In this document: positions 1 through 64,000 of the stretch, in pieces | Layout of the letters: the number at the start of each line of letters is the position of its first letter | Position numbering within the stretch: position 1 is the stretch's first letter | Assembly: GCA_947625355.1 (NCBI GenBank) | Contig: CANQOA010000002.1 | Coordinates: 1 to 64,000 of the forward strand | Length of the DNA: 64,000 nucleotides | Origin: an uncultured Oscillospiraceae bacterium | GTDB taxonomy: Bacteria; Bacillota; Clostridia; Oscillospirales; Oscillospiraceae | Direction of reading: 5' to 3' | Position numbers and translations under genes: made by a program | Notes under the pieces: model-generated | What the model was told of the DNA's origin: nothing | The model's database searches: none | The model's input: the letters and a program-made list of their open reading frames with translations, nothing else

Positions 1-296
1 CCCATGCCGCAGGAGGCGATGTCCCACTCGGCGTTGGCTTCCATCATGGCGGGGCCGCCGGTGAAGCAGATGTACTCGAGCTCGATGTTCAGCGCGTCGA
101 ACACGCCCAGCTTATCCGCGAACAGGAACGGATAGGACAGCGGGGAGCCGGTGAAGAAGCCGATGCGGAGGGTCTGGGGCTCGTCAAAGGGAGTCAGGCC
201 CCAGGTCAGGTCCTCCTCAGCGTCCGCCGCGAAGGCGGCGGGGGCTATGGCCATGACCATCGCCAGGACCAGCAGCCAAGAGAGCAGTTTTTTCAT
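1..296 (-). CDS. ABC transporter substrate-binding protein (SsuA/NMT1-like), partial, runs off window start
   Basis: Manual minus-strand translation MKKLLSWLLVLAMVMAIAPAAFAADAEEDLTWGLTPFDEPQTLRIGFFTGSPLSYPFLFADKLGVFDALNIELEYICFTGGPAMMEANAEWDIASCGM; signal peptide followed by SBP-like fold sequence. Confidence 0.7.
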   Translation of the reverse strand, partial: MKKLLSWLLVLAMVMAIAPAAFAADAEEDLTWGLTPFDEPQTLRIGFFTGSPLSYPFLFADKLGVFDALNIELEYICFTGGPAMMEANAEWDIASCGM

Positions 297-408
297 TGTG
301 TTTCCTCCTTAGATAGTTTTTATTGTTGTCGGTCAAATAAGGCCGGCCGGGATATCAGATACGCGCCTGTCCGCGCCGCCGGGCCCGGCCGGCCGGGCTC
401 ACGTCACA

Positions 409-1902
409 TCAGCCGCAGCAGCAGTGGCCGGCGCCGTCCCGGGAATGGCTGTTCTCGGCCGGGTCCTTCATGCACAGGTGCACCGCTCCGGTGGTGAAGG
501 TGCGGGGCAGGGCCAGGATGTTGGGGTGCGGCCCCACGTATTTTTTCATGGCGTCCGCCAGGGCCTCCTCCACGGTGGCCCGGGTCTTGAGGCCCATAGA
601 GCGGGCGATGCCCGGCTCCCGGGCGCCCACGATATAGATGGCGCTGGTGTGCTCCTCGGCCAGGTGGCCGCAGCTCATCATGCTGAAGCCGTGGAAGGGA
701 TGGAAGGCGTTGGCGAAGCGGTACTTGTCCGTATACTCCTTGCGGGTGGCGAAGTACTCGCCGTAGCGGTCCATATCCGGCAGGATCTGCATGTAGTCGT
801 GCTGGAACATCTCATACAGCTCCCGCAGATAGGGCCAGCGCTCGTCGTGGAACCAGCCGTCGCAGATGCTGGGCACGATGAACACGCAGTGGTCGGCCAT
901 CACCCGCTTGTGGCGGATGACCTGGGCGGACAGGGCCTGCATCATCTGGATGGGGTTGGTGCCCATGCCGGGGCCGTAGTGGAAGTTGGTGGGCATGCCG
1001 AACACCACCACGTCGTATTTCTTCTCCGCCCAGTGGACGTACGTGCGCTTGTCGGCCATCTTCCAGGAGACAGGCTGCATTTCCTTGGCCCAGCCGGAGT
1101 TGATCTCGATCTGGCGGGACTTGGAGTCCAGCACCGCGTCGCAGCAGAAGAACTTGTGGCCCATCTTCTCCTCCATCAGCATGCCCTGCTCGTCGAACTT
1201 CGAGCGCATGACGCTGTGGGTGGACACGGGCACGAAGTCGGGCGCGTGCATGACGCGGGGGATGTGGTGGCCGGCGATGGAGCGCCAGTGGGTGATGCCG
1301 GTGGCGCAGTGCTTGTAGCCGCCGGAATAGCCGCCGTAGGGGTTGCCCTGGGTGTGGCCGATGAGGATGGGAAGGTCCGCGTCAAAGACGTACTTGTTCA
1401 TGAGCACATGGTCGCCGGAGGCGGTGAAGCCCAGGTCCACCATGTGGTCATAGTCCTCGCTGTCGTGGCTGGTGATCTGGCCGGTGGGATAGAACTCGTT
1501 GAAAAGCTCCTCTCCCAGGATGGTGCGCATCTCGGGCACCGTGGCGCGGGGATGCAGGCCGTTGGAGATGAGCAGCAGGATGTCCTTCTTCTCCACGCCC
1601 ACGCTGTACAGCTCGTCCAGGCAGGCCCGGATGGACACCTTCCGGTGGCTGGTGGGCTGGTTGCCGCCCTTGACGATGTCGGGGATGACGAACACCACCG
1701 TCTTGCCGGGGCCGGCCAGCTCCTTCAGGGGGGGCATGCCGATGGGATCACGGATGCTCTCCAGGGTGGCGGCGTAGAGGCTGTCCCAGTCCTGGGGAAG
1801 GCACGGCGGATCGGGCACCGTCTCGCCGGGGACGAACACGTCGGTCCAGTCGGGCAGCTCCGCGCCCATCATGCCGTGGCCATATTCAAATTCCAATTTC
1901 AT
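409..1902 (-). CDS. LarA-like (DUF2088) nickel-pincer lactate racemase family protein
   Basis: 497 aa; NGLHPRATVPEM and GNPYGGYSGGYKHCATGITHWRSIAGHH resemble the LarA HxxT and SGGxK motifs. Confidence 0.75.
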   Translation of the reverse strand: MKLEFEYGHGMMGAELPDWTDVFVPGETVPDPPCLPQDWDSLYAATLESIRDPIGMPPLKELAGPGKTVVFVIPDIVKGGNQPTSHRKVSIRACLDELYSVGVEKKDILLLISNGLHPRATVPEMRTILGEELFNEFYPTGQITSHDSEDYDHMVDLGFTASGDHVLMNKYVFDADLPILIGHTQGNPYGGYSGGYKHCATGITHWRSIAGHHIPRVMHAPDFVPVSTHSVMRSKFDEQGMLMEEKMGHKFFCCDAVLDSKSRQIEINSGWAKEMQPVSWKMADKRTYVHWAEKKYDVVVFGMPTNFHYGPGMGTNPIQMMQALSAQVIRHKRVMADHCVFIVPSICDGWFHDERWPYLRELYEMFQHDYMQILPDMDRYGEYFATRKEYTDKYRFANAFHPFHGFSMMSCGHLAEEHTSAIYIVGAREPGIARSMGLKTRATVEEALADAMKKYVGPHPNILALPRTFTTGAVHLCMKDPAENSHSRDGAGHCCCG

Positions 1903-1926
1903 TTTTCAGGCTCCTTCTTTTGTCAG

Positions 1927-2841
1927 TCACTGAAAGCTGTCGTAATGGCGCTCAAAGACCTTATACAGGGCGCTGGTGTCCTGCATCCCCAGGCCGTCGG
2001 CGCTGGCAAGCTCGTTGTACATCTGCACGGTGCCGGCGATCAGGGAGGGCGCGTTGGCCTGCTTCGCCATCTGCAGGGCCAGCCGGGTGTCCTTGATGAG
2101 CAGGTCCACGGTGAACGCCGGGGTCTCGAAGGCCTCGTTGACGATGCACTTGCCCACCTCCCGGAACAGACCGCTCACCGTGGCGGCGCTGCTGGAGGCG
2201 ACGGTGTCATAAAACACCTTCTTGTCGATGCCCACATGGTCGCAGATCGCCATGACCTCGCTGCTGATGGCATTGATGCAGGAGAACATCATCTGGTTGA
2301 GCAGCTTCAGGGCGTTGCCGGCGCCGTGGCCGCCCACGTGGACGGCGTTGGCCGCGAAGGTGAGAAGCACGGGCTTGGCGTATTCCAGCGCCGCGGGGTC
2401 GCCGCCGGTGGGGAGCATCCACTTGCCCGTGGCGGAGGGACGGCCCAGGATGGGGCAGTCCAGATAGGCCGCGCCGGTCTTTTCCACCCCCTCGGCGTTG
2501 CGGCGGGTGGTATCCGGGTCCACGGTGCTGGTGTCGATGACCACCTGGCCGGCGTGCAGCTCCGGGAGCATGCCGCCCTTGCCGAAGATCACCTCGTCCA
2601 GCTGGGCGGGGCCGGGCAGGGACATGATGATGACGCTGGCCTCACGGGCCACGCCGGCCGGGTCGGCCGCCACCTGGGCGCCCATCTTGCCGGCGCGCTC
2701 GGCGGCGGCGGGGAACGCGTCGCAGGCCACCACCTTGTAACCGGCCTGCAGCATGACCTCCAGCATGCAGCAGCCCATGCGCCCGCAGCCGATCAGGCCA
2801 ACTTTCTCGATCTTATCGCTCAATGCGGTCCAGGACGTCAT
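1927..2841 (-). CDS. NAD(P)-dependent oxidoreductase, 3-hydroxyisobutyrate dehydrogenase family
   Basis: VGLIGCGRMGCCMLEVMLQAGY Rossmann motif; IDTSTVDPDTTRRNAEGVEKTGAAYLDCPILGRP; GAGNALKLLNQMM. Start set at MTSW with AAGGAGG upstream. Confidence 0.85.
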   Translation of the reverse strand: MTSWTALSDKIEKVGLIGCGRMGCCMLEVMLQAGYKVVACDAFPAAAERAGKMGAQVAADPAGVAREASVIIMSLPGPAQLDEVIFGKGGMLPELHAGQVVIDTSTVDPDTTRRNAEGVEKTGAAYLDCPILGRPSATGKWMLPTGGDPAALEYAKPVLLTFAANAVHVGGHGAGNALKLLNQMMFSCINAISSEVMAICDHVGIDKKVFYDTVASSSAATVSGLFREVGKCIVNEAFETPAFTVDLLIKDTRLALQMAKQANAPSLIAGTVQMYNELASADGLGMQDTSALYKVFERHYDSFQ

Positions 2842-4837
2842 AGAGAACACCTCCTTCAGCATCTTTGGGAACGTCCACATTCAAAAGCTTCGCCAGGGTC
2901 GGGGCCACGTCGATGATCCGCGCGGGGTACTTGCAGGTGTACTGGGGCACGCCCGGGCCCACCATCAGCATGCAGGCGTGCATGTCGTGGAGCGTGGGCT
3001 CCGCCAGATGGACGCCGGTGAAGTTGCCGCACACCGCGGAGTAGTCGCCGCCGTTCTCCGCCACGATGTCCGCGATCAGGTCCGGGAAGTTCTTGCACAG
3101 CCGGGCCTCCTCATAGAGCTCCCGGTTGGCGATCATGCGCTCGGAGCCGTCGCGGTATTTGATCGCGGAGCGGTAGATGAACGGATGGGACATATAGCCG
3201 GGCTTCCAGGCGTACAGCACGTCGCCCACCCGGTCGAAGCCGGGTCCCTCGTAGATGCCCAGCCGGCCGGCCTCCTTTTTCTTCAGGGCGTAGGCCACCA
3301 CGTTCTCGCCCGTCTCGGGGTTGCGCATGGCCAGAAGGGTGTTGATGATCTTCTCCTGGACCTTCTCATAGTCCTCCGGCTCCACGATGCCGTGGGGGTC
3401 GCGGCCTTTGAGGTTGATGAAGATGTGCGCGTGGCAGGGCTCCAGGGGATGGCACATGGTCTTGTCCCAGTCGATGGTCAGGTTGGAGGGGTCGTCCGTG
3501 GACAGGTCCAGGTTGTATTTGAGCAGGCCCGCCCGCGCCAGATGCTCCTTCACGAAGGGATTCCAGTCCAGATGGGTCATGCCGTGGTCGGAGATGAGCA
3601 CCACATATGTATTGTCCAGATCCACCGCCTCCAGGATCTTGCCGATGTTCTCGTCCACCTGGCGGTAGACCTCCCGGATCATATGCCAGCAGAAGGGGGC
3701 GGTGCGCTCGCTGTAGACGCGGGCGGTGGGCTCGATGCCGGCGTACAGGGCGTGCTCGATGTGGTCGATGGTCCCCACCCAGGAGAAGGCCATATCCCAC
3801 TGCTGGTGCTCCAGCACGTAGCGGGTGGCGTTGCCCCACCAGTTGGCGTGCAGATTCAGCTGCTCCAGATAGAGGTCGGAGTTCATCCAGCCGTCCATGA
3901 AGGCCCAGGGGTCGTCCACCTCCATGTACACGCCCGCCACCTTCTCCACTTCCTTGCTCAGGCTGGCGGGCACCGAGTAGGGCTCGGCCATGTTGATGGA
4001 GCTCTGGTAGAGCTTGAAGTCCTTGCCGTCGGGGCTCAGCTCCAGGATCTGGAAGCGGAAGCGGCCGTCTCTCTGGTAGTCCCGGGCATGGAAGTTCTTG
4101 GTGATCCAGGGCCCGTAATCGCCCATGGCGATGTCGGTGACGGCCTGGGAGGCGTCCTTGCTCTCAGAGATGAGCATCCGGTCATAGCCGGCCTCGGAGG
4201 TGGCATAGACCAGCACGAACATCTTGTAGCCCTCCACATAGGTGGGCGGCACGGTGATCTCAAACTGCAGGCAGGGCTTTTTGCTCTCCGGCAGGTTGGT
4301 CCAGCCCTCCGCCGGCTCGGTCTGCACCTGGACGGCGCGGCCGGGGATCTGGTTGCAGTGCAGAAGCTTATTGGAGAAGCAGGCGCTGGAGGCCACGTCC
4401 CACAGCGGCATGTAGAAATACCGGAACGGCGGGTTCAGGGACCCGGCCAGCTGGCAGCCGTCCTCCTCGGTGATGGCCCCCATGGGGAAGGTCACCGGCC
4501 AGTTGATGAGGGCCGTCTTTTTGCCCAGGCGCTTGCCCACGTCCCACAGCGTCTCGCACAGCACCTCGTTGCGGTCGAAGGAGGTGTGCCAGTGGTCCAG
4601 CTCCTCCCCCTGGTGCTTGACCATCAGGCTGGGCACGCCGTTGGTGCCGGAGCCCGCGCCGCTGACGATGGCGGTCCACGCCGCGGCGGTCAGAGGCGGG
4701 AACACCGTCTCCAGCCGGGAAAAGACGCCCCGCTGCATCAGCTTGGCCGTGTTGGGCATGGCGCCCTCCTCCACGAACTTCTGCACCAGGTCGGGCATGG
4801 CGGCGTCCAGGCCCAAAAACAGAATCTTTTTGTCCAT
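2813..4837 (-). CDS. Type I phosphodiesterase/nucleotide pyrophosphatase (alkaline phosphatase superfamily)
   Basis: MDKKILFLGLDAAMPDLVQKFVEEGAMPNTAKLMQRG...; VLISDHGMTHLDWN; start at second ATG after TTAGGAGGC. Confidence 0.8.
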   Translation of the reverse strand: MDKKILFLGLDAAMPDLVQKFVEEGAMPNTAKLMQRGVFSRLETVFPPLTAAAWTAIVSGAGSGTNGVPSLMVKHQGEELDHWHTSFDRNEVLCETLWDVGKRLGKKTALINWPVTFPMGAITEEDGCQLAGSLNPPFRYFYMPLWDVASSACFSNKLLHCNQIPGRAVQVQTEPAEGWTNLPESKKPCLQFEITVPPTYVEGYKMFVLVYATSEAGYDRMLISESKDASQAVTDIAMGDYGPWITKNFHARDYQRDGRFRFQILELSPDGKDFKLYQSSINMAEPYSVPASLSKEVEKVAGVYMEVDDPWAFMDGWMNSDLYLEQLNLHANWWGNATRYVLEHQQWDMAFSWVGTIDHIEHALYAGIEPTARVYSERTAPFCWHMIREVYRQVDENIGKILEAVDLDNTYVVLISDHGMTHLDWNPFVKEHLARAGLLKYNLDLSTDDPSNLTIDWDKTMCHPLEPCHAHIFINLKGRDPHGIVEPEDYEKVQEKIINTLLAMRNPETGENVVAYALKKKEAGRLGIYEGPGFDRVGDVLYAWKPGYMSHPFIYRSAIKYRDGSERMIANRELYEEARLCKNFPDLIADIVAENGGDYSAVCGNFTGVHLAEPTLHDMHACMLMVGPGVPQYTCKYPARIIDVAPTLAKLLNVDVPKDAEGGVLYDVLDRIER

Positions 4838-4852
4838 GTTCATGCCTCCTAA

Positions 4853-5017
4853 TTTTACGAAAACATTTGATTTCACGAAATTCCTATTCCATTATTAGGA
4901 AAAGCTGTTGATATTTAGCCGAATCGTCACACTCTCTTCTCGATTAAAATTGTACATATCGCACAATCATCTGTCAACGGTTAATTACCCAATCGTTTGC
5001 GCACAATTTCGTAAATT
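4853..5017. promoter_or_regulatory. Intergenic region with three TTT(n)ACGAAA/TTTCGTAAA-type inverted repeats, candidate LacI-family operators
   Basis: TTTTACGAAAA (4853-4863), ATTTCACGAAAT (4870-4881), AATTTCGTAAATT (5005-5017) between divergent cassette and lacI-type gene. Confidence 0.45.
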
Positions 5018-5130
5018 TTCACGCTTTTGTTGTAATTTGCGCGGGGATATGATAAGATACCCCTCGTCTGACGGCGGCGCCGGCGTCCCGGCCATGATCC
5101 GACTGCCGTCCGACGGAAGGAGCACACAGC

Positions 5131-6150
5131 ATGAATCTGAAGGATATAGCAAAGCTGGCGGGCGTATCCCCCTCCACCGTCTCCCGGGTGGTCAACAGCG
5201 GCGACACCTCCGCCGCCAGCCGGGAGACCCAGGAAAAGATATGGTCCGTCGTCCGCATGGAGGGCTATATCCCCAACCAGACCGCCCGCAGTCTCCGCCG
5301 GCCCCAAAACCCGCCCAAGCGGACCATCCGGGAGATCGACTGCGTCTATGCCCGCATCGCCGGGTCCCTGATCGACCCCTTCTTCACCACCCTGATGCAC
5401 CACGTGGAGGTGGAGGCCATGGCCCGGGGCTACAACCTGCGCTACCAGTTCTCCATCGCCGACCTGGAGCCGGAGAAGTTCAGCAACTCGGTCTCCAACG
5501 TGGAGGCCGCCATCGTGCTGGGCCGCATCGACGAGCGGGCTCTGAAAAAGCTCCAGCAGTACTATAAGCACCTGGTCTGCACCGGTCTGCAGGAGACGGA
5601 CTTCCCCGTGGACCAGGTCGTCAGCAGCGGCTACCGCGCCGCCTATAGCTGCGTGGAATACCTCCACTCCCTGGGTCACCGGGACATCTGCTATCTGGGC
5701 GAGGTGGAGAACGAGCAGCGCTACCTGGGCTACGCCGACGCCATGGGCAAACACGGCGTCCAGGACACGCTGCCCTATGTGGCGGAGGCCATGTTCACCC
5801 CCGCCGGCGGCTTTGAGGCGGTCAACCAGCTGCTGGAGCGCCGCCAGAGCTTCACCGCCATCCTCTGCGCCAACGACATGCTGGCCGTGGGCGCCATGCG
5901 GGCTCTGAAGGAGCACGCCCTGCGCATCCCCCGGGACGTGTCCCTGGTGGGCATCAACGACATGGAGACCGTCCGCTACATGGACCCCATGCTGACCACC
6001 GTGAACATCCCGCTGGAGGAGATGGGCCGGCATGTGGCCAAGCTGCTCATCGACCGCATCGAGGGCGGTCACCGGCTGCCGGTGAAGATCGCGCTGCCCA
6101 ACGCCCTCATCCTCCGGGAGTCCAGCGGCCCCGTCCGGCCGGAGCCGTGA
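5131..6150 (+). CDS. LacI family transcriptional regulator
   Basis: MNLKDIAKLAGVSPSTVSRVVNSGD HTH and periplasmic-binding-like C-terminal domain. Confidence 0.95.
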   Translation: MNLKDIAKLAGVSPSTVSRVVNSGDTSAASRETQEKIWSVVRMEGYIPNQTARSLRRPQNPPKRTIREIDCVYARIAGSLIDPFFTTLMHHVEVEAMARGYNLRYQFSIADLEPEKFSNSVSNVEAAIVLGRIDERALKKLQQYYKHLVCTGLQETDFPVDQVVSSGYRAAYSCVEYLHSLGHRDICYLGEVENEQRYLGYADAMGKHGVQDTLPYVAEAMFTPAGGFEAVNQLLERRQSFTAILCANDMLAVGAMRALKEHALRIPRDVSLVGINDMETVRYMDPMLTTVNIPLEEMGRHVAKLLIDRIEGGHRLPVKIALPNALILRESSGPVRPEP

Positions 6151-6198
6151 GCACAAGATTTATGGTAATCATATTATGTTAACTCTATCTCTATAGCA

Positions 6199-6225
6199 GG
6201 GAGCAAGGCCGCCGGCCTTGCTCCT
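6199..6225 (+). terminator. Rho-independent terminator-like hairpin after lacI-type gene
   Basis: GAGCAAGGCC-GCC-GGCCTTGCTC followed by CTTCTCT. Confidence 0.6.
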
Positions 6226-6253
6226 TCTCTGTTCCGGGGCTGCCCCGGCCGCC

Positions 6254-6290
6254 GGAACTGGTCTTATAAAAATATCCGAAACTGGCTCTT
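6254..6290 (+). promoter_or_regulatory. Candidate PdxR/MocR-type direct repeats upstream of pyridoxal kinase
   Basis: GGAACTGGTCTTATAAAAATATCCGAAACTGGCTCTTTTTATA: ACTGG repeats at 6257-6261 and 6281-6285. Confidence 0.35.
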
Positions 6291-6348
6291 TTTATAGGGC
6301 CAATTTGTGGTATAGTCATCCCACAGACAAAAAATGGAGGTTCGAGCG

Positions 6349-7200
6349 ATGAAACGGATCATGACGATACAAGACCTGTCCTGCTTCGGCAAGTGCTCGC
6401 TGACGGTGGCCCACCCCATCATGTCCGCCATGGGGCTGGAGGTATGCCCGATCCCCACGGCCATCCTGTCCACCCATACAGCGGGCTTCCAGGATTGGAC
6501 GTTCCGGGACCTGTCCGCCGACCTGCCCCGGATCGAGGCCCACTGGAAGAGCCAGGGCCTGACCTTTGACGGCATCAGCACCGGGTATCTGGGCAGCGGG
6601 GAGATGATCGGCATGGTGGCCGACTACTTCCGCGCCTTCCCGGAGGCGGTCAAGATCGTGGACCCGGTGTTCGCCGACAACGGGCGGCTGTATCCGGCCT
6701 TCGACCAGGCGTACGCCGCCGGCATGGCGGGCCTGTGCGCCCAGGCGGACGTGATCGTGCCCAACCTGACGGAGGCGGCCTTCCTGCTGGGTGAGGAGTA
6801 CGTCGCCGGCGGGTATGACGAGGACTATATCCACGGGTTGCTGCGCCGGCTGGCGGCGCTGGGCTGCCGCGTCGCGGTGGTGACGGGCGTGAACTACGAC
6901 GGCGTCCATCAGGGCGCCGTGGCCTACGACAGCGCCGCGGACAGCTTTACCCAGTATTTCCGGGAGAACATCGACGTGTCCTTCCACGGCACCGGGGACA
7001 TCTTCACCTCCGCGCTGGCGGGCGCCATCGTCCTGGGCAAGTCCCTCGGCGACGCGCTGCGCGTCGCGGTGGACTACACGGTGGACTGCATCCTGGCCAC
7101 CATGCCGGAAAAGGAGACCCACTGGTACGGGGTCAAGTTCGAGGCATGCCTGCCGGGGCTGATCCGCGCCGTGCAGGGAGACAAGGCGGCGTCCGTCTGA
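6349..7200 (+). CDS. pdxY: Pyridoxamine/pyridoxal kinase (PfkB/ribokinase-like fold)
   Basis: MKRIMTIQDLSCFGKCSLTVAHPIMSAMG...VDPVFADNG...SFHGTGDIFTSALAGAI; SD GGAGG 8 nt before ATG 6349. Confidence 0.85.
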   Translation: MKRIMTIQDLSCFGKCSLTVAHPIMSAMGLEVCPIPTAILSTHTAGFQDWTFRDLSADLPRIEAHWKSQGLTFDGISTGYLGSGEMIGMVADYFRAFPEAVKIVDPVFADNGRLYPAFDQAYAAGMAGLCAQADVIVPNLTEAAFLLGEEYVAGGYDEDYIHGLLRRLAALGCRVAVVTGVNYDGVHQGAVAYDSAADSFTQYFRENIDVSFHGTGDIFTSALAGAIVLGKSLGDALRVAVDYTVDCILATMPEKETHWYGVKFEACLPGLIRAVQGDKAASV

Positions 7201-7228
7201 GCCGCCACCTTTCCGGACAAAGCGCCAA

Positions 7229-7261
7229 AGCGCCGTCCCGGCAGCCTGCCGGGACGGCGCT
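7229..7261. terminator. Perfect 15-bp hairpin terminator between convergent genes
   Basis: AGCGCCGTCCCGGCA-GCC-TGCCGGGACGGCGCT. Confidence 0.75.
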
Positions 7262-7287
7262 CTCTTTCGCGGCGGCAGGGGCCTCCG

Positions 7288-7512
7288 TCACCACTCGTAT
7301 CGCAGCTCGTCCTTTTGAAATCCGTAATCGTCCAAAAACCGCGCCAGGTCCGCGTCATTGCGGATCAGCACGACCTCCACGAATTTTCCCGTGGCGGTAT
7401 CCCTATAACCAGCCACCTTCTCGCCGGTACAGATGCTGGCGCGGATGACCGGCTCCTTGCCGGTCCTGTCAAAGGCCGGCGCGCGCTTTTTTCTGCCAAA
7501 CACTGCCCTCAC
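7288..7512 (-). CDS. Small conserved-looking protein of unknown function (C-terminal FLDDYGFQKDELRYEW)
   Basis: ORF track ORF; minus strand TTGCGG-N16-TATAAT promoter overlaps the upstream ATG (7539), so start is more likely the GTG at 7512 or 7503. Confidence 0.5.
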   Translation of the reverse strand: MRAVFGRKKRAPAFDRTGKEPVIRASICTGEKVAGYRDTATGKFVEVVLIRNDADLARFLDDYGFQKDELRYEW

Positions 7513-7661
7513 CCGCTTTCCCAAGGATATAACGCGCATTATACGTGTATGATATTGTACCGCAAACGGCCGCTTCTGGCAATAGGTCCGATCTACCCAG
7601 CGCGTTTTGCCTTGCGCCCGGCCGAAAAACATCTTATAATAGGATCAAGGGGGGTTGGACC

Positions 7662-8507
7662 GTGAAATGGCGACGCACGCCGAAGATGCAATCGCTGAAG
7701 GAGACCGTCCACCGCAAACCCGCCGTGGCCGCGGTGTATTTCGTGCTGCGGGCGCTGGTGATCCTCACCATGATCCGGCAGTTCATCAACGGGGACTATG
7801 AGAACGTGTTCCTGTGCGCGCTGACGCTGGTGCTGTTCGTGATGCCGGCCTTCCTCGAGCGGCGGCTGCGCATCGACTTTCCCGACACCATGGAGATCGT
7901 CATCCTGCTGTTCATCTTCGCCACGGAGATATTGGGCGAGATCCGCTCCTATTACACCACGTTCCCCGGCTGGGACACGGTCATGCACACCCTCAACGGC
8001 TTTCTCTGCGCGGCGGTGGGCTTCTCCCTGGTGGATATGCTGGACCGCAACGAGCGGTTCTCCCTGTCCCTGTCGCCGGTGTTCCTGGCGCTGGTGGCGT
8101 TCTGCTTTTCCATGACCATCGGGGTGCTGTGGGAATTTTTCGAGTGCGCCGCCGACACGTTCTTCCTCCGGGACATGCAGAAGGACGCCGTTTTGGACGC
8201 CATCTCCACCGTGGCCCTGGACCCCACCGGCGGCAACACCCCGGTGGTCATCCGGAACATCGAGGACGTGATCGTGGTCTCCGGCGGCCAGCAGATCCCC
8301 TTGGGATTGGGCGGGTATCTGGACGTGGGGCTGCGGGACACCATGAAGGACCTGTTCGTGAACTTCATCGGCGCGGCGGTGTTCTCCAGCATCGGCTATT
8401 TCTATCTGATCGGCCGGAGCAAGGGCCGCTTCGCCCGCCGCTTCATCCCCCAGGTGCTGGAGGACGGGGACGCCCCGGAAAAGGCCGAGCCCCCCGCGCA
8501 GACTTGA
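7662..8507 (+). CDS. Polytopic membrane protein of unknown function
   Basis: GTG start after AAGGGGGG; several hydrophobic helices; FPGWDTVMHTLNGFLCAAVGFSLVDML and MTIGVLWEFFECAADTFF. Confidence 0.7.
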   Translation: MKWRRTPKMQSLKETVHRKPAVAAVYFVLRALVILTMIRQFINGDYENVFLCALTLVLFVMPAFLERRLRIDFPDTMEIVILLFIFATEILGEIRSYYTTFPGWDTVMHTLNGFLCAAVGFSLVDMLDRNERFSLSLSPVFLALVAFCFSMTIGVLWEFFECAADTFFLRDMQKDAVLDAISTVALDPTGGNTPVVIRNIEDVIVVSGGQQIPLGLGGYLDVGLRDTMKDLFVNFIGAAVFSSIGYFYLIGRSKGRFARRFIPQVLEDGDAPEKAEPPAQT

Positions 8508-8527
8508 CTGATAAGGAGCTGCATAAC

Positions 8528-8989
8528 GTGTATAAGATCCTATTCGTCTGCCACGGCAACATCTGCCGCAGTCCCATGGCCGAATTCGTGATGCGGGACC
8601 TGGTGAAACGGCAGGGCCTGGCAAAGCAGTTTCTCATCGCCTCCGCCGCCACCAGCACCGAGGAGATCGGGAACCCCGTCTATCCCCCCGCCCGGCGGAT
8701 GCTCCAAAAGCACGGCATCGACTGCGCCGGCAAGACCGCCCGGCAGATGACCCGCAGGGACTACGACCAATACGACCTGCTGATCGGCATGGACGGGGCC
8801 AATCTGCGCAGCATGCGCCGCATCTGCGGCGGCGACAGGGCCAACAAGCTGCGGCTGCTGCTGGAATACACCGACCGACCCGGCGATGTGGCGGACCCCT
8901 GGTATACCGGGGACTTCGAGGCGACCTGGCGGGACGTGAACGACGGCTGCCGGGGCCTGCTGACCGCCCTCCGGGAGGGCTTGACCTGA
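8528..8989 (+). CDS. Low molecular weight protein-tyrosine phosphatase
   Basis: ILFVCHGNICRSPMAEFVM (CX5R P-loop) and DPWYTGDFEATWRDV. Confidence 0.9.
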   Translation: MYKILFVCHGNICRSPMAEFVMRDLVKRQGLAKQFLIASAATSTEEIGNPVYPPARRMLQKHGIDCAGKTARQMTRRDYDQYDLLIGMDGANLRSMRRICGGDRANKLRLLLEYTDRPGDVADPWYTGDFEATWRDVNDGCRGLLTALREGLT

Positions 8990-9004
8990 AACGACCCGCC
9001 GGGG

Positions 9005-9033
9005 TTGACAGAATGCCCCGGCGGGTGTATAAT
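9005..9033 (+). promoter_or_regulatory. Consensus sigma-A promoter of lic-like operon
   Basis: TTGACA (9005-9010), 17-nt spacer, TATAAT (9028-9033). Confidence 0.85.
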
Positions 9034-9069
9034 ACGTCTATGTTCACGAAACGAGGTTTTATTGAGTAC

Positions 9070-10839
9070 ATGAACATTCAGGAAGCGGACATCCTGAACA
9101 TCCTGGCCCGGGAGCCCTATGCCGGCCAGCGGCAGCTGGCGGAGCGCAGCGGCCACAGTCTGGGCATGGTGAACCGGTGTCTGCGGTCCCTGGCGGCGGA
9201 GGGTCTGCTGGACAGGGACATGGCCCCCACGGAGGCGGCCCGGCGGCTGCTGGCCCGCTCCGCGCCGCGCAACGCCGTGATCCTGGCGGCCGGCAGCGGG
9301 ATGCGGATGGCCCCCGTCAACGTGGAGGTGCCCAAGGGGCTGCTGGAAGTGAACGGGGAGCCGCTGATCGAGCGGGCCATCCGCCAGCTCCACCGGGCCG
9401 GCATCCGGGACGTGACCGTCGTGGTCGGCTTCATGAAGGAGCAGTATGAATACCTCATCGACCGATATGGCGTGACGCTGGTGGTGAATCCCGACTGGGC
9501 GGCCAAGAACAATCTCCACTCCCTGCTGCTGGTACTGGACCGGCTGTCCAACACCTATGTGATCCCCTGCGACATCTGGTGCGCGTTCGATCCCTTCCGT
9601 CCCACGGAGCTCTACTCCTGGTATATGGTCAGCGACCGGCCCGACCATGTCAGCACCGTGCGGGTGAACCGGCGTTCGGAGCTGGCCGTCGTCCCTCCCG
9701 CCTCCGGCGGCAACGCCATGATCGGCATCGCCTACCTGGCCGAGCCAGAGGCCGCCGTCGTCCGCCGGCGCATCGCCGCCATGGCGCTGGACCCCCGCCG
9801 CCGGGGCTCCTTCTGGGAGGACGCCCTCTACGAAAAGGACAAGATGCTGGTCTACGCCCGGACCGTGCCGGCGGACCAGGTGGAGGAGATCAACACCTGC
9901 GCCCAGCTGCAGGACCTGAACAGCGGCGCGGGCCGGGCCGATCCCACCGCCCTCTCCGCCGCCGCGGCGGCTCTGGGCGTCCGGCCGGAGGCGCTGGGCG
10001 GCATCTCCCTGATGAAAAAGGGCATGACCAACCGCTCGTTCCTGCTCACCTGCCGGGACCGGCGCTATGTGCTGCGCATCCCCGGTCCAGGCACGGACCG
10101 GCTCATCGACCGGGCCGGTGAGGCGGCGGCCTACGCGGCCATCCGGGGCCGGGGGCTGTGCGACGAGCCCCTGCTGATGGACCCGGCCAGCGGCTATAAG
10201 CTGACGGCCTGTCTGGAGCGGGCCCGGACATGCGACGCGTCGGACCGCGCAGACGTGGAAAAGTGCATGGCCCTGCTGCGGTCGTTCCACGGCATGGACC
10301 TCGCCGTAGAGCGCCGGTTCGACCTCTTCGAGCGGCTGGATTTTTATGAGTCCCTCTGGGACGGAGCCCCCTCCGCCTACCGGGACTACCGCGAGACGAA
10401 GGCGAACGTGCTGTCCCTGCGGGATTACATCGAGGCCCACGCGGCGCGGCCCTGCCTGGCCCACATCGACCCGGTGCCGGACAACTTCCTGTTCGTGCCC
10501 CTGCCCGGCGGGCGGGAGGAGCTGCAGCTCATCGACTGGGAATACGCCGGCATGCAGGACCCCCATGTGGACATCGCCATGTTCGGCATCTACGCCCTGT
10601 ACGGCCGGGAACAGATGGATGGTCTCATCGACGCCTACTTCCCCGAGGGCTGCCCCGAGAGCACCCGCACAAAAATCTATTGCTATGTGGCCGTCTGCGG
10701 GCTGATCTGGAGCAACTGGTGCGAGTATGAGCGCGGTCTGGGCGTGGATTTCGGCGCGTACTCCCTGCGGCAGTACCGCTACGCCAAGGAATATTACCGG
10801 CTGGCCCGGGAGAGGATGGAGCGAGAGCATGGGCTATAA
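9070..10839 (+). CDS. Fusion: winged-HTH + LicC-like nucleotidyltransferase + LicA/choline-kinase-like phosphotransferase
   Basis: wHTH (ILNILAREPYAGQRQLAERSGHSLGMVNRCLRSLAAEGLLDRD); NAVILAAGSGMRMAPVNVEVPKGLLEVNGEPLIERAIRQL; C-terminal CLAHIDPVPDNFLF...LIDWEYAGMQDPHVDIAMF. Confidence 0.85.
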   Translation: MNIQEADILNILAREPYAGQRQLAERSGHSLGMVNRCLRSLAAEGLLDRDMAPTEAARRLLARSAPRNAVILAAGSGMRMAPVNVEVPKGLLEVNGEPLIERAIRQLHRAGIRDVTVVVGFMKEQYEYLIDRYGVTLVVNPDWAAKNNLHSLLLVLDRLSNTYVIPCDIWCAFDPFRPTELYSWYMVSDRPDHVSTVRVNRRSELAVVPPASGGNAMIGIAYLAEPEAAVVRRRIAAMALDPRRRGSFWEDALYEKDKMLVYARTVPADQVEEINTCAQLQDLNSGAGRADPTALSAAAAALGVRPEALGGISLMKKGMTNRSFLLTCRDRRYVLRIPGPGTDRLIDRAGEAAAYAAIRGRGLCDEPLLMDPASGYKLTACLERARTCDASDRADVEKCMALLRSFHGMDLAVERRFDLFERLDFYESLWDGAPSAYRDYRETKANVLSLRDYIEAHAARPCLAHIDPVPDNFLFVPLPGGREELQLIDWEYAGMQDPHVDIAMFGIYALYGREQMDGLIDAYFPEGCPESTRTKIYCYVAVCGLIWSNWCEYERGLGVDFGAYSLRQYRYAKEYYRLARERMEREHGL

Positions 10840-11701
10840 AGTGGACAACGCGGTGATCATGGCCGCCGGCACCTCCAGCCGGTTCGCCCCTCTGAGCTAC
10901 GAGAAGCCCAAGGCCCTGTTTGAGGTGAAGGGCGAGGTGCTCATCGAGCGGCAGATCCGCCAGCTGTACGAGGCGGGCGTGCCGGAGGTGATCGTGGTCA
11001 CCGGCTACAAGCAGGAGCAGTTCGCCTATCTCGCGGAAAAATTCGGCGTGCGCCTGGTGTACAACCCGGAGTACCTGACCCGCAACAACACCGGCAGCAT
11101 CCACGCCGTCCGGGACCGGATGGGCAGCACCTATCTGTGCTCGGCGGACAACTACTTCGCCGTAAACCCCTTCGAGACCGAGGTGGAGGACAGCTACTAC
11201 GCCGCCGAATACGCCGACGGCCCCACGGAGGAATGGTGCATGCAGGCGGACGGGTCCGGCCGCATCTGCCAGGTGCAGATCGGCGGCCGCGACGCCTGGT
11301 ACATGATGGGCCACACCTTCTGGAGCCGGGACTTCACCCGGAAGTTCCTGGACCTGCTGGAGGCGGAGTACGACGAGCCGGAGACCGCCGCCAAGCTGTG
11401 GGAGAGCTTTTTCATCCGCCATCTGGACCAGCTGGACATGACCATCCGCAAGTACCCGCCGGGGCATATCTATGAGTTCGACTCCCTGGACGATCTGCGC
11501 GCCTTTGACGAAAGCTACGTCGCCGACGCCCGCTCCCCCATCCTGGCGGACACCGCCGCCCGTCTGGGCTGCGCCCAGGGGGACATCCGGTCCATCCGGG
11601 CCCTCACCGGCGGCACCGCCGAGGCGGAGGGCTTTGCCTTCACCGCCCCGGGCGGACAGTACAAGTACATTTACAAAACCAAAAGGATCGAGAGGATATG
11701 A
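10829..11701 (+). CDS. licC: LicC-like nucleotidyltransferase (CTP:phosphocholine cytidylyltransferase family)
   Basis: NAVIMAAGTSSRFAPLSYEKPKALFEVKGEVLIERQIRQL; overlaps upstream ORF by 11 nt. Confidence 0.75.
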   Translation: MGYKVDNAVIMAAGTSSRFAPLSYEKPKALFEVKGEVLIERQIRQLYEAGVPEVIVVTGYKQEQFAYLAEKFGVRLVYNPEYLTRNNTGSIHAVRDRMGSTYLCSADNYFAVNPFETEVEDSYYAAEYADGPTEEWCMQADGSGRICQVQIGGRDAWYMMGHTFWSRDFTRKFLDLLEAEYDEPETAAKLWESFFIRHLDQLDMTIRKYPPGHIYEFDSLDDLRAFDESYVADARSPILADTAARLGCAQGDIRSIRALTGGTAEAEGFAFTAPGGQYKYIYKTKRIERI

Positions 11702-12603
11702 CCATGGAGCAAAGAGACCTGGGGACCGTGAAGTCCCTTCTCCGCACAGCGATCGGCCGGGACGGCTATGCCGCCATCCGGCGGCTGGGCGGACTGACCA
11801 ACCGGACCTACCACGTGACCATGCCCGAGGGGGACGAGTACGCGGTGCGGGTGCCCGGCGACGGGACGGAGGAGATGATCGTCCGCTCGGACGAAAAGGT
11901 GAGCACGGAGCTGGCCTGCCGGCTGGGCATCGACGCGGAGCTTCTGTACTTCGGCCCCGAGGGCACGAAGGTCACCCGCTACCTCCCCGCCGCCGAGACC
12001 ATGTCCCCCGAGGCTATGCGCCGGCCGGAGCACATCCGCCAGGCGGCGGAGCTGCTGCGCACGCTGCACACCTGCGGCGAGGACACGGGCGTGCCCTTCG
12101 AGGTGTTCGAGATGGCCGCCACCTATGAGCGGGTCATCCGGGAAAACCACGTGCCCCTCTATGACGACTACGAGGCCGTGAAGGCCCGGGTCATGGCCAT
12201 CAAGGAGGCCCTGGAGGCCGGCCATGAGCGGAAGCTGGTGCCCTGCCACAACGACCCGCTGTGCGAGAACTGGATCGTGTCCCAGGGCCGGATGTACCTG
12301 GTGGACTGGGAGTACGCCGGCATGAACCTGGGCATGTGGGACCTGGCGGACGTGTCCATCGAGGCCGCCTACGACGGGACCCAGGACGCGCTGCTGCTGG
12401 ACGCCTATTTCGGCCGCCCGGTGACCGCCTATGAAAAGCAGAGCTTCCTGGGCAACAAGCTCTATCTGGACTATCTCTGGACCCTGTGGGGCCTGACGCG
12501 GGTGCCTTTCGACGGGGAGCCCATGGTCCAATACGCCCTGGAGCGGTACGTCCGTCTGAAGGGCAACCTGCAGGCTTACGAAACCATCAGCAAGGAGGAT
12601 TGA
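11698..12603 (+). CDS. licA: Choline kinase-like phosphotransferase
   Basis: GGLTNRTYHVTMPEGDEYAVRVPG; PCHNDPLCENWIV...LVDWEYAGMNLGMWDLADV; ATGA overlap with licC-like gene. Confidence 0.8.
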   Translation: MTMEQRDLGTVKSLLRTAIGRDGYAAIRRLGGLTNRTYHVTMPEGDEYAVRVPGDGTEEMIVRSDEKVSTELACRLGIDAELLYFGPEGTKVTRYLPAAETMSPEAMRRPEHIRQAAELLRTLHTCGEDTGVPFEVFEMAATYERVIRENHVPLYDDYEAVKARVMAIKEALEAGHERKLVPCHNDPLCENWIVSQGRMYLVDWEYAGMNLGMWDLADVSIEAAYDGTQDALLLDAYFGRPVTAYEKQSFLGNKLYLDYLWTLWGLTRVPFDGEPMVQYALERYVRLKGNLQAYETISKED

Positions 12604-12607
12604 AACA

Positions 12608-13543
12608 ATGTTCAGCGGATTGGTAGCCGGTATCCTTTGGGGCCTGGACACGGTGATCCTGGGCGTGGCCCTGGCCATGAGCGAGTTCGTCTCCACGGAG
12701 CAGGCGGTGTTTCTGGCGCCCTTCGTCAGCACCTTCCTGCACGACGCCTGCTCGTCCCTGTGGATGCTGCTATATATGGGCGTCAAAAAGCAGTATAAAA
12801 ACGTCATCCGGGCCCTCAAGACCCGCAGCGGCAAATTCATCGTCCTGGCGGCCCTGCTGGGCGGGCCCATCGGCATGAGCGGCTATGTGGCCGCCATCAA
12901 CTACATCGGTCCGGCCTATACGGCCATCATCTCCTCCCTGTTCCCGGCTCTGGGCGCCTTTTTGTCCTACATCTTCCTCAAGGAGAAGATGACGCCCCTG
13001 CAGCTGGGCGGTCTGCTGGTGAGCATCGTGGGCGTCATCGTGCTGGGCTACACCCCCGGCGGCATCCCCGAGGGCAGCAACCTGCTGCTGGGCTTCGGCT
13101 GCGCCATCCTGTGCTGCGTGGGCTGGGCCGCCGAGGCGGTCATCTGCGCCTACGGCCTGAAGGACCCGGACATCACCGACGAGCACGCCCTGCAGATCCG
13201 CCAGCTCACCTCCGCCATCTTCTACGGCGTGGTGATCCTGAACGTGCTCCGGGGCTGGCGCTTCACGGTGAGCCTGGTCCCCACCACCTGCATGGCGGTG
13301 ATCGCCCTGTCCGCCCTGTTCGGCACGGCCTCCTATGTGTTCTATTACAAGGCCATCGTCAAGATCGGCGCGGCCAAGGCCATGGCCCTGAACATCACCT
13401 ATTCCGCCTGGTCCATCGTCTTTGCCCTGCTTTTGCTGCACACCCTGCCCGACGCCAAGAGCATCATCTGCGGCGTCGTGATCGTGGCCGGCTCCATCGT
13501 GGCCGCCACGGACATCAAGGAGCTGGTGGGCAAAAAGCACTGA
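12608..13543 (+). CDS. licB: DMT-family permease, LicB-like choline transporter
   Basis: About 10 TM EamA-type protein in lic-like operon; GLVAGILWGLDTVILGVALAM. Confidence 0.75.
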   Translation: MFSGLVAGILWGLDTVILGVALAMSEFVSTEQAVFLAPFVSTFLHDACSSLWMLLYMGVKKQYKNVIRALKTRSGKFIVLAALLGGPIGMSGYVAAINYIGPAYTAIISSLFPALGAFLSYIFLKEKMTPLQLGGLLVSIVGVIVLGYTPGGIPEGSNLLLGFGCAILCCVGWAAEAVICAYGLKDPDITDEHALQIRQLTSAIFYGVVILNVLRGWRFTVSLVPTTCMAVIALSALFGTASYVFYYKAIVKIGAAKAMALNITYSAWSIVFALLLLHTLPDAKSIICGVVIVAGSIVAATDIKELVGKKH

Positions 13544-13559
13544 TCCCTCAGACACATCT

Positions 13560-13588
13560 CCCGGCAGCCAACGGCTGCCGGGATTTTT
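13560..13588 (+). terminator. Rho-independent terminator of lic-like operon
   Basis: CCCGGCAGCC-AAC-GGCTGCCGGG-ATTTTT. Confidence 0.85.
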
Positions 13589-13686
13589 GCGGCCAATCTG
13601 TGCAAAACGGAAAAAATACGGACAGCACTTGCAAAACCGGGCCGTCTCGACTATACTGTATTAGCCCGATTTCATAAGGAAAGGTA

Positions 13687-14973
13687 ATGTCTATGAAAAG
13701 CTATCTTGATATGAACGCGCAGGAACTGGCCGCGGAGCTGGCCGCTGTCAGCGCCCGGTACGCCGCCCTGAAGGCCGTCCCCCGGAGCCTGAACATGGCT
13801 CGGGGCAAGCCCAATCCCGCCCAGCTGGACCTGTCCATGGAGATGCTGGCGCTGGACCCGGCCAGCCTCACCCACACCGCCAAGGGCGCGGACACCCGCA
13901 ACTACGGCGAGCCCACCGGCATCGACGAATGCAAGGCGCTGTTCGCCGACGTGCTGGGGGTGGAGCCCGGCAACATCATCGTGGGCGGCCAGTCCAGTCT
14001 GAACCTGATGTATGACTGCGTCGTGCGGGCGCTGCTGCTGGGCGTCTATGGGGGCGCTGAGCCCTGGGGCCGGCAGGGTCCCCTGAAGTTCCTGTGCCCG
14101 GTGCCCGGCTATGACCGCCACTTTGCCGTCACCGCCGAATTCGGCTTTGAGCTGATCAACATCCCTATGCTGCCCACCGGACCGGACATGGCGCTGGTGA
14201 AAAAATACGTGGAGTCCGACCCGTCCGTGAAGGGCATCTGGTGTGTGCCCAAGTATTCCAACCCCTCCGGCATCACCTATTCCGACGACACCGTCCGCGC
14301 CTTCGCGGCTTTGAAGCCCGCGGCGGACGATTTCCGCATCTTCTGGGACAACGCCTACTGCGTGCACACCTTCGAGGAGGAGGGCGACGAGCTGCTGAAC
14401 ATCTTCGACGCCTGCCGGGAGGCCGGCTCGGAGGACATGGTCTATGAGTTCGCCTCCACCAGCAAGATCACCTTCGGCGGCGCGGGCGTGTCCGTGATCG
14501 CCGCCAGCGAGAACAACATCAAGCTCCTCTCCAAGCAGCTGGGCATCCAGACCATCGGCCACGACAAGATCAACCAGCTGCGCCACGTCCTGTTCCTCAA
14601 GGACGCCGCCGGCGTCAAGGCTCACATGAAAAAGCACGCCGCCATCATCAAGCCCAAGTTCGACTGCGTGCTGAACGCCCTGGACAGCGAGATCGCCCCC
14701 CTGGGCATCGCCTCCTGGAACCGGCCCCGCGGCGGCTACTTCGTGGCCTACGAGGGCCTGCCCGGCACCGCCGCCCGCTGCGTGGGGCTGTGCAAGGAGG
14801 CCGGCATGGTGCTGACCGGCGCCGGCGCCCCCTTCCCCTATGGCAAGGACCCCAAGGACAACGTGATCCGCATCGCGCCCACCTTCCCCTCCCTGGAGGA
14901 GCTGGAGCAGGCCATGGAGCTGTTCTGCGTGGCGGCAAAGCTGGCCGCGCTGGAGGTCCTCTCGGCGAAATAA
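13687..14973 (+). CDS. PLP-dependent aminotransferase, aspartate aminotransferase-like (class I/II)
   Basis: ARGKPNPAQLDLS...NYGEPTGIDECKALFADVLGVEPGNIIVGGQSSLNLMYD...FASTSKITFGGAGVSVIA; TTGCAA-N17-TATACT promoter upstream. Confidence 0.85.
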   Translation: MSMKSYLDMNAQELAAELAAVSARYAALKAVPRSLNMARGKPNPAQLDLSMEMLALDPASLTHTAKGADTRNYGEPTGIDECKALFADVLGVEPGNIIVGGQSSLNLMYDCVVRALLLGVYGGAEPWGRQGPLKFLCPVPGYDRHFAVTAEFGFELINIPMLPTGPDMALVKKYVESDPSVKGIWCVPKYSNPSGITYSDDTVRAFAALKPAADDFRIFWDNAYCVHTFEEEGDELLNIFDACREAGSEDMVYEFASTSKITFGGAGVSVIAASENNIKLLSKQLGIQTIGHDKINQLRHVLFLKDAAGVKAHMKKHAAIIKPKFDCVLNALDSEIAPLGIASWNRPRGGYFVAYEGLPGTAARCVGLCKEAGMVLTGAGAPFPYGKDPKDNVIRIAPTFPSLEELEQAMELFCVAAKLAALEVLSAK

Positions 14974-14986
14974 CGCAAAACATGAG

Positions 14987-15023
14987 AATAACGCGCTCTC
15001 TGCCAGGCAGAGGGCGCGTTATT
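14987..15023. terminator. Bidirectional terminator between convergent genes
   Basis: AATAACGCGC...GCGCGTTATT long inverted repeat. Confidence 0.7.
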
Positions 15024-15043
15024 GCATGCCCGCCGGGGGCTTT

Positions 15044-15973
15044 TTATTCCTGGAACAGCGGCGTGGACAGGTACCGGTCGCCGGTGTCCGGGAACAGGAC
15101 CACGATGGTCTTGCCCTCGTTCTCCGGCCGCCTGGCCAGCTCGACGGCCGCCCAGAGCGCCGCGCCGGAAGAGATGCCCACCAGCACGCCCTCCGTCCTG
15201 CCCACCATGCGCCCGGCGGCGAAGGCGTCGTCGCTCTCCACGGGGATGACCTCGTCATAGATACCGGTGTTCAGCACCGCCGGCACGAAGCCCGCGCCGA
15301 TGCCCTGGATCTTGTGGCTGCCGGCCTTGCCCTTCGACAGCACCGGCGAGTCGGCCGGCTCCACGGCCACCACACGGACGGCCGGGTCCTGCTCCTTCAA
15401 ATACTCCCCCACGCCCGTGAGGGTGCCGCCGGTGCCCACACCGGCCACGAAGATGTCCACCTTTCCCTCCGTGTCCCGCCAGATCTCCGGGCCGGTGGTG
15501 GCCTTGTGCATGGCCGGGTTGGCCGGGTTCACGAACTGGCCGGGGATGAGGGCCCCCGGGATGGCCGCGGCGATCTCGTCCGCCTTGGCGATGGCGCCCT
15601 TCATGCCCTTGGCCCCCTCGGTGAGCACCAGCTCCGCGCCGTACGCCTTGAGCAGGTTCCGCCGCTCCACGCTCATGGTGTCCGGCATGGTGAGGATGAC
15701 CCGGTATCCCTTGGCGGCGGCCACGGCGGCCAGGCCGATGCCCGTGTTGCCGGAGGTGGGCTCCACGATCACCGAACCGGGCTTCAGCTTCCCGGAAGCC
15801 TCCGCGTCCTCGATCATCGCCTTGGCGATGCGGTCCTTCACGGACCCGGCGGGGTTGAAATACTCCAGCTTCGCCAATACCGTCGCCTTCAGACCCAGCT
15901 TTCTCTCCAAATTGGTCAGCTCCATCAGCGGCGTGCCGCCGATGAGCTCCGTCAAAGAGTGATAGATCGCCAT
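15044..15973 (-). CDS. cysK: Cysteine synthase A (O-acetylserine sulfhydrylase)
   Basis: [23 protein letters not shown]...[20 protein letters not shown]...[21 protein letters not shown]. Confidence 0.95.
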
Positions 15974-16073
15974 ATTAATTCTCCCCTATTTCCCATTGGT
16001 TTAATATGTTTTATGGGTATTTCCATTATACACCCGCCCGCCCCTATGTCAATCCCTTTTTGCAAAAAAGAAC

Positions 16074-16109
16074 GGGGGAGACCGCTTCTCTGGGAAGCGT
16101 CTCCCCCGG
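16074..16109 (-). terminator. Terminator-like hairpin downstream of YcxB-like gene
   Basis: GGGGGAGACGCTTCCC-AGAG-AAGCGGTCTCCCCC on minus strand followed by T-rich stretch. Confidence 0.6.
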
Positions 16110-16124
16110 CTCAGTATTCTCGAT

Positions 16125-16646
16125 TCAATCCACCTTGCTGACGGTCTTTCCGACCGCATCCTGGATAAAGGCGCGGAACTGGTCCGCCGTACCGCCGGTG
16201 AGCCGGCGCTTATCGTAGACCTGGACGTGGCTGGCGCTGAACAGGAACACGAAATAGTCCTCCGTCTCCGCCACCGCCTGGATCGCTTCATAGCTGAACT
16301 GGGTCGTCCCCAGCGCCGTCACGGAGGTATAGCCTTCCGGGCCAAACGTGGTCCTGACGCTCCGCGTCGCCGGCAGCGTCCGCTTCAGCGCGAGGGCGCC
16401 GTTGAGCCGGTCCTCAAAAAGGAGCACCGCCACGAGGATGGCGCCCGCCAGGACCGTCACCGCCCCAGGCACGCCCAGCCTCTCGCCCCTGGCGATCCTT
16501 CCGGCGACCAGCAGCACCGCCAGCGCAGCCACGATCCAGCCGAAGATATGGGTCCGCCGGCTGTGGCCCCGGCGCACGGTCCGGCGCAGCACCCTGGCCA
16601 TGGCCGTCATGGCCCGCCGGTCATATTCCGTCTCGAAGGTGAACAT
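16125..16646 (-). CDS. YcxB-like membrane protein
   Basis: Two TM helices, then FGPEGYTSVTALGTTQFSYEAIQAVAETEDYFVFLFSASHVQVYDKR. Confidence 0.65.
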   Translation of the reverse strand: MFTFETEYDRRAMTAMARVLRRTVRRGHSRRTHIFGWIVAALAVLLVAGRIARGERLGVPGAVTVLAGAILVAVLLFEDRLNGALALKRTLPATRSVRTTFGPEGYTSVTALGTTQFSYEAIQAVAETEDYFVFLFSASHVQVYDKRRLTGGTADQFRAFIQDAVGKTVSKVD

Positions 16647-16657
16647 GTCCTGCCTCC

Positions 16658-17095
16658 TCAGATCATGTAGTCGTCCCCGGCGGAGGCGGACGCCCGGTTC
16701 ACCAGGTCCTCCAGCGTCACGTTCCCCAGATAGTCGGTCATGACCTTATACAGGCCCGTCCACATGTCCACCGTGGGGCACTGGGCGCACCGGTCGCAGG
16801 AGGCGCTGTCGTTCTCCAGGCACTCCACCGGGGCCAGGCTGCCCTCCACCAGCTCCAGGATCTCGCCCACGGTGTAGTCCTTCGGGGCACGGGCCAGCTT
16901 ATAGCCCCCCTGGGGGCCGCGGGTGCCCTTCACCAGCCCCGCCCGGCTCAGCTGGGTGACGATCTGCTCCAGATACTTCTGGCTCAGCTCCTGCCGGGCG
17001 GCCACGTCCTTGAGGGTCACCAAGCCCTCCCCGCTGTGCTGGGCCAGGTCCACCATGGTCCGCAGGGCATACCTGCCTCTCGTCGAGATCTTCAT
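16658..17095 (-). CDS. Rrf2 family transcriptional regulator (IscR-like)
   Basis: MKISTRGRYALRTMVDLAQHSGEG...QELSQKYLEQIVTQLSRAGLVKGTRGPQGGYKLAR; CENDSASCDRCAQC cysteine cluster. Confidence 0.95.
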   Translation of the reverse strand: MKISTRGRYALRTMVDLAQHSGEGLVTLKDVAARQELSQKYLEQIVTQLSRAGLVKGTRGPQGGYKLARAPKDYTVGEILELVEGSLAPVECLENDSASCDRCAQCPTVDMWTGLYKVMTDYLGNVTLEDLVNRASASAGDDYMI

Positions 17096-17126
17096 GACGC
17101 CGACCTCTTTTCTGAAAAGTTCATAA

Positions 17127-17170
17127 TTTTGATGCCGTTTTGATGCAGCTTTGAAGCCGGAATGATGCCG
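17127..17170. repeat. Four tandem degenerate 11-bp repeats upstream of the Rrf2 gene
   Basis: ttttgatgccg / ttttgatgcag / ctttgaagccg / gaatgatgccg. Confidence 0.7.
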
Positions 17171-17214
17171 CCGGCTCCTAAACTTGTCCCATCCAGTGAA
17201 AGAGAGGGCGGAGG

Positions 17215-17289
17215 ATGCGCGGCGTCATCGTGTTGATAGGGCTGGGAGCCTATCTCATCTACTGTCTCTGGGACAGGACCCTTCTCTAG
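17215..17289 (+). CDS. Candidate 24-aa hydrophobic small protein
   Basis: MRGVIVLIGLGAYLIYCLWDRTLL*, purine-rich leader GAGAGGGCGGAGG, followed by CCGCCCC-GAAA-GGGGCGG-TTTTTG terminator. Confidence 0.4.
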   Translation: MRGVIVLIGLGAYLIYCLWDRTLL

Positions 17290-17298
17290 TTCTCCCTC

Positions 17299-17325
17299 CG
17301 CCGCCCCGAAAGGGGCGGTTTTTGC
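17299..17325 (+). terminator. Rho-independent terminator after 24-aa ORF
   Basis: CCGCCCC-GAAA-GGGGCGG followed by TTTTTG. Confidence 0.75.
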
Positions 17326-17328
17326 GCC

Positions 17329-18430
<1,102 letters not shown>

Positions 18431-18443
18431 TTTTGTCAACTCC

Positions 18444-19016
18444 TTACTTCCCCATGGCCGCCTGCACATCCGCCTCGCAGGAGCGCATGGCCAGGATGGT
18501 CTTTTCCATCAGCGTCTCCAGGGGCCAGCCCAGCATATCCGCGCCCTTTTGGATGACCTCCCGGCTGCAGCCGGCGGCGAAGGTGGCGGTCTTGAACTTC
18601 TTTTTCAGGCTCTTGACCTCCATGTCCTGCACGCTCTTGCTGGGCCGCATGAGGGCCGCCGCGCCGATCAGGCCCGTGAGCTCGTCGGCGGCGAAGAGCA
18701 CCTTTTCCATCTCCAGGGTGGGCTCCATGTCCACCCCCGTCAGGCCCCAGCCGTGGCTGCACGCGGCGTGGACGGTGGCCTCGTCCACCCCGGCCTCGCG
18801 CATGAGCTGCTGCTGCCTGACGCAGTGCTCTTCCGGCCACATCTCAAAGTCCAGGTCGTGCAGCAGGCCCACCGTGGCCCAGAAATCCGCCTGGTCGCCG
18901 TAGCCCAGGTCATTGGCGTACCAGCGCATGACCCCCTCCACCGTCAGCGCGTGCTGCAGGTGGAAGCGGTCGTGATTGTACTTCGTGAGAAGCTCCCACG
19001 CCTTTTCCCGTTCCAT
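18444..19016 (-). CDS. HD domain-containing hydrolase
   Basis: LQHALTVEGVMRWYANDLG...WATVGLLHDLDFEMWPEEH...HGW; start ATG overlaps mnmA stop as TGATG. Confidence 0.8.
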   Translation of the reverse strand: MEREKAWELLTKYNHDRFHLQHALTVEGVMRWYANDLGYGDQADFWATVGLLHDLDFEMWPEEHCVRQQQLMREAGVDEATVHAACSHGWGLTGVDMEPTLEMEKVLFAADELTGLIGAAALMRPSKSVQDMEVKSLKKKFKTATFAAGCSREVIQKGADMLGWPLETLMEKTILAMRSCEADVQAAMGK

Positions 19017-20092
19017 CAAAGTTCCTCCGTTTTCCATATGGTCCCGCCGCCCAGCACCGTGTCCCCGTCATAGAGCACCACGGCCTGGCCCGGCGCGATG
19101 GCCCGCTGGGGCTCGTCAAATTCCACCGTCAGCTCATCCGGCCCCGTCTGGGTCACCGTGGCGGGCTGCTCGGCGTGTTTATACCGGATGCGGGCCCGGC
19201 AGCGGATGGGCCCGTCCAGCCTTTCAAAGGCGATGAGGTTGATGTCCCGGGCGGTGAGCCGCCGGGAAAAGAGCCGGTCGTTGTCCGTGAGGGTGACGGT
19301 ATTGTCCCGCAGGCTCTTGCGAGCCACATAGAGCCGCCGGCCCCCGCTGACGCCCAGGCCCCGCCGCTGGCCGATGGTGTAGGCGATGATCCCCTCGTGG
19401 CGGCCCAGCACATGGCCGGCCTCGTCCACGAAGTCCCCCGCCGGATAGTCCCGGCCGGTGTAGCCCCGGATGAAAGCGGCATAGTCCCCGTCGGGGACGA
19501 AGCAGATGTCCTGGCTGTCCCGCTTGCGGGCGTTGAGAAAGCCGTTCTCCTCCGCCAGGGCCCGGACCTGGTCCTTGGCAAGGCCCCCCAGGGGGAACCG
19601 GACGTGGGCCAGCTGGTCCTGGGTCAGCATATAGAGCACGTAGCTCTGGTCCTTCTCCCCGTGGACGGCCTTTTTCAGCAGCCACCGGCCGCCGGCGTCC
19701 CGCTCCACCCGGGCGTAATGGCCCGTGGCGATCACGTCGCAGCCCAGCGTCCGCCCCTTTTCCAAAAGCCGGGAGAATTTCATGTACCGGTTGCAGTCGA
19801 CGCAGGGATTGGGGGTCAGCCCCTCCTCATAGGCGCGGACGAACCGGCCGATCACCTGCCGGTCGAATTCCCCGGCCATATTGAACACATAAAAAGGTAT
19901 TCCCAGCCGCATGGCCACGCTCCGGGCGTCCATGGCGTCGTCGGCGGTGCAGCAGGTCTTGTCCCCCGCCGTCTCGCCGGCCCAGAGCTTCATGGTGACG
20001 CCCAGGCACTCGTAGCCCGCCCGGGTCATCAGCAGCGCGGCCACAGAGCTGTCCACGCCGCCGGACATGGCGATCAGCGCCTTATCAGCCAT
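19016..20092 (-). CDS. mnmA: tRNA 2-thiouridine(34) synthase
   Basis: ALIAMSGGVDSSVAALLMTRAGYECLGVTMKLW...NPCVDCNRYMKF...RKRDSQDICFVPDGDYAAFI. Confidence 0.95.
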   Translation of the reverse strand: MADKALIAMSGGVDSSVAALLMTRAGYECLGVTMKLWAGETAGDKTCCTADDAMDARSVAMRLGIPFYVFNMAGEFDRQVIGRFVRAYEEGLTPNPCVDCNRYMKFSRLLEKGRTLGCDVIATGHYARVERDAGGRWLLKKAVHGEKDQSYVLYMLTQDQLAHVRFPLGGLAKDQVRALAEENGFLNARKRDSQDICFVPDGDYAAFIRGYTGRDYPAGDFVDEAGHVLGRHEGIIAYTIGQRRGLGVSGGRRLYVARKSLRDNTVTLTDNDRLFSRRLTARDINLIAFERLDGPIRCRARIRYKHAEQPATVTQTGPDELTVEFDEPQRAIAPGQAVVLYDGDTVLGGGTIWKTEEL

Positions 20093-20984
20093 CGTTCTCG
20101 TCCTTTATCATGATCTCCGCCGCCACGCCCAGCAGTATCACGATGCCGCCCGCCACGCCGGCCGCCGCCAGCTTTTCTCCCAGGATGACCCGGGAGAAGA
20201 GCGCCGTCATCACCGGCGCGGTGCATTGCAGCAGCGCCGCACGGCGGGAGGGGATATATCGCAGCGCGGTATTCTGTAAAAAGTATCCGGCGATGGTGCA
20301 GCCCAGGGCCTGATACGCGATACCGGCCCATACCTGCCAGCCCGTATAGGCAAACTGCCATGCGCCGCCCACGGTCAGCTGGCATGCCAGCGCCATCACC
20401 GCCGAGCACGCCGTCATCATGGCGGTGAGGGTGATGGGGTCCACCTTGCTCAGGGACCGCCGGCCGAATACCAGCGAGCCCGCCAGCAGCAGCGCCTGGG
20501 TCATCGCGAGCGCCTCACCCGGTCCGAAGCGGGAAAGGCCGCCCCGGCCGCACAGCAGGTAAAGCCCCGCCAGCACCAGCGCCAGGATAGGCACATGCCG
20601 CCAGCTGTAACGCTTGCGGAACACCGCCAGCGCCAGCAGCGGCGTGAGCACCGAGGAAAGCGAGCGCAAAAACGCGCAGTTGGTGGCGGCGGTGCGCTCC
20701 ACCGCCATATTGCCTACGATGAACGCCCCGCCCATGCACAGGCTGGGCAGCAGCCAGTCCGTCACACGGCATGCCCGCAGCCCCGCTGTGATGCGCCTGC
20801 CGAACAGGACAAACAATACCGCCAGTGCGAAAAAGTAGCGGATGACCATCACGGGATATACCGGCGCGACCCGGTAGACCAGCTTGGAGATGGGGTCGCC
20901 CATACCGTAGATGACGCTCTGGGCCAATATCAGCCCATAGGCCCACCGGCCCCGGGTGCCAGCGGCCGGCGCGGTGGTCCGCAT
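20085..20984 (-). CDS. EamA/DMT family transporter
   Basis: About 10 TM helices; YGMGDPISKLVYRVAPVYPVMVIRYFFALAVLFVLFG. Confidence 0.85.
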   Translation of the reverse strand: MRTTAPAAGTRGRWAYGLILAQSVIYGMGDPISKLVYRVAPVYPVMVIRYFFALAVLFVLFGRRITAGLRACRVTDWLLPSLCMGGAFIVGNMAVERTAATNCAFLRSLSSVLTPLLALAVFRKRYSWRHVPILALVLAGLYLLCGRGGLSRFGPGEALAMTQALLLAGSLVFGRRSLSKVDPITLTAMMTACSAVMALACQLTVGGAWQFAYTGWQVWAGIAYQALGCTIAGYFLQNTALRYIPSRRAALLQCTAPVMTALFSRVILGEKLAAAGVAGGIVILLGVAAEIMIKDENDG

Positions 20985-20990
20985 ATCCGC

Positions 20991-21437
20991 TTACTCCTCC
21001 GCAGGGGCCTGATCGTGCTCGTGGGCACAGCTGTCGCAGCCGAACATGGCCGGATCGTAGGCGATGCCGCTCTTGTCATAGTAGTCCTTCACCGCGGCGC
21101 GCACCGCCTCCTCCGCCAGCACGGAGCAGTGCAGCTTATGGGCGGGCAGGCCGTCCAGCGCCTGGGCCACGGCCTTGTTGCTCAGCTCCAGGGCCTCGGT
21201 GATGGGCTTGCCCTTGATCATCTCCGTGGCCATGGAGGAACTGGCGATGGCGCTGCCGCAGCCAAAGGTCTTGAATTTCACGTCGGTGATGATGCCGTCC
21301 CGGACCTTGATATACATGCGCATGATGTCGCCGCAGACGGCGTTGCCCACCTCGCCGATGCCGTCGGCGTCGGGCATCTCCCCCACGTTCCGGGGGTTCT
21401 GGAAATGGTCCATGACGGTCTCGCTGTAAAGTGGCAT
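20991..21437 (-). CDS. iscU: Fe-S cluster assembly scaffold NifU/IscU
   Basis: YSETVMDHFQNPRNVGEMPDADGIGEVGNAVCGDIMRMYIKV...TFGCGSAIASSSMATEMIKGK...HCSVLAEEA. Confidence 0.95.
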   Translation of the reverse strand: MPLYSETVMDHFQNPRNVGEMPDADGIGEVGNAVCGDIMRMYIKVRDGIITDVKFKTFGCGSAIASSSMATEMIKGKPITEALELSNKAVAQALDGLPAHKLHCSVLAEEAVRAAVKDYYDKSGIAYDPAMFGCDSCAHEHDQAPAEE

Positions 21438-21453
21438 TGGTAAAGCTCCCTTC

Positions 21454-22641
21454 TTATATCAGGTGAGGCGTGACGCCCCGCTCCAGTTCGTCCCACACCG
21501 GGGACATATCCCGCAGGTATCGCACCACCTCGGGCACGACCTGCAAAATGTGGTCGATCTCCTCGGGGGTGTTCCAGCTGTCCACGCTCAGGCGCAGACT
21601 GCCGTGGGCGATCTCATGGGGCAGGCCCAGGGCCAGCAGCACATGGCTGGGGTCCAGGGACCCAGAGGTGCAGGCGCTGCCGGAGGAGGCGGCCACGCCC
21701 TTCTGGTCCAGCCACAGCAGCAGACCCTCCCCCTCGATGCCCTCGAAGCAGAAATTCACCGTGCCGGGCGCCCGCTTTTCCCGGTCGCCGTTGAGGCGGC
21801 TGTGGGGGATCTGGGACAGGCCCTCGATGAGCCTCTCCCGCAGGCCGGTGACATAGGCCATGTGCTGCTCCAGGTCCGTGGTGGCCTCCTGAAGCGCCGC
21901 CGCCATGCCCACGATGCCGGGGATGTTCTCCGTGCCGCCCCGCTTGCCCCGCTCCTGCTGGCCGCCCTCGATCACGTTCACCAGGGCGATGCCCTTCCGG
22001 GCATAGAGCGCGCCCACGCCCTTGGGCCCGTGGAACTTGTGGGCCGCCAGGGAGAGCATATCCACCCCCAGGTCCTTCACGTTCACGGGGATGTGGCCCA
22101 CGGCCTGGACCGCGTCGGTGTGACAGAGCACGCCCTTCTCCCGGCAGACCTTCGCGATGTCCGCGATGGGCTGGACCGTGCCGATCTCGTTGTTGACGAA
22201 CATGACGGTCACCAGCGCCGTGTCGGGCCGGATGGCCGCCGCCACGTCCTCCGCCGTGACCACGCCGTTCTCATGCACAGGCAGGAGCGTGATCTCGTAG
22301 CCCTCGTTTTCCAGTTTCTTCAAGGTGTGCAGCACCGCGTGGTGCTCGAAGGCGGTGGAGATGATGTGTTTTTTCCCTTTCCGGGCGCCCAGGGCCGCGC
22401 CGGTGAGGATGGCCTGGTTGTCGGCCTCGCTGCCGCAGCCGGTGAAGTAGATCTCCCGGGCCTCGGCGCCCAGAGCCGCGGCCACGGTCTCCCGCGCCCA
22501 CAGCAGGCCCTCCGCGGCCCGCTGGCCGGGAGAGTGGAGACTGGAGGCGTTGCCGTAGGTCTCCGTGAAATAGGGCAGCATGGCCTCCAGGGCCTTGGGA
22601 CTCAAAGCCGTGGTGGCCGCGTTGTCAGCATAAACATACAT
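21454..22641 (-). CDS. nifS: Cysteine desulfurase NifS/IscS
   Basis: VYADNAATTALSPKALEAMLPYF...HTDAVQAVGHIPV...SLAAHKFHGPKGVGALY...SSGSACTSGSLDPSHVL. Confidence 0.95.
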   Translation of the reverse strand: MYVYADNAATTALSPKALEAMLPYFTETYGNASSLHSPGQRAAEGLLWARETVAAALGAEAREIYFTGCGSEADNQAILTGAALGARKGKKHIISTAFEHHAVLHTLKKLENEGYEITLLPVHENGVVTAEDVAAAIRPDTALVTVMFVNNEIGTVQPIADIAKVCREKGVLCHTDAVQAVGHIPVNVKDLGVDMLSLAAHKFHGPKGVGALYARKGIALVNVIEGGQQERGKRGGTENIPGIVGMAAALQEATTDLEQHMAYVTGLRERLIEGLSQIPHSRLNGDREKRAPGTVNFCFEGIEGEGLLLWLDQKGVAASSGSACTSGSLDPSHVLLALGLPHEIAHGSLRLSVDSWNTPEEIDHILQVVPEVVRYLRDMSPVWDELERGVTPHLI

Positions 22642-22801
22642 GGTGTCAAGCTCGCCTCTCTGCGTGATTTTTTCTTCCGAGAGGTAGTATATCCCCCATT
22701 TCCTACCCTGTCAACGGGTTTTGGAAGATTTCCCACCGATTTTCAGGAAAATCAAAGACCGGGAGGGGCTCATACCTCTCCCGGTCATTCGGTTTTCCGG
22801 C

Positions 22802-24196
22802 TCAGCTGCCGATCTTGAGGAATAGGTCGTTGCACAGCCCGCCGGTGGCGTTGAAGGTGGCCGCCTCGAAGATCACGTCCTGGACGCCGTAGGTCTCCAC
22901 CATGTGGGAGACGGTCTCGTCGGTATAGCGGAAGTCCACCCAGTAGGTGTATTCATAGTGATCCACCAGCCAGGGGATGAAGGCGTTGCCGTAGGAGTCC
23001 TTGATGACCATGACGGCGGAGCCGTCGTGGATGTTGGGGTTGTGCAGGCTGGAGAAGGGCTGGTCCGCCGCGGAGAACACGCAGTACCACTCGGAGTCAG
23101 GGTAGTCGAACATGTCGTTGATGATGCGCCAGTCGTACTCGGAGCCGTCCCGCTGCTTCATGTGCATATCCCGGTCGTTGGGGTCGTCGGCGTTGACGCA
23201 CATGGGATACCAGGCGTAGACCGTGTCCGGGTTGGCGGCCAGCTGGGCGGACTTGTTGCTGGCGGTATAGTAGCTGCCCAGATAGGCGTTCTGGCCGAAG
23301 GAGGTGGTCCTGAACTGGCTCAGCTCATGGGGCGTCCAGCCCTTCAAGCCGCAGAACACCCGGTAGGCGTAATAGGAGCCCAGCTGGGTCCAGTGGTGGT
23401 CGGTGTGGAAGTAGATATACTCGGCGTTGTGCTCCCGCAGGGTGTCATAGACCATGATAGGGGTGATGCCCGGGTCCAGCTTGCTGCTGATATACTCGAT
23501 GGCGGCGCCCTCGTCGCTGGAGCCCATATGGGACCAGACGTTCTCGTCCAGCATGACGCTGGCGCTGATGGGCACGTTCATGATATACATGTTCACCTTG
23601 CCGCCGATGTTCTTGTAGATCTGGTTCATGGTGCTGATATAGTTATCGGTGCTGCTCTGGCTGAACCCGTACATGCCGTAGGCGCAGTTGTTGGTGATAT
23701 AGATGCTGCCGGAGAACTCGCCCAGAGTGTGGACGGTGCCGTCAGGCAGCGGGGTCGCCGTGGGGATGGGCGTGGCCGTGGGGGGCGCGTCGGGATCAGC
23801 CGGGGCGTTGGGGTCCGGCACCGGGTCCGAGGGGATGGCGTCATTGGGCATGGTGCCGCCCACCAGCTGGGTGGTGCGGATGCCGTAATGCTCCTCCATG
23901 GCCAGATCCGCGCTGATCAGGTCCTCCCGCATGGGATAGGTGTCCGCGTACCAGGTGTCCACGCCGGAGAAGAAGCTGCCGTCCCACAGGCCGGCAAGGG
24001 TGAACGCCGGGAACTTGGTCAGCTCCCGCTTCTCCACGGTGGAGGTGTCCGGCCGGGGCCAGACGATGCCCACCACGAACATGACCAGCAGCGTCAGCGC
24101 GAAGGCCCCCGCCTTCATATAGCGGATCATGTCGTTTTGCTGTTCCCGGGCCTGGTCCCTTTGCTGCCGGGCGGTATTTTTCTGTTCCCGATCCAT
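22802..24196 (-). CDS. DHHW-motif (AlgX/AlgJ-like) protein, likely acetylation-associated
   Basis: One N-terminal TM, Pro-rich linker PTATPIPTATPLP, YFHTDHHWTQLGSYYAYRVF, IKDSYGNAFIPWL. Confidence 0.8.
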   Translation of the reverse strand: MDREQKNTARQQRDQAREQQNDMIRYMKAGAFALTLLVMFVVGIVWPRPDTSTVEKRELTKFPAFTLAGLWDGSFFSGVDTWYADTYPMREDLISADLAMEEHYGIRTTQLVGGTMPNDAIPSDPVPDPNAPADPDAPPTATPIPTATPLPDGTVHTLGEFSGSIYITNNCAYGMYGFSQSSTDNYISTMNQIYKNIGGKVNMYIMNVPISASVMLDENVWSHMGSSDEGAAIEYISSKLDPGITPIMVYDTLREHNAEYIYFHTDHHWTQLGSYYAYRVFCGLKGWTPHELSQFRTTSFGQNAYLGSYYTASNKSAQLAANPDTVYAWYPMCVNADDPNDRDMHMKQRDGSEYDWRIINDMFDYPDSEWYCVFSAADQPFSSLHNPNIHDGSAVMVIKDSYGNAFIPWLVDHYEYTYWVDFRYTDETVSHMVETYGVQDVIFEAATFNATGGLCNDLFLKIGS

Positions 24197-24211
24197 AGGG
24201 CGATCCTCCGA

Positions 24212-25648
24212 TCAGAACTGGAAGTAGAGGAAGGGGTTGTAGCTGTCCCCCACCAGGGCCATGGCCGACACCAGCAGCAGCAGCACCGGATGGACGATGT
24301 CCCACACGCCGTTGACGAAGAACAGCGCCTCCGAGCGCCGGGCCAGATTCTCCAAGATCTGCCGCAGGCCCTTCCCCACCGGGGTGCAGGCCACCACGGC
24401 GAAGATGAGGAAAAAGAGGTTGTTCTTGAACAGCAGCGACACCGTGGCGTTGGAAAAGCCGTTGTGGTTGAGCCCGAACAGGCCCTTGATGGCCGTGCCC
24501 AGCAGGTGCATATCCGTGAACTTGAAGATGATCCAGCTGAACATCACCAGCAGCAGCACGCCGCCGTGGCGGACCACCTGGGGCAGGAACCGCTGGGCGT
24601 CCTTTCCCAGCACATACCGCTCGATGCCCAGCAGCAGGCCGAAGTAGAGCCCCCAGAGGATGAAGTTCCAGCTGGCCCCGTGCCACATGCCCGTCAGGAA
24701 CCACACGACGGCCAGATTCAGGATCTGCCGGCCCGTAGAGCAGCGGCTGCCGCCCAGGGGGATGTACACATAGTCCCGGAAGAAGGAGCTCAGGGAGATA
24801 TGCCACCGCCGCCAGAACTCGGTGATGGAGCCGGAGATGTAAGGATAGTTGAAGTTCTCTTTATAATGGAACCCGCACATCAGTCCCATGCCGATGGCCA
24901 TGTCCGAATAGGCGGAGAAGTCCAGATAGATCTGCAGCGTGAAGGCCGCCGCCCCCAGCAGCACGCCCATGGCGGGCACCGCCGCCAGCGCCTCGGCGTC
25001 GGACAACAGAAGCTGGTCGGCGATGACGGCGCAGCCGTTGGCCAGCACCGCCTTTTTGGCCAGGCCGACGGTGAACCGGCTGATGCCCGCGCCCACCTCC
25101 TTGGGGGTGGTCCGGCGGCGGACGATGTCCTCGTTCACGTCCTTATAGCGGACGATGGGCCCGGCAATGCACTGGTGGAACAGACTGGCATACAGCAGCA
25201 GCATCCAATACTTCGGCTGGGCCTCCACCTCTCCCCGGTACACGTCCACCACGTAGCTGAGCAGCTGGAAGGTATAAAAGGAGATGCCGATGGGCAGCGC
25301 GATCTGGGGGATGACCTTCGGGAAGCCGGTCAGGCTCTGCAGGTTGCCCAGCAGGAACCCGGTGTATTTGAAGATGCCCAGGATCACCAGGCACAGCCCC
25401 ACCGTGATGGCCAGCAGCAGCTTGGCCAGGCCCGTGCCCTCGTTCATCTGGATGAAGATGGCCCCCACCCAGCAGATCAGCACCATCCCCAGCAGCAGCA
25501 GCAGATACCGGGGCCCGGCCCAGCTGTAGAACACCAGGGAGAACGCCAGCATGGCGATATTTTTCGCGCGGGGAGATTTCAACAGGAGCTGACTGAGCAG
25601 GTTCGCCGGCAGAAACAGAAAGACGAACAGCATACTGGAAAAGACCAC
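24212..25648 (-). CDS. MBOAT family O-acyltransferase (AlgI-like)
   Basis: MVFSSMLFVFLFLPANLL...SITEFWRRWHISLSSFFRDYVYIPLGGSR...WFLTGMWHGASWNFILWGLYFG. Confidence 0.95.
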   Translation of the reverse strand: MVFSSMLFVFLFLPANLLSQLLLKSPRAKNIAMLAFSLVFYSWAGPRYLLLLLGMVLICWVGAIFIQMNEGTGLAKLLLAITVGLCLVILGIFKYTGFLLGNLQSLTGFPKVIPQIALPIGISFYTFQLLSYVVDVYRGEVEAQPKYWMLLLYASLFHQCIAGPIVRYKDVNEDIVRRRTTPKEVGAGISRFTVGLAKKAVLANGCAVIADQLLLSDAEALAAVPAMGVLLGAAAFTLQIYLDFSAYSDMAIGMGLMCGFHYKENFNYPYISGSITEFWRRWHISLSSFFRDYVYIPLGGSRCSTGRQILNLAVVWFLTGMWHGASWNFILWGLYFGLLLGIERYVLGKDAQRFLPQVVRHGGVLLLVMFSWIIFKFTDMHLLGTAIKGLFGLNHNGFSNATVSLLFKNNLFFLIFAVVACTPVGKGLRQILENLARRSEALFFVNGVWDIVHPVLLLLVSAMALVGDSYNPFLYFQF

Positions 25649-25797
25649 GGCCGCACCTCGATAACATGTATTTCAAACCAATGGACGGTATGCAAGCGCT
25701 TAGGAATATTATATCGTTTTACATAATACTTCAATCGGTGGAAAAAATAAAGAGAAAAAATCGAATTTGGCGATTTTTTTCCGCGCGCCCCCACAGA

Positions 25798-25828
25798 ACA
25801 GCGCCCGCCTGGCCGGCGGGCGCTGTTT
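25798..25828. terminator. Bidirectional terminator downstream of nahK-like gene
   Basis: AACAGCGCCCGCC-TGGCC-GGCGGGCGCTGTTTTT. Confidence 0.75.
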
Positions 25829-25840
25829 TTGATATCCAGA

Positions 25841-26911
25841 TCATTCCATTTCTCTGCTCAGCCGGGCCACCGCGGCGGCCATGGCGTCCCACTTGCGCTC
25901 CATGTCCGCCACCAGCTTGAACTGGGTCCGCGCCCGGTCCAGGTTGTGCTCCGGCCGGTGGACGGCAAAGTACACGTCCCCCTCCAAGTAGTCGGTCAAA
26001 AACCGCACCCCGCACTCCAGCGTCATGATCTTCGCCCCCAGCGGCAGCGTCTGCTTCTCCCGCTCCGTCAGTCCCGGGCACGCTTCCAAAAAGCCTCTCG
26101 TGAACGTCTCGAAGGCGTCCATGCTCATCTCCATTTTGCTCAGGTCCTTCTCATCCTCCGCGGCCGTGGCCGCCCCGAACCGGATGGAGTCCCCGAAGTC
26201 ATAGGCCGCCAGGCCCGGCATCACCGTGTCCAGATCGATCACGCACAGCGCCTTGCGCGTCCGGGCGTCCAGCATCACGTTGTTGAGCTTGGTGTCGTTG
26301 TGGGTCACCCGGGTGGGCAGCTCGCCGCTGTCCCGCATCCGCTGCAGCGCGCCGGCCTCCTCCTCCCGCGCCAGGACGAAGTCGATCTCCGGCTGGACCT
26401 GCTTCGCCCGGCCCAGCTTATCTGCCGCCAGGGCCCGGCGGAGCTTCCGGTACCGGTCCGGGGTGTTGTGGAAATTGGGGATGGTCTCGTGCAGGGTCTC
26501 GGCGGGGAAGTCCGCCAGCTGGTTCTGGAAGGTGCCGAAGGCGATGGCGCTCTGGTAAAAGTCGTCCAGGGTCTCCGGGGCCTGCAGGCAGATGCCGTCC
26601 CCCACAAAGTCGAACAGCCGCCATATGTTGCCCTTCCCGTCGTCCCAGAACATCCGCCCGTCCACCGTGGGGTTCAGACGCAGACAGCCCCGGGGATCGT
26701 CGGTCTTTTTCTCCAGAAAGTCGATCACGGCGGTCACGTTCTCCATGAGCCCCTCCGGGTCGGGGAACACGGCGCCGTTGATGCGCTGGAGGATGTACTG
26801 TCTGCCGGCGTCCGTACAGACCAGATAGGTGCGGTTGATGTGGCCGCAGCCGTATGTCTTGCAGCGGACGGGCGTCCCGTCCAATTTGAATCGATAGATG
26901 GCGTTTTGCAT
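25841..26911 (-). CDS. nahK: N-acetylhexosamine 1-kinase-like phosphotransferase (NahK/LnpB family)
   Basis: YGCGHINRTYLVCTDAGRQYILQRINGAVFPDP...RVTHNDTKLNNVML...VIDLDTVMPGLAAYDFGDSIRFGA...DEKDLSK...ECGVRFLTDYLEGDVYFAVHRPEHNLDRARTQ. Confidence 0.8.
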   Translation of the reverse strand: MQNAIYRFKLDGTPVRCKTYGCGHINRTYLVCTDAGRQYILQRINGAVFPDPEGLMENVTAVIDFLEKKTDDPRGCLRLNPTVDGRMFWDDGKGNIWRLFDFVGDGICLQAPETLDDFYQSAIAFGTFQNQLADFPAETLHETIPNFHNTPDRYRKLRRALAADKLGRAKQVQPEIDFVLAREEEAGALQRMRDSGELPTRVTHNDTKLNNVMLDARTRKALCVIDLDTVMPGLAAYDFGDSIRFGAATAAEDEKDLSKMEMSMDAFETFTRGFLEACPGLTEREKQTLPLGAKIMTLECGVRFLTDYLEGDVYFAVHRPEHNLDRARTQFKLVADMERKWDAMAAAVARLSREME

Positions 26912-27028
26912 GCGGGTCCCTCTCATTGATATATTCTGTATCAACAACTGGTGTATTATAGCGCACCTTGCCGCCGATGAAAAGCCCCGTTTTTCGTCAC
27001 GGCCCATTTTTGCGTCACATTCGTCTCA

Positions 27029-27058
27029 TTGACATTCCCTGCCGGATAGATTATACTG
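27029..27058 (+). promoter_or_regulatory. Sigma-A promoter of pyrG
   Basis: TTGACA-N17-TATACT. Confidence 0.75.
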
Positions 27059-27117
27059 TATTTTGTATGTTTTTGTGGATGCCTTCGCCATATGAGCGAA
27101 GCCGACAACTTAGATAG

Positions 27118-28749
<1,632 letters not shown>

Positions 28750-28826
28750 CCCGGCCGGACCGCGCGCCGCGCCGCCAGCGGGCCTGACGGCCCCGCCAAA
28801 TCTGCCACCATGGAGTGAACCGTCCT

Positions 28827-30257
28827 ATGAAAGACATCTATGAAAACCCCCTGTGCGCCCGTTACGCCTCCCGCCAGATGCAGCACATCTTCTCCCCCGA
28901 CTTCAAGTTCTCCACCTGGCGGAAGCTCTGGATCGCCCTGGCGGAGAGCGAGCAGGAGCTGGGTCTGCCCATCACCGACGAACAGCTGGACGAGATGCGC
29001 GCGCACATTTACGACATCGACTATGCCAAGGCCGCGGACTATGAAAAGCGGCTGCGCCACGACGTGATGGCCCACATCCGCACCTACGGCGAGGCCTGCC
29101 CCAGCGCAAAGGGCATCATCCATCTGGGGGCCACCAGCTGCTACGTGGGCGACAATACCGACATCATCCAGATGCGCGACGCCCTGGTGCGCATCCGCAC
29201 GCTGCTGGTGAACGCCGTCGCGGCGCTGGCGGACTTCGCCCGGGCGCACCGGGACGTGCCCACCCTGGCCTATACCCACTTCCAGGCCGCCCAGCCCACC
29301 ACCGTGGGCAAGCGGGCCTGCCTGTGGCTGCAGGACTATCTGATGGACCTGGAGCGGCTGGAGTTCGAGCTGGACCACCTGAAGCTCCTGGGCTGCAAGG
29401 GCACCACCGGCACCGGCGCCAGCTTTCTGGAGCTGTTCGGCGGCGACGGGGACAAGGTGCTGGAGCTGGAGAAGAAGATCGCCGCCAAGATGGGCTTTGC
29501 CGCGTGCATGCCCGTGTCCGGCCAGACCTATTCCCGGAAGGTGGACGCCTTCGTGCTGAACGTGCTGGGCGGCATTGCCCAGAGCATGTACAAGATGGCC
29601 CAGGACCTGCGGCTGCTGGCCCATATGAAGGAGTTCGACGAGCCCTTCGAGGCCGAGCAGGTGGGCTCCTCCGCCATGGCCTACAAGCGCAACCCCATGC
29701 GCTGCGAGCGGATCTGCTCTCTGAGCCGGTATGTGACCAACGCCGTGCGCAACACCGCCGACACCGCCTCGGCCCAGTGGCTGGAGCGGACGCTGGACGA
29801 CTCCGCCAACCGGCGCATCACCCTGCCGGAGGCGTTTCTCGCCACCGACGGGGCCCTCACGCTGGTCATCAACGTGATCCGGGGCGGGCGGGTCTACCCC
29901 AAGGTCATGGAAAAGCACCTTCTGGAGGAGCTGCCCTTCATGGCCACGGAGAACATCCTCATGCACGCGGTGACCATGGGCGGCGACCGCCAGGAGCTGC
30001 ACGAGGCCATCCGGCGCCACTCCCAGGCCGCGGCAGTCAAGGTGAAGCTGGAGGGCGGCGAGAACGACCTTCTGGACCGGCTGCTGGCCGACCCGGCTTT
30101 CCATCTGACCCGGGAGGCGTTGGACCAGGTGCTGGACGTGGGCAAGTTCGTGGGCCTGGCCCCGGAGCAGACCGACGCCTTCCTGGCCCAGTACGCCGCG
30201 CCGGTGCTGGAAAAATACGCCGCCGAGCTGGGCGTGGCGGCCGATACGAACGTATAA
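28827..30257 (+). CDS. purB: Adenylosuccinate lyase
   Basis: PLCARYASRQMQHIFSPDFKFSTWRKLWIALAESEQELG...GSSAMAYKRNPMRCERI. Confidence 0.95.
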   Translation: MKDIYENPLCARYASRQMQHIFSPDFKFSTWRKLWIALAESEQELGLPITDEQLDEMRAHIYDIDYAKAADYEKRLRHDVMAHIRTYGEACPSAKGIIHLGATSCYVGDNTDIIQMRDALVRIRTLLVNAVAALADFARAHRDVPTLAYTHFQAAQPTTVGKRACLWLQDYLMDLERLEFELDHLKLLGCKGTTGTGASFLELFGGDGDKVLELEKKIAAKMGFAACMPVSGQTYSRKVDAFVLNVLGGIAQSMYKMAQDLRLLAHMKEFDEPFEAEQVGSSAMAYKRNPMRCERICSLSRYVTNAVRNTADTASAQWLERTLDDSANRRITLPEAFLATDGALTLVINVIRGGRVYPKVMEKHLLEELPFMATENILMHAVTMGGDRQELHEAIRRHSQAAAVKVKLEGGENDLLDRLLADPAFHLTREALDQVLDVGKFVGLAPEQTDAFLAQYAAPVLEKYAAELGVAADTNV

Positions 30258-30291
30258 CATCGCTCTGCGATAGAAATAAGGAGATAGCATC

Positions 30292-31566
30292 ATGATCACA
30301 GCAGTCGTTGGCATCAACTGGGGCGACGAGGGCAAGGGCCGCATGGTGGACCTGCTCAGCAGCCAGTATGACATCGTCTCCCGCTACCAGGGAGGCAACA
30401 ACGCCGGCCACACGGTGGTGAACGAGCGGGGCAAGTTCATCCTGAACCTGCTGCCCTCCGGCATCCTCCGCCCCGAGACCGTGAACGTCATGGGGCCCGG
30501 CATGGTGGTGGACCTGGGCCATCTGACCGGCGAGATCGCCAGGCTCCGGGAGAAGGGCGTCCACATCGGCGCCGATAACCTCAAGATCAGCGACCGGGTC
30601 ACCATCTGCATGCCCTTCCACCCCCTTCTGGACGGCTTGGAGGAGGACCGGATGGGGGCCAAGAAGCAGGGCTCCACCCGCCGGGGCATCGGCCCGGTGT
30701 ACTCCGACAAGTACATGCGCAAGTCCATCCGCATGGGCGACCTGCTGTTCCCCGACGTGCTGAAGGACCGGCTGGCGGACATCGTGGAGTGGAAGAACCT
30801 CACCATCGCCGGCGCCTACGGCCATGAGCCCGTCTCCGTCACGGAGATGTACGACTGGCTGATGGAGAACGGCGGCCCCCTGATGGAGAACATCTGCGAC
30901 ACCACCAGCTACCTGACCGAGGCCACGGACAGCGGCAAGAGCCTGCTTCTGGAGGCCCAGCTGGGCGCGCTGCGGGACCTGGACTTCGGCATCTTCCCCT
31001 ATACCTCGTCCTCCTGCACCCTGGCCTCCTTCGCCCCCATCGGCGCGGGCATCCCGGCCAAGAGGCTGGACAGCGTGGTGGGCATCACCAAGGCGTACTC
31101 CTCCGCCGTGGGCGGCGGCCCCTTCGTGTGCGAGTTCTCCGGCGACGAGGCCCACGCGCTGCGGGAAGCGGGCGGCGAGTATGGCGCGGCCACCGGCCGG
31201 CCCCGGCGTGTGGGCGGCTTCGACGTGGTGGCCAGCCGCTACGGCGTGCAGATGCAGGGCGCCACGGAGCTGGCCCTGACCAAGCTGGACGTGCTGTCCG
31301 GCTTCGAGAAGATCCCCGTGTGCGTGGCCTACGAGCTGGACGGGGAGCGGATCGACCGGTTCCCCCTGGAGCCGGCGCTGGAAAAGTGCAAGCCCGTCTA
31401 CGAATACCATGAGGGCTTCTCCGGGGACATCACCGGCTGCCGGAAATTCGCCGACCTGCCCAAGGCCGCCCAGGCCTACATCCGCTACCTGGAAGAGGCG
31501 GTGGGCTGCGCTTTCACCTACATCTCCGTGGGCGCGGACCGGGACCAGTACATTTATATGGGATAA
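30292..31566 (+). CDS. purA: Adenylosuccinate synthetase
   Basis: AVVGINWGDEGKGRMVDLLS...GGNNAGHTVVN...GSTRRGIGPVYSDK. Confidence 0.97.
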   Translation: MITAVVGINWGDEGKGRMVDLLSSQYDIVSRYQGGNNAGHTVVNERGKFILNLLPSGILRPETVNVMGPGMVVDLGHLTGEIARLREKGVHIGADNLKISDRVTICMPFHPLLDGLEEDRMGAKKQGSTRRGIGPVYSDKYMRKSIRMGDLLFPDVLKDRLADIVEWKNLTIAGAYGHEPVSVTEMYDWLMENGGPLMENICDTTSYLTEATDSGKSLLLEAQLGALRDLDFGIFPYTSSSCTLASFAPIGAGIPAKRLDSVVGITKAYSSAVGGGPFVCEFSGDEAHALREAGGEYGAATGRPRRVGGFDVVASRYGVQMQGATELALTKLDVLSGFEKIPVCVAYELDGERIDRFPLEPALEKCKPVYEYHEGFSGDITGCRKFADLPKAAQAYIRYLEEAVGCAFTYISVGADRDQYIYMG

Positions 31567-31579
31567 AAACCGCCGACAG

Positions 31580-31614
31580 CAAGACCGGGAGCGTGCGAAC
31601 GCCCCCGGTCTTTG
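31580..31614. terminator. Bidirectional terminator between purA and XRE regulator
   Basis: AAGACCGGG...CCCGGTCTT followed by TGTATT. Confidence 0.7.
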
Positions 31615-31646
31615 TATTCTGCAAAACCGCCTGTGCAGAGGCAGCA

Positions 31647-32597
31647 TCAAAAAGGAAACGTCAGGCCCAAATGCTCCGCGATGTCCTTTTCCAGGAGCCG
31701 GCGGTCATGCTCATCGCCGATCACCTTGTAGAGGCAATACGCGTCCCGGTAGTACTCTTTGCATCTGTCCGCATCGCCCCGGCGGAAAAAGCACTCGCCC
31801 ATGAGGTGCAGGAGCAGCGGCAGAAATTGATAGTGCGCGTACTCCACGCAGGCTTTCCGCCCCAGTTCCGCGACCTTGAGCGCGTCGTCATAGCGTCCCA
31901 GCTTATAGAGCTCATGGGCGTAGTTGCAGGCGACCAGGGTCAGCTTTCCGGCATACCGGCTCATCCCATCCGAATAGTGCTTCTGCACATACCGGAGCAG
32001 CTGACGATAGATGTCGGCTGCTTTTGGGGGCTGCCCCATCTGGGAATAGGTGATCGCGATCTGGTTGAGCAGCGTGGTCTCCTCCATGCTGTACAGGCCC
32101 AGGTCGATCTGATCCAGGTCGATATTGGGGACGGTAAGGCGCAAGGCGTCCATCAGCATCTCCAGCCGTTCCTCCGGCGGATAAGGTCCGTCCGGCTTCC
32201 CCAGCGTGACCCGCCGGGCGATGATGTATTGCCGGGCGATCCGGTCGTCAGGCTCTGTGAGCGCTTCCAGTTCCGCCAGCTTTTGCAGTCCCGCTGCTCG
32301 AATACAGGGGCGGTCCTCCGCTGACGCCCGCTCGAACCGGATGACGTCGGCGCGGATCTCGTCCTCCAGGGCCTTGACCTCCGATTCGTGTTTGCTCAGC
32401 AGGGCGTAAAACCGCTCGTCCGGCAGACCCAGCCGCTGGAGAAAGGCGCGGACGCGGCCATAGGAGGGCATCTGCTTCCCGTTTTCCATGCGGGAAACGG
32501 TGATGGGCTCGCATATGCCGGCGCACAAGCGCTCCTGGGTGATAGCCTGCTTCAGCCGCTCCTGCCGGATGTATTCGCCAAGAAACATTTCTCTCAT
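31647..32597 (-). CDS. XRE-family regulator with C-terminal TPR-like helices (Rgg/PlcR/RRNPP-like architecture)
   Basis: FLGEYIRQERLKQAITQERLCAGICEPITVSRMENGKQMPS HTH followed by helical repeats to C-terminus. Confidence 0.8.
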   Translation of the reverse strand: MREMFLGEYIRQERLKQAITQERLCAGICEPITVSRMENGKQMPSYGRVRAFLQRLGLPDERFYALLSKHESEVKALEDEIRADVIRFERASAEDRPCIRAAGLQKLAELEALTEPDDRIARQYIIARRVTLGKPDGPYPPEERLEMLMDALRLTVPNIDLDQIDLGLYSMEETTLLNQIAITYSQMGQPPKAADIYRQLLRYVQKHYSDGMSRYAGKLTLVACNYAHELYKLGRYDDALKVAELGRKACVEYAHYQFLPLLLHLMGECFFRRGDADRCKEYYRDAYCLYKVIGDEHDRRLLEKDIAEHLGLTFPF

Positions 32598-32656
32598 CGG
32601 CGCGCCTCCTTCTCGTCAAGGTGGAAAGTGACTGGGTCCATTATACCATCTCCCCA

Positions 32657-32668
32657 GTCAAATTTGAC
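32657..32668. promoter_or_regulatory. Perfect 12-bp palindrome GTCAAATTTGAC between divergent XRE regulator and ABC exporter
   Basis: Direct reading; lies over the -35 area of the regulator promoter (minus-strand TATAAT downstream). Confidence 0.5.
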
Positions 32669-32766
32669 CTGTCGTTTCGTGTTATTTTCGGGGAACACGG
32701 GACGATATGTACTCCGCTCCCCCGCTGTGGTATCATCACATAGCTGCGACATCGGGAGGGAGAGAA

Positions 32767-34389
32767 ATGAAAACACTGACACCCAAGGGAAAGCGGCTCA
32801 TGGCGCTGGCATGTTTTTTGTACGCCGCCCAGCCCGTCCTTTTCGTATGGATCGCCTATGTGAACGGACACCTGATCGACTGCGTGACAACAGCCGACAT
32901 GGACGGCCTGCTGCGGTCAGCCCTGCTGAGCGCGGGGCTGACCGTGGTGAGCTATGGGATGGACGCGGCCATGATGTCCTCCCGGCTGGCGGTCATCGCC
33001 GACGGGGAGATGGGACTCAAGACCGGGATCGTGGGAAGCCTGCTGCGCCGCCCGCTGCAAAAATTCCGGGAAGAGCCGGACGCCTATTGGCTGAATCTGC
33101 TCACGACCGATGTGGAGCTGTTCCGGCAGTATCTGCGCTATATCCCCCTGCTTTTTACAAGCGCCGCCTCCATCCTCGCGGCCTCGTGGATGCTTCTCCG
33201 GATGCACCCGCTCCTGCTGCTGACCGCCGTGATCGCCGCAGCCATCCCCCTGGCGGTCATGAAGCCCTTTACCAAGCTGGGGACAAAGTGCGCCAACACC
33301 TACTCAAAAGCCGCCGAGGGCTATACCGGCGTGCTCAAGGAGACCATCGAGGGCTGCGAGATCATCCGCGCGGCCGGGGCGGAGAGTGCGTTCCTGGACC
33401 GCTGCGCCGCCGCCGGCAGGTCCCGTCAGCGGGCCTGGTCAAAAAATGAACTCGTGGGGAATATGACGTTCCAGACCCTTTTGTCCGTCGCCTCTCTGGC
33501 CTCCGTCGCCTGCACGGTCCTGGGCGGATGGCTCACCGTCCGGGGCGTTATGACGGTGGGCATGCTGGTCGCCGCCCAGACCTATTTTGTCAATATCTCC
33601 AACTATTTCTCCAACCTCACCGGCTATATCGTCGAGATCCGCGCGTCCAAAAAGATACGGGAAAAGCTGCGGGGCCAGATGGATGTGCCCTGCCCCGGGG
33701 ACAGCGGCCTGCCCCTCGCCCCCCGGCCGGAGGTCGTCTATGATAATGTATCCTTTGCCCTCGGCGGCCGGCAGCTCTACAGCGGGCTGAGCGCGCGCTT
33801 TGCGCCGGGGGGCTGCTACGCGGTGGTCGGGGAGAGCGGCAGCGGAAAATCCACGCTTATCAAGCTGCTGCTCAAGTATTACGACGGCTATCAGGGGACC
33901 ATCTCCCTGGCCGGACAGGACATCCGCCGGCTCTCCGAACGGGAGGTATATAAGCTGGTGGGCGTGGTGGACCAGACGCCCTATCTGTTCAACGCGTCAT
34001 TATATGAGAATATCACCCTGTTCAGCGGCCGGCCCGGACAGGACATGGAGGAATACCGGGCGCTCATACAAAAACTGCATCTGACCGCCCTGGCCGCGCG
34101 GGTGGGGGATGCGCCGCTGGGGGATTTTGGCGACAAGATCTCCGGCGGCGAGCGCCAGCGGATCAACATTGCCCGCGCTCTGCGGCGGGAGCCCAAGATA
34201 CTGGTTTTCGATGAACCCACCACCGGCCTGGACCCGGAGAATGTGCAGATGATCAACGAGTTTATTTTTGCTCTGCAGGGCGTGACGCGCATCGTCGTCT
34301 CCCACGACTGGTCGGAGGAATATCTGGGGCGGTTCGACGGCGTGATAATGATCGGAGGCGGAAAAACGCCGCGTCAGAACAGCATTTGA
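32767..34389 (+). CDS. ABC transporter, fused permease and ATPase (exporter type)
   Basis: TM region then YAVVGESGSGKSTLIKLLLKYY (Walker A), ISGGERQRINIARAL signature, ILVFDEPTTGLD Walker B. Confidence 0.92.
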   Translation: MKTLTPKGKRLMALACFLYAAQPVLFVWIAYVNGHLIDCVTTADMDGLLRSALLSAGLTVVSYGMDAAMMSSRLAVIADGEMGLKTGIVGSLLRRPLQKFREEPDAYWLNLLTTDVELFRQYLRYIPLLFTSAASILAASWMLLRMHPLLLLTAVIAAAIPLAVMKPFTKLGTKCANTYSKAAEGYTGVLKETIEGCEIIRAAGAESAFLDRCAAAGRSRQRAWSKNELVGNMTFQTLLSVASLASVACTVLGGWLTVRGVMTVGMLVAAQTYFVNISNYFSNLTGYIVEIRASKKIREKLRGQMDVPCPGDSGLPLAPRPEVVYDNVSFALGGRQLYSGLSARFAPGGCYAVVGESGSGKSTLIKLLLKYYDGYQGTISLAGQDIRRLSEREVYKLVGVVDQTPYLFNASLYENITLFSGRPGQDMEEYRALIQKLHLTALAARVGDAPLGDFGDKISGGERQRINIARALRREPKILVFDEPTTGLDPENVQMINEFIFALQGVTRIVVSHDWSEEYLGRFDGVIMIGGGKTPRQNSI

Positions 34390-34423
34390 AGGAAACGGAC
34401 CGTTGGCCTGGAGAAAGACCCTC

Positions 34424-34452
34424 TTGCGATCCCTGGCCGTTCATGGTATACT
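34424..34452 (+). promoter_or_regulatory. Sigma-A promoter upstream of 28-aa leader ORF
   Basis: TTGCGA (34424-34429), 17-nt spacer, TATACT (34447-34452). Confidence 0.75.
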
Positions 34453-34482
34453 TTTTCTATCCTGTGAAAGGAGGGCGCTGCG

Positions 34483-34569
34483 ATGCGGTGGACGCGCGGC
34501 GGCTTGGTCCTGCATTTTCTCGGCTGCGATATGGCCATCCATAGGATCAGTGCGCCCTTTTTTCGGTGA
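34483..34569 (+). CDS. Candidate 28-aa leader peptide
   Basis: MRWTRGGLVLHFLGCDMAIHRISAPFFR*; strong SD GAAAGGAGG before ATG. Confidence 0.55.
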   Translation: MRWTRGGLVLHFLGCDMAIHRISAPFFR

Positions 34570-34597
34570 CCACGGGTCACGATAGACGGCCGCGCCG

Positions 34598-34635
34598 ATC
34601 CTTTTCTTATTTTCTTCTGATAAAAAAGAAAGGAT
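34598..34635 (+). promoter_or_regulatory. Imperfect hairpin covering the Shine-Dalgarno of the MFS gene
   Basis: ATCCTTTTCTTATTTT ... AAAAAAGAAAGGAT. Confidence 0.5.
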
Positions 34636-34647
34636 GGCGCTATTTTT

Positions 34648-35754
34648 ATGCCCAAAAATAAAAAACAGTTTTCTATTTCCAGACAAAAGCGGGCCCTTAT
34701 GGTCCTGGAATGGTCGGTGGGCTTCCGTCCGGCGGGAAGCGTGTGGGTCCTGCTGCTGGCGCTGCGGGGGTTCTCCCTGGTCCAGATCGGCTTCGCGGAG
34801 GCGGTGTTCCATGTGGTGAGCCTGTGCTGCGAGCTGCCCTCGGGGGTCCTGGCGGACGTGCTGGGGCGAAAGCGGACCCTGATCGCCAGCCATGTGATGT
34901 TCGTGCTCTCCACGCTGCTGATGGCGGCCTCCCAAGGGATGGGCGGGGTATGCCTGTCCCTGGCCGCCTCCGCTCTTGGGTACAACCTGGAGTCCGGCAC
35001 GCGGGAGGCCATCACCTATGAGTCCATGCTGCGGGCGGGGCAGGAGTCGGGATATCTGAGATTTTCCTCCCTGCAAAACGGGGTATACCGCTTCAGTGGC
35101 GGCGGCGCGATGCTGCTGGCGGGGGCCACGGTGCTGCTGGGCTGGCGGTGGGCGTACCTGCTGGACACGGGCATCGCCCTCATCGGTCTGGCGGCCGCGC
35201 TGACCGTCACGGAACCTGCGCGCAGCGCCCCCGCGGCAACGCTGCGGACGCTGCCCGCCGCCCTGGCGGAGACCGTCCGGGGCGCCTGGTCGCTCCTCAG
35301 ATCGGACGGCGCCGCCGTCCGGATCATGGTGTTCAACGCCCTGGTGGGGGCATGCGCGACCCTGACGGAGTTTTACCTGCAGGAGAAGGTGGAGGCGGCG
35401 GTGACGGTCCCGGCGCTGCTGGGGCCGGCGCTGTTCGTATTGGGTCTGGGCGGCGCTCTGGCGGGGCTGCTGACAGGCCGGCTGGACCGCCTGTCCTATC
35501 CAAGGACAGCGGCCCTCGCGGGAGGGGGCGTCCTGCTCTGCGTCCTGGCGGCGCGGGGGACATGCCTGCCGGTGCTGATGGCCTCCGGCCTGCTGGCGGG
35601 GCTGCTGGACGACAGTCTCCAGCTGATCAGCGACAAGAGGCTCAACGACCGGTTCCCGTCCGCCCAGCGGGCCACGCTGATCTCCGTCTCGTCCATGATC
35701 TTCTCGGTTTTCATGATACCGCTGTCGCCGCTTTTTGGCGTGTGGTTTACATAA
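34648..35754 (+). CDS. MFS transporter
   Basis: ELPSGVLADVLGRKRTLIASHVMFVLSTLLMAASQGMG; about 11-12 TM helices. Confidence 0.9.
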   Translation: MPKNKKQFSISRQKRALMVLEWSVGFRPAGSVWVLLLALRGFSLVQIGFAEAVFHVVSLCCELPSGVLADVLGRKRTLIASHVMFVLSTLLMAASQGMGGVCLSLAASALGYNLESGTREAITYESMLRAGQESGYLRFSSLQNGVYRFSGGGAMLLAGATVLLGWRWAYLLDTGIALIGLAAALTVTEPARSAPAATLRTLPAALAETVRGAWSLLRSDGAAVRIMVFNALVGACATLTEFYLQEKVEAAVTVPALLGPALFVLGLGGALAGLLTGRLDRLSYPRTAALAGGGVLLCVLAARGTCLPVLMASGLLAGLLDDSLQLISDKRLNDRFPSAQRATLISVSSMIFSVFMIPLSPLFGVWFT

Positions 35755-35869
35755 GTTGTTCCCTTTTGTCCCGGCGGGCGCGCCTTTTTGTCAACAAAAC
35801 GCATTTACAAACCATCCCAATGCGCGTATAATTCCCTCAAAGCTCCATGGGAAAGGAGAGATCGTCATC

Positions 35870-36598
35870 ATGCGAGACTACAAGGAAGAATTTGAAAAGC
35901 GGGTCGCGTTCATCCGCGAGACGCTGGAAAAGAGCGGCCAGAAGGGCATCGTGTACGGAAACTCCGGCGGCAAGGACTGCACCCTGGTGGGCATCCTGTG
36001 CAAGGCCGCCTGCGAGAACACCGTGGGCGTGCTCATGCCCTGCGCCTCCAAGCGCAACTTCAGCATCGACCTGGCCGACGGCAAGGCCGTCGCCGAAAAA
36101 TACGGCATCGAGACCCGGCTGGTGGACCTGACCCCCGTGCGGGAGGCGGAGCTGGCCGCCCTGGAGGGCGTCACGGCCATGACCCCGGCCGCCATCGCCA
36201 ACATCGCCCCCCGGCTGCGCATGACCACGCTCTACGCCATCGCCGGGGCCGAGGGCCGGCTGGTGGCCGGCACCGGCAACCGCAGCGAGGCGTACATGGG
36301 CTACTTCACCAAGTGGGGCGACGGGGCCTATGACCTGGACCCCATCGCGGACCTGACCGTGACGGAGATCTATGAATTCCTGGCATACCTGGACGCGCCC
36401 ATGTCCATCCGCACCAAGGCCCCGTCGGCGGGGCTCTTCGAGGGCCAGACCGACGAGCAGGAGATGGGCGTGACCTACGCCGCCATCGACAAGTTCCTGC
36501 TCCGGGGCGAGGCGGACGAGCATGACCGGGCCGTCATCGACCGGTTCCACCGGATCAGCGAGCACAAGCGCCAGCCCCAGGTGACCTACCCCGGATGA
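35870..36598 (+). CDS. nadE: NAD+ synthase
   Basis: KGIVYGNSGGKDCTLVGILCKAA...GTGNRSEAYMGYFTKWGDGAYDLDPIADL; TTTACA-N17-TATAAT promoter upstream. Confidence 0.95.
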   Translation: MRDYKEEFEKRVAFIRETLEKSGQKGIVYGNSGGKDCTLVGILCKAACENTVGVLMPCASKRNFSIDLADGKAVAEKYGIETRLVDLTPVREAELAALEGVTAMTPAAIANIAPRLRMTTLYAIAGAEGRLVAGTGNRSEAYMGYFTKWGDGAYDLDPIADLTVTEIYEFLAYLDAPMSIRTKAPSAGLFEGQTDEQEMGVTYAAIDKFLLRGEADEHDRAVIDRFHRISEHKRQPQVTYPG

Positions 36599-37359
36599 GC
36601 GTGCGGGAGATGGACGCCCGGCGGCTGACCGACGCCGTGGCGAAGCTGTATGTGCAGGCGTGCCTCGTGCTGCCCGAACCGGTGAAGGCGAAGCTCTACG
36701 CCTTCGGCAATCCCTACATCATCGAGAATTTTGAGAGGAACGGGATCATCCCCCTGTGCCAGGACACGGGCATGGCCGCCGTCTATCTGGAGGTGGGCCA
36801 GGACGTGCATCTGACCGGCGACATCCCCGCCGCGGTGGACGAGGGTGTGCGTCGGGCGGTGAAGGAGGGCTATCTGCGCTCCTCCATCGTGGCGGACCCC
36901 CTGCGCCGGCAGAACACCGGGGACAACACCCCCGCCCTGCTCTACACCGACCTGGTTCCCGGCGACAGGGTGAAGGTCACCGTAGTCCCCCGGGGCTTCG
37001 GCTGCGAGAACAAGGCCCGCGTCGCCATGCTGGCCCCCGCGGACGGCGTCGAGGGCGTGAAGGCTTTCGTGCTGGAGACGGCGAAGCTGGCGGTGCCCGA
37101 CGCCTGCCCCCCGGTGAGCATCGGCGTGGGTCTGGGCGGCAGCTTCGACCGGGCGGCATATCTGGCGAAAAAAGCCACGCTGCGGGACGGGCCCAATCCG
37201 GACCCCTATTACGCGCAGCTGGAATCCGCGCTCTATGAGCAGACGAAAAAGTTCTCCTTCGGCGTGCATATCCTCGCCGCCCCCACCCACATCGCGGGCC
37301 TCCCCTGCGCCGTATCCATCGGCTGCCACAGCCTGCGGTACGCTTCGGAGGAATTATAA
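36595..37359 (+). CDS. Fumarate hydratase class I, alpha subunit
   Basis: IIPLCQDTGMAAVYLEVGQDVHL...GGSFDRAAYLAKKATL; CxxxxG Fe-S protein of the TtdA/FumA-N type. Confidence 0.9.
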   Translation: MSVREMDARRLTDAVAKLYVQACLVLPEPVKAKLYAFGNPYIIENFERNGIIPLCQDTGMAAVYLEVGQDVHLTGDIPAAVDEGVRRAVKEGYLRSSIVADPLRRQNTGDNTPALLYTDLVPGDRVKVTVVPRGFGCENKARVAMLAPADGVEGVKAFVLETAKLAVPDACPPVSIGVGLGGSFDRAAYLAKKATLRDGPNPDPYYAQLESALYEQTKKFSFGVHILAAPTHIAGLPCAVSIGCHSLRYASEEL

Positions 37360-37889
37360 TGGAAAAACACATCACCACCCCCCTCACCGACGAGGCCATC
37401 AAGGGCCTGCGCGCCGGGGACGAGGTCCGCATCACCGGCGTCATCTACACCGCCCGGGACGCGGCCCATAAAAAGCTCTGCGAGCTGCTGGCGGCGGGCC
37501 AGGCCCTGCCCTTCGATCCCGCCGGCCAGATCATCTACTACACCGGCCCCACGCCGGCGCCGCCGGGACGGCCCATCGGCTCCTGCGGCCCCACCACCTC
37601 CTATCGGATGGACAAGTATACCCCCGCTCTGCTCGCGGCGGGCATCAAGGGCCTGATCGGCAAGGGCCGCCGGGGCCAGGCGGTGCTGGACGCCATCCGG
37701 GAGCGCACCTGCGTCTACTTTTCCGCCGAGGGCGGCTGCGGGGCGCTGCTGGCCAACTATGTGAAAAGCTGCCGGGTGGTGGCCTTTCCGGAGCTGGGCA
37801 CCGAGGCGGTGCACCGGCTGGAGGTGGAAAACTTCCCCGTCAGCGTGTTCTGCGACTGTCTGGGCGAGATCTATTCGCCCTATCTTTAA
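37359..37889 (+). CDS. Fumarate hydratase class I, beta subunit
   Basis: LTDEAIKGLRAGDEVRITGVIYTARDAAHKKL...YTGPTPAPPGRPIGSCGPTTSYRMD. Confidence 0.92.
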   Translation: MEKHITTPLTDEAIKGLRAGDEVRITGVIYTARDAAHKKLCELLAAGQALPFDPAGQIIYYTGPTPAPPGRPIGSCGPTTSYRMDKYTPALLAAGIKGLIGKGRRGQAVLDAIRERTCVYFSAEGGCGALLANYVKSCRVVAFPELGTEAVHRLEVENFPVSVFCDCLGEIYSPYL

Positions 37890-37906
37890 GAGAAGGAGCA
37901 AATCCC

Positions 37907-39079
37907 ATGGACTATCTGAAAGCATCCCTCGAGGCCCACGCCCGGTGGCGGGGCAAGCTCTCCGTGGAGCCCAAGGCGCCCGTGGACACCGCCGAGGCCC
38001 TCTCCCTGGCCTATACCCCCGGCGTGGCGGCCCCCTGCCTGGAGATCCAGAAGGACCCGGCCAAGAGCTATGAGCTCACCGGCCGGTGGAACACCGTGGC
38101 GGTGGTCACCGACGGCTCCGCCGTGCTGGGTCTGGGCGACATCGGCCCGGAGGCCGGCATGCCGGTGATGGAGGGCAAGTGCGTCCTCTTCAAGGCCTTC
38201 GGCGGCGTGGACGCCATCCCCCTGTGCGTGCGCAGCAAGGACCCGGACGATGTGGTGCGCACGGTGGCGCTGCTGGCTGGCTCCTTCGGCGGCGTGAATC
38301 TGGAGGACATCGCCGCGCCCCGGTGCTTTGAGATCGAGGAGCGGCTGAAGGCGCTGTGCGACATCCCCATCTTCCATGACGACCAGCACGGCACCGCCGT
38401 CATCGCCCTGGCGGGGCTGCTCAACGCCCTGAAGGTGGTCCATAAGCGTCTGGAGGACGTCCGGGTGGTCATCAACGGCGCCGGCGCCGCCGGTACCGCC
38501 ATCGCCCGGCTGCTGGTCTCCGCCGGGGCCGGCGACGTGATCGTCTGCGACCGGTCCGGCCCCATCGCCGCCGCCCGGCCCGGTCTGAACGCCGCCAAGG
38601 CGTCCCTGGCCGCGGTCACCAACAAGACCGGCCTCACCGGCACCCTGGCCGACGCCCTCAAGGGCGCGGACGCGGTGATCGGCGTGTCCGCCCCCGGTGC
38701 CATCACCGGCGAGATGGTCAAAAGCATGGCGAAAGACGCCATCGTGTTCGCCTGCGCCAACCCCACCCCGGAGATCTTCCCCGACGAGGCAAAAGCCAAC
38801 GGCGCCGCCGTGGCCGCCACGGGCCGCAGCGACCTGCCCAACCAGCTGAACAACGTGCTGGCCTTCCCCGGCATCTTCCGGGGCGCCCTGGACGTGCGGG
38901 CCAGCGACATCGACCGGGAGATGAAGGTGGCCGCCGCCCACGCCCTGGCGGGGCTGGTGAGCGAAGAGGAGCTCTCCGCCGAATACATCATCCCCAAGCC
39001 CTTCAATCCCCGAGTCGCCCCCGCCGTGGCCGCCGCCGTGGCCCAGGCGGCCCGCGACTCCGGCGTGGCGAGGATATAA
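37907..39079 (+). CDS. NAD-dependent malic enzyme
   Basis: LAYTPGVAAPCLEI...VVTDGSAVLGLGDIGPEAGMPVMEGK...FHDDQHGTAVIALAGLLNAL. Confidence 0.95.
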   Translation: MDYLKASLEAHARWRGKLSVEPKAPVDTAEALSLAYTPGVAAPCLEIQKDPAKSYELTGRWNTVAVVTDGSAVLGLGDIGPEAGMPVMEGKCVLFKAFGGVDAIPLCVRSKDPDDVVRTVALLAGSFGGVNLEDIAAPRCFEIEERLKALCDIPIFHDDQHGTAVIALAGLLNALKVVHKRLEDVRVVINGAGAAGTAIARLLVSAGAGDVIVCDRSGPIAAARPGLNAAKASLAAVTNKTGLTGTLADALKGADAVIGVSAPGAITGEMVKSMAKDAIVFACANPTPEIFPDEAKANGAAVAATGRSDLPNQLNNVLAFPGIFRGALDVRASDIDREMKVAAAHALAGLVSEEELSAEYIIPKPFNPRVAPAVAAAVAQAARDSGVARI

Positions 39080-39100
39080 AAAGTACATCCCGACAGACCA

Positions 39101-39133
39101 AGCGCCCCCGTCCCATGAGGACGGGGGCGCTTT
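39101..39133. terminator. Bidirectional terminator between malic enzyme and polC
   Basis: AGCGCCCCCGTCC-CATGA-GGACGGGGGCGCT. Confidence 0.75.
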
Positions 39134-39160
39134 GCGCCGCATTTCCGTTTGAATAAACAG

Positions 39161-42100
39161 CTAGAAATCGAAGAGCGTCATCTGGCTCTGCTCGGGCATC
39201 TCGCCAAAGGCGCCCATCTTTTTCAGCACCTCGATATGGGCGGAGCTGACCTTGGGGCACGCGGCCGCCAGCTCCTCCACCGACACGAACCGGCGTCCGC
39301 CCTCCCGGGCATGGGCCAGGTCCAGCGCCGCCGTCTCCCCCAGGCCCGACACGGCCACGAAGGGCACCCGCAGCAGCTTGTCCCCCACCGGCTCGAACCG
39401 AAACGCGTCGGACTGGTAGAGGTCGATGGGGGCGAAATCGAACCCGCGCATATAGAACTCGTACACCATCTCCAGGGTGGTCACCAGGTCCTGCTCCTTG
39501 GCGGTGGCGTTGGGATTGCCGTTGATCTCCCGGATCTTGGCCCGGACCTTGGCGGCCCCGCCCATCATCATCTCCGCGTCGAAGCCGTCCTTCTGGCTGC
39601 GGCGGTAGAACAGCGCCGAATAGAACGCCAGCGGCTCATGGACCTTGTACCAGGCGATGCGGAAGGCCATCAGCACATAGGCCACCGCGTGGGCCTTGGG
39701 GAACAGGTATTCGATCTTGTGGCAGGAGTCGATGTACCACTGGGGCACGCCGTGGGCCTTCATCTCCGCCTCCTGCTCGTCAGTGAGCTGCTTGTTCTTC
39801 TTGCGGACGTTCTCCATGGTCTTGAAGGCGGTATTGGCGTCGATGCCCACGCTCATCAGGTAGATCATGATGTCGTCCCGGCAGCCGATGGTCTGGGAGA
39901 CGGTGGCGGTCTTGGACTTGATCAGGTCCTGGGCATTGCCCAGCCACACGCCGGTGCCGTGGGAGTAGCCGGACAGGCGCACCAGCATGTCGAACTTGTC
40001 CGGCTGGGTGTCCACCAGCATCTGCCGGGTGAAGCCGGTGCCGAACTCGGGGATGCCGATGGAGCCGGTCTGGCCGATGATGGGGTCGTCGTCGGGCAGA
40101 CCCAGCGCCTTGGGCGATGAGAACAGACTCATGGTCTCCGCATCGTCCAGGCGGATGGCCTTGGCGTCGGTATCCGTCAGCCGCTCCAGCATGTTGATCA
40201 TGGTGGGGTTATCGTGGCCCAGCTCGTCCAGCTTGAGCAGATAGTCCTCCATGAAGTGATACTCCAGATGAGTGGTGATGACCCCTGCGTCCGCGTCGTC
40301 CGCCGGGTGCTGGACCGGGCAGAAGTCGGTCACGTCCATATCCTGTGGGATGATGACCAGGCCCCCAGGATGCTGGCCGGTGGTGCGCTTGACGCCCACC
40401 AGCCCCTGGGCCAGGCGGTTCATCTCCGCCTGGTTGAAGGTGCAGCCCTTCTCCTCGGCGTATTTCTTCACATAGCCATAGGCGGTCTTTTCGGCGATGG
40501 TGCCCACAGTGCCGGCCTTGAACACATGGTCCTCGCCGAACAGGGTCTTGGTATAGGCGTGGGCGTTGGCCTGGTACTCGCCGGAGAAGTTCAGGTCGAT
40601 ATCGGGCACCTTGTCGCCCTTGATGCCTAAAAACGTGGCGAAGGGGATGTCGAAGCCCTCTTTTTTCATCTCGACGCCGCAATGGGGGCACAGCTTGTCC
40701 GGCATGTCCGCGCCGCAGCCGTAGCCCTTGCCGGACTCAAAGTCCGTATGGTAGCACCGGGGGCACAGATAGTGGGCCGGGAGGCTGTTGACCTCCGTGA
40801 TGCCCGCCAGATACGCCACCAGGCTGGAGCCCACGCTGCCCCGGCTGCCCACCAGATAACCGTGGGCGTTGGAGTCCGCCACCAGCTTCTGGGCGGACAT
40901 GTAGATCACGTCAAAGTGCCGGCCCAGGATGGTGTCCATCTCCATCTCCACCCGGTCGGTGATGATCTTCTCCGGGTGCTCGCCGTAGAGCTGGCGCAGC
41001 TTGCCGTATACCAGCTCCTTCAGCTGGTCGGCGGAATTCTCGATGACCGGCGGGTACAGCCGCAGCGGCGGCAGCAGGTCCACCTGTCCCTCGATCCGGT
41101 CCGCGATGGCGTTGGTGTTGGTCACCACCACCTCGAAGGCCTTTTCCTCGCCCAGGTATGCGAATTCCTCCAGCATCTCCTCGGTGGTCCGGAAATAGAG
41201 GGGCATTTCCCGGTCCCCGTCCTGGATGCCCTTGGCCGTGAGCAGGATATGGCGGAACACCTCGTCCTCCGGCTCGAGAAAGTGCACGTCCCCCGTGGCG
41301 CACACGGGCTTGCCCGCCTCGTCGGCAAAGGCCACGATCCGCCGGTTCAGCTCCCGGAGCTGTTCCTCGTCCCTGACCTGGCCCTTGTCCAGCATAAAGG
41401 CGTTGTTGGCGATGGGCATGACCTCAAAATAGTCATACAGCTCCCCGATGCGGCGCAGGGCCGCCCGGCTGGCGCCCCGGTATACCGCCTGGAAAAACTC
41501 CCCCGCCTCGCAGGCGCTGCCGATCAGCAGCCCCTCCCGGTGCTCCAGCAGCAGGCTCTTGGGGATGATCGGCACCTTGTCGAAGTGCTCCAGATGGCTC
41601 TTGGAGATGAGGGTATAGAGGTTCTTCAGCCCCTTCCGGTCTCGCACCAGCAGGGAGATGTGCCGGGTCCGGGCCCGGCGGCCGGACCGCTTGTCCAGCG
41701 CCCGGCACACGTCGTTCACCTGGCCCAGCCGCTCCGCCCCCGCCTCCCGGAGCATGGGGACGAACTTGGCCAGGATGCGCCCGCAGACCAGCGCGTCGTC
41801 CGCCGCCCGGTGGTGGTTGAAACCGGGCAGGCCCAGCCGGTCGGAGACGATGTCCAGTTTGAACTTCTTCAGATCCGGCAGCAGCGCCCGCGCCAGGGCC
41901 AGCGTGTCGATGCCCAGCGGGTCGAAGGCCCGGCCCAGCCGCTCCGCCGCCGCGGCGATGAAGCCCAGGTCGAAGTCCGCGTTGTGGGCGCAGATGGGCG
42001 CGCCCCCCGCGAAGTCCAGAAAAGCGCTCACCGCCTCGGCCTCCGCCGGCGCGTCGAACACGTCCCGGTCAGATATGCCGGTCAGGCGCTGGATGCTCTC

Positions 42101-43144
42101 GGGAATGGACATTCCGGGGTTTACATAAGTTAGGAACTGTTCTCCCGGCGTACCGTTATGGAACCGGACCGCGCCGATCTCGATGACCCGGTCGCTGCCG
42201 CTGTTCAGGCCGGTCGTCTCGATATCCAGGGCCACAAAATCCCCGTCCACCGGCCCGTCTCCGGGACCGTGGACGGCGGCCGGGTCATCGATATCATTTA
42301 CATAATATCCTTCCATGCCATAGATGACCTTGATGCCCTTGGCCGCCTTGGAGGCGGCGGGGAATGCCTGGGCCACCCCGTGGTCGGTGATGGCCACGGC
42401 CGGCATGCCCCAATAGGCCGCCCGCTTCACGGCGGCGGCCGGATCGGTCAGGCCGTCCATGGAGGACATCTGGGTATGCAGGTGCAGCTCCACCCGCTTT
42501 TGGGGGGCGTTGTCCCGGCGGACCTCCGGGGCGGCCACGGCCATGATGTGCCGGGGCTCCAGCTCCACCTCTTTGCTGTAGCTGTTGAACTTCATGGCGC
42601 CGGACACGGTCAGGTACATCCCCGGCTGGACCCGGTCCACGATGGACTGGTCCTCCTCCTTGGGGATGAACTTGCTCACCCGCACGCTGCCGGTGCCGTC
42701 GGTCATGTCGAACTGCAGCACCGACGCGCCCAGCCGCTGGACGGCCCGGCTCTCGGCGGCGAACACCCGGCCGGAGACCACCACCGTTTTCTGCTCCGGG
42801 GAGGCGTCACGCATGGGCATAGGCTTGCCCTTGATGGCCTTGCCCATGAGCGCCTTGCCCTCCGCCGGGGCGCCGGGCTTCTTCCCGGCGGCGGCGCGGG
42901 CCTCCTCCTGGGGCCAGGACGCCTCCACATGGACCGCGCGCAGCCCGAACTCCGCCGCGATGGCCCACTCCAGGGCCGACAGCTCCGCCGGGGCGGGCAT
43001 AGCGCCGAACCGGGCCCGGATGGTCATCTCCATCCGCTCCCGGCTCACAGTGGCGTCCTGCACGAACGCCTCATGCAGGTTGCCGTAGCTCTTATCCACC
43101 CCTTCGCAGCAGGGGAACATGTCCAAAAACCCGATCTTCTCCAC
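39161..43144 (-). CDS. polC: DNA polymerase III PolC-type alpha subunit
   Basis: 1327 aa; OB-fold, PHP (VELHLHTQMSSMDGL), DnaQ-like exonuclease (FVALDIETTGLNSGSDRVIEIGAVRF), polymerase core (KVPDIDLNFSGEYQ), C-terminal QMTLFDF clamp-binding motif. Confidence 0.98.
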   Translation of the reverse strand: MEKIGFLDMFPCCEGVDKSYGNLHEAFVQDATVSRERMEMTIRARFGAMPAPAELSALEWAIAAEFGLRAVHVEASWPQEEARAAAGKKPGAPAEGKALMGKAIKGKPMPMRDASPEQKTVVVSGRVFAAESRAVQRLGASVLQFDMTDGTGSVRVSKFIPKEEDQSIVDRVQPGMYLTVSGAMKFNSYSKEVELEPRHIMAVAAPEVRRDNAPQKRVELHLHTQMSSMDGLTDPAAAVKRAAYWGMPAVAITDHGVAQAFPAASKAAKGIKVIYGMEGYYVNDIDDPAAVHGPGDGPVDGDFVALDIETTGLNSGSDRVIEIGAVRFHNGTPGEQFLTYVNPGMSIPESIQRLTGISDRDVFDAPAEAEAVSAFLDFAGGAPICAHNADFDLGFIAAAAERLGRAFDPLGIDTLALARALLPDLKKFKLDIVSDRLGLPGFNHHRAADDALVCGRILAKFVPMLREAGAERLGQVNDVCRALDKRSGRRARTRHISLLVRDRKGLKNLYTLISKSHLEHFDKVPIIPKSLLLEHREGLLIGSACEAGEFFQAVYRGASRAALRRIGELYDYFEVMPIANNAFMLDKGQVRDEEQLRELNRRIVAFADEAGKPVCATGDVHFLEPEDEVFRHILLTAKGIQDGDREMPLYFRTTEEMLEEFAYLGEEKAFEVVVTNTNAIADRIEGQVDLLPPLRLYPPVIENSADQLKELVYGKLRQLYGEHPEKIITDRVEMEMDTILGRHFDVIYMSAQKLVADSNAHGYLVGSRGSVGSSLVAYLAGITEVNSLPAHYLCPRCYHTDFESGKGYGCGADMPDKLCPHCGVEMKKEGFDIPFATFLGIKGDKVPDIDLNFSGEYQANAHAYTKTLFGEDHVFKAGTVGTIAEKTAYGYVKKYAEEKGCTFNQAEMNRLAQGLVGVKRTTGQHPGGLVIIPQDMDVTDFCPVQHPADDADAGVITTHLEYHFMEDYLLKLDELGHDNPTMINMLERLTDTDAKAIRLDDAETMSLFSSPKALGLPDDDPIIGQTGSIGIPEFGTGFTRQMLVDTQPDKFDMLVRLSGYSHGTGVWLGNAQDLIKSKTATVSQTIGCRDDIMIYLMSVGIDANTAFKTMENVRKKNKQLTDEQEAEMKAHGVPQWYIDSCHKIEYLFPKAHAVAYVLMAFRIAWYKVHEPLAFYSALFYRRSQKDGFDAEMMMGGAAKVRAKIREINGNPNATAKEQDLVTTLEMVYEFYMRGFDFAPIDLYQSDAFRFEPVGDKLLRVPFVAVSGLGETAALDLAHAREGGRRFVSVEELAAACPKVSSAHIEVLKKMGAFGEMPEQSQMTLFDF

Positions 43145-43156
43145 GATATGCTCCGC

Positions 43157-44209
43157 TTATGTACTCTGGATCAGGGCCATCAGCTCTCCCAGCAGCCGGT
43201 CCTCCGGCACCTTCGTTTTGACCACCTGTCCCTTGACGAACAGGCTCCCGAAGCCGGGGCCGCCGGCGATGCCGTAATCCGCCTCCCGGGCCTCGCCGGG
43301 GCCGTTGACCTCGCAGCCCATCACCGCCACCGTGATGTCCCGGTCCAGGCCGGAGACCGCCTGCTCCACCCGCTTGGCAAGGCCGATGAGGTCGATCCGG
43401 GTCCGCCCGCAGGTGGGGCAGGACACGAACCGCACGCCGCCCTTCCGCAGCCCGCAGGCCCGCAGGATGGCAAGGCCCGCCTTTACCTCTTCCGCCGGGT
43501 CCGCCGTCAGGCTCACCCGGATGGTGTCGCCGATGCCCTCCATGAGAAGGGTCCCGATGCCCACGGCGGAGTTGACAAGGCCGCCGTAGCTGGTGCCGGC
43601 CTCGGTGACGCCCACGTGCAGCGGGCAGTCGAACCGCTCCGCCGCCAGACGGTAGGCCGCCACGGTGAGGGGCACGTCCGACGCCTTCACGGACAGGGCG
43701 ATGTCCTCAAAGCCCACCGCCCGCAGCGCCTCGATCTCATCTCCGGCGCTCTCCACCAGCGCCTCGGCCGTGGGACCGCCGTATTTCTCCAGGAGCCGTT
43801 TTTCCAGCGAACCGGTGTTGACGCCGATGCGGATGGGGATGCCCCGCTCCCGGCAGGCGTCAGCCACCGCCCGCACCCGGTCCCTGGAGCCGATGTTGCC
43901 GGGGTTGATGCGCACCGCGCTCACCCCCGCCTCCGCCGCCGCGATGGCCAGCCGGTGGTCGAAGTGGATGTCCGCCACCACCGGCATGGGCGCCTGGGCC
44001 ATGATGGCCGGCAGGGCCGCCGCCGCGTCCTCATTTGGCACCGCCACCCGGATGATGTCGCACCCCGCGGCGCGAAGCGCACGCATCTGGGCCAGGGTAG
44101 CCTGGGCGTCCTGGGTCTTTGTATTGCACATGGACTGGACCGTCACGGCCGCGCCGCCGCCCACGGCCACGCCGCCCACGTCGATCCGTCTCGTCGCGTC
44201 TCTGTTCAT
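43157..44209 (-). CDS. ispG: 4-hydroxy-3-methylbut-2-enyl-diphosphate synthase
   Basis: VTVQSMCNTKTQD...INPGNIG...GVNTGSLEK...FVSCPTCGRTRIDL...CEVNGPGEAREADYGIAGG. Confidence 0.95.
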   Translation of the reverse strand: MNRDATRRIDVGGVAVGGGAAVTVQSMCNTKTQDAQATLAQMRALRAAGCDIIRVAVPNEDAAAALPAIMAQAPMPVVADIHFDHRLAIAAAEAGVSAVRINPGNIGSRDRVRAVADACRERGIPIRIGVNTGSLEKRLLEKYGGPTAEALVESAGDEIEALRAVGFEDIALSVKASDVPLTVAAYRLAAERFDCPLHVGVTEAGTSYGGLVNSAVGIGTLLMEGIGDTIRVSLTADPAEEVKAGLAILRACGLRKGGVRFVSCPTCGRTRIDLIGLAKRVEQAVSGLDRDITVAVMGCEVNGPGEAREADYGIAGGPGFGSLFVKGQVVKTKVPEDRLLGELMALIQST

Positions 44210-45282
44210 CCCGCTATGATCCTCGCCACGTCGTTATACATCACATATACCATCAGCGCCATCAGCAGCACCAGCCCCGCCGTGTTGATGTAGCCCTCAT
44301 ATTTGGGGTCGATCCGCCGGCGGAGGATGTGCTCCAAAAGCCAGGTCACGATAAGGAAGAACACCCGTCCTCCGTCCAGCGCCGGCAGGGGCAGCAGATT
44401 CATCACCGCCAGGTTCACCGCGATGAACGCCGCGAAATACAGCACGTTCAGGACCCCGTCCGCCACCGTGGCCGCCTCGGTGCCCACCTGAGCCATCATG
44501 TCCACCACGCCCACCACGCCGGTGATCTGCTTGACGCCCACCGCGCCGGTGATCAGGTCTGTCAGCCCCAGCCGCACCATCCGCACGAAATCCAGCGCGC
44601 AGTACCAGGTATACTTGATCTTGGCCCACAGGCCGGACTCCTGGTTTTCAAAATAAAACCCGTAGCGCTTCACCTGCTGGCCGGTGTCCGGGTCCGTGTA
44701 CTCCCGCAGGGTCATGGGGAAGTCCTCCAGGACCACCTTTTTCCCGTCCCGGATCAGCTCCAGGTCCATCTTCCCGTTTCGGCTCCGGGCCATATAGGTG
44801 GACACGTCGCTGGCCAGGTAGGTCCGCTCCCCGTTGACGCGGTAGAACGTGTCCCCCAGCATGATGGCGTCCTCCCCCTCATAGGGGCAGCCCTCCATGA
44901 ACCGGGTCACCGTGGGCACGGAAAAGGCCGGCAGCTGGGAATAGCACACCGCGATGAGCCCCAGCCCCAGCAAGAAATTCATGGCCGCGCCGGCCACCAG
45001 GATGATGAACCTCTTCCAGGCCGCCGCGTTGACGAAGGCCGCCGGGTCGTCGGACGAGCCGTCCTCCCCCTCCATGGCGCAGAACCCGCCGATGGGCAGG
45101 CACCGCAGGCTCACTCTGGTGCCGGAGGCGGTGTCCCTCCGCCACAGCACCGGGCCCATGCCCAGGGAGAACTCCAGCACCTTCACCCCGCACGCCCGGG
45201 CCGCCATGAAATGGCCCAGCTCGTGGATGGCGATCAGCACCCCGAAGATCAGTATCGCAAGCAAGATATAGAGAAATGTCAT
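44206..45282 (-). CDS. rseP: Site-2 intramembrane metalloprotease RseP/RasP
   Basis: ILLAILIFGVLIAIHELGHFMAARACGVKVLEFSLGMGP; C-terminal NLLPLPALDGGRVFF. Confidence 0.95.
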   Translation of the reverse strand: MTFLYILLAILIFGVLIAIHELGHFMAARACGVKVLEFSLGMGPVLWRRDTASGTRVSLRCLPIGGFCAMEGEDGSSDDPAAFVNAAAWKRFIILVAGAAMNFLLGLGLIAVCYSQLPAFSVPTVTRFMEGCPYEGEDAIMLGDTFYRVNGERTYLASDVSTYMARSRNGKMDLELIRDGKKVVLEDFPMTLREYTDPDTGQQVKRYGFYFENQESGLWAKIKYTWYCALDFVRMVRLGLTDLITGAVGVKQITGVVGVVDMMAQVGTEAATVADGVLNVLYFAAFIAVNLAVMNLLPLPALDGGRVFFLIVTWLLEHILRRRIDPKYEGYINTAGLVLLMALMVYVMYNDVARIIAG

Positions 45283-45314
45283 AGTACCACCAGTTTATTC
45301 CGTGAAAAAACCGA

Positions 45315-46448
45315 TTATTGCTCCAGGACCAGCCGCCTCGCCTCGGCGTCGGCCGTCAAAATGTCGTCCAGAGCCGGGTCCGGGATCTCCCCCGCCCGCT
45401 CCACCGCGGCCGCCACCCGGTCATAGATGTCATTATACCCGATCTTCCCCGCCAGAAACAGCGCCACCGCCGCCTCGTTGGCCGCGCTCATCACCGCCGG
45501 CGCGACGCCGCCCCGGCGGGCGCAGTCCATGGCCAGGGCCAGACAGGGCGTTTTTTCCGGGTCCGGGGCCTCAAAGGTCATGTCCCGCATCTGCCAGAAG
45601 TCCAGCCGTTCATAGGGCGACGGGCTCCGCTCCGGCCAGGTCATGGCATATTGGATGGGCAGGCCCATATCCGGCACCGCCAGCTGCGCCAGCACGGTGC
45701 CGTCGATGAGCTCCACCATGGAGTGGATCACGCTCTGGGGGTGGATCACCACCTGGATGTCGTCGGGGCGCACGGAAAAAAGGTGCATGGCCTCGATGAA
45801 TTCCAGCCCCTTGTTCATCATGGTGGCACTGTCCACGGAGATCTTGGCGCCCATGTGCCAGTTGGGGTGGCGCACCGCCTGCTCCGGCGTGACGGAGGCG
45901 GTCTGCTCTCTCGTCCAGCCCCGGAAGGGGCCGCCCGATCCGGTGAGCAGGATCTTGTGCAGCTGGTCCCGCCGGCCCTCCAGGCACTGGAAGATGGCCG
46001 AGTGCTCCGAGTCCACGGGCACGATCTGGGCCCCCGCCTCCCTGGCCGCGCGCATCACGATGGACCCGGCGCAGACCAGCGTCTCCTTGTTGGCCAGGCA
46101 GATGCGCTCCTTCGCCGCGATGGCGTCCAGCGTCGGCCGCAGCCCCACAGAGCCGGACACCGCCGTCACCACCGCCTCGCAGCCGTATACCGCCGCCCGG
46201 CGCAGGCCCTCCAGGCCCTCGCCGATCTCAATGTCCAGGTCTGCCACGGCCACCCGCAGCGCCCTGGCGGCCGCCGGGTCATACACCGCCGCGTAAGCCG
46301 GGCGGAATTTTCTGATCTGCTCTTCCAGCAGCCCGATGTTCCTCTGGGCGGCCAGGGCCGTGACGCGGATGCCCAGCCGCTCCGCCGCCGCCAGGCTCTG
46401 CCGGCCGATGGAGCCGGTGGAGCCCAGGATGGATACGGTCCGGATCAT
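45315..46448 (-). CDS. dxr: 1-deoxy-D-xylulose-5-phosphate reductoisomerase
   Basis: VSILGSTGSIGRQSL...ANKETLVCAGS...PVDSEHSAIFQCLEG...VDSATMMNKGLEFIEA. Confidence 0.96.
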   Translation of the reverse strand: MIRTVSILGSTGSIGRQSLAAAERLGIRVTALAAQRNIGLLEEQIRKFRPAYAAVYDPAAARALRVAVADLDIEIGEGLEGLRRAAVYGCEAVVTAVSGSVGLRPTLDAIAAKERICLANKETLVCAGSIVMRAAREAGAQIVPVDSEHSAIFQCLEGRRDQLHKILLTGSGGPFRGWTREQTASVTPEQAVRHPNWHMGAKISVDSATMMNKGLEFIEAMHLFSVRPDDIQVVIHPQSVIHSMVELIDGTVLAQLAVPDMGLPIQYAMTWPERSPSPYERLDFWQMRDMTFEAPDPEKTPCLALAMDCARRGGVAPAVMSAANEAAVALFLAGKIGYNDIYDRVAAAVERAGEIPDPALDDILTADAEARRLVLEQ

Positions 46449-47173
46449 TGGCTCTCCCCCACTGCGCCAAAGCGGCGTTCCCGGCCGCAGTAGGCCGCGA
46501 TGGCCTTATCCAGCTCCGCCTCGTCGAAGTCCGGCCACAGCACGTCGGAGAAATAGAGCTCCGCGTAAGCCAGCTCCCACAGCAGGAAGTTGGAGATGCG
46601 CTTCTCCCCGCCCGGCCGGATGAGCAGGTCCGGGTCCGGGATGGACCCGCCCCACATATAGGAGCCGAAGCGGTCCTCGTCCAGCTCCGGGCAGCCCTCC
46701 GCCGCCCACTTTTTCGCCGCCCGGACGATCTCGTCCCGGCCACCGTAGTTGAGGCAGATGTTCACCTGGCCGCCCGTATAGGCAGCCGAGCGCTCCATGC
46801 ACTGCTCGCACATCCGCCGCAGCTCCGGGCTGAAGGGGGCCAGATCCCCGAAGATGCGGATGCGCACCTTCTCCTTGTCCATATCCCGCAGCGCCTGGCG
46901 CAGATACCGCTCCAGCAGGGCCATGATGCCGTCCACCTCGTCCTTGGGCCGCTTCCAGTTCTCCGTGGAGAAGGCGTACACCGTCAGGTACTCGATGCCC
47001 AGCTTTTGGCAGTACCGGGCCATCCGGCGGAAGCTGTCCGCGCCGGCGGAATGGCCCGCCGTCCGGGGCAGGCCCTGCCGCTTGGCCCAGCGGCCGTTGC
47101 CGTCCATGATAACGGCGATATGGCGGGGGAGCCCCGAAGGCCCTCCCGCCAGGTCGTTTCCCTTTGCGCTCAT
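46445..47173 (-). CDS. uppS: Isoprenyl (undecaprenyl) diphosphate synthase
   Basis: LPRHIAVIMDGNGRWAKRQGLPRTAGHSAG...VYAFSTENWKRPKDEV. Confidence 0.96.
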   Translation of the reverse strand: MSAKGNDLAGGPSGLPRHIAVIMDGNGRWAKRQGLPRTAGHSAGADSFRRMARYCQKLGIEYLTVYAFSTENWKRPKDEVDGIMALLERYLRQALRDMDKEKVRIRIFGDLAPFSPELRRMCEQCMERSAAYTGGQVNICLNYGGRDEIVRAAKKWAAEGCPELDEDRFGSYMWGGSIPDPDLLIRPGGEKRISNFLLWELAYAELYFSDVLWPDFDEAELDKAIAAYCGRERRFGAVGESQ

Positions 47174-47721
47174 ATGGCGAACAGCTCTTTTTCCTTGGCC
47201 TCGGTGAGCTTGTCGATGTCCTTGATGTTGTCGTCGGTCAGCTTCTGCAGCTCCTTCTCCAGGTCCTTTTGGTCGTCCTCGGTGATCTCGCTGGCCTTCT
47301 GCTGCTTCTTGATCTTGTCCATGGCGTCCCGGCGGATGTTGCGCACAGCCACCTTGGCCTCTTCGCCGTACTTGCGGACCTGCTTGGCCAGCTCCTTGCG
47401 CCGTTCCTCGGTCAGCTGGGGGAAGGCCAGCCGGATGACGCGGCCGTCGTTCTGGGGGTTGATGCCCAGCTCCGAAGCCTGGATGGCCTTCTCGATGCCC
47501 TTGAGGATCGAGGCGTCCCAGGGGGAGATCACCAGCGTACGGGGGTCAGGCACGGAGATGGCCGCCACCTGGTTGATGGGCGTGGCCGAGCCATAGTAGT
47601 CCACGGTGATGCCGTTGAGCACGGCGGCGTTGGCCCGTCCGGCGCGGACGGCGTCGAACTGTCCGGACAGAAACTCCTTGGCCTTGGTCATTTTCTCTTC
47701 AAATTCCTTGAGCTCCGACAT
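47170..47721 (-). CDS. frr: Ribosome recycling factor
   Basis: MSELKEFEEKMTKAKEFLSGQFDAVRAGRANAAVLNGITVDYYGSATPINQVAAISVPDPRTL. Confidence 0.97.
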   Translation of the reverse strand: MSELKEFEEKMTKAKEFLSGQFDAVRAGRANAAVLNGITVDYYGSATPINQVAAISVPDPRTLVISPWDASILKGIEKAIQASELGINPQNDGRVIRLAFPQLTEERRKELAKQVRKYGEEAKVAVRNIRRDAMDKIKKQQKASEITEDDQKDLEKELQKLTDDNIKDIDKLTEAKEKELFAI

Positions 47722-47780
47722 AGTCAGGTCCTCCTTTTGTTTGTTGTAGCTATCGAAAACCGGGCCGCGCCCGGCATGGA

Positions 47781-48494
47781 TCAACAGACGACGGTGCCGA
47801 TCTTCTCGCCCCGGACCACCCGGAGGATGTTCTCCGGCGGATCGAGGGCAAAGATCATGGTGGGGATGCCGTTGTCCCGCAGAAGGCTCGCCGCCGCCGC
47901 GTCGATCACCCGCAGGTCCTTGGCCAGCATCTCCCCGTAGCCGACGGTGTCCAGCCGCCGGGCGGTGGGATCGGTCTTGGGATCGGCGGTATAGACGCCG
48001 TCGACGCTCTTGGCCATCAGCAGCGCGTCCGCCCCGATCTCGGCGGCCTTCAGCGCCGCGGCGGAGTCGGTGGTGAAATAGGGATTGCCGCTGCCGGCGG
48101 CGAACAGGACCACCCTGCCCTTTTCCAGGTGGTGCATCGCCCGGTGGTAGGAGTAGGGCTCGGCGATGCGGACCATGTCGATCATGGTCATCACCCGGGC
48201 GGGGACGCCCTCCTGCTCCAGCACCTCCGCCAGGGCCAGGCTGTTCATGACCGTGGCCAGCATGCCCATCTTATCGGCCTGGGAGCGCTCCATCTTGCCG
48301 CCGCCGTCCTTGGCGCCGCGCCAGTAGTTGCCGCCGCCGGTGACGATGCCCACCTGGACGCCCGCCGCCGCGCAGGCCCCGATGGCCCGGGCCACCCGGT
48401 GCATCACGGCAAAATCCAGGCCCCGGCCGCTCTCGCCTCCCAGGGCCTCGCCGCTGAGCTTCAAGAGCACCCGGCGGTATTTCAACGCTTCCAT
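47781..48494 (-). CDS. pyrH: UMP kinase
   Basis: YRRVLLKLSGEALGGESGRGLDF...IVTGGGNYWRG...DKMGMLATVMNSLAL. Confidence 0.97.
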   Translation of the reverse strand: MEALKYRRVLLKLSGEALGGESGRGLDFAVMHRVARAIGACAAAGVQVGIVTGGGNYWRGAKDGGGKMERSQADKMGMLATVMNSLALAEVLEQEGVPARVMTMIDMVRIAEPYSYHRAMHHLEKGRVVLFAAGSGNPYFTTDSAAALKAAEIGADALLMAKSVDGVYTADPKTDPTARRLDTVGYGEMLAKDLRVIDAAAASLLRDNGIPTMIFALDPPENILRVVRGEKIGTVVC

Positions 48495-48647
48495 GGGAAC
48501 ACGCCTCCCTTGCCTTTTCCTATTGTACGGGCCAAAGGTAACAATTTCAACCCCATCGGGCCGCCCTGATCCCGCATTTTAAATTTTACCACACTTGCCC
48601 GCCGATTTCAACCGGCTTCGCAGGACCGGCGGGGGTATCATCGTGCC

Positions 48648-49454
48648 ATGAGGACCGTGTATCTGGATGAGCTGTTCTGTCTGAACCTGGCCATCGACTA
48701 CTTTTTGCTGCTGGGGACGGCCAAGGTCTGCGCCCTGCCCTACCGGCGGGGGCGGTTCCTGGCGGGCGCGGCCCTGGGGGCGGCATGGTGCTGTCTGGCC
48801 CTGCTGCCGGGGATGGGCTGGCTGGGCTCGCCGGCCATGCTGCCGGCGGCCGCTCTGGCCATGACGGTCGCGGCCTTCGGGGACCGGCGGCGCATCGGCC
48901 GGCCCTTCGCCGTGTTTTTGGGGCTGACGGCCCTGTTCGGCGGGACGGTATACGCCGCGGCGCTGCTCCGGGGCGGCGGGGGCGGGCCGCTGCTGCGGCT
49001 GGATATGCGGGTGCTGGCGCTGGCCTTCGCCGTCAGCTGGGCGGCGGTGAGCCTGCTGTTCCGGGGCACGGCGAAAAGCGCCGGGCGGCGGGTGCTGGAG
49101 GTGACGCTGGAGCGCGGCGGCCGCGCGGTGACGCTGCGGGCCCTGGAGGACACGGGAAACGGCCTTGTGGACCCGATCACCGGCTGCGCCGCCCTGGTGG
49201 CGGAGGCGGACGCGGTGGCGGACCTGTTCGCCCCGGAGGACGCGGCGCTGCTCCGGGGCCCGCCGGCGGAGGCCGTGCTGCGCATCGAGGGCCTGCGGCT
49301 CATCCCCTACGCCGGCGTGGACGGCAGCGCCCGCCTCATGGCCGCCTTCCGTCCGGACCGGGTGACGGTCCAGGGACGGGAGCGCAAGGACCTGATCGCC
49401 GCGGTGACGCCCGCGCCCATCGGCGCCGGCGGCATGTACGACGCCGTGATCTGA
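48648..49454 (+). CDS. spoIIGA: Sigma-E processing peptidase SpoIIGA
   Basis: [46 protein letters not shown]-terminal membrane domain; [17 protein letters not shown] aspartic-protease DTGN; directly upstream of sigE. Confidence 0.92.
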
Positions 49455-49471
49455 CGAGAAAGGAGCTGCTT

Positions 49472-50176
49472 ATGCACAAACTGAGACTCTTTCTACGAAA
49501 GCTGTTCCTGCGGCTGGCTCCCCCGCCCCGCATCTTTTACATCGGCGGCAGCGACGCGCTGCCCCCGCCCCTGGACCGGGAACGGGAGGACGCCGCCATC
49601 GCCGGCCTGATGGCCGGGGACCACGAGGCCCGCCAGACGCTCATCGAGCACAACCTGCGCCTGGTGGTGTACATCGCCCGCCGGTTCGAGAACACCGGCG
49701 TGAACATCGAGGACCTGATCAGCATCGGCACCATCGGCCTGATCAAGGCCATCGGCACTTTCGACCCGGCCAAGCGCATCAAGCTGGCCACCTACGCCTC
49801 CCGCTGCATCGAGAACGAGATCCTCATGTACCTGCGCAAAAAAAGCTCCCAGCGCACGGAGGTGTCCATCGACGAGCCGCTGAACACCGACTGGGACGGC
49901 AACGAGCTGCTGCTCAGCGACGTGCTGGGCACCGACGGCGAGGAGGTCAGCAAGCCCATCGAGGACGACGTGGAGCGGCAGCTGCTCATGGAGGCGGTGG
50001 ACCGGCTGGAGGAGCGGGAGCGCACCATCATCCTGCTGCGCTTCGGCCTGGGCGGCCGGCGGGAGATGACACAAAAGGAGGTGGCGGACCTGCTGGGCAT
50101 CAGCCAGAGCTACATCAGCCGCCTGGAAAAGCGCATCATCCTGCGCCTGCGCCGGGAGCTGATCCGGCAGTTTTGA
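49472..50176 (+). CDS. sigE: RNA polymerase sporulation sigma factor SigE
   Basis: [29 protein letters not shown]...[60 protein letters not shown]. Confidence 0.95.
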
Positions 50177-50307
50177 GCCGGCGCCTCCCGGCGGCCAGGA
50201 GCAAAAATTATGTAAATCATATTATGTCTACTTATGGAAAAAGATTGACACCCCGGCCCGTTGCATTTACAATGGGCCGGGGAACTTTTACGCCCCTGGG
50301 AGGGTCT

Positions 50308-51276
50308 ATGCGTATCGGTCAGGTCGAGCTCGCTTCCGGCGCGGCGCTGGCCCCCATGGCGGGGGTCACGGACGCCGCTTTTCGCCATATCTGCGCGGGG
50401 CTGGGCGCGGCGCTGACCTGCACGGAGATGGTCTCCAGCCGGGGGCTGGTGTACAATGACCCCAAGACAAAGGAGCTGCTGCTGTGCCCTCCCGGCGACG
50501 GCCCCACCGCCGCCCAGATCTTCGGCTCGGACCCGGCCATCATGGCCGAGGCAGCCGCCATGGCCCTGGAGATATCCGGGGCGGACATCCTGGACATCAA
50601 CATGGGCTGCCCCGTGGGCAAGATCGTCCGAAGCGGCGACGGCTCCGCCCTCATGCGGGACCCGGAGAAGGCCGGGCGCATCATCGAGGCGTGCGTGAGA
50701 GCGGTGGACAGGCCGGTGACGGTGAAGTTCCGCAAGGGCTGGGACGGCGGGAACGTGAACGCGGTGGAATTCGCGCGGGTATGCCAGGCCGCTGGGGCCG
50801 CCGCCGTCACCGTCCACGGCCGGACGCGTGTGCAGATGTACGCCGGCGCGGCGGACTGGGACATCATCCGGGACGTGAAGGCGGCGGTGTCCATCCCGGT
50901 GATCGCCAACGGGGACGTGTTCTCCGGGCCCGACGCCCTGCGCATTTTGAAGCGCACCGGCGCGGACATGTGCATGGTGGGCCGGGGCTGCTTCGGGGAC
51001 CCGTGGCTCTTCGCCCGCATCCGGGCGGTCCTGGCGGGCGAGCCGGAGCCGCCGCTGCCGCCGCTCAGCCAGCGGATGGACGCGGCGCTGGAGCAGTTCA
51101 CCCTCGCCTGCCAGTGGAAGGACCCCCACATCGCCTGTCTGGAGGCGCGCAAGCAGCTTTGCTGGTATCTGCGGGGCGTCCCCTGGTCGGGACCCATCAA
51201 GCGGGAGATGGTCCATGTGAACACTCTGGACGACATCCGGGCCATCATCGCCCGCATCAAACGGGAGCTGGGATAG
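50308..51276 (+). CDS. dusB: tRNA-dihydrouridine synthase
   Basis: ASGAALAPMAGVTDAAFRHICAGLGAALTCTEMVSSRGLVY...DINMGCPVGKIVRSGDGSALM...GRGCFGDPWLF. Confidence 0.93.
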   Translation: MRIGQVELASGAALAPMAGVTDAAFRHICAGLGAALTCTEMVSSRGLVYNDPKTKELLLCPPGDGPTAAQIFGSDPAIMAEAAAMALEISGADILDINMGCPVGKIVRSGDGSALMRDPEKAGRIIEACVRAVDRPVTVKFRKGWDGGNVNAVEFARVCQAAGAAAVTVHGRTRVQMYAGAADWDIIRDVKAAVSIPVIANGDVFSGPDALRILKRTGADMCMVGRGCFGDPWLFARIRAVLAGEPEPPLPPLSQRMDAALEQFTLACQWKDPHIACLEARKQLCWYLRGVPWSGPIKREMVHVNTLDDIRAIIARIKRELG

Positions 51277-51897
51277 ATGACGAGAGACGAGGAAAAAAAC
51301 CTCATACAGCGCGTCCTGGCCGGAGAGACGGAGCTTTTTGAGACGCTGGTCAAGGCCCACGAGCGGGCGGTATACGACCTGGCGCTGCGGATGCTGGGCA
51401 GCGAACAGGACGCCCTGGACGCCGCCCAGGAGGCGTTCTTCCGGGCCTGGCGGGCCCTGGGCTCCTTCCGGGGGGACAGCAAATTCTCCGTGTGGCTGTA
51501 CCGGCTGACCAGCAACGTCTGCCTGGACATGCTCCGGCGCGCGTCCCGCCGGGAGGAGAGCTCCCTCACCGACGAGGAGGGCGAGGACCTGGAGCTGCCG
51601 GACCGGCGCTTCGATCCCCAGACGGAGCTGGAGAAAAAGGAGCTGCGCGCCGCGGTGCGGGAGGGATTGGCCCGGCTGGAGCCCTCCTTCCGTCAGGCGC
51701 TCATCCTGCGGGACATCCACGGCCTTACATACGACGAGATCGCCCAGGCCACCGGCCTGGAGCCCGGCACTGTGAAGAGCCGCATCTTCCGGGCCCGGCG
51801 AAAGCTGGCGGCCTTTCTGGCCTCCGGCGGGAACTTTTCCGCCTCCGGGCCGTCCTATACATCGGAGAAAGGAGGCGGGAACGGTGGCCGGCTGTGA
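51277..51897 (+). CDS. ECF-type RNA polymerase sigma factor
   Basis: FETLVKAHERAVYDLALRMLGSEQDALDAAQEAFFRAWRALGSFRG...LTYDEIAQATGLEPGTVKSRIFRARRKL. Confidence 0.93.
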   Translation: MTRDEEKNLIQRVLAGETELFETLVKAHERAVYDLALRMLGSEQDALDAAQEAFFRAWRALGSFRGDSKFSVWLYRLTSNVCLDMLRRASRREESSLTDEEGEDLELPDRRFDPQTELEKKELRAAVREGLARLEPSFRQALILRDIHGLTYDEIAQATGLEPGTVKSRIFRARRKLAAFLASGGNFSASGPSYTSEKGGGNGGRL

Positions 51898-52837
51898 ATA
51901 TTACGAGAAACTCATCAACGCCCTTCTGGACGAAGGGCTGACAGCGGAGCAGGAAGCGGACCTGCGGGAGCATGTGCGCGGGTGTCCCTCCTGCCGGCGG
52001 CTGCTCACCGCCGTCACCGCCGCCACGCGCGTCCTCCGGGAGGAGGACCTGGCCCAGCCGCCCGCGGAGCTGGCGGAGGGGGTCATGGCCCGCGTCGCCG
52101 CGGCCGCCGAGGGAGCGGGCCCTGCCCGGCCCATGGCCGCGCCGGAGCCCATCCGGCCCCGCCATTCCCGGTCCCGGCGCCGGTCGCCCTGGGTCCGATG
52201 GGGCGCGGCGGCCTGCCTGGTGCTGGCGGCCGGCGGCGCCGTGTTCGCCCTCCGGGGCGGCCTGCGCGGCGGGGCAAAATCCGCCGCCCCCCAGATGGCC
52301 GCCGTGGACGGTCTGGCCAACGGCGCGGTGGTCTATCAGGCGGCCGGGGAGGACGCGAGCGGCGCGAAGGCCGCTGACGCCGCCATACCGGAGCCCGCCC
52401 AGGCGCCGGAAAACGATGAGAATACCTCCTCCGGCATGGACAGCACGGCGGACAGCGCCATGATCGCGGCGGACGAGGCTGTGCCGGAGGCCGCCGGGGA
52501 CGGCGGCGCGGTCCTGCCCTCTCCCTCCCCCACGCCGGCGGCCCCCGTCATCATCCGGGACGCGGCCCGCGCCGAGGCGGGCACGGTGCCGACGGAGAAC
52601 CGGGAGGCGCTGCTGGCCCTGCTGGAGGGCGGCCAGCCCGCCGGCGGCACCGCCGCCGACTGGGATATGCTGTTCACCGCGGACATCGACGGGCTGACCT
52701 ACACCTTCGCCACCGACGAGAACGCCCGCGTCCTGGTCTGGTGGGACAGCGTCGGCACCGGCCCCATCCGCAGCGGCGGCACGCTGGACGATCTGCGCGC
52801 GCTGATGGTCTTTGCCGAGCCCGTCCTGCCGGAATGA
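51884..52837 (+). CDS. Anti-sigma factor with N-terminal zinc finger (zf-HC2), one TM
   Basis: GTG start overlapping sigma ORF; CEYYEKLINALLDEGLTAEQEADLREHVRGCPSCRRLL; TM WGAAACLVLAAGGAVFAL. Confidence 0.85.
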   Translation: MAGCEYYEKLINALLDEGLTAEQEADLREHVRGCPSCRRLLTAVTAATRVLREEDLAQPPAELAEGVMARVAAAAEGAGPARPMAAPEPIRPRHSRSRRRSPWVRWGAAACLVLAAGGAVFALRGGLRGGAKSAAPQMAAVDGLANGAVVYQAAGEDASGAKAADAAIPEPAQAPENDENTSSGMDSTADSAMIAADEAVPEAAGDGGAVLPSPSPTPAAPVIIRDAARAEAGTVPTENREALLALLEGGQPAGGTAADWDMLFTADIDGLTYTFATDENARVLVWWDSVGTGPIRSGGTLDDLRALMVFAEPVLPE

Positions 52838-52853
52838 CCCGAAAATGCAACGA

Positions 52854-52887
52854 ACGCCCGCCGGGATATCCCGACGGGCGTTTCCTA
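52854..52887. terminator. Bidirectional terminator
   Basis: AACGCCCGcCGGGATATCCCGaCGGGCGTTT. Confidence 0.7.
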
Positions 52888-52904
52888 TATCGTTTTTCCG
52901 CGCG

Positions 52905-54038
52905 TCACTCCGCCGGCGCGGCGCTCCGGTAGCGCTGCACGGCATACTGGCCCTTTCCCCTGTCCTTGGACGCGTATGTCGCCTCGTCCACCTGCTTGAA
53001 CAGGCTCTTGAAGTCCGCCGGCTGGTTGGTCACCAGCACCGCCCCCACGCTGCACGAGACGCTGATGTTCCGCTCGCGCATGGCATAGACCCGCAGCGTA
53101 TCGCACAGCAGCCGGCACTTCTTCTCCAGCACCTCCACCTCCGTCAGCCCCGGAGACAGCACGATGAACTCGTCGCCGCCGAACCGGCCGATCACGTCCG
53201 TGACCTTGAACACGCTTCGCAGCACCTCGCTGGTGCACCGGAGGATATCGTCCCCCGCGTCGTGGCCGTAGGCGTCGTTGATATGCTTGAAATCGTCCAG
53301 GTCCAGAAACACCATGGAGCAGCTGACCCGGGGCGAGGTGTCCCGCAGATACTGCCGGATCCGATCCAGACAGCTGCGCTTGTTGAGCAGGCTGGTGAGC
53401 ATGGGGTCCCGGGTGCTGCGGATCATATAGTGCATGCGCATCTCATGGTCCTGGACCCGCAGGGAGAGGATCACCAGAGAGATGACGGTGGCCAGCAGCA
53501 GCCCCACCACCACGCAGAACAGGTCATACCGGCCCACGGCCCACTCCTTGACCAGGACCACCGCCAGCGCATAGGCGGCCCCAAAGGCCCACACGAGCCC
53601 CAGCTCCAGCCCTATGGGCAGGATGAAGCTCACCGACAGGGCGATGCACAGCATCGGCGTGAAGCAGCCGGGCATGGACGGATCCACCAACACGTCCAGG
53701 GCGATGCTGAACGAGAGCACCACCGCCTGGAACCCCACGCACAGCGCCATGGCGCCCTTTCGGTTCGCGGCGCTCTCCTTCCGGTAGACGTACACGCCGG
53801 CGCACAGGACCACCGCCACCGCCAAAAAGGCGATGTGCCACACGCTCACGCGCCAGTCCCGGATCATCGCCGAGCACATGATCAGGTACAGCACCAGCAT
53901 CCCCACCGTCACAAGGGTGAGCGTCTGCAGGATATGCAGATTGCTCTCCATGATCTCCTGATGGGATTCGTGGAAATATTTTTTTACCTTATCGCGCAGC
54001 TCCTGCAGCTTGCCCAGCCATGCATGGAACTTGCCCAT
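52905..54038 (-). CDS. Membrane diguanylate cyclase (GGDEF)
   Basis: Six or so TM helices, then MVFLDLDDFKHINDAYGHDAGDDILR...VIGRFGGDEFIVLSPG. Confidence 0.93.
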   Translation of the reverse strand: MGKFHAWLGKLQELRDKVKKYFHESHQEIMESNLHILQTLTLVTVGMLVLYLIMCSAMIRDWRVSVWHIAFLAVAVVLCAGVYVYRKESAANRKGAMALCVGFQAVVLSFSIALDVLVDPSMPGCFTPMLCIALSVSFILPIGLELGLVWAFGAAYALAVVLVKEWAVGRYDLFCVVVGLLLATVISLVILSLRVQDHEMRMHYMIRSTRDPMLTSLLNKRSCLDRIRQYLRDTSPRVSCSMVFLDLDDFKHINDAYGHDAGDDILRCTSEVLRSVFKVTDVIGRFGGDEFIVLSPGLTEVEVLEKKCRLLCDTLRVYAMRERNISVSCSVGAVLVTNQPADFKSLFKQVDEATYASKDRGKGQYAVQRYRSAAPAE

Positions 54039-54096
54039 ATGTTCTCCCCCTCACACGAAGGCGCTCCCGGCCGCCGCCGGGACAGGACGGGATATC

Positions 54097-54450
54097 TTAC
54101 TGGCCGCTCACGGCCGCGACCACCCGCTCATACAGAGGGGTGATCTCATCCATCATGGCGAAAGCTTTTTCCCACTGGCCCGCCCGCATGGCCGCCAGCT
54201 GGCCGTTCACCAGCTCGAACAGCGCGGTCATGGACAGGTTGCCGCACACGCCCTTCAGGGTATGGGAGGCGGTGAGAGCGGCGTCGTTGTCTCCGGCGGC
54301 GATGGCCTCCACCAGCTTGGCGTAATTCTGATCCGCGGGGAATTTGCCCAGGAACTTGTCCAGCAGCTTCTCGTTGCCCATAAAGCGCTCCAGGGCGCTG
54401 TCCACGTCGATGCCGGCGTCGGCGAGCCGCTGTCTTTTTGCTGCGTCCAT
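54097..54450 (-). CDS. Stand-alone Hpt domain protein
   Basis: 117 aa; NYAKLVEAIAAGDNDAALTASHTLKGVCGNLSMTALFELVNGQLAAM (phosphoacceptor HTLKG). Confidence 0.9.
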   Translation of the reverse strand: MDAAKRQRLADAGIDVDSALERFMGNEKLLDKFLGKFPADQNYAKLVEAIAAGDNDAALTASHTLKGVCGNLSMTALFELVNGQLAAMRAGQWEKAFAMMDEITPLYERVVAAVSGQ

Positions 54451-54497
54451 ATCATCAATACCTCCGTATCATATTTCCGCTTCGATGATGATCATTC

Positions 54498-55598
54498 TCA
54501 GTGCTCCCCCTCGGGGACGTCATACAGGTGGCAGAGCGTCTCCTCCGCCTGGAAGAAGCACTCCAGCAGCTTGGGATTGAAGATCCCGCACTGGCCCTCC
54601 CGGATCATGGTCAGCACCGTCTCCCGGGGGAAGGCGTTTTTGTACACCCTCTTGCAGCTGAGGGCGTCGTATACGTCCGCCAGGGACACGATCTGGGCCC
54701 AGGGAGAGATCTCGTCGCCCTTCAGCCCGTCCGGGTAACCCCGGCCGTCCCACCGCTCGTGGTGGTGCAGGGCGATGTCGTAGGCATAATGATAGAACCC
54801 GTTCTCCCGCAGCTGGGGGATCTTCTCCAGAAGGAGGGCTCCCTGGGTGGTGTGGCTCTTCATGATCTCGTATTCCTCCGCCGTCAGCCTGCCGGGCTTG
54901 TTGAGGATCTGGTCGGAGATGGCGATCTTGCCCACGTCGTGCATGATGGCGGCGATGGAGATGTTCTGAATCTCCTCCTCGCTCATGCCCTTGCCCAGCT
55001 CGGTGTTGCGCAGCAGGAACTCCGTGATGTCCCGGATGCGCTGGACATGCTCGCCGGTATCGCCGCCCCGGAACTCGATGGCGGTGGCCAGGGCCTCGAT
55101 CATGCCCTGGTTCAGCTCGATGATCTTCTGCGCGCGCTGGAGCAGCTCGATGTTCTGCTGCTCTACCCGGTGGCCCAGGCGCTTTCTGGCCCGGAACAGC
55201 TCCACCACCGAGTTGATCCGCCGCAGCACCACATAGGGCACCACCGGCTTGAGGATCACGTCCATCACGCCCAGGCGGTACGCCTCCTGCAGGGTGTCGC
55301 CGGTGGCCTCGGCGGTGATGAGGAACACGGGGATGTGCTCCTGCAGGCCGGCGGCGTTGAGATGGCGGAGCATCTCCAGCCCGTCCATTTCCGGCATGAT
55401 CACATCCAGCAGCACTGCACAGTATCTTCCCGGTTCCGCCGTGAGCTTTTCCAGCCCCTCCCGGCCGTTCTCCGCCTCTTCGATGGCATACTGATCGGAG
55501 AAGATATTGTCCAGGATCGCCCGGTTGAACTCATCGTCATCCACGATGAGGATGGTCTCGGCCTCGCTGCCCGTCATTTGCTGAATGATCGCGTCCAT
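54498..55598 (-). CDS. Response regulator with HD-GYP c-di-GMP phosphodiesterase domain
   Basis: ILIVDDDEFNRAILDNIF...VLLDVIMPEMDGLEML; AIMHDVGKIAISDQILNKPGRLT; HHHERWDGRGYPDGLKGDEI; SD AGGAGG before start. Confidence 0.95.
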   Translation of the reverse strand: MDAIIQQMTGSEAETILIVDDDEFNRAILDNIFSDQYAIEEAENGREGLEKLTAEPGRYCAVLLDVIMPEMDGLEMLRHLNAAGLQEHIPVFLITAEATGDTLQEAYRLGVMDVILKPVVPYVVLRRINSVVELFRARKRLGHRVEQQNIELLQRAQKIIELNQGMIEALATAIEFRGGDTGEHVQRIRDITEFLLRNTELGKGMSEEEIQNISIAAIMHDVGKIAISDQILNKPGRLTAEEYEIMKSHTTQGALLLEKIPQLRENGFYHYAYDIALHHHERWDGRGYPDGLKGDEISPWAQIVSLADVYDALSCKRVYKNAFPRETVLTMIREGQCGIFNPKLLECFFQAEETLCHLYDVPEGEH

Positions 55599-55802
55599 GA
55601 ATGCCTCCTGCGCGCAGACATACGCTTTGCATAATCTCTGCAAATCTTATCACGCGTCCGGCCCGTTGTCAACGCCGCCGCCGAAATCTGCCCCGCGCTC
55701 TTGACGGAAAACCCCAAACATGGTACCATCGACAGGGATACATAGTTCTAATTTTTAAGGGCCGCCCCGGGCGGTCTCATCTTACACGACAGGGGGCAGG
55801 AC

Positions 55803-58376
55803 ATGTCCGCCGCCATGAAAAAGAAGCTTGCCGAAAAAAAGAATATCCTCGCCACCATCCTGACGATCTTCCTGATCCTGGGACTCTATCTGACCGCCTA
55901 CGTGCAGGCCGCCGCCTCCATCCGGGACCGGTGCATCGCCCGCATGGAGGAGGGCGTGAACGTGGTGGTGGACGAGATCGCCCAGAAGTTCGCCCGGGAC
56001 AGCCGCATCCTCAACGCCACCGCCGACATCCTGGGGACCGCCGACGAGATCACCGACGAGTCCGTCCGGGAGCTCATGAGCACGGTCGCCCCTCTGGCGG
56101 AGACCATGCAGTTTTTCGTGCTGATGCCCGACGACTCCATCGTCAGCACCACCGGCATCTCCGAAAGCGACAGTGACCTCTCCTTTGCCCGGGAGGCGCC
56201 TCTGGGCGAGCATATCTCCGACCGGATGCACAGCATCGGCTCCGACTCCTATGTGCTGCGCCACTTCGTGCCCATCCAGCGGGACGGCGAGACGGTGGCT
56301 CTGCTGTACGGCGTCACGGATCTGCGCACCCTGCCGAACAGGCTGAACATCCGCAACATCTATAACGCCTCCGCCAGCGTCTACATCATCGACACCCGAA
56401 ACGGCGATTTCATCCTGGACACCTACCACGACGAGCTGGGCAACATCAACCAGTACACCATCGAGGCCGATCCCTCCCGCGAGACCAAAGAGGGGGTGTC
56501 CTGGGAGGAGTATACCGACGACATCCTGAACATGGGCACGGGACTGGTGGTGTTCCGCACCGACAGCACCGACGGCTGGGAGTACATGTACTACGGCCCC
56601 GCCGGTCTGAACGGCTGGTCCATCATCGTGTCCGTGCCGGAGAAGGAGGCCTTCGTCAGCCTCTACGCCGTGCAGCGGATCTTCCTGTTCACCGGCACGC
56701 TGATGGTGATCGTGCTGGTGCTGTACTATTTCTGGTCCCGCCACGCCGCCCAGGCCCACACGCGGGGAGTGGTGGAAAAGGCCGTGCTGGAGGAAAAGCT
56801 GCAAAAGGCCGAGGCGGCCGAGCGGGCCAAGACCATGTTCCTGAGCAACATGAGTCACGACATCCGCACCCCCATGAACGCCATCATCGGCTTCACCACC
56901 CTGGCCGAGACCAACATCGACAACAAGGACCGGGTCCAGGATTACCTGAGCAAGATCATGAGCTCGTCCAACCACCTGCTCAGCCTGATCAACGACATCC
57001 TGGACATGAGCCGCATCGAGTCCGGCCGGCTGAACATCGAGGAAAAGCCCTGCAGCATCTCCGACATCTTCAAGGACATGCGCAACATCCTGCTCACCCA
57101 GATGCAGTCCAAGCAGCTGAACTTCTTCATGGACACCATCGGCGTCATCGACGAGGACATCTACTGCGACAAGCTGCACCTGAACCAGGTGCTTTTGAAC
57201 CTTCTCTCCAACGCCATCAAGTTCACCCCCGCAGGCGGCTCCGTGGCCCTGTCCATCGAGCAGAAGCCCAGCGCCCCCAAGGGCTACGGCGCCTATGAGA
57301 TCCGGGTGAAGGACACCGGCATCGGCATGAGCCCGGAGTTCGCCGCGCATGTGTTCGAGCCCTTCGAGCGGGAAAAGACCAGCACTGTCAGCGGCATCCA
57401 GGGCACCGGTCTGGGCATGGCCATCACCAAGAACATCGTGGACACCATGGGCGGCACCATCCGCGTGGAGACCGAGCAGGGCCGCGGCACCGAGTACATC
57501 GTGGATCTGGAGTTCCGGCTCCAGACCGAGACGAAGCCGGTGGAGACCATCCGGGAGCTGGCGGGACTGCGGTCCCTGGTGGTGGACGACAACTTCTCCA
57601 CCTGCGACAGCGTCAGCAAGATGCTCATCCAGATCGGCATGCGGGCCGAGTGGACCCTCCGGGGCCAGGAGGCCGTGCTCCACGCCCAGCACGCCGCGGA
57701 GCTGGGCGACCCCTTCTACGCCTACATCATCGACTGGGCCCTGCCGGACCTGAACGGCATCGAGGTGGCCCGCCAGATCCGGGCCATCGCCGGGGAGAAC
57801 GTGCCCATCATCGTGCTCACCGCCTATGACTGGAGCCTGATCGAGGACGATGCCCGCAAGGCGGGCGTCACCGCCTTCTGCAACAAGCCCATCTTCCTGT
57901 CCGAGCTGCGGGACACCCTGGTCTCCGCGCTGGACAGGACCGCGCCTCCGGAGGCGGCCGCCTCCGTGCTGCCGCCCACCGGCGAGGAGCTCAAGGGCAA
58001 GCGGCTGCTGCTGGTGGAGGACAACGAGCTCAACCGGGAGATCGCCCAGGAGCTGCTGGAGGAGAGCGGCCTTTTGGTGGAGACCGCCGAGGACGGCACC
58101 GTGGGCGTGGAGAAGGTGAAAGCCTCCCAGCCCGGCTATTACGACCTGATCCTCATGGACGTGCAGATGCCCGTCATGAACGGCTACGACGCCACGCGGG
58201 CCATCCGGGCCCTGGAGGACCCGGCTCTGGCCAATATCCCCATCCTGGCCATGACCGCCAACGCCTTCGAGGAGGACCGGCAGGCCGCCATCGACGCGGG
58301 CATGAACGGCCACCTGGCCAAGCCCATCAACATCGCCAAGCTCATCGAGACCCTGCGGGAGCTTCTGAGCAAATGA
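55803..58376 (+). CDS. Hybrid sensor histidine kinase with two receiver domains
   Basis: dCACHE-like sensor, FLSNMSHDIRTPMNAIIGF H-box, LLNLLSNAIKFTPAGG N-box, DTGIGMS, GTGLGMAIT, two REC domains (LVVDDN...IIDWALPDLNG; LLVEDNELNR...LILMDVQMPVMNGY). Confidence 0.95.
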   Translation: MSAAMKKKLAEKKNILATILTIFLILGLYLTAYVQAAASIRDRCIARMEEGVNVVVDEIAQKFARDSRILNATADILGTADEITDESVRELMSTVAPLAETMQFFVLMPDDSIVSTTGISESDSDLSFAREAPLGEHISDRMHSIGSDSYVLRHFVPIQRDGETVALLYGVTDLRTLPNRLNIRNIYNASASVYIIDTRNGDFILDTYHDELGNINQYTIEADPSRETKEGVSWEEYTDDILNMGTGLVVFRTDSTDGWEYMYYGPAGLNGWSIIVSVPEKEAFVSLYAVQRIFLFTGTLMVIVLVLYYFWSRHAAQAHTRGVVEKAVLEEKLQKAEAAERAKTMFLSNMSHDIRTPMNAIIGFTTLAETNIDNKDRVQDYLSKIMSSSNHLLSLINDILDMSRIESGRLNIEEKPCSISDIFKDMRNILLTQMQSKQLNFFMDTIGVIDEDIYCDKLHLNQVLLNLLSNAIKFTPAGGSVALSIEQKPSAPKGYGAYEIRVKDTGIGMSPEFAAHVFEPFEREKTSTVSGIQGTGLGMAITKNIVDTMGGTIRVETEQGRGTEYIVDLEFRLQTETKPVETIRELAGLRSLVVDDNFSTCDSVSKMLIQIGMRAEWTLRGQEAVLHAQHAAELGDPFYAYIIDWALPDLNGIEVARQIRAIAGENVPIIVLTAYDWSLIEDDARKAGVTAFCNKPIFLSELRDTLVSALDRTAPPEAAASVLPPTGEELKGKRLLLVEDNELNREIAQELLEESGLLVETAEDGTVGVEKVKASQPGYYDLILMDVQMPVMNGYDATRAIRALEDPALANIPILAMTANAFEEDRQAAIDAGMNGHLAKPINIAKLIETLRELLSK

Positions 58377-58411
58377 GCGCGGACAGCGCTGTCACATAAG
58401 GAGACTTTGAA

Positions 58412-59086
58412 ATGTACACCATCGAGACCCATCTGCACACCACCCACACCAGCAAATGCGGCTGGCTGGAGGCCCCCGTCCTGGCCGAGGCTTACAAGGC
58501 CGCCGGCTATGACGCCATCGCCGTCACCGACCACTACAACCGCACCACCTTTGAATACCTCCAGGTGGACCTGCGCTCCGGCGTCGATAAGGTAGCGGCG
58601 TTCCTCACCGGCTACCGCCGCATGGTGGAAGAGGGCCGAAAGCTCGGCCTGACCATCTACAAGGGCGCGGAGCTGCGTTTCGATGAGTGCGACAACGACT
58701 ATCTGCTCTACAACTGGCCGGACGAGCTGCTGGCGGACCCGGAGAGCATCTTCCGCATGGGCATCGCCGCCTTCGCCCCCCTGGCAAGGGAGGCCGGGGC
58801 GCTGCTGATCCAGGCCCACCCCTTCCGCAAGGGCTGCACGCCGGCCATCCCCTGCTATCTGGACGGCATCGAGGTGGTGAACCTCAACCCCCGCCACGAG
58901 AACCGCAACGATCGGGCGGTGGAATTCGCCGACCAGTTCCACATCGCCATCCGCACCAGCGGCTCGGACTGCCATCGGACCGAGGACATCGCCCGGGGCG
59001 GCATCCGCTCCGAGACCCTGCCCGCCGACGAAGCCGCCTATGTGGCCCTGATGCGCTCCGGCGGCTTCACCCTCATCGGGGCGTAA
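58412..59086 (+). CDS. PHP domain metal-dependent phosphoesterase
   Basis: YTIETHLHTTHTSKCGWLEAPVLAEAYKAAGYDAIAVTDHYN...GAELRF...IQAHPFRKG...SGSDCHRTEDIARGG. Confidence 0.9.
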   Translation: MYTIETHLHTTHTSKCGWLEAPVLAEAYKAAGYDAIAVTDHYNRTTFEYLQVDLRSGVDKVAAFLTGYRRMVEEGRKLGLTIYKGAELRFDECDNDYLLYNWPDELLADPESIFRMGIAAFAPLAREAGALLIQAHPFRKGCTPAIPCYLDGIEVVNLNPRHENRNDRAVEFADQFHIAIRTSGSDCHRTEDIARGGIRSETLPADEAAYVALMRSGGFTLIGA

Positions 59087-59101
59087 GACCGCATATGACC
59101 G

Positions 59102-59137
59102 GGACCGGGGAGCCAAACGCTCCCCGGTCCTTTTTGG
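59102..59137. terminator. Rho-independent terminator
   Basis: GGACCGGGGAGC-CAAAC-GCTCCCCGGTCC-TTTTT. Confidence 0.85.
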
Positions 59138-59138
59138 A

Positions 59139-60179
59139 TCATTCAAAAGACTCGCTCTTCAGTTTTTCCCATGCCTCATTCCCCTGCATATAATCAAAGG
59201 TCTCATCGTCAAGGGACTTCAAAAGCTCCCGCTTCAAGCCGGCGGAAAGATCGGGATCGACCGTTTTCAGGGTCATATGCCGATACAGCTTTGATCTTGC
59301 GAAAGCACCGATCGTTCCGATGCTGTCCAATATCTCCCCCATGAGCCGCGCCGTCCAGGCGGCGTTCTTTTCCCAGACCGCGACATGCAGCCCATAACAG
59401 ACCTCATCATATCTGCCCATCTCAAACGCGGACGCGGCGGCGGACGAGACCTCGACCAGCTTTCTGGCCATAGCATGGTCGCCATCCTCCATATAGAGGA
59501 TGCGCAGATCGTTCAACGTCATTTGTATGTGCTGATACCCGGTGAAGAGCAATTCCTCACAGGCGCGGTAGGCCTCCGGCCGTTTTCCGGTCTTGCTGTT
59601 TATGAGCGCCTGCTTCCGCTTGCGCTCCGGGTCTGCCAACGAGAAGTATCCCAAATACTGCCCCGCTTTTTCATAGTCGTTTTTCCGGACGAACATGTGG
59701 AACAGGCTATCTGCCGCCTGCGCCCGGACCTGTTCATCCTCTGCGCGCAGGCACCGCTCGTACCATCCGCATATCACGCTTTCATAGCCGTCTTTGTCCG
59801 GAAGCCGGGCCGTCATCCGTTTCGCATCCAGCATGACCGCCGCCTGCCAGATCAGTTTTTCGCAGTTGGGGTATTCCTCGATCTTTTCCTTCGCGGAGAG
59901 GAAACCCTCGTGGAAGTCTTTGCTCTCCAGATCCCTTTGGAGCCCGGACAGATATTGGCTGATCTCTTCGTCTGTGAGATCCTCCTTGAAGGACAGAAGC
60001 TCGTCTGTGGTGATGCCCAGCAGCCGCGCGATCGGGGCGAGCAGCGCCACGTCCGGCAGCGTGCCGCCTCTTTCCCATTTGTTCACGGCGGGCGCGGTCA
60101 CGCCGAGACTGGCGGCCATCTCCTCCTGGGTCAGCCCCTTGTTCTTTCTGTATTTTTTGATGACATCTCCGATCGTCAT
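59139..60179 (-). CDS. XRE-family regulator with long helical/TPR-like C-terminus
   Basis: MTIGDVIKKYRKNKGLTQEEMAASLGVTAPAVNKWERGGTLPDVALLAPIARLLGITTDELLSF. Confidence 0.9.
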   Translation of the reverse strand: MTIGDVIKKYRKNKGLTQEEMAASLGVTAPAVNKWERGGTLPDVALLAPIARLLGITTDELLSFKEDLTDEEISQYLSGLQRDLESKDFHEGFLSAKEKIEEYPNCEKLIWQAAVMLDAKRMTARLPDKDGYESVICGWYERCLRAEDEQVRAQAADSLFHMFVRKNDYEKAGQYLGYFSLADPERKRKQALINSKTGKRPEAYRACEELLFTGYQHIQMTLNDLRILYMEDGDHAMARKLVEVSSAAASAFEMGRYDEVCYGLHVAVWEKNAAWTARLMGEILDSIGTIGAFARSKLYRHMTLKTVDPDLSAGLKRELLKSLDDETFDYMQGNEAWEKLKSESFE

Positions 60180-60308
60180 GTTCAGCGCTCTCCTTCACAG
60201 CTTCCGGATCGATCCTGTATATCAAGTATATCCGACCGAGCCGGAGAAGTCTATTGAAAGCGCGTTAAAGAACAGGACTCATTTTTTCCTGTCGTTTAAT
60301 TTTAAAAA

Positions 60309-60339
60309 GATAAGCGGGAGCTGATCGCTCCCGCTTATC
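60309..60339. terminator. Terminator-like perfect hairpin
   Basis: GATAAGCGGGAGC-TGATC-GCTCCCGCTTATC. Confidence 0.55.
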
Positions 60340-60413
60340 CGCCATCCTCCGATCTGTTGTTCTTCTCCCGCAACGAGCGGCGGCCGCCTCTGACGGGGCG
60401 GCCGCTGTCAGCG

Positions 60414-61295
60414 TTACTGATAAAACTCCCGGATGTACGCCTCCACATCGGCGCGGGTGCCCTGGAAGGGACCGGGGGTCTCCATCTTGAGGGAGACGCA
60501 GGCGGTGGCGTACTGCAGCGCCGTGGGCACGTCCGCGCCCGTCATGCGCATGGCGAGATAGGACCCGAAGGTGGTGTCCCCCCGCCCGGTGCGGCCGGAG
60601 AGGTTCCGGGCCTTGATGGGGCAGGTATAGGTCCCGTGGCCGTCAAAGACCAGGATCTCCGTGTTGTGGGACACCATGACCTCCTTGGCGCCCCAGGCGT
60701 AGAGCTGCTTTGCCGCCGCAGCCCGGTCGGTGAGGCCGGTGAGGATCTCCGCCTCGGCGGCGTCGGTCTTGAAAAAGTCCATATAGGGCAGGTATCTCAT
60801 CTTGTCCGCCCAGTCATGGAACCGCAGTTCCCCGCCCTCGTTGTGGCGCAGAAAGCCCTGGGCGTCGGCGGACACCATCCCCCGGCCGTGCAGCCCCTCG
60901 ATGAGGCTGTTGGGGAAGTCACCGTACAAAAGCCCCGCCAGGTGATACAGCCGGCAGGACACCTCCGGCACCTGGTCCAGCGTCACCGGGTCGGACTGGG
61001 CCTGGCAGCCGCAGTGGCGGCGCTCCCGGTCGGCGGTGAAGTACACGTTGCTCATCAGCGTGGTCACCGGCGAGGGCAGCAGCGCCGCGTCCTCCCCGTA
61101 GCGGCGGAACATCGCCACGATGTCCTCGTCCGCCGGGGACGCCTTCACCGCCGAGAACACCTTCGCGCCGGCGGCCCGGGCGGCGGGGGTGCAGTAGGTG
61201 ACGGCGCCGCCCACGATCAGCTCCTCCCGGCCCGTATAGTCGGTATTCCGGTCCCGCGTGGCGGGGCCGACGATCATCAGATCATATGGTCTCAT
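60414..61295 (-). CDS. PfkB-family carbohydrate kinase
   Basis: MRPYDLMIVGPATRDRNTDYTGREELIVGGAVTYCTPAARAAGAKV...NLSGRTGRGDTTFGSYLAMRM. Confidence 0.85.
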   Translation of the reverse strand: MRPYDLMIVGPATRDRNTDYTGREELIVGGAVTYCTPAARAAGAKVFSAVKASPADEDIVAMFRRYGEDAALLPSPVTTLMSNVYFTADRERRHCGCQAQSDPVTLDQVPEVSCRLYHLAGLLYGDFPNSLIEGLHGRGMVSADAQGFLRHNEGGELRFHDWADKMRYLPYMDFFKTDAAEAEILTGLTDRAAAAKQLYAWGAKEVMVSHNTEILVFDGHGTYTCPIKARNLSGRTGRGDTTFGSYLAMRMTGADVPTALQYATACVSLKMETPGPFQGTRADVEAYIREFYQ

Positions 61296-61317
61296 CGTTG
61301 CTCCTTTTCCACAGCTG

Positions 61318-62046
61318 TTATATCCTGCTGCGGCTCAGCTCCATTTTCTGGGTGCTCTCGTCGTTCTCCAGGGCGGCCACGAACATATCCAGCCGCTCCT
61401 TGGCCCGGCGGCCGGAGAAGTCGGCCTTGAAGATGACGGTCACCTCGCCCTCCTTCCCCTCCACCTGGATGTGGGTGATCTTGGCGGAGAAATCCTCCGC
61501 CAGGCGGTTCACCTGCTCCAGCGTGTCGGTCAGGTCCGTGCAGTGCACGGTGAACTGGTACAGCTCATAGTGGTTGCGCATCATCTTCTCCTGCAGCCCC
61601 TCGAACACCACCAGCGTGATCATCATGAAGGCCGCGCCGATGAGCGCCACGCTGTAGTAGCCGCCGCCCACGGCGATGCCCATGCAGGCCGTGGCCCAGA
61701 TGCTGGCCGCGGTGGTCAGGCCCTTGATGCTGACGCCCTCTTTCATGATGGTGCCGGCGCCCAAAAAGCCCATGCCGGTGATGACCTGGGCGCTGAGCCG
61801 GGCCGGGTCCGGGGTGGCCCCATAGGCCCGGTACTGAGCGAAGATCATCTGGCTGGTGGTCATCACGGCGCAGGCGCCGATGGCCACCAGCATGTGGGTG
61901 CGCATGCCGGCGGGCCGATGGGTATACTCCCGCTCGGTGCCCACCACCGCGCCGATGAGCATGGCGCAGCCCAGACGCAGCAGCACCACCCAGGGCGACA
62001 GCGCCAGGGGGGACAGATCTATGGTAACGTCAGTAGCAGTCGGCAT
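61318..62046 (-). CDS. MgtC/SapB family protein
   Basis: LLRLGCAMLIGAVVGTEREYTHRPAGMRTHMLVAIGACAVMTTSQ...GMGFLGAGTIMKEGVSIKGLTTAASIWATACMGIAVGGGYY. Confidence 0.92.
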   Translation of the reverse strand: MPTATDVTIDLSPLALSPWVVLLRLGCAMLIGAVVGTEREYTHRPAGMRTHMLVAIGACAVMTTSQMIFAQYRAYGATPDPARLSAQVITGMGFLGAGTIMKEGVSIKGLTTAASIWATACMGIAVGGGYYSVALIGAAFMMITLVVFEGLQEKMMRNHYELYQFTVHCTDLTDTLEQVNRLAEDFSAKITHIQVEGKEGEVTVIFKADFSGRRAKERLDMFVAALENDESTQKMELSRSRI

Positions 62047-62059
62047 AAGCGACCTCTCT

Positions 62060-63625
62060 TCAAGCGCGATAGCGGGTCCCCTCGCCCGCGGTCAGGGCCC
62101 GGTACGCCTTCTCGATGCGGGCATAGTTGCCGTCCCGGTCCAGGGCGATGCCCCGGCCGATGCCGTCCACGATCATGCCCCGGCCCAGCTGGGCGAGCTT
62201 GCCCTCCACCATCCGCAGCAGCGCGGGGGCGCTGCCCGGCTCGGTGCTCCGGCCGTCGAAGATGATATGCAGATAGATCTCCGGCACGCCCTCGGCCATC
62301 TCCGTGAGCATCAGGGGATAGTCGATGCAGCCGTGGCTGGACTTCTCCGTCAGCAGGGCGATCAGATGCAGCGCCCCGCTCTTTTTGGCGTTCTCGATGA
62401 ACCGCAGGAACACCGGATTCTTGCTGAAGGAACCGTCCTTGATGGCGTTGTCCATGCGCACGTCGTCCTGGGCCACGATCCGGCCCGCGCCCAGATTGGT
62501 GTGGCCGGCCTCGGAGTTGCCGGCCTTGCCGGCCTTCAGGCCCACGTCCTCCCCGGAGGCGCGCAGCTTGCTGTTGGGATAGGCCGCCAGCAGCGCGTCC
62601 CAGTCATGGGTGTCCGCCACAAACAGCGCGTCGCCCTCGTCGCCGGTGCCGAAGCCCCAGCCGTCCAGGATGATGAGCATCATCTTCTTGCCGGTGATGT
62701 TCCCGGAGGTGATGAGGCTCTCGCCGGTCATCTCGGCGGGCTTTTTAAGGCCCAGTACGGACAGGACCGTGGGGGCCACGTCTCCCAGCCGGCCGTCCCG
62801 CAGGGTCATGTCCCGGCCCTGGGGGTCCAGCACCACGAAGGGCACCAGGTTGGTGGTGTGGGCGCCGTCAGGCTTGCCGTCCTTGGTGTACAGCTTTTCG
62901 ATGTTGCCGTGGTCGGCGGTGACCGCCACCACATAGCCGTGGGCCTTGCCGTACTCCGCCGCGTCACGCACCTTTTCGCTGACGATGGCGGCGGCCTTGA
63001 TCTTGGCCTCGGTGTTCTGGGTGTGGCCGATCACGTCGCCGTTGGCGAAGTTGGTGAGGATGAAGTCATAGCCCTCGTCCACGGCGGCCTTGACCTTCTC
63101 CGCCACCTCCGGCAGGCTCAGCTCCGGCTTCTGGTCGAAGGGGACGCCCTTCAGGGAGGGCACCCGCACGTCCGTCTCGCCGGGGAAGGGCTGGTTCACG
63201 CCGCCGTTGAAGAAGAACGTCACATGGGCGAACTTCTCCGACTCGGAGCAGTGGAACTGGGTCAGGCCCGCTTCGCTGATCACCTGGGCCAGGGGCTTTT
63301 GCACCCGCTCGGGGGCAAAGGCGATGGGCAGGTCCTTGAGCTTCTCGTGGTACATGGTCATGATGGCGAACTCCAGCCCGCTCATGTCCGGCCGGGCAAA
63401 ATGGGGGAAGTCCCTGTCGGTGAACGCCTCGGTCAGCTCCACCTCCCGCTCGCCCCGGCGGCAGCAGAAGATCACGTGGTCCCCGTCCTTGATCCGGCCC
63501 ACGGGCGCGCCGGTCCCGTCCTCCAGGATCATGGGCTCCAGGCTGTAATCGGTCTGGCCCGCGGCATAGGCAGCCTCCACCGCCCTGGCCAGGGACTCTC
63601 CCCCGTGAAGCGTTTTCTCAGTCAT
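62060..63625 (-). CDS. gpmI: 2,3-bisphosphoglycerate-independent phosphoglycerate mutase, circularly permuted
   Basis: All iPGM motifs present but in permuted order: VGRIKDGDHVIF / EKFAHVTFFFNGG / NFANGDVIGHT / TADHGN / DGAHTTN / GDVAPTVL...EMTGESLI, then MMLIILDGWGFG / KAGNSEAGHTNLGAGRIV / DGRSTEPGSA / ALDRDGNYARIEKAYRALTAGEGTRYRA*. Confidence 0.92.
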   Translation of the reverse strand: MTEKTLHGGESLARAVEAAYAAGQTDYSLEPMILEDGTGAPVGRIKDGDHVIFCCRRGEREVELTEAFTDRDFPHFARPDMSGLEFAIMTMYHEKLKDLPIAFAPERVQKPLAQVISEAGLTQFHCSESEKFAHVTFFFNGGVNQPFPGETDVRVPSLKGVPFDQKPELSLPEVAEKVKAAVDEGYDFILTNFANGDVIGHTQNTEAKIKAAAIVSEKVRDAAEYGKAHGYVVAVTADHGNIEKLYTKDGKPDGAHTTNLVPFVVLDPQGRDMTLRDGRLGDVAPTVLSVLGLKKPAEMTGESLITSGNITGKKMMLIILDGWGFGTGDEGDALFVADTHDWDALLAAYPNSKLRASGEDVGLKAGKAGNSEAGHTNLGAGRIVAQDDVRMDNAIKDGSFSKNPVFLRFIENAKKSGALHLIALLTEKSSHGCIDYPLMLTEMAEGVPEIYLHIIFDGRSTEPGSAPALLRMVEGKLAQLGRGMIVDGIGRGIALDRDGNYARIEKAYRALTAGEGTRYRA

Positions 63626-63638
63626 GATAAACCCCTCC

Positions 63639-64000
63639 TCAGACCAGCGGCGGGAAGATATCCAGCAGCTGGGTAAAATGCGTGATGAACGCGTCCGGCT
63701 CGTTCTCCTCGGTGACGGCCTGGTGCTTCTTGCCGGGATAGCGCACGCCGATGGTCATGCCCAGGCCCGCGGCCTTGGCGCCCACGATGTCCCGGTCCAG
63801 GTTGTCCCCCACGAAGCAGGTCCGGGCCGGGTCCGCACCGGTCTCCTCCAGCGCGTAATAGTAGATGGCCGGGTGGGGCTTGCGGATCAGGCACAGGGAG
63901 GACTGCTGCACGGACTTGAAGTAAGGCCGCAGCCCGTCCTTATCCAGCCACTCGTCCACCTCGTGCACGCCCACCAGGTCGCTGACGATGGCCATGGTAT
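63639..64000 (-). CDS. HAD-family hydrolase, partial (N-terminus beyond window end)
   Basis: MAIVSDLVGVHEVDEWLDKDGLRPYFKSV...KPHPAIYYYALEETGADPARTCFVGDNLDRDIVGAKAAGLGMTIGV. Confidence 0.85.
   Translation of the reverse strand, partial: TMAIVSDLVGVHEVDEWLDKDGLRPYFKSVQQSSLCLIRKPHPAIYYYALEETGADPARTCFVGDNLDRDIVGAKAAGLGMTIGVRYPGKKHQAVTEENEPDAFITHFTQLLDIFPPLV

Follow-up and report, generated by a model that had tools for sequence, protein, structure and literature searches.

The closest described relative of the protein analysed here is the canonical cofactor-independent phosphoglycerate mutase (GpmI or iPGM; TIGR01307), known from the Geobacillus structures 1EJJ and 1O98. The protein encoded at positions 62060-63625 of the window, by which is meant the whole 64,000-nucleotide stretch of DNA that was analysed, shares with this enzyme both domains, the metal ligands, the nucleophile Ser62 and residues H123, R153, R185, R191, R261, R264 and K336, but differs from it in that its halves are swapped, Asp154 is replaced by Ser, the S124-H125 pair has become Gly followed by Cys, Asn or Ser, the NFRPDR motif reads CCRRGER, and the gene context is not glycolytic. 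Other alkaline-phosphatase-superfamily phosphomutases, aPGM (TIGR00306) and DeoB, match it weakly and in the phosphatase block only; their cap domains differ, whereas the permuted protein retains the iPGM transferase domain. Natural circular permutation of core metabolic enzymes is rare.

Three further systems resemble the gene neighbourhood. TM0415 of Thermotoga maritima has been described as a PPi-dependent myo-inositol kinase with a Km of 12 mM for myo-inositol (PMC5931981), and a PfkB-family kinase encoded close to the permuted gene is like it in its RXGRGD motif and in its donor and acceptor residues, except that F221 has become Ile; unlike TM0415 in the T. maritima operon, this kinase adjoins HAD proteins, the permuted iPGM and a membrane pyrophosphatase. 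As in Bacillus-type iol clusters, iolE, iolB, iolD and iolG are found near or beside the permuted cluster, which differs from those clusters in its low-scoring IolB, in having no IolC above cut-off, and in its extra HAD, pyrophosphatase and permuted genes. The third is a cyclic 2,3-diphosphoglycerate (cDPG) synthetase context, seen in a second group of relatives (group 2; the window's gene belongs to group 1), where the same permuted enzyme occurs with an ABC importer similar to that of group 1, but with a GntR rather than a LacI regulator and with no inositol genes seen.

The permuted gene and its product

The gene and its parts, with canonical residues in 1EJJ numbering, lie as follows:

62060..63625, minus strand: permuted iPGM gene, 521 aa plus stop (ATG open reading frame; phmmer; Pfam/NCBIfam; same-order homologues)
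62693..63625, minus strand: residues 1-311, canonical C-terminal half (alignment to 1EJJ 219-510)
62684..62710, minus strand: linker, residues 306-314, TSGNITGKK, from old C-terminus to old N-terminus (varies among homologues)
62063..62683, minus strand: residues 315-521, canonical N-terminal part (alignment to 1EJJ 4-214)
62513..62515, minus strand: Ser371 codon, equivalent to catalytic Ser62 (1EJJ alignment and residue table)
62246..62248, minus strand: Ser460 codon, at the canonical Asp154 position, DGRD to DGRS (changed in every permuted homologue)

In this protein the canonical chain order is absent and the halves are exchanged. Residues 1-311 hold the second part of the transferase domain, followed by the phosphatase domain, and carry the metal ligands D403/H407, D444/H445 and H462 together with R261, R264 and K336; residues 315-521 carry D12, the nucleophile S62, H123, R153, R185 and R191. 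When the PDB was searched with phmmer, only iPGMs were matched, each in two stretches, with 1EJJ as the best match (E 1.2e-101): query residues 15-306 correspond to 1EJJ 219-510 and residues 313-520 to 1EJJ 4-214, the blocks being swapped with nothing lost. The new termini map between positions 214 and 219 of 1EJJ, within a transferase-domain loop. PF06415 (iPGM_N, the transferase domain), whose first part is found at residues 392-517, and PF01676, the metalloenzyme domain into which it is inserted, both score above cut-off, each as two stretches in swapped order. The NCBIfam model TIGR01307 is also matched in two stretches (458.6 bits, cut-off 330.65), and NF003897 reaches 375.8 bits, under its cut-off of 862. 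Because it passes TIGR01307, the permuted protein is an annotation trap, which pipelines would name phosphoglycerate mutase.

A preliminary description of this DNA had placed a single 521-aa reading frame here, and its position proved exact, with an ATG start on the minus strand. The GNSEAGH (62501-62521) and TADHGN (62903-62920) motifs and the EMTGESLI..linker..MLIILDGWG junction were all located as it had claimed, the junction reading EMTGESLI-TSGNITGKK-MMLIILDGWG at residues 298-324, and the swapped-block alignment to canonical GpmI that it had expected was obtained with phmmer against 1EJJ, in two stretches of exchanged order. A 606-aa open frame also lies antisense to the permuted gene (61856-63676, plus strand); frames of this kind occur repeatedly opposite genes of these GC-rich loci, which looks like an effect of composition.

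The predicted structure agrees with the sequence comparison. An AlphaFold2 model, run on an alignment of 42 permuted proteins, gave a confident fold (mean pLDDT 91.3, pTM 0.82), and with Foldseek iPGMs were its only significant PDB matches (22 chains, E <= 0.001). Against 1EJJ, 1O98 and 1O99, about 304 residues aligned at 2.6 A (TM 0.52) in one block, since Foldseek preserves chain order, which is the expected result for a permuted chain.

Distribution and origin of the permuted form

A scan of GTDB genomes gave 69 loci. Of these, 57 encode permuted proteins of full or nearly full length, with identities of 68-92%, and a distant locus (L068) has this order at 43% identity. Beyond that scan, 398 sampled genomes of the phylum gave 11 further loci in permuted order at 40-44% identity, from four other families (f79, f66, f85 and f91). 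More than 60 other assembled genomes thus have the permuted form, with carriers from rabbit, rumen, omasum and other samples. Its occurrence in the window's genus is patchy: 8 of 35 genomes have the gene, either intact or divided among contigs, and a ninth has a fragment; among 388 genomes of the class searched with a group 2 query (E <= 1e-95), a single carrier besides the window genome was found, and the permuted gene is therefore uncommon. No relative of the permuted protein was matched in the viral contigs searched.

Nearly all of the carriers found are metagenome-assembled genomes, as would be expected if assembly or binning had fused two halves of a normal gpmI. The likelihood of such an artefact is nonetheless negligible: the 57 loci come from varied samples and show the same order with their own signature residues, and the normal gpmI of the window genome is only about 43% identical to the permuted protein, in both blocks. 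An assembly chimaera was rejected on the same-order homologues at these loci and in the second group at about 40% identity. The gene is also under purifying selection, with dN/dS of 0.20-0.21 against its three closest relatives, and 0.38 and 0.50 against two more distant ones.

In a maximum-likelihood tree, for which the permuted chains were restored to canonical order, a 100/100 branch sets 38 canonical sequences apart from the whole permuted set, to which L068 also belongs; the tree is unrooted, its canonical sample comes nearly all from one phylum, and the L068 branch is long. Judged from these sequences, one permutation event would suffice for all copies seen, and the permuted order is presumably derived, since canonical order is widespread; gene duplication/fusion followed by re-cutting, as first proposed, is a plausible origin. 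The old termini are joined, the new termini lie in another loop, both blocks are complete and the arrangement is found in independent genomes. Natural circular permutation of GpmI is strongly supported, and it is practically certain that a real, conserved, circularly permuted iPGM subfamily is at hand; the preliminary identification was confirmed by phmmer, the same-order homologues, the tree and the model. No description of a permuted phosphoglycerate mutase was found in the open-access literature searched, most subscription papers lying outside that search.

The record with the distant locus L068 (G454) is named Candidatus Undinarchaeales, but this assignment to an archaeal host was set aside. 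This assembly measures 3.8 Mb, against 0.6-1.1 Mb in nine other genomes of the named phylum, in none of which the permuted gene was found, and it is likely a mislabelled MAG or a mixed bin.

Active site and substrate pocket

When 37 canonical iPGMs of the same phylum were compared with the 69 permuted sequences (1EJJ numbering), D12, S62, H123, R153, R185, R191, R261, R264, K336, D403, H407, D444, H445 and H462 were identical throughout. The ligands of the two-metal site and the Ser nucleophile (D12, S62, D403, H407, D444, H445 and H462) are thus kept in 69/69 permuted sequences, and the ligands agree with those given for the C. elegans enzyme (PMC5382265). In the phosphoglycerate-pocket set (H123, R153, D154, R185, R191, R261, R264 and K336) all residues are kept except D154, which is Asp in 37/37 canonical sequences, Ser in 68 permuted ones from group 1 and group 2, and Gly in L068. 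S124 has become Gly in 69/69 permuted sequences, and H125 is lost in all of them, being replaced by C, N or S. In total, 28 positions fixed in canonical sequences are replaced in permuted ones, most of them around 121-128, 154-155, 189-195, 231 and 259-266. In known iPGM structures these regions form the part that holds the glycerate, and in the Geobacillus structures Asp154 has a role in proton transfer. This pattern of replacement would speak of changed specificity or a changed second half-reaction, not of decay.

The list of retained catalytic residues first given for this protein was correct, 14 positions being verified against 1EJJ, but the change of Asp154 to Ser had been overlooked. The description of the protein as a GpmI that is "probably active" is on weaker ground: the nucleophile, the metal site and the arginines that bind phosphate are all retained, but phosphoglycerate mutase activity is doubtful, with Asp154 lost and the pocket rebuilt. 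A different substrate is most likely, since the whole clade has replacements at Asp154 and in the transferase pocket around it. The permutation coincides with a clade-wide rebuilding of the pocket, and the subfamily is thereby a natural experiment on whether permuting an enzyme can lead to a new function.

The chemistry of iPGM is probably retained, in which case Ser371 would take the phosphate of the substrate to form phosphoserine, and this phosphate would then be either returned at another position (mutase) or passed to water (phosphatase). Between an intramolecular mutase and a phosphatase the balance is even. The loss of Asp154 might mean that the re-phosphorylation step is lost and that water hydrolyses the phosphoserine, making the protein a pure phosphatase, one more dephosphorylating enzyme beside the HADs; the Asp154 and S124-H125 changes lie on the side that holds the dephosphorylated intermediate, and several neighbours are phosphatase-like. 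This stricter version is somewhat unlikely, as transferase-domain residues H123, R153, R185 and R191 are invariant and would hardly be needed by a plain phosphatase. A pseudo-enzyme or regulator that retains only the fold is highly improbable: HAD neighbours with a changed motif I make degenerate enzymes conceivable in this cluster, but the nucleophile and all of the metal ligands are unchanged across the 69 sequences, and dN/dS is about 0.2 against the nearest species.

Other phosphoglycerate mutases in carrier genomes

The preliminary description had asked whether a canonical gpmI exists elsewhere in the genome. One of 524 aa is found in the window genome (G000:C32:20676-22193), and most of the genus likewise has one. 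Gene content was checked through searches and sequence stretches, and among carriers without canonical gpmI, a dPGM was found in G457, G454 and, as a partial gene, G459, and proteins of about 400 aa with PF01676 were found in three f79 genomes (G108, G182 and G441); the latter, which are aPGM- or DeoB-like, also occur in relatives without the permuted gene. A second phosphoglycerate mutase or similar gene is thus present in nearly all carriers checked, the exception being G458 (L055), where neither a canonical iPGM nor a dPGM above cut-off was found beside the permuted gene; this may reflect incompleteness, or the permuted enzyme may serve as its phosphoglycerate mutase.

As other such genes coexist in nearly all genomes checked, a housekeeping role was judged unlikely, and the permuted enzyme is probably not the housekeeping phosphoglycerate mutase. 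It could still be a second 3PG/2PG mutase, permuted by accident, serving as an isozyme for extra lower glycolysis in an inositol-fed cell. The retained metal, nucleophile and phosphate-binding residues, the TIGR01307 score, the single genome with no other mutase found and the cDPG synthetase homologue adjoining the gene in group 2a are all in keeping with such an isozyme, which is nevertheless unlikely, given the loss of Asp154 in 69/69 sequences with a rebuilt transferase pocket, the usual coexistence of canonical gpmI, and cluster content that is related to inositol and phosphate.

The group 1 gene cluster

Three neighbours of the permuted gene lie in the window:

60414..61295, minus strand: PfkB-family kinase with RTGRGD motif, predicted PPi-dependent inositol kinase (TM0415 PPi and inositol residues)
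61318..62046, minus strand: MgtC-family membrane protein (in about 30 of 59 loci)
63639..63998, minus strand, running on to 64373 outside the window: C-terminal part of the HAD-like protein HAD_E, 244 aa (directly upstream in most loci)

With small variation between loci, the group 1 order is ABC permease, ATPase, binding protein, small membrane protein, HAD_A, LacI regulator (opposite strand), HAD_B, HAD_C, HAD_D, HAD_E, permuted gene, MgtC, membrane pyrophosphatase and PfkB kinase, and on contig C2 of the window genome the cluster spans 60414 to about 74870. Across 59 loci, HADs are neighbours at 57, LacI at 46 and PfkB at 45, and a membrane H+/Na+-pyrophosphatase lies inside the cluster at 24 (e.g. 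L014:8603-10690). No cluster of this kind was found described in the open-access literature searched. The HAD-like proteins, four or five in number (window 63639-63998, and contig C2 up to 68914), show D-x-G instead of D-x-D in every readable motif I, and HAD_C and HAD_E reach between-species identities of up to 96-97%, above that of the permuted enzyme.

Similarity between the PfkB protein and TM0415 extends over the full length (E 5e-42). Four of the five residues of the PPi-donor set are identical (K171, R229, R232 and M266, with F221 replaced), as are the acceptor residues D11, N78, Q141 and R145; the RTGRGD motif is conserved in 45 loci, and within the genus the kinase is present in exactly the nine genomes that have the permuted gene or its fragment. 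By sequence, it is predicted to be a PPi-dependent inositol kinase. Its assignment as IolC was rejected, with 20.7 bits on the IolC model against the E value for TM0415. The membrane pyrophosphatase beside a kinase with PPi-donor residues has the appearance of a PPi-centred module.

Link to inositol catabolism

In two genomes (G455 and G456), the importer genes are immediately preceded by iolE, iolB, iolD and iolG in the same orientation; in G455, the stretch from iolE through PfkB is uninterrupted and measures about 21 kb. The same four genes are next door to the cluster in divergent orientation in G001 and share a contig with it in G022, and in G003 the contig that holds the iol genes has the permease gene of the importer at its edge. 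The window genome has its four iol genes on a separate contig (C48), encoding proteins 85-92% identical to those of G001; in G458, the roughly 9 kb of sequence past the importer showed no iol genes. IolB scores below the NCBIfam cut-off, and no IolC was found above cut-off in the genomes tested. Presence of iolB and of the permuted gene agree in 33 of 35 genomes of the genus (Fisher p 3e-6), a figure inflated by shared ancestry, as the co-occurrence may partly reflect one subclade.

For group 1, an inositol-phosphate reading is best supported by context, and an origin of the substrate in inositol metabolism is modestly favoured. The overall best explanation, to which we give a probability of about 0.6, is that the permuted protein is a re-purposed phosphoserine phosphotransferase of inositol-phosphate metabolism, with its substrate predicted. 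The earlier account identified the permutation correctly but oversimplified the function, in view of the coexisting phosphoglycerate mutases and the inositol-linked cluster. In the phosphotransferase reading, the ABC transporter would bring in either an inositol phosphate or a phosphorylated compound arising from inositol breakdown, the HAD proteins and the permuted enzyme would trim or rearrange it, and the PPi-using inositol kinase and membrane pyrophosphatase would connect to the iolG-E-D-B pathway.

A more specific scheme makes the permuted iPGM an inositol-phosphate mutase. Here inositol phosphates, such as those derived from plant phytate in the guts of herbivores, would be imported by the cluster and stripped of phosphates by several HAD phosphatases, and the permuted enzyme would shift a remaining phosphate to the position used by the PPi-linked inositol kinase, which would run towards inositol and PPi. 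The membrane pyrophosphatase would harvest this PPi, and the ring would then enter the iol pathway. So detailed a scheme is quite unlikely to hold in full. The permuted gene marks a conserved, uncharacterised cluster of gut bacteria that ties together inositol breakdown, pyrophosphate and HAD proteins.

Group 2 relatives and flanking genes

In families f79, f66 and f91, the order is GntR, cDPG synthetase homologue, ABC transporter and permuted gene, the importer's permease and ATPase resembling those of group 1. The synthetase homologue matches 9SXB with E 4e-130, and such homologues of the archaeal enzyme lie in bacterial operons at L139:2170-3522, L140:1864-3207, L141:1916-3256 and L144:1067-2398. 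No inositol genes were seen in the group 2a context. This context points to phosphoglycerate-type substrates, counting against the inositol reading. As the contexts of the two groups differ, the subfamily may serve different phosphorylated compounds, and an imported phosphorylated compound may be the theme common to groups 1 and 2a. cDPG has been described as found exclusively in hyperthermophilic methanogens (PMC10690619), and a bacterial role for it is therefore worth a look. In the remaining family, f85, a rapZ-like gene, read from sequence, adjoins the permuted gene.

Beyond the cluster, reading of the window's sequence also gave a PHP-family-like protein at 58412-59086, found near the cluster in about 8 loci too, a hybrid sensor kinase with receiver domains at 55803-58376, and, on the strand opposite to the sensor kinase, a receiver and HD-GYP-like protein at 54498-55643.
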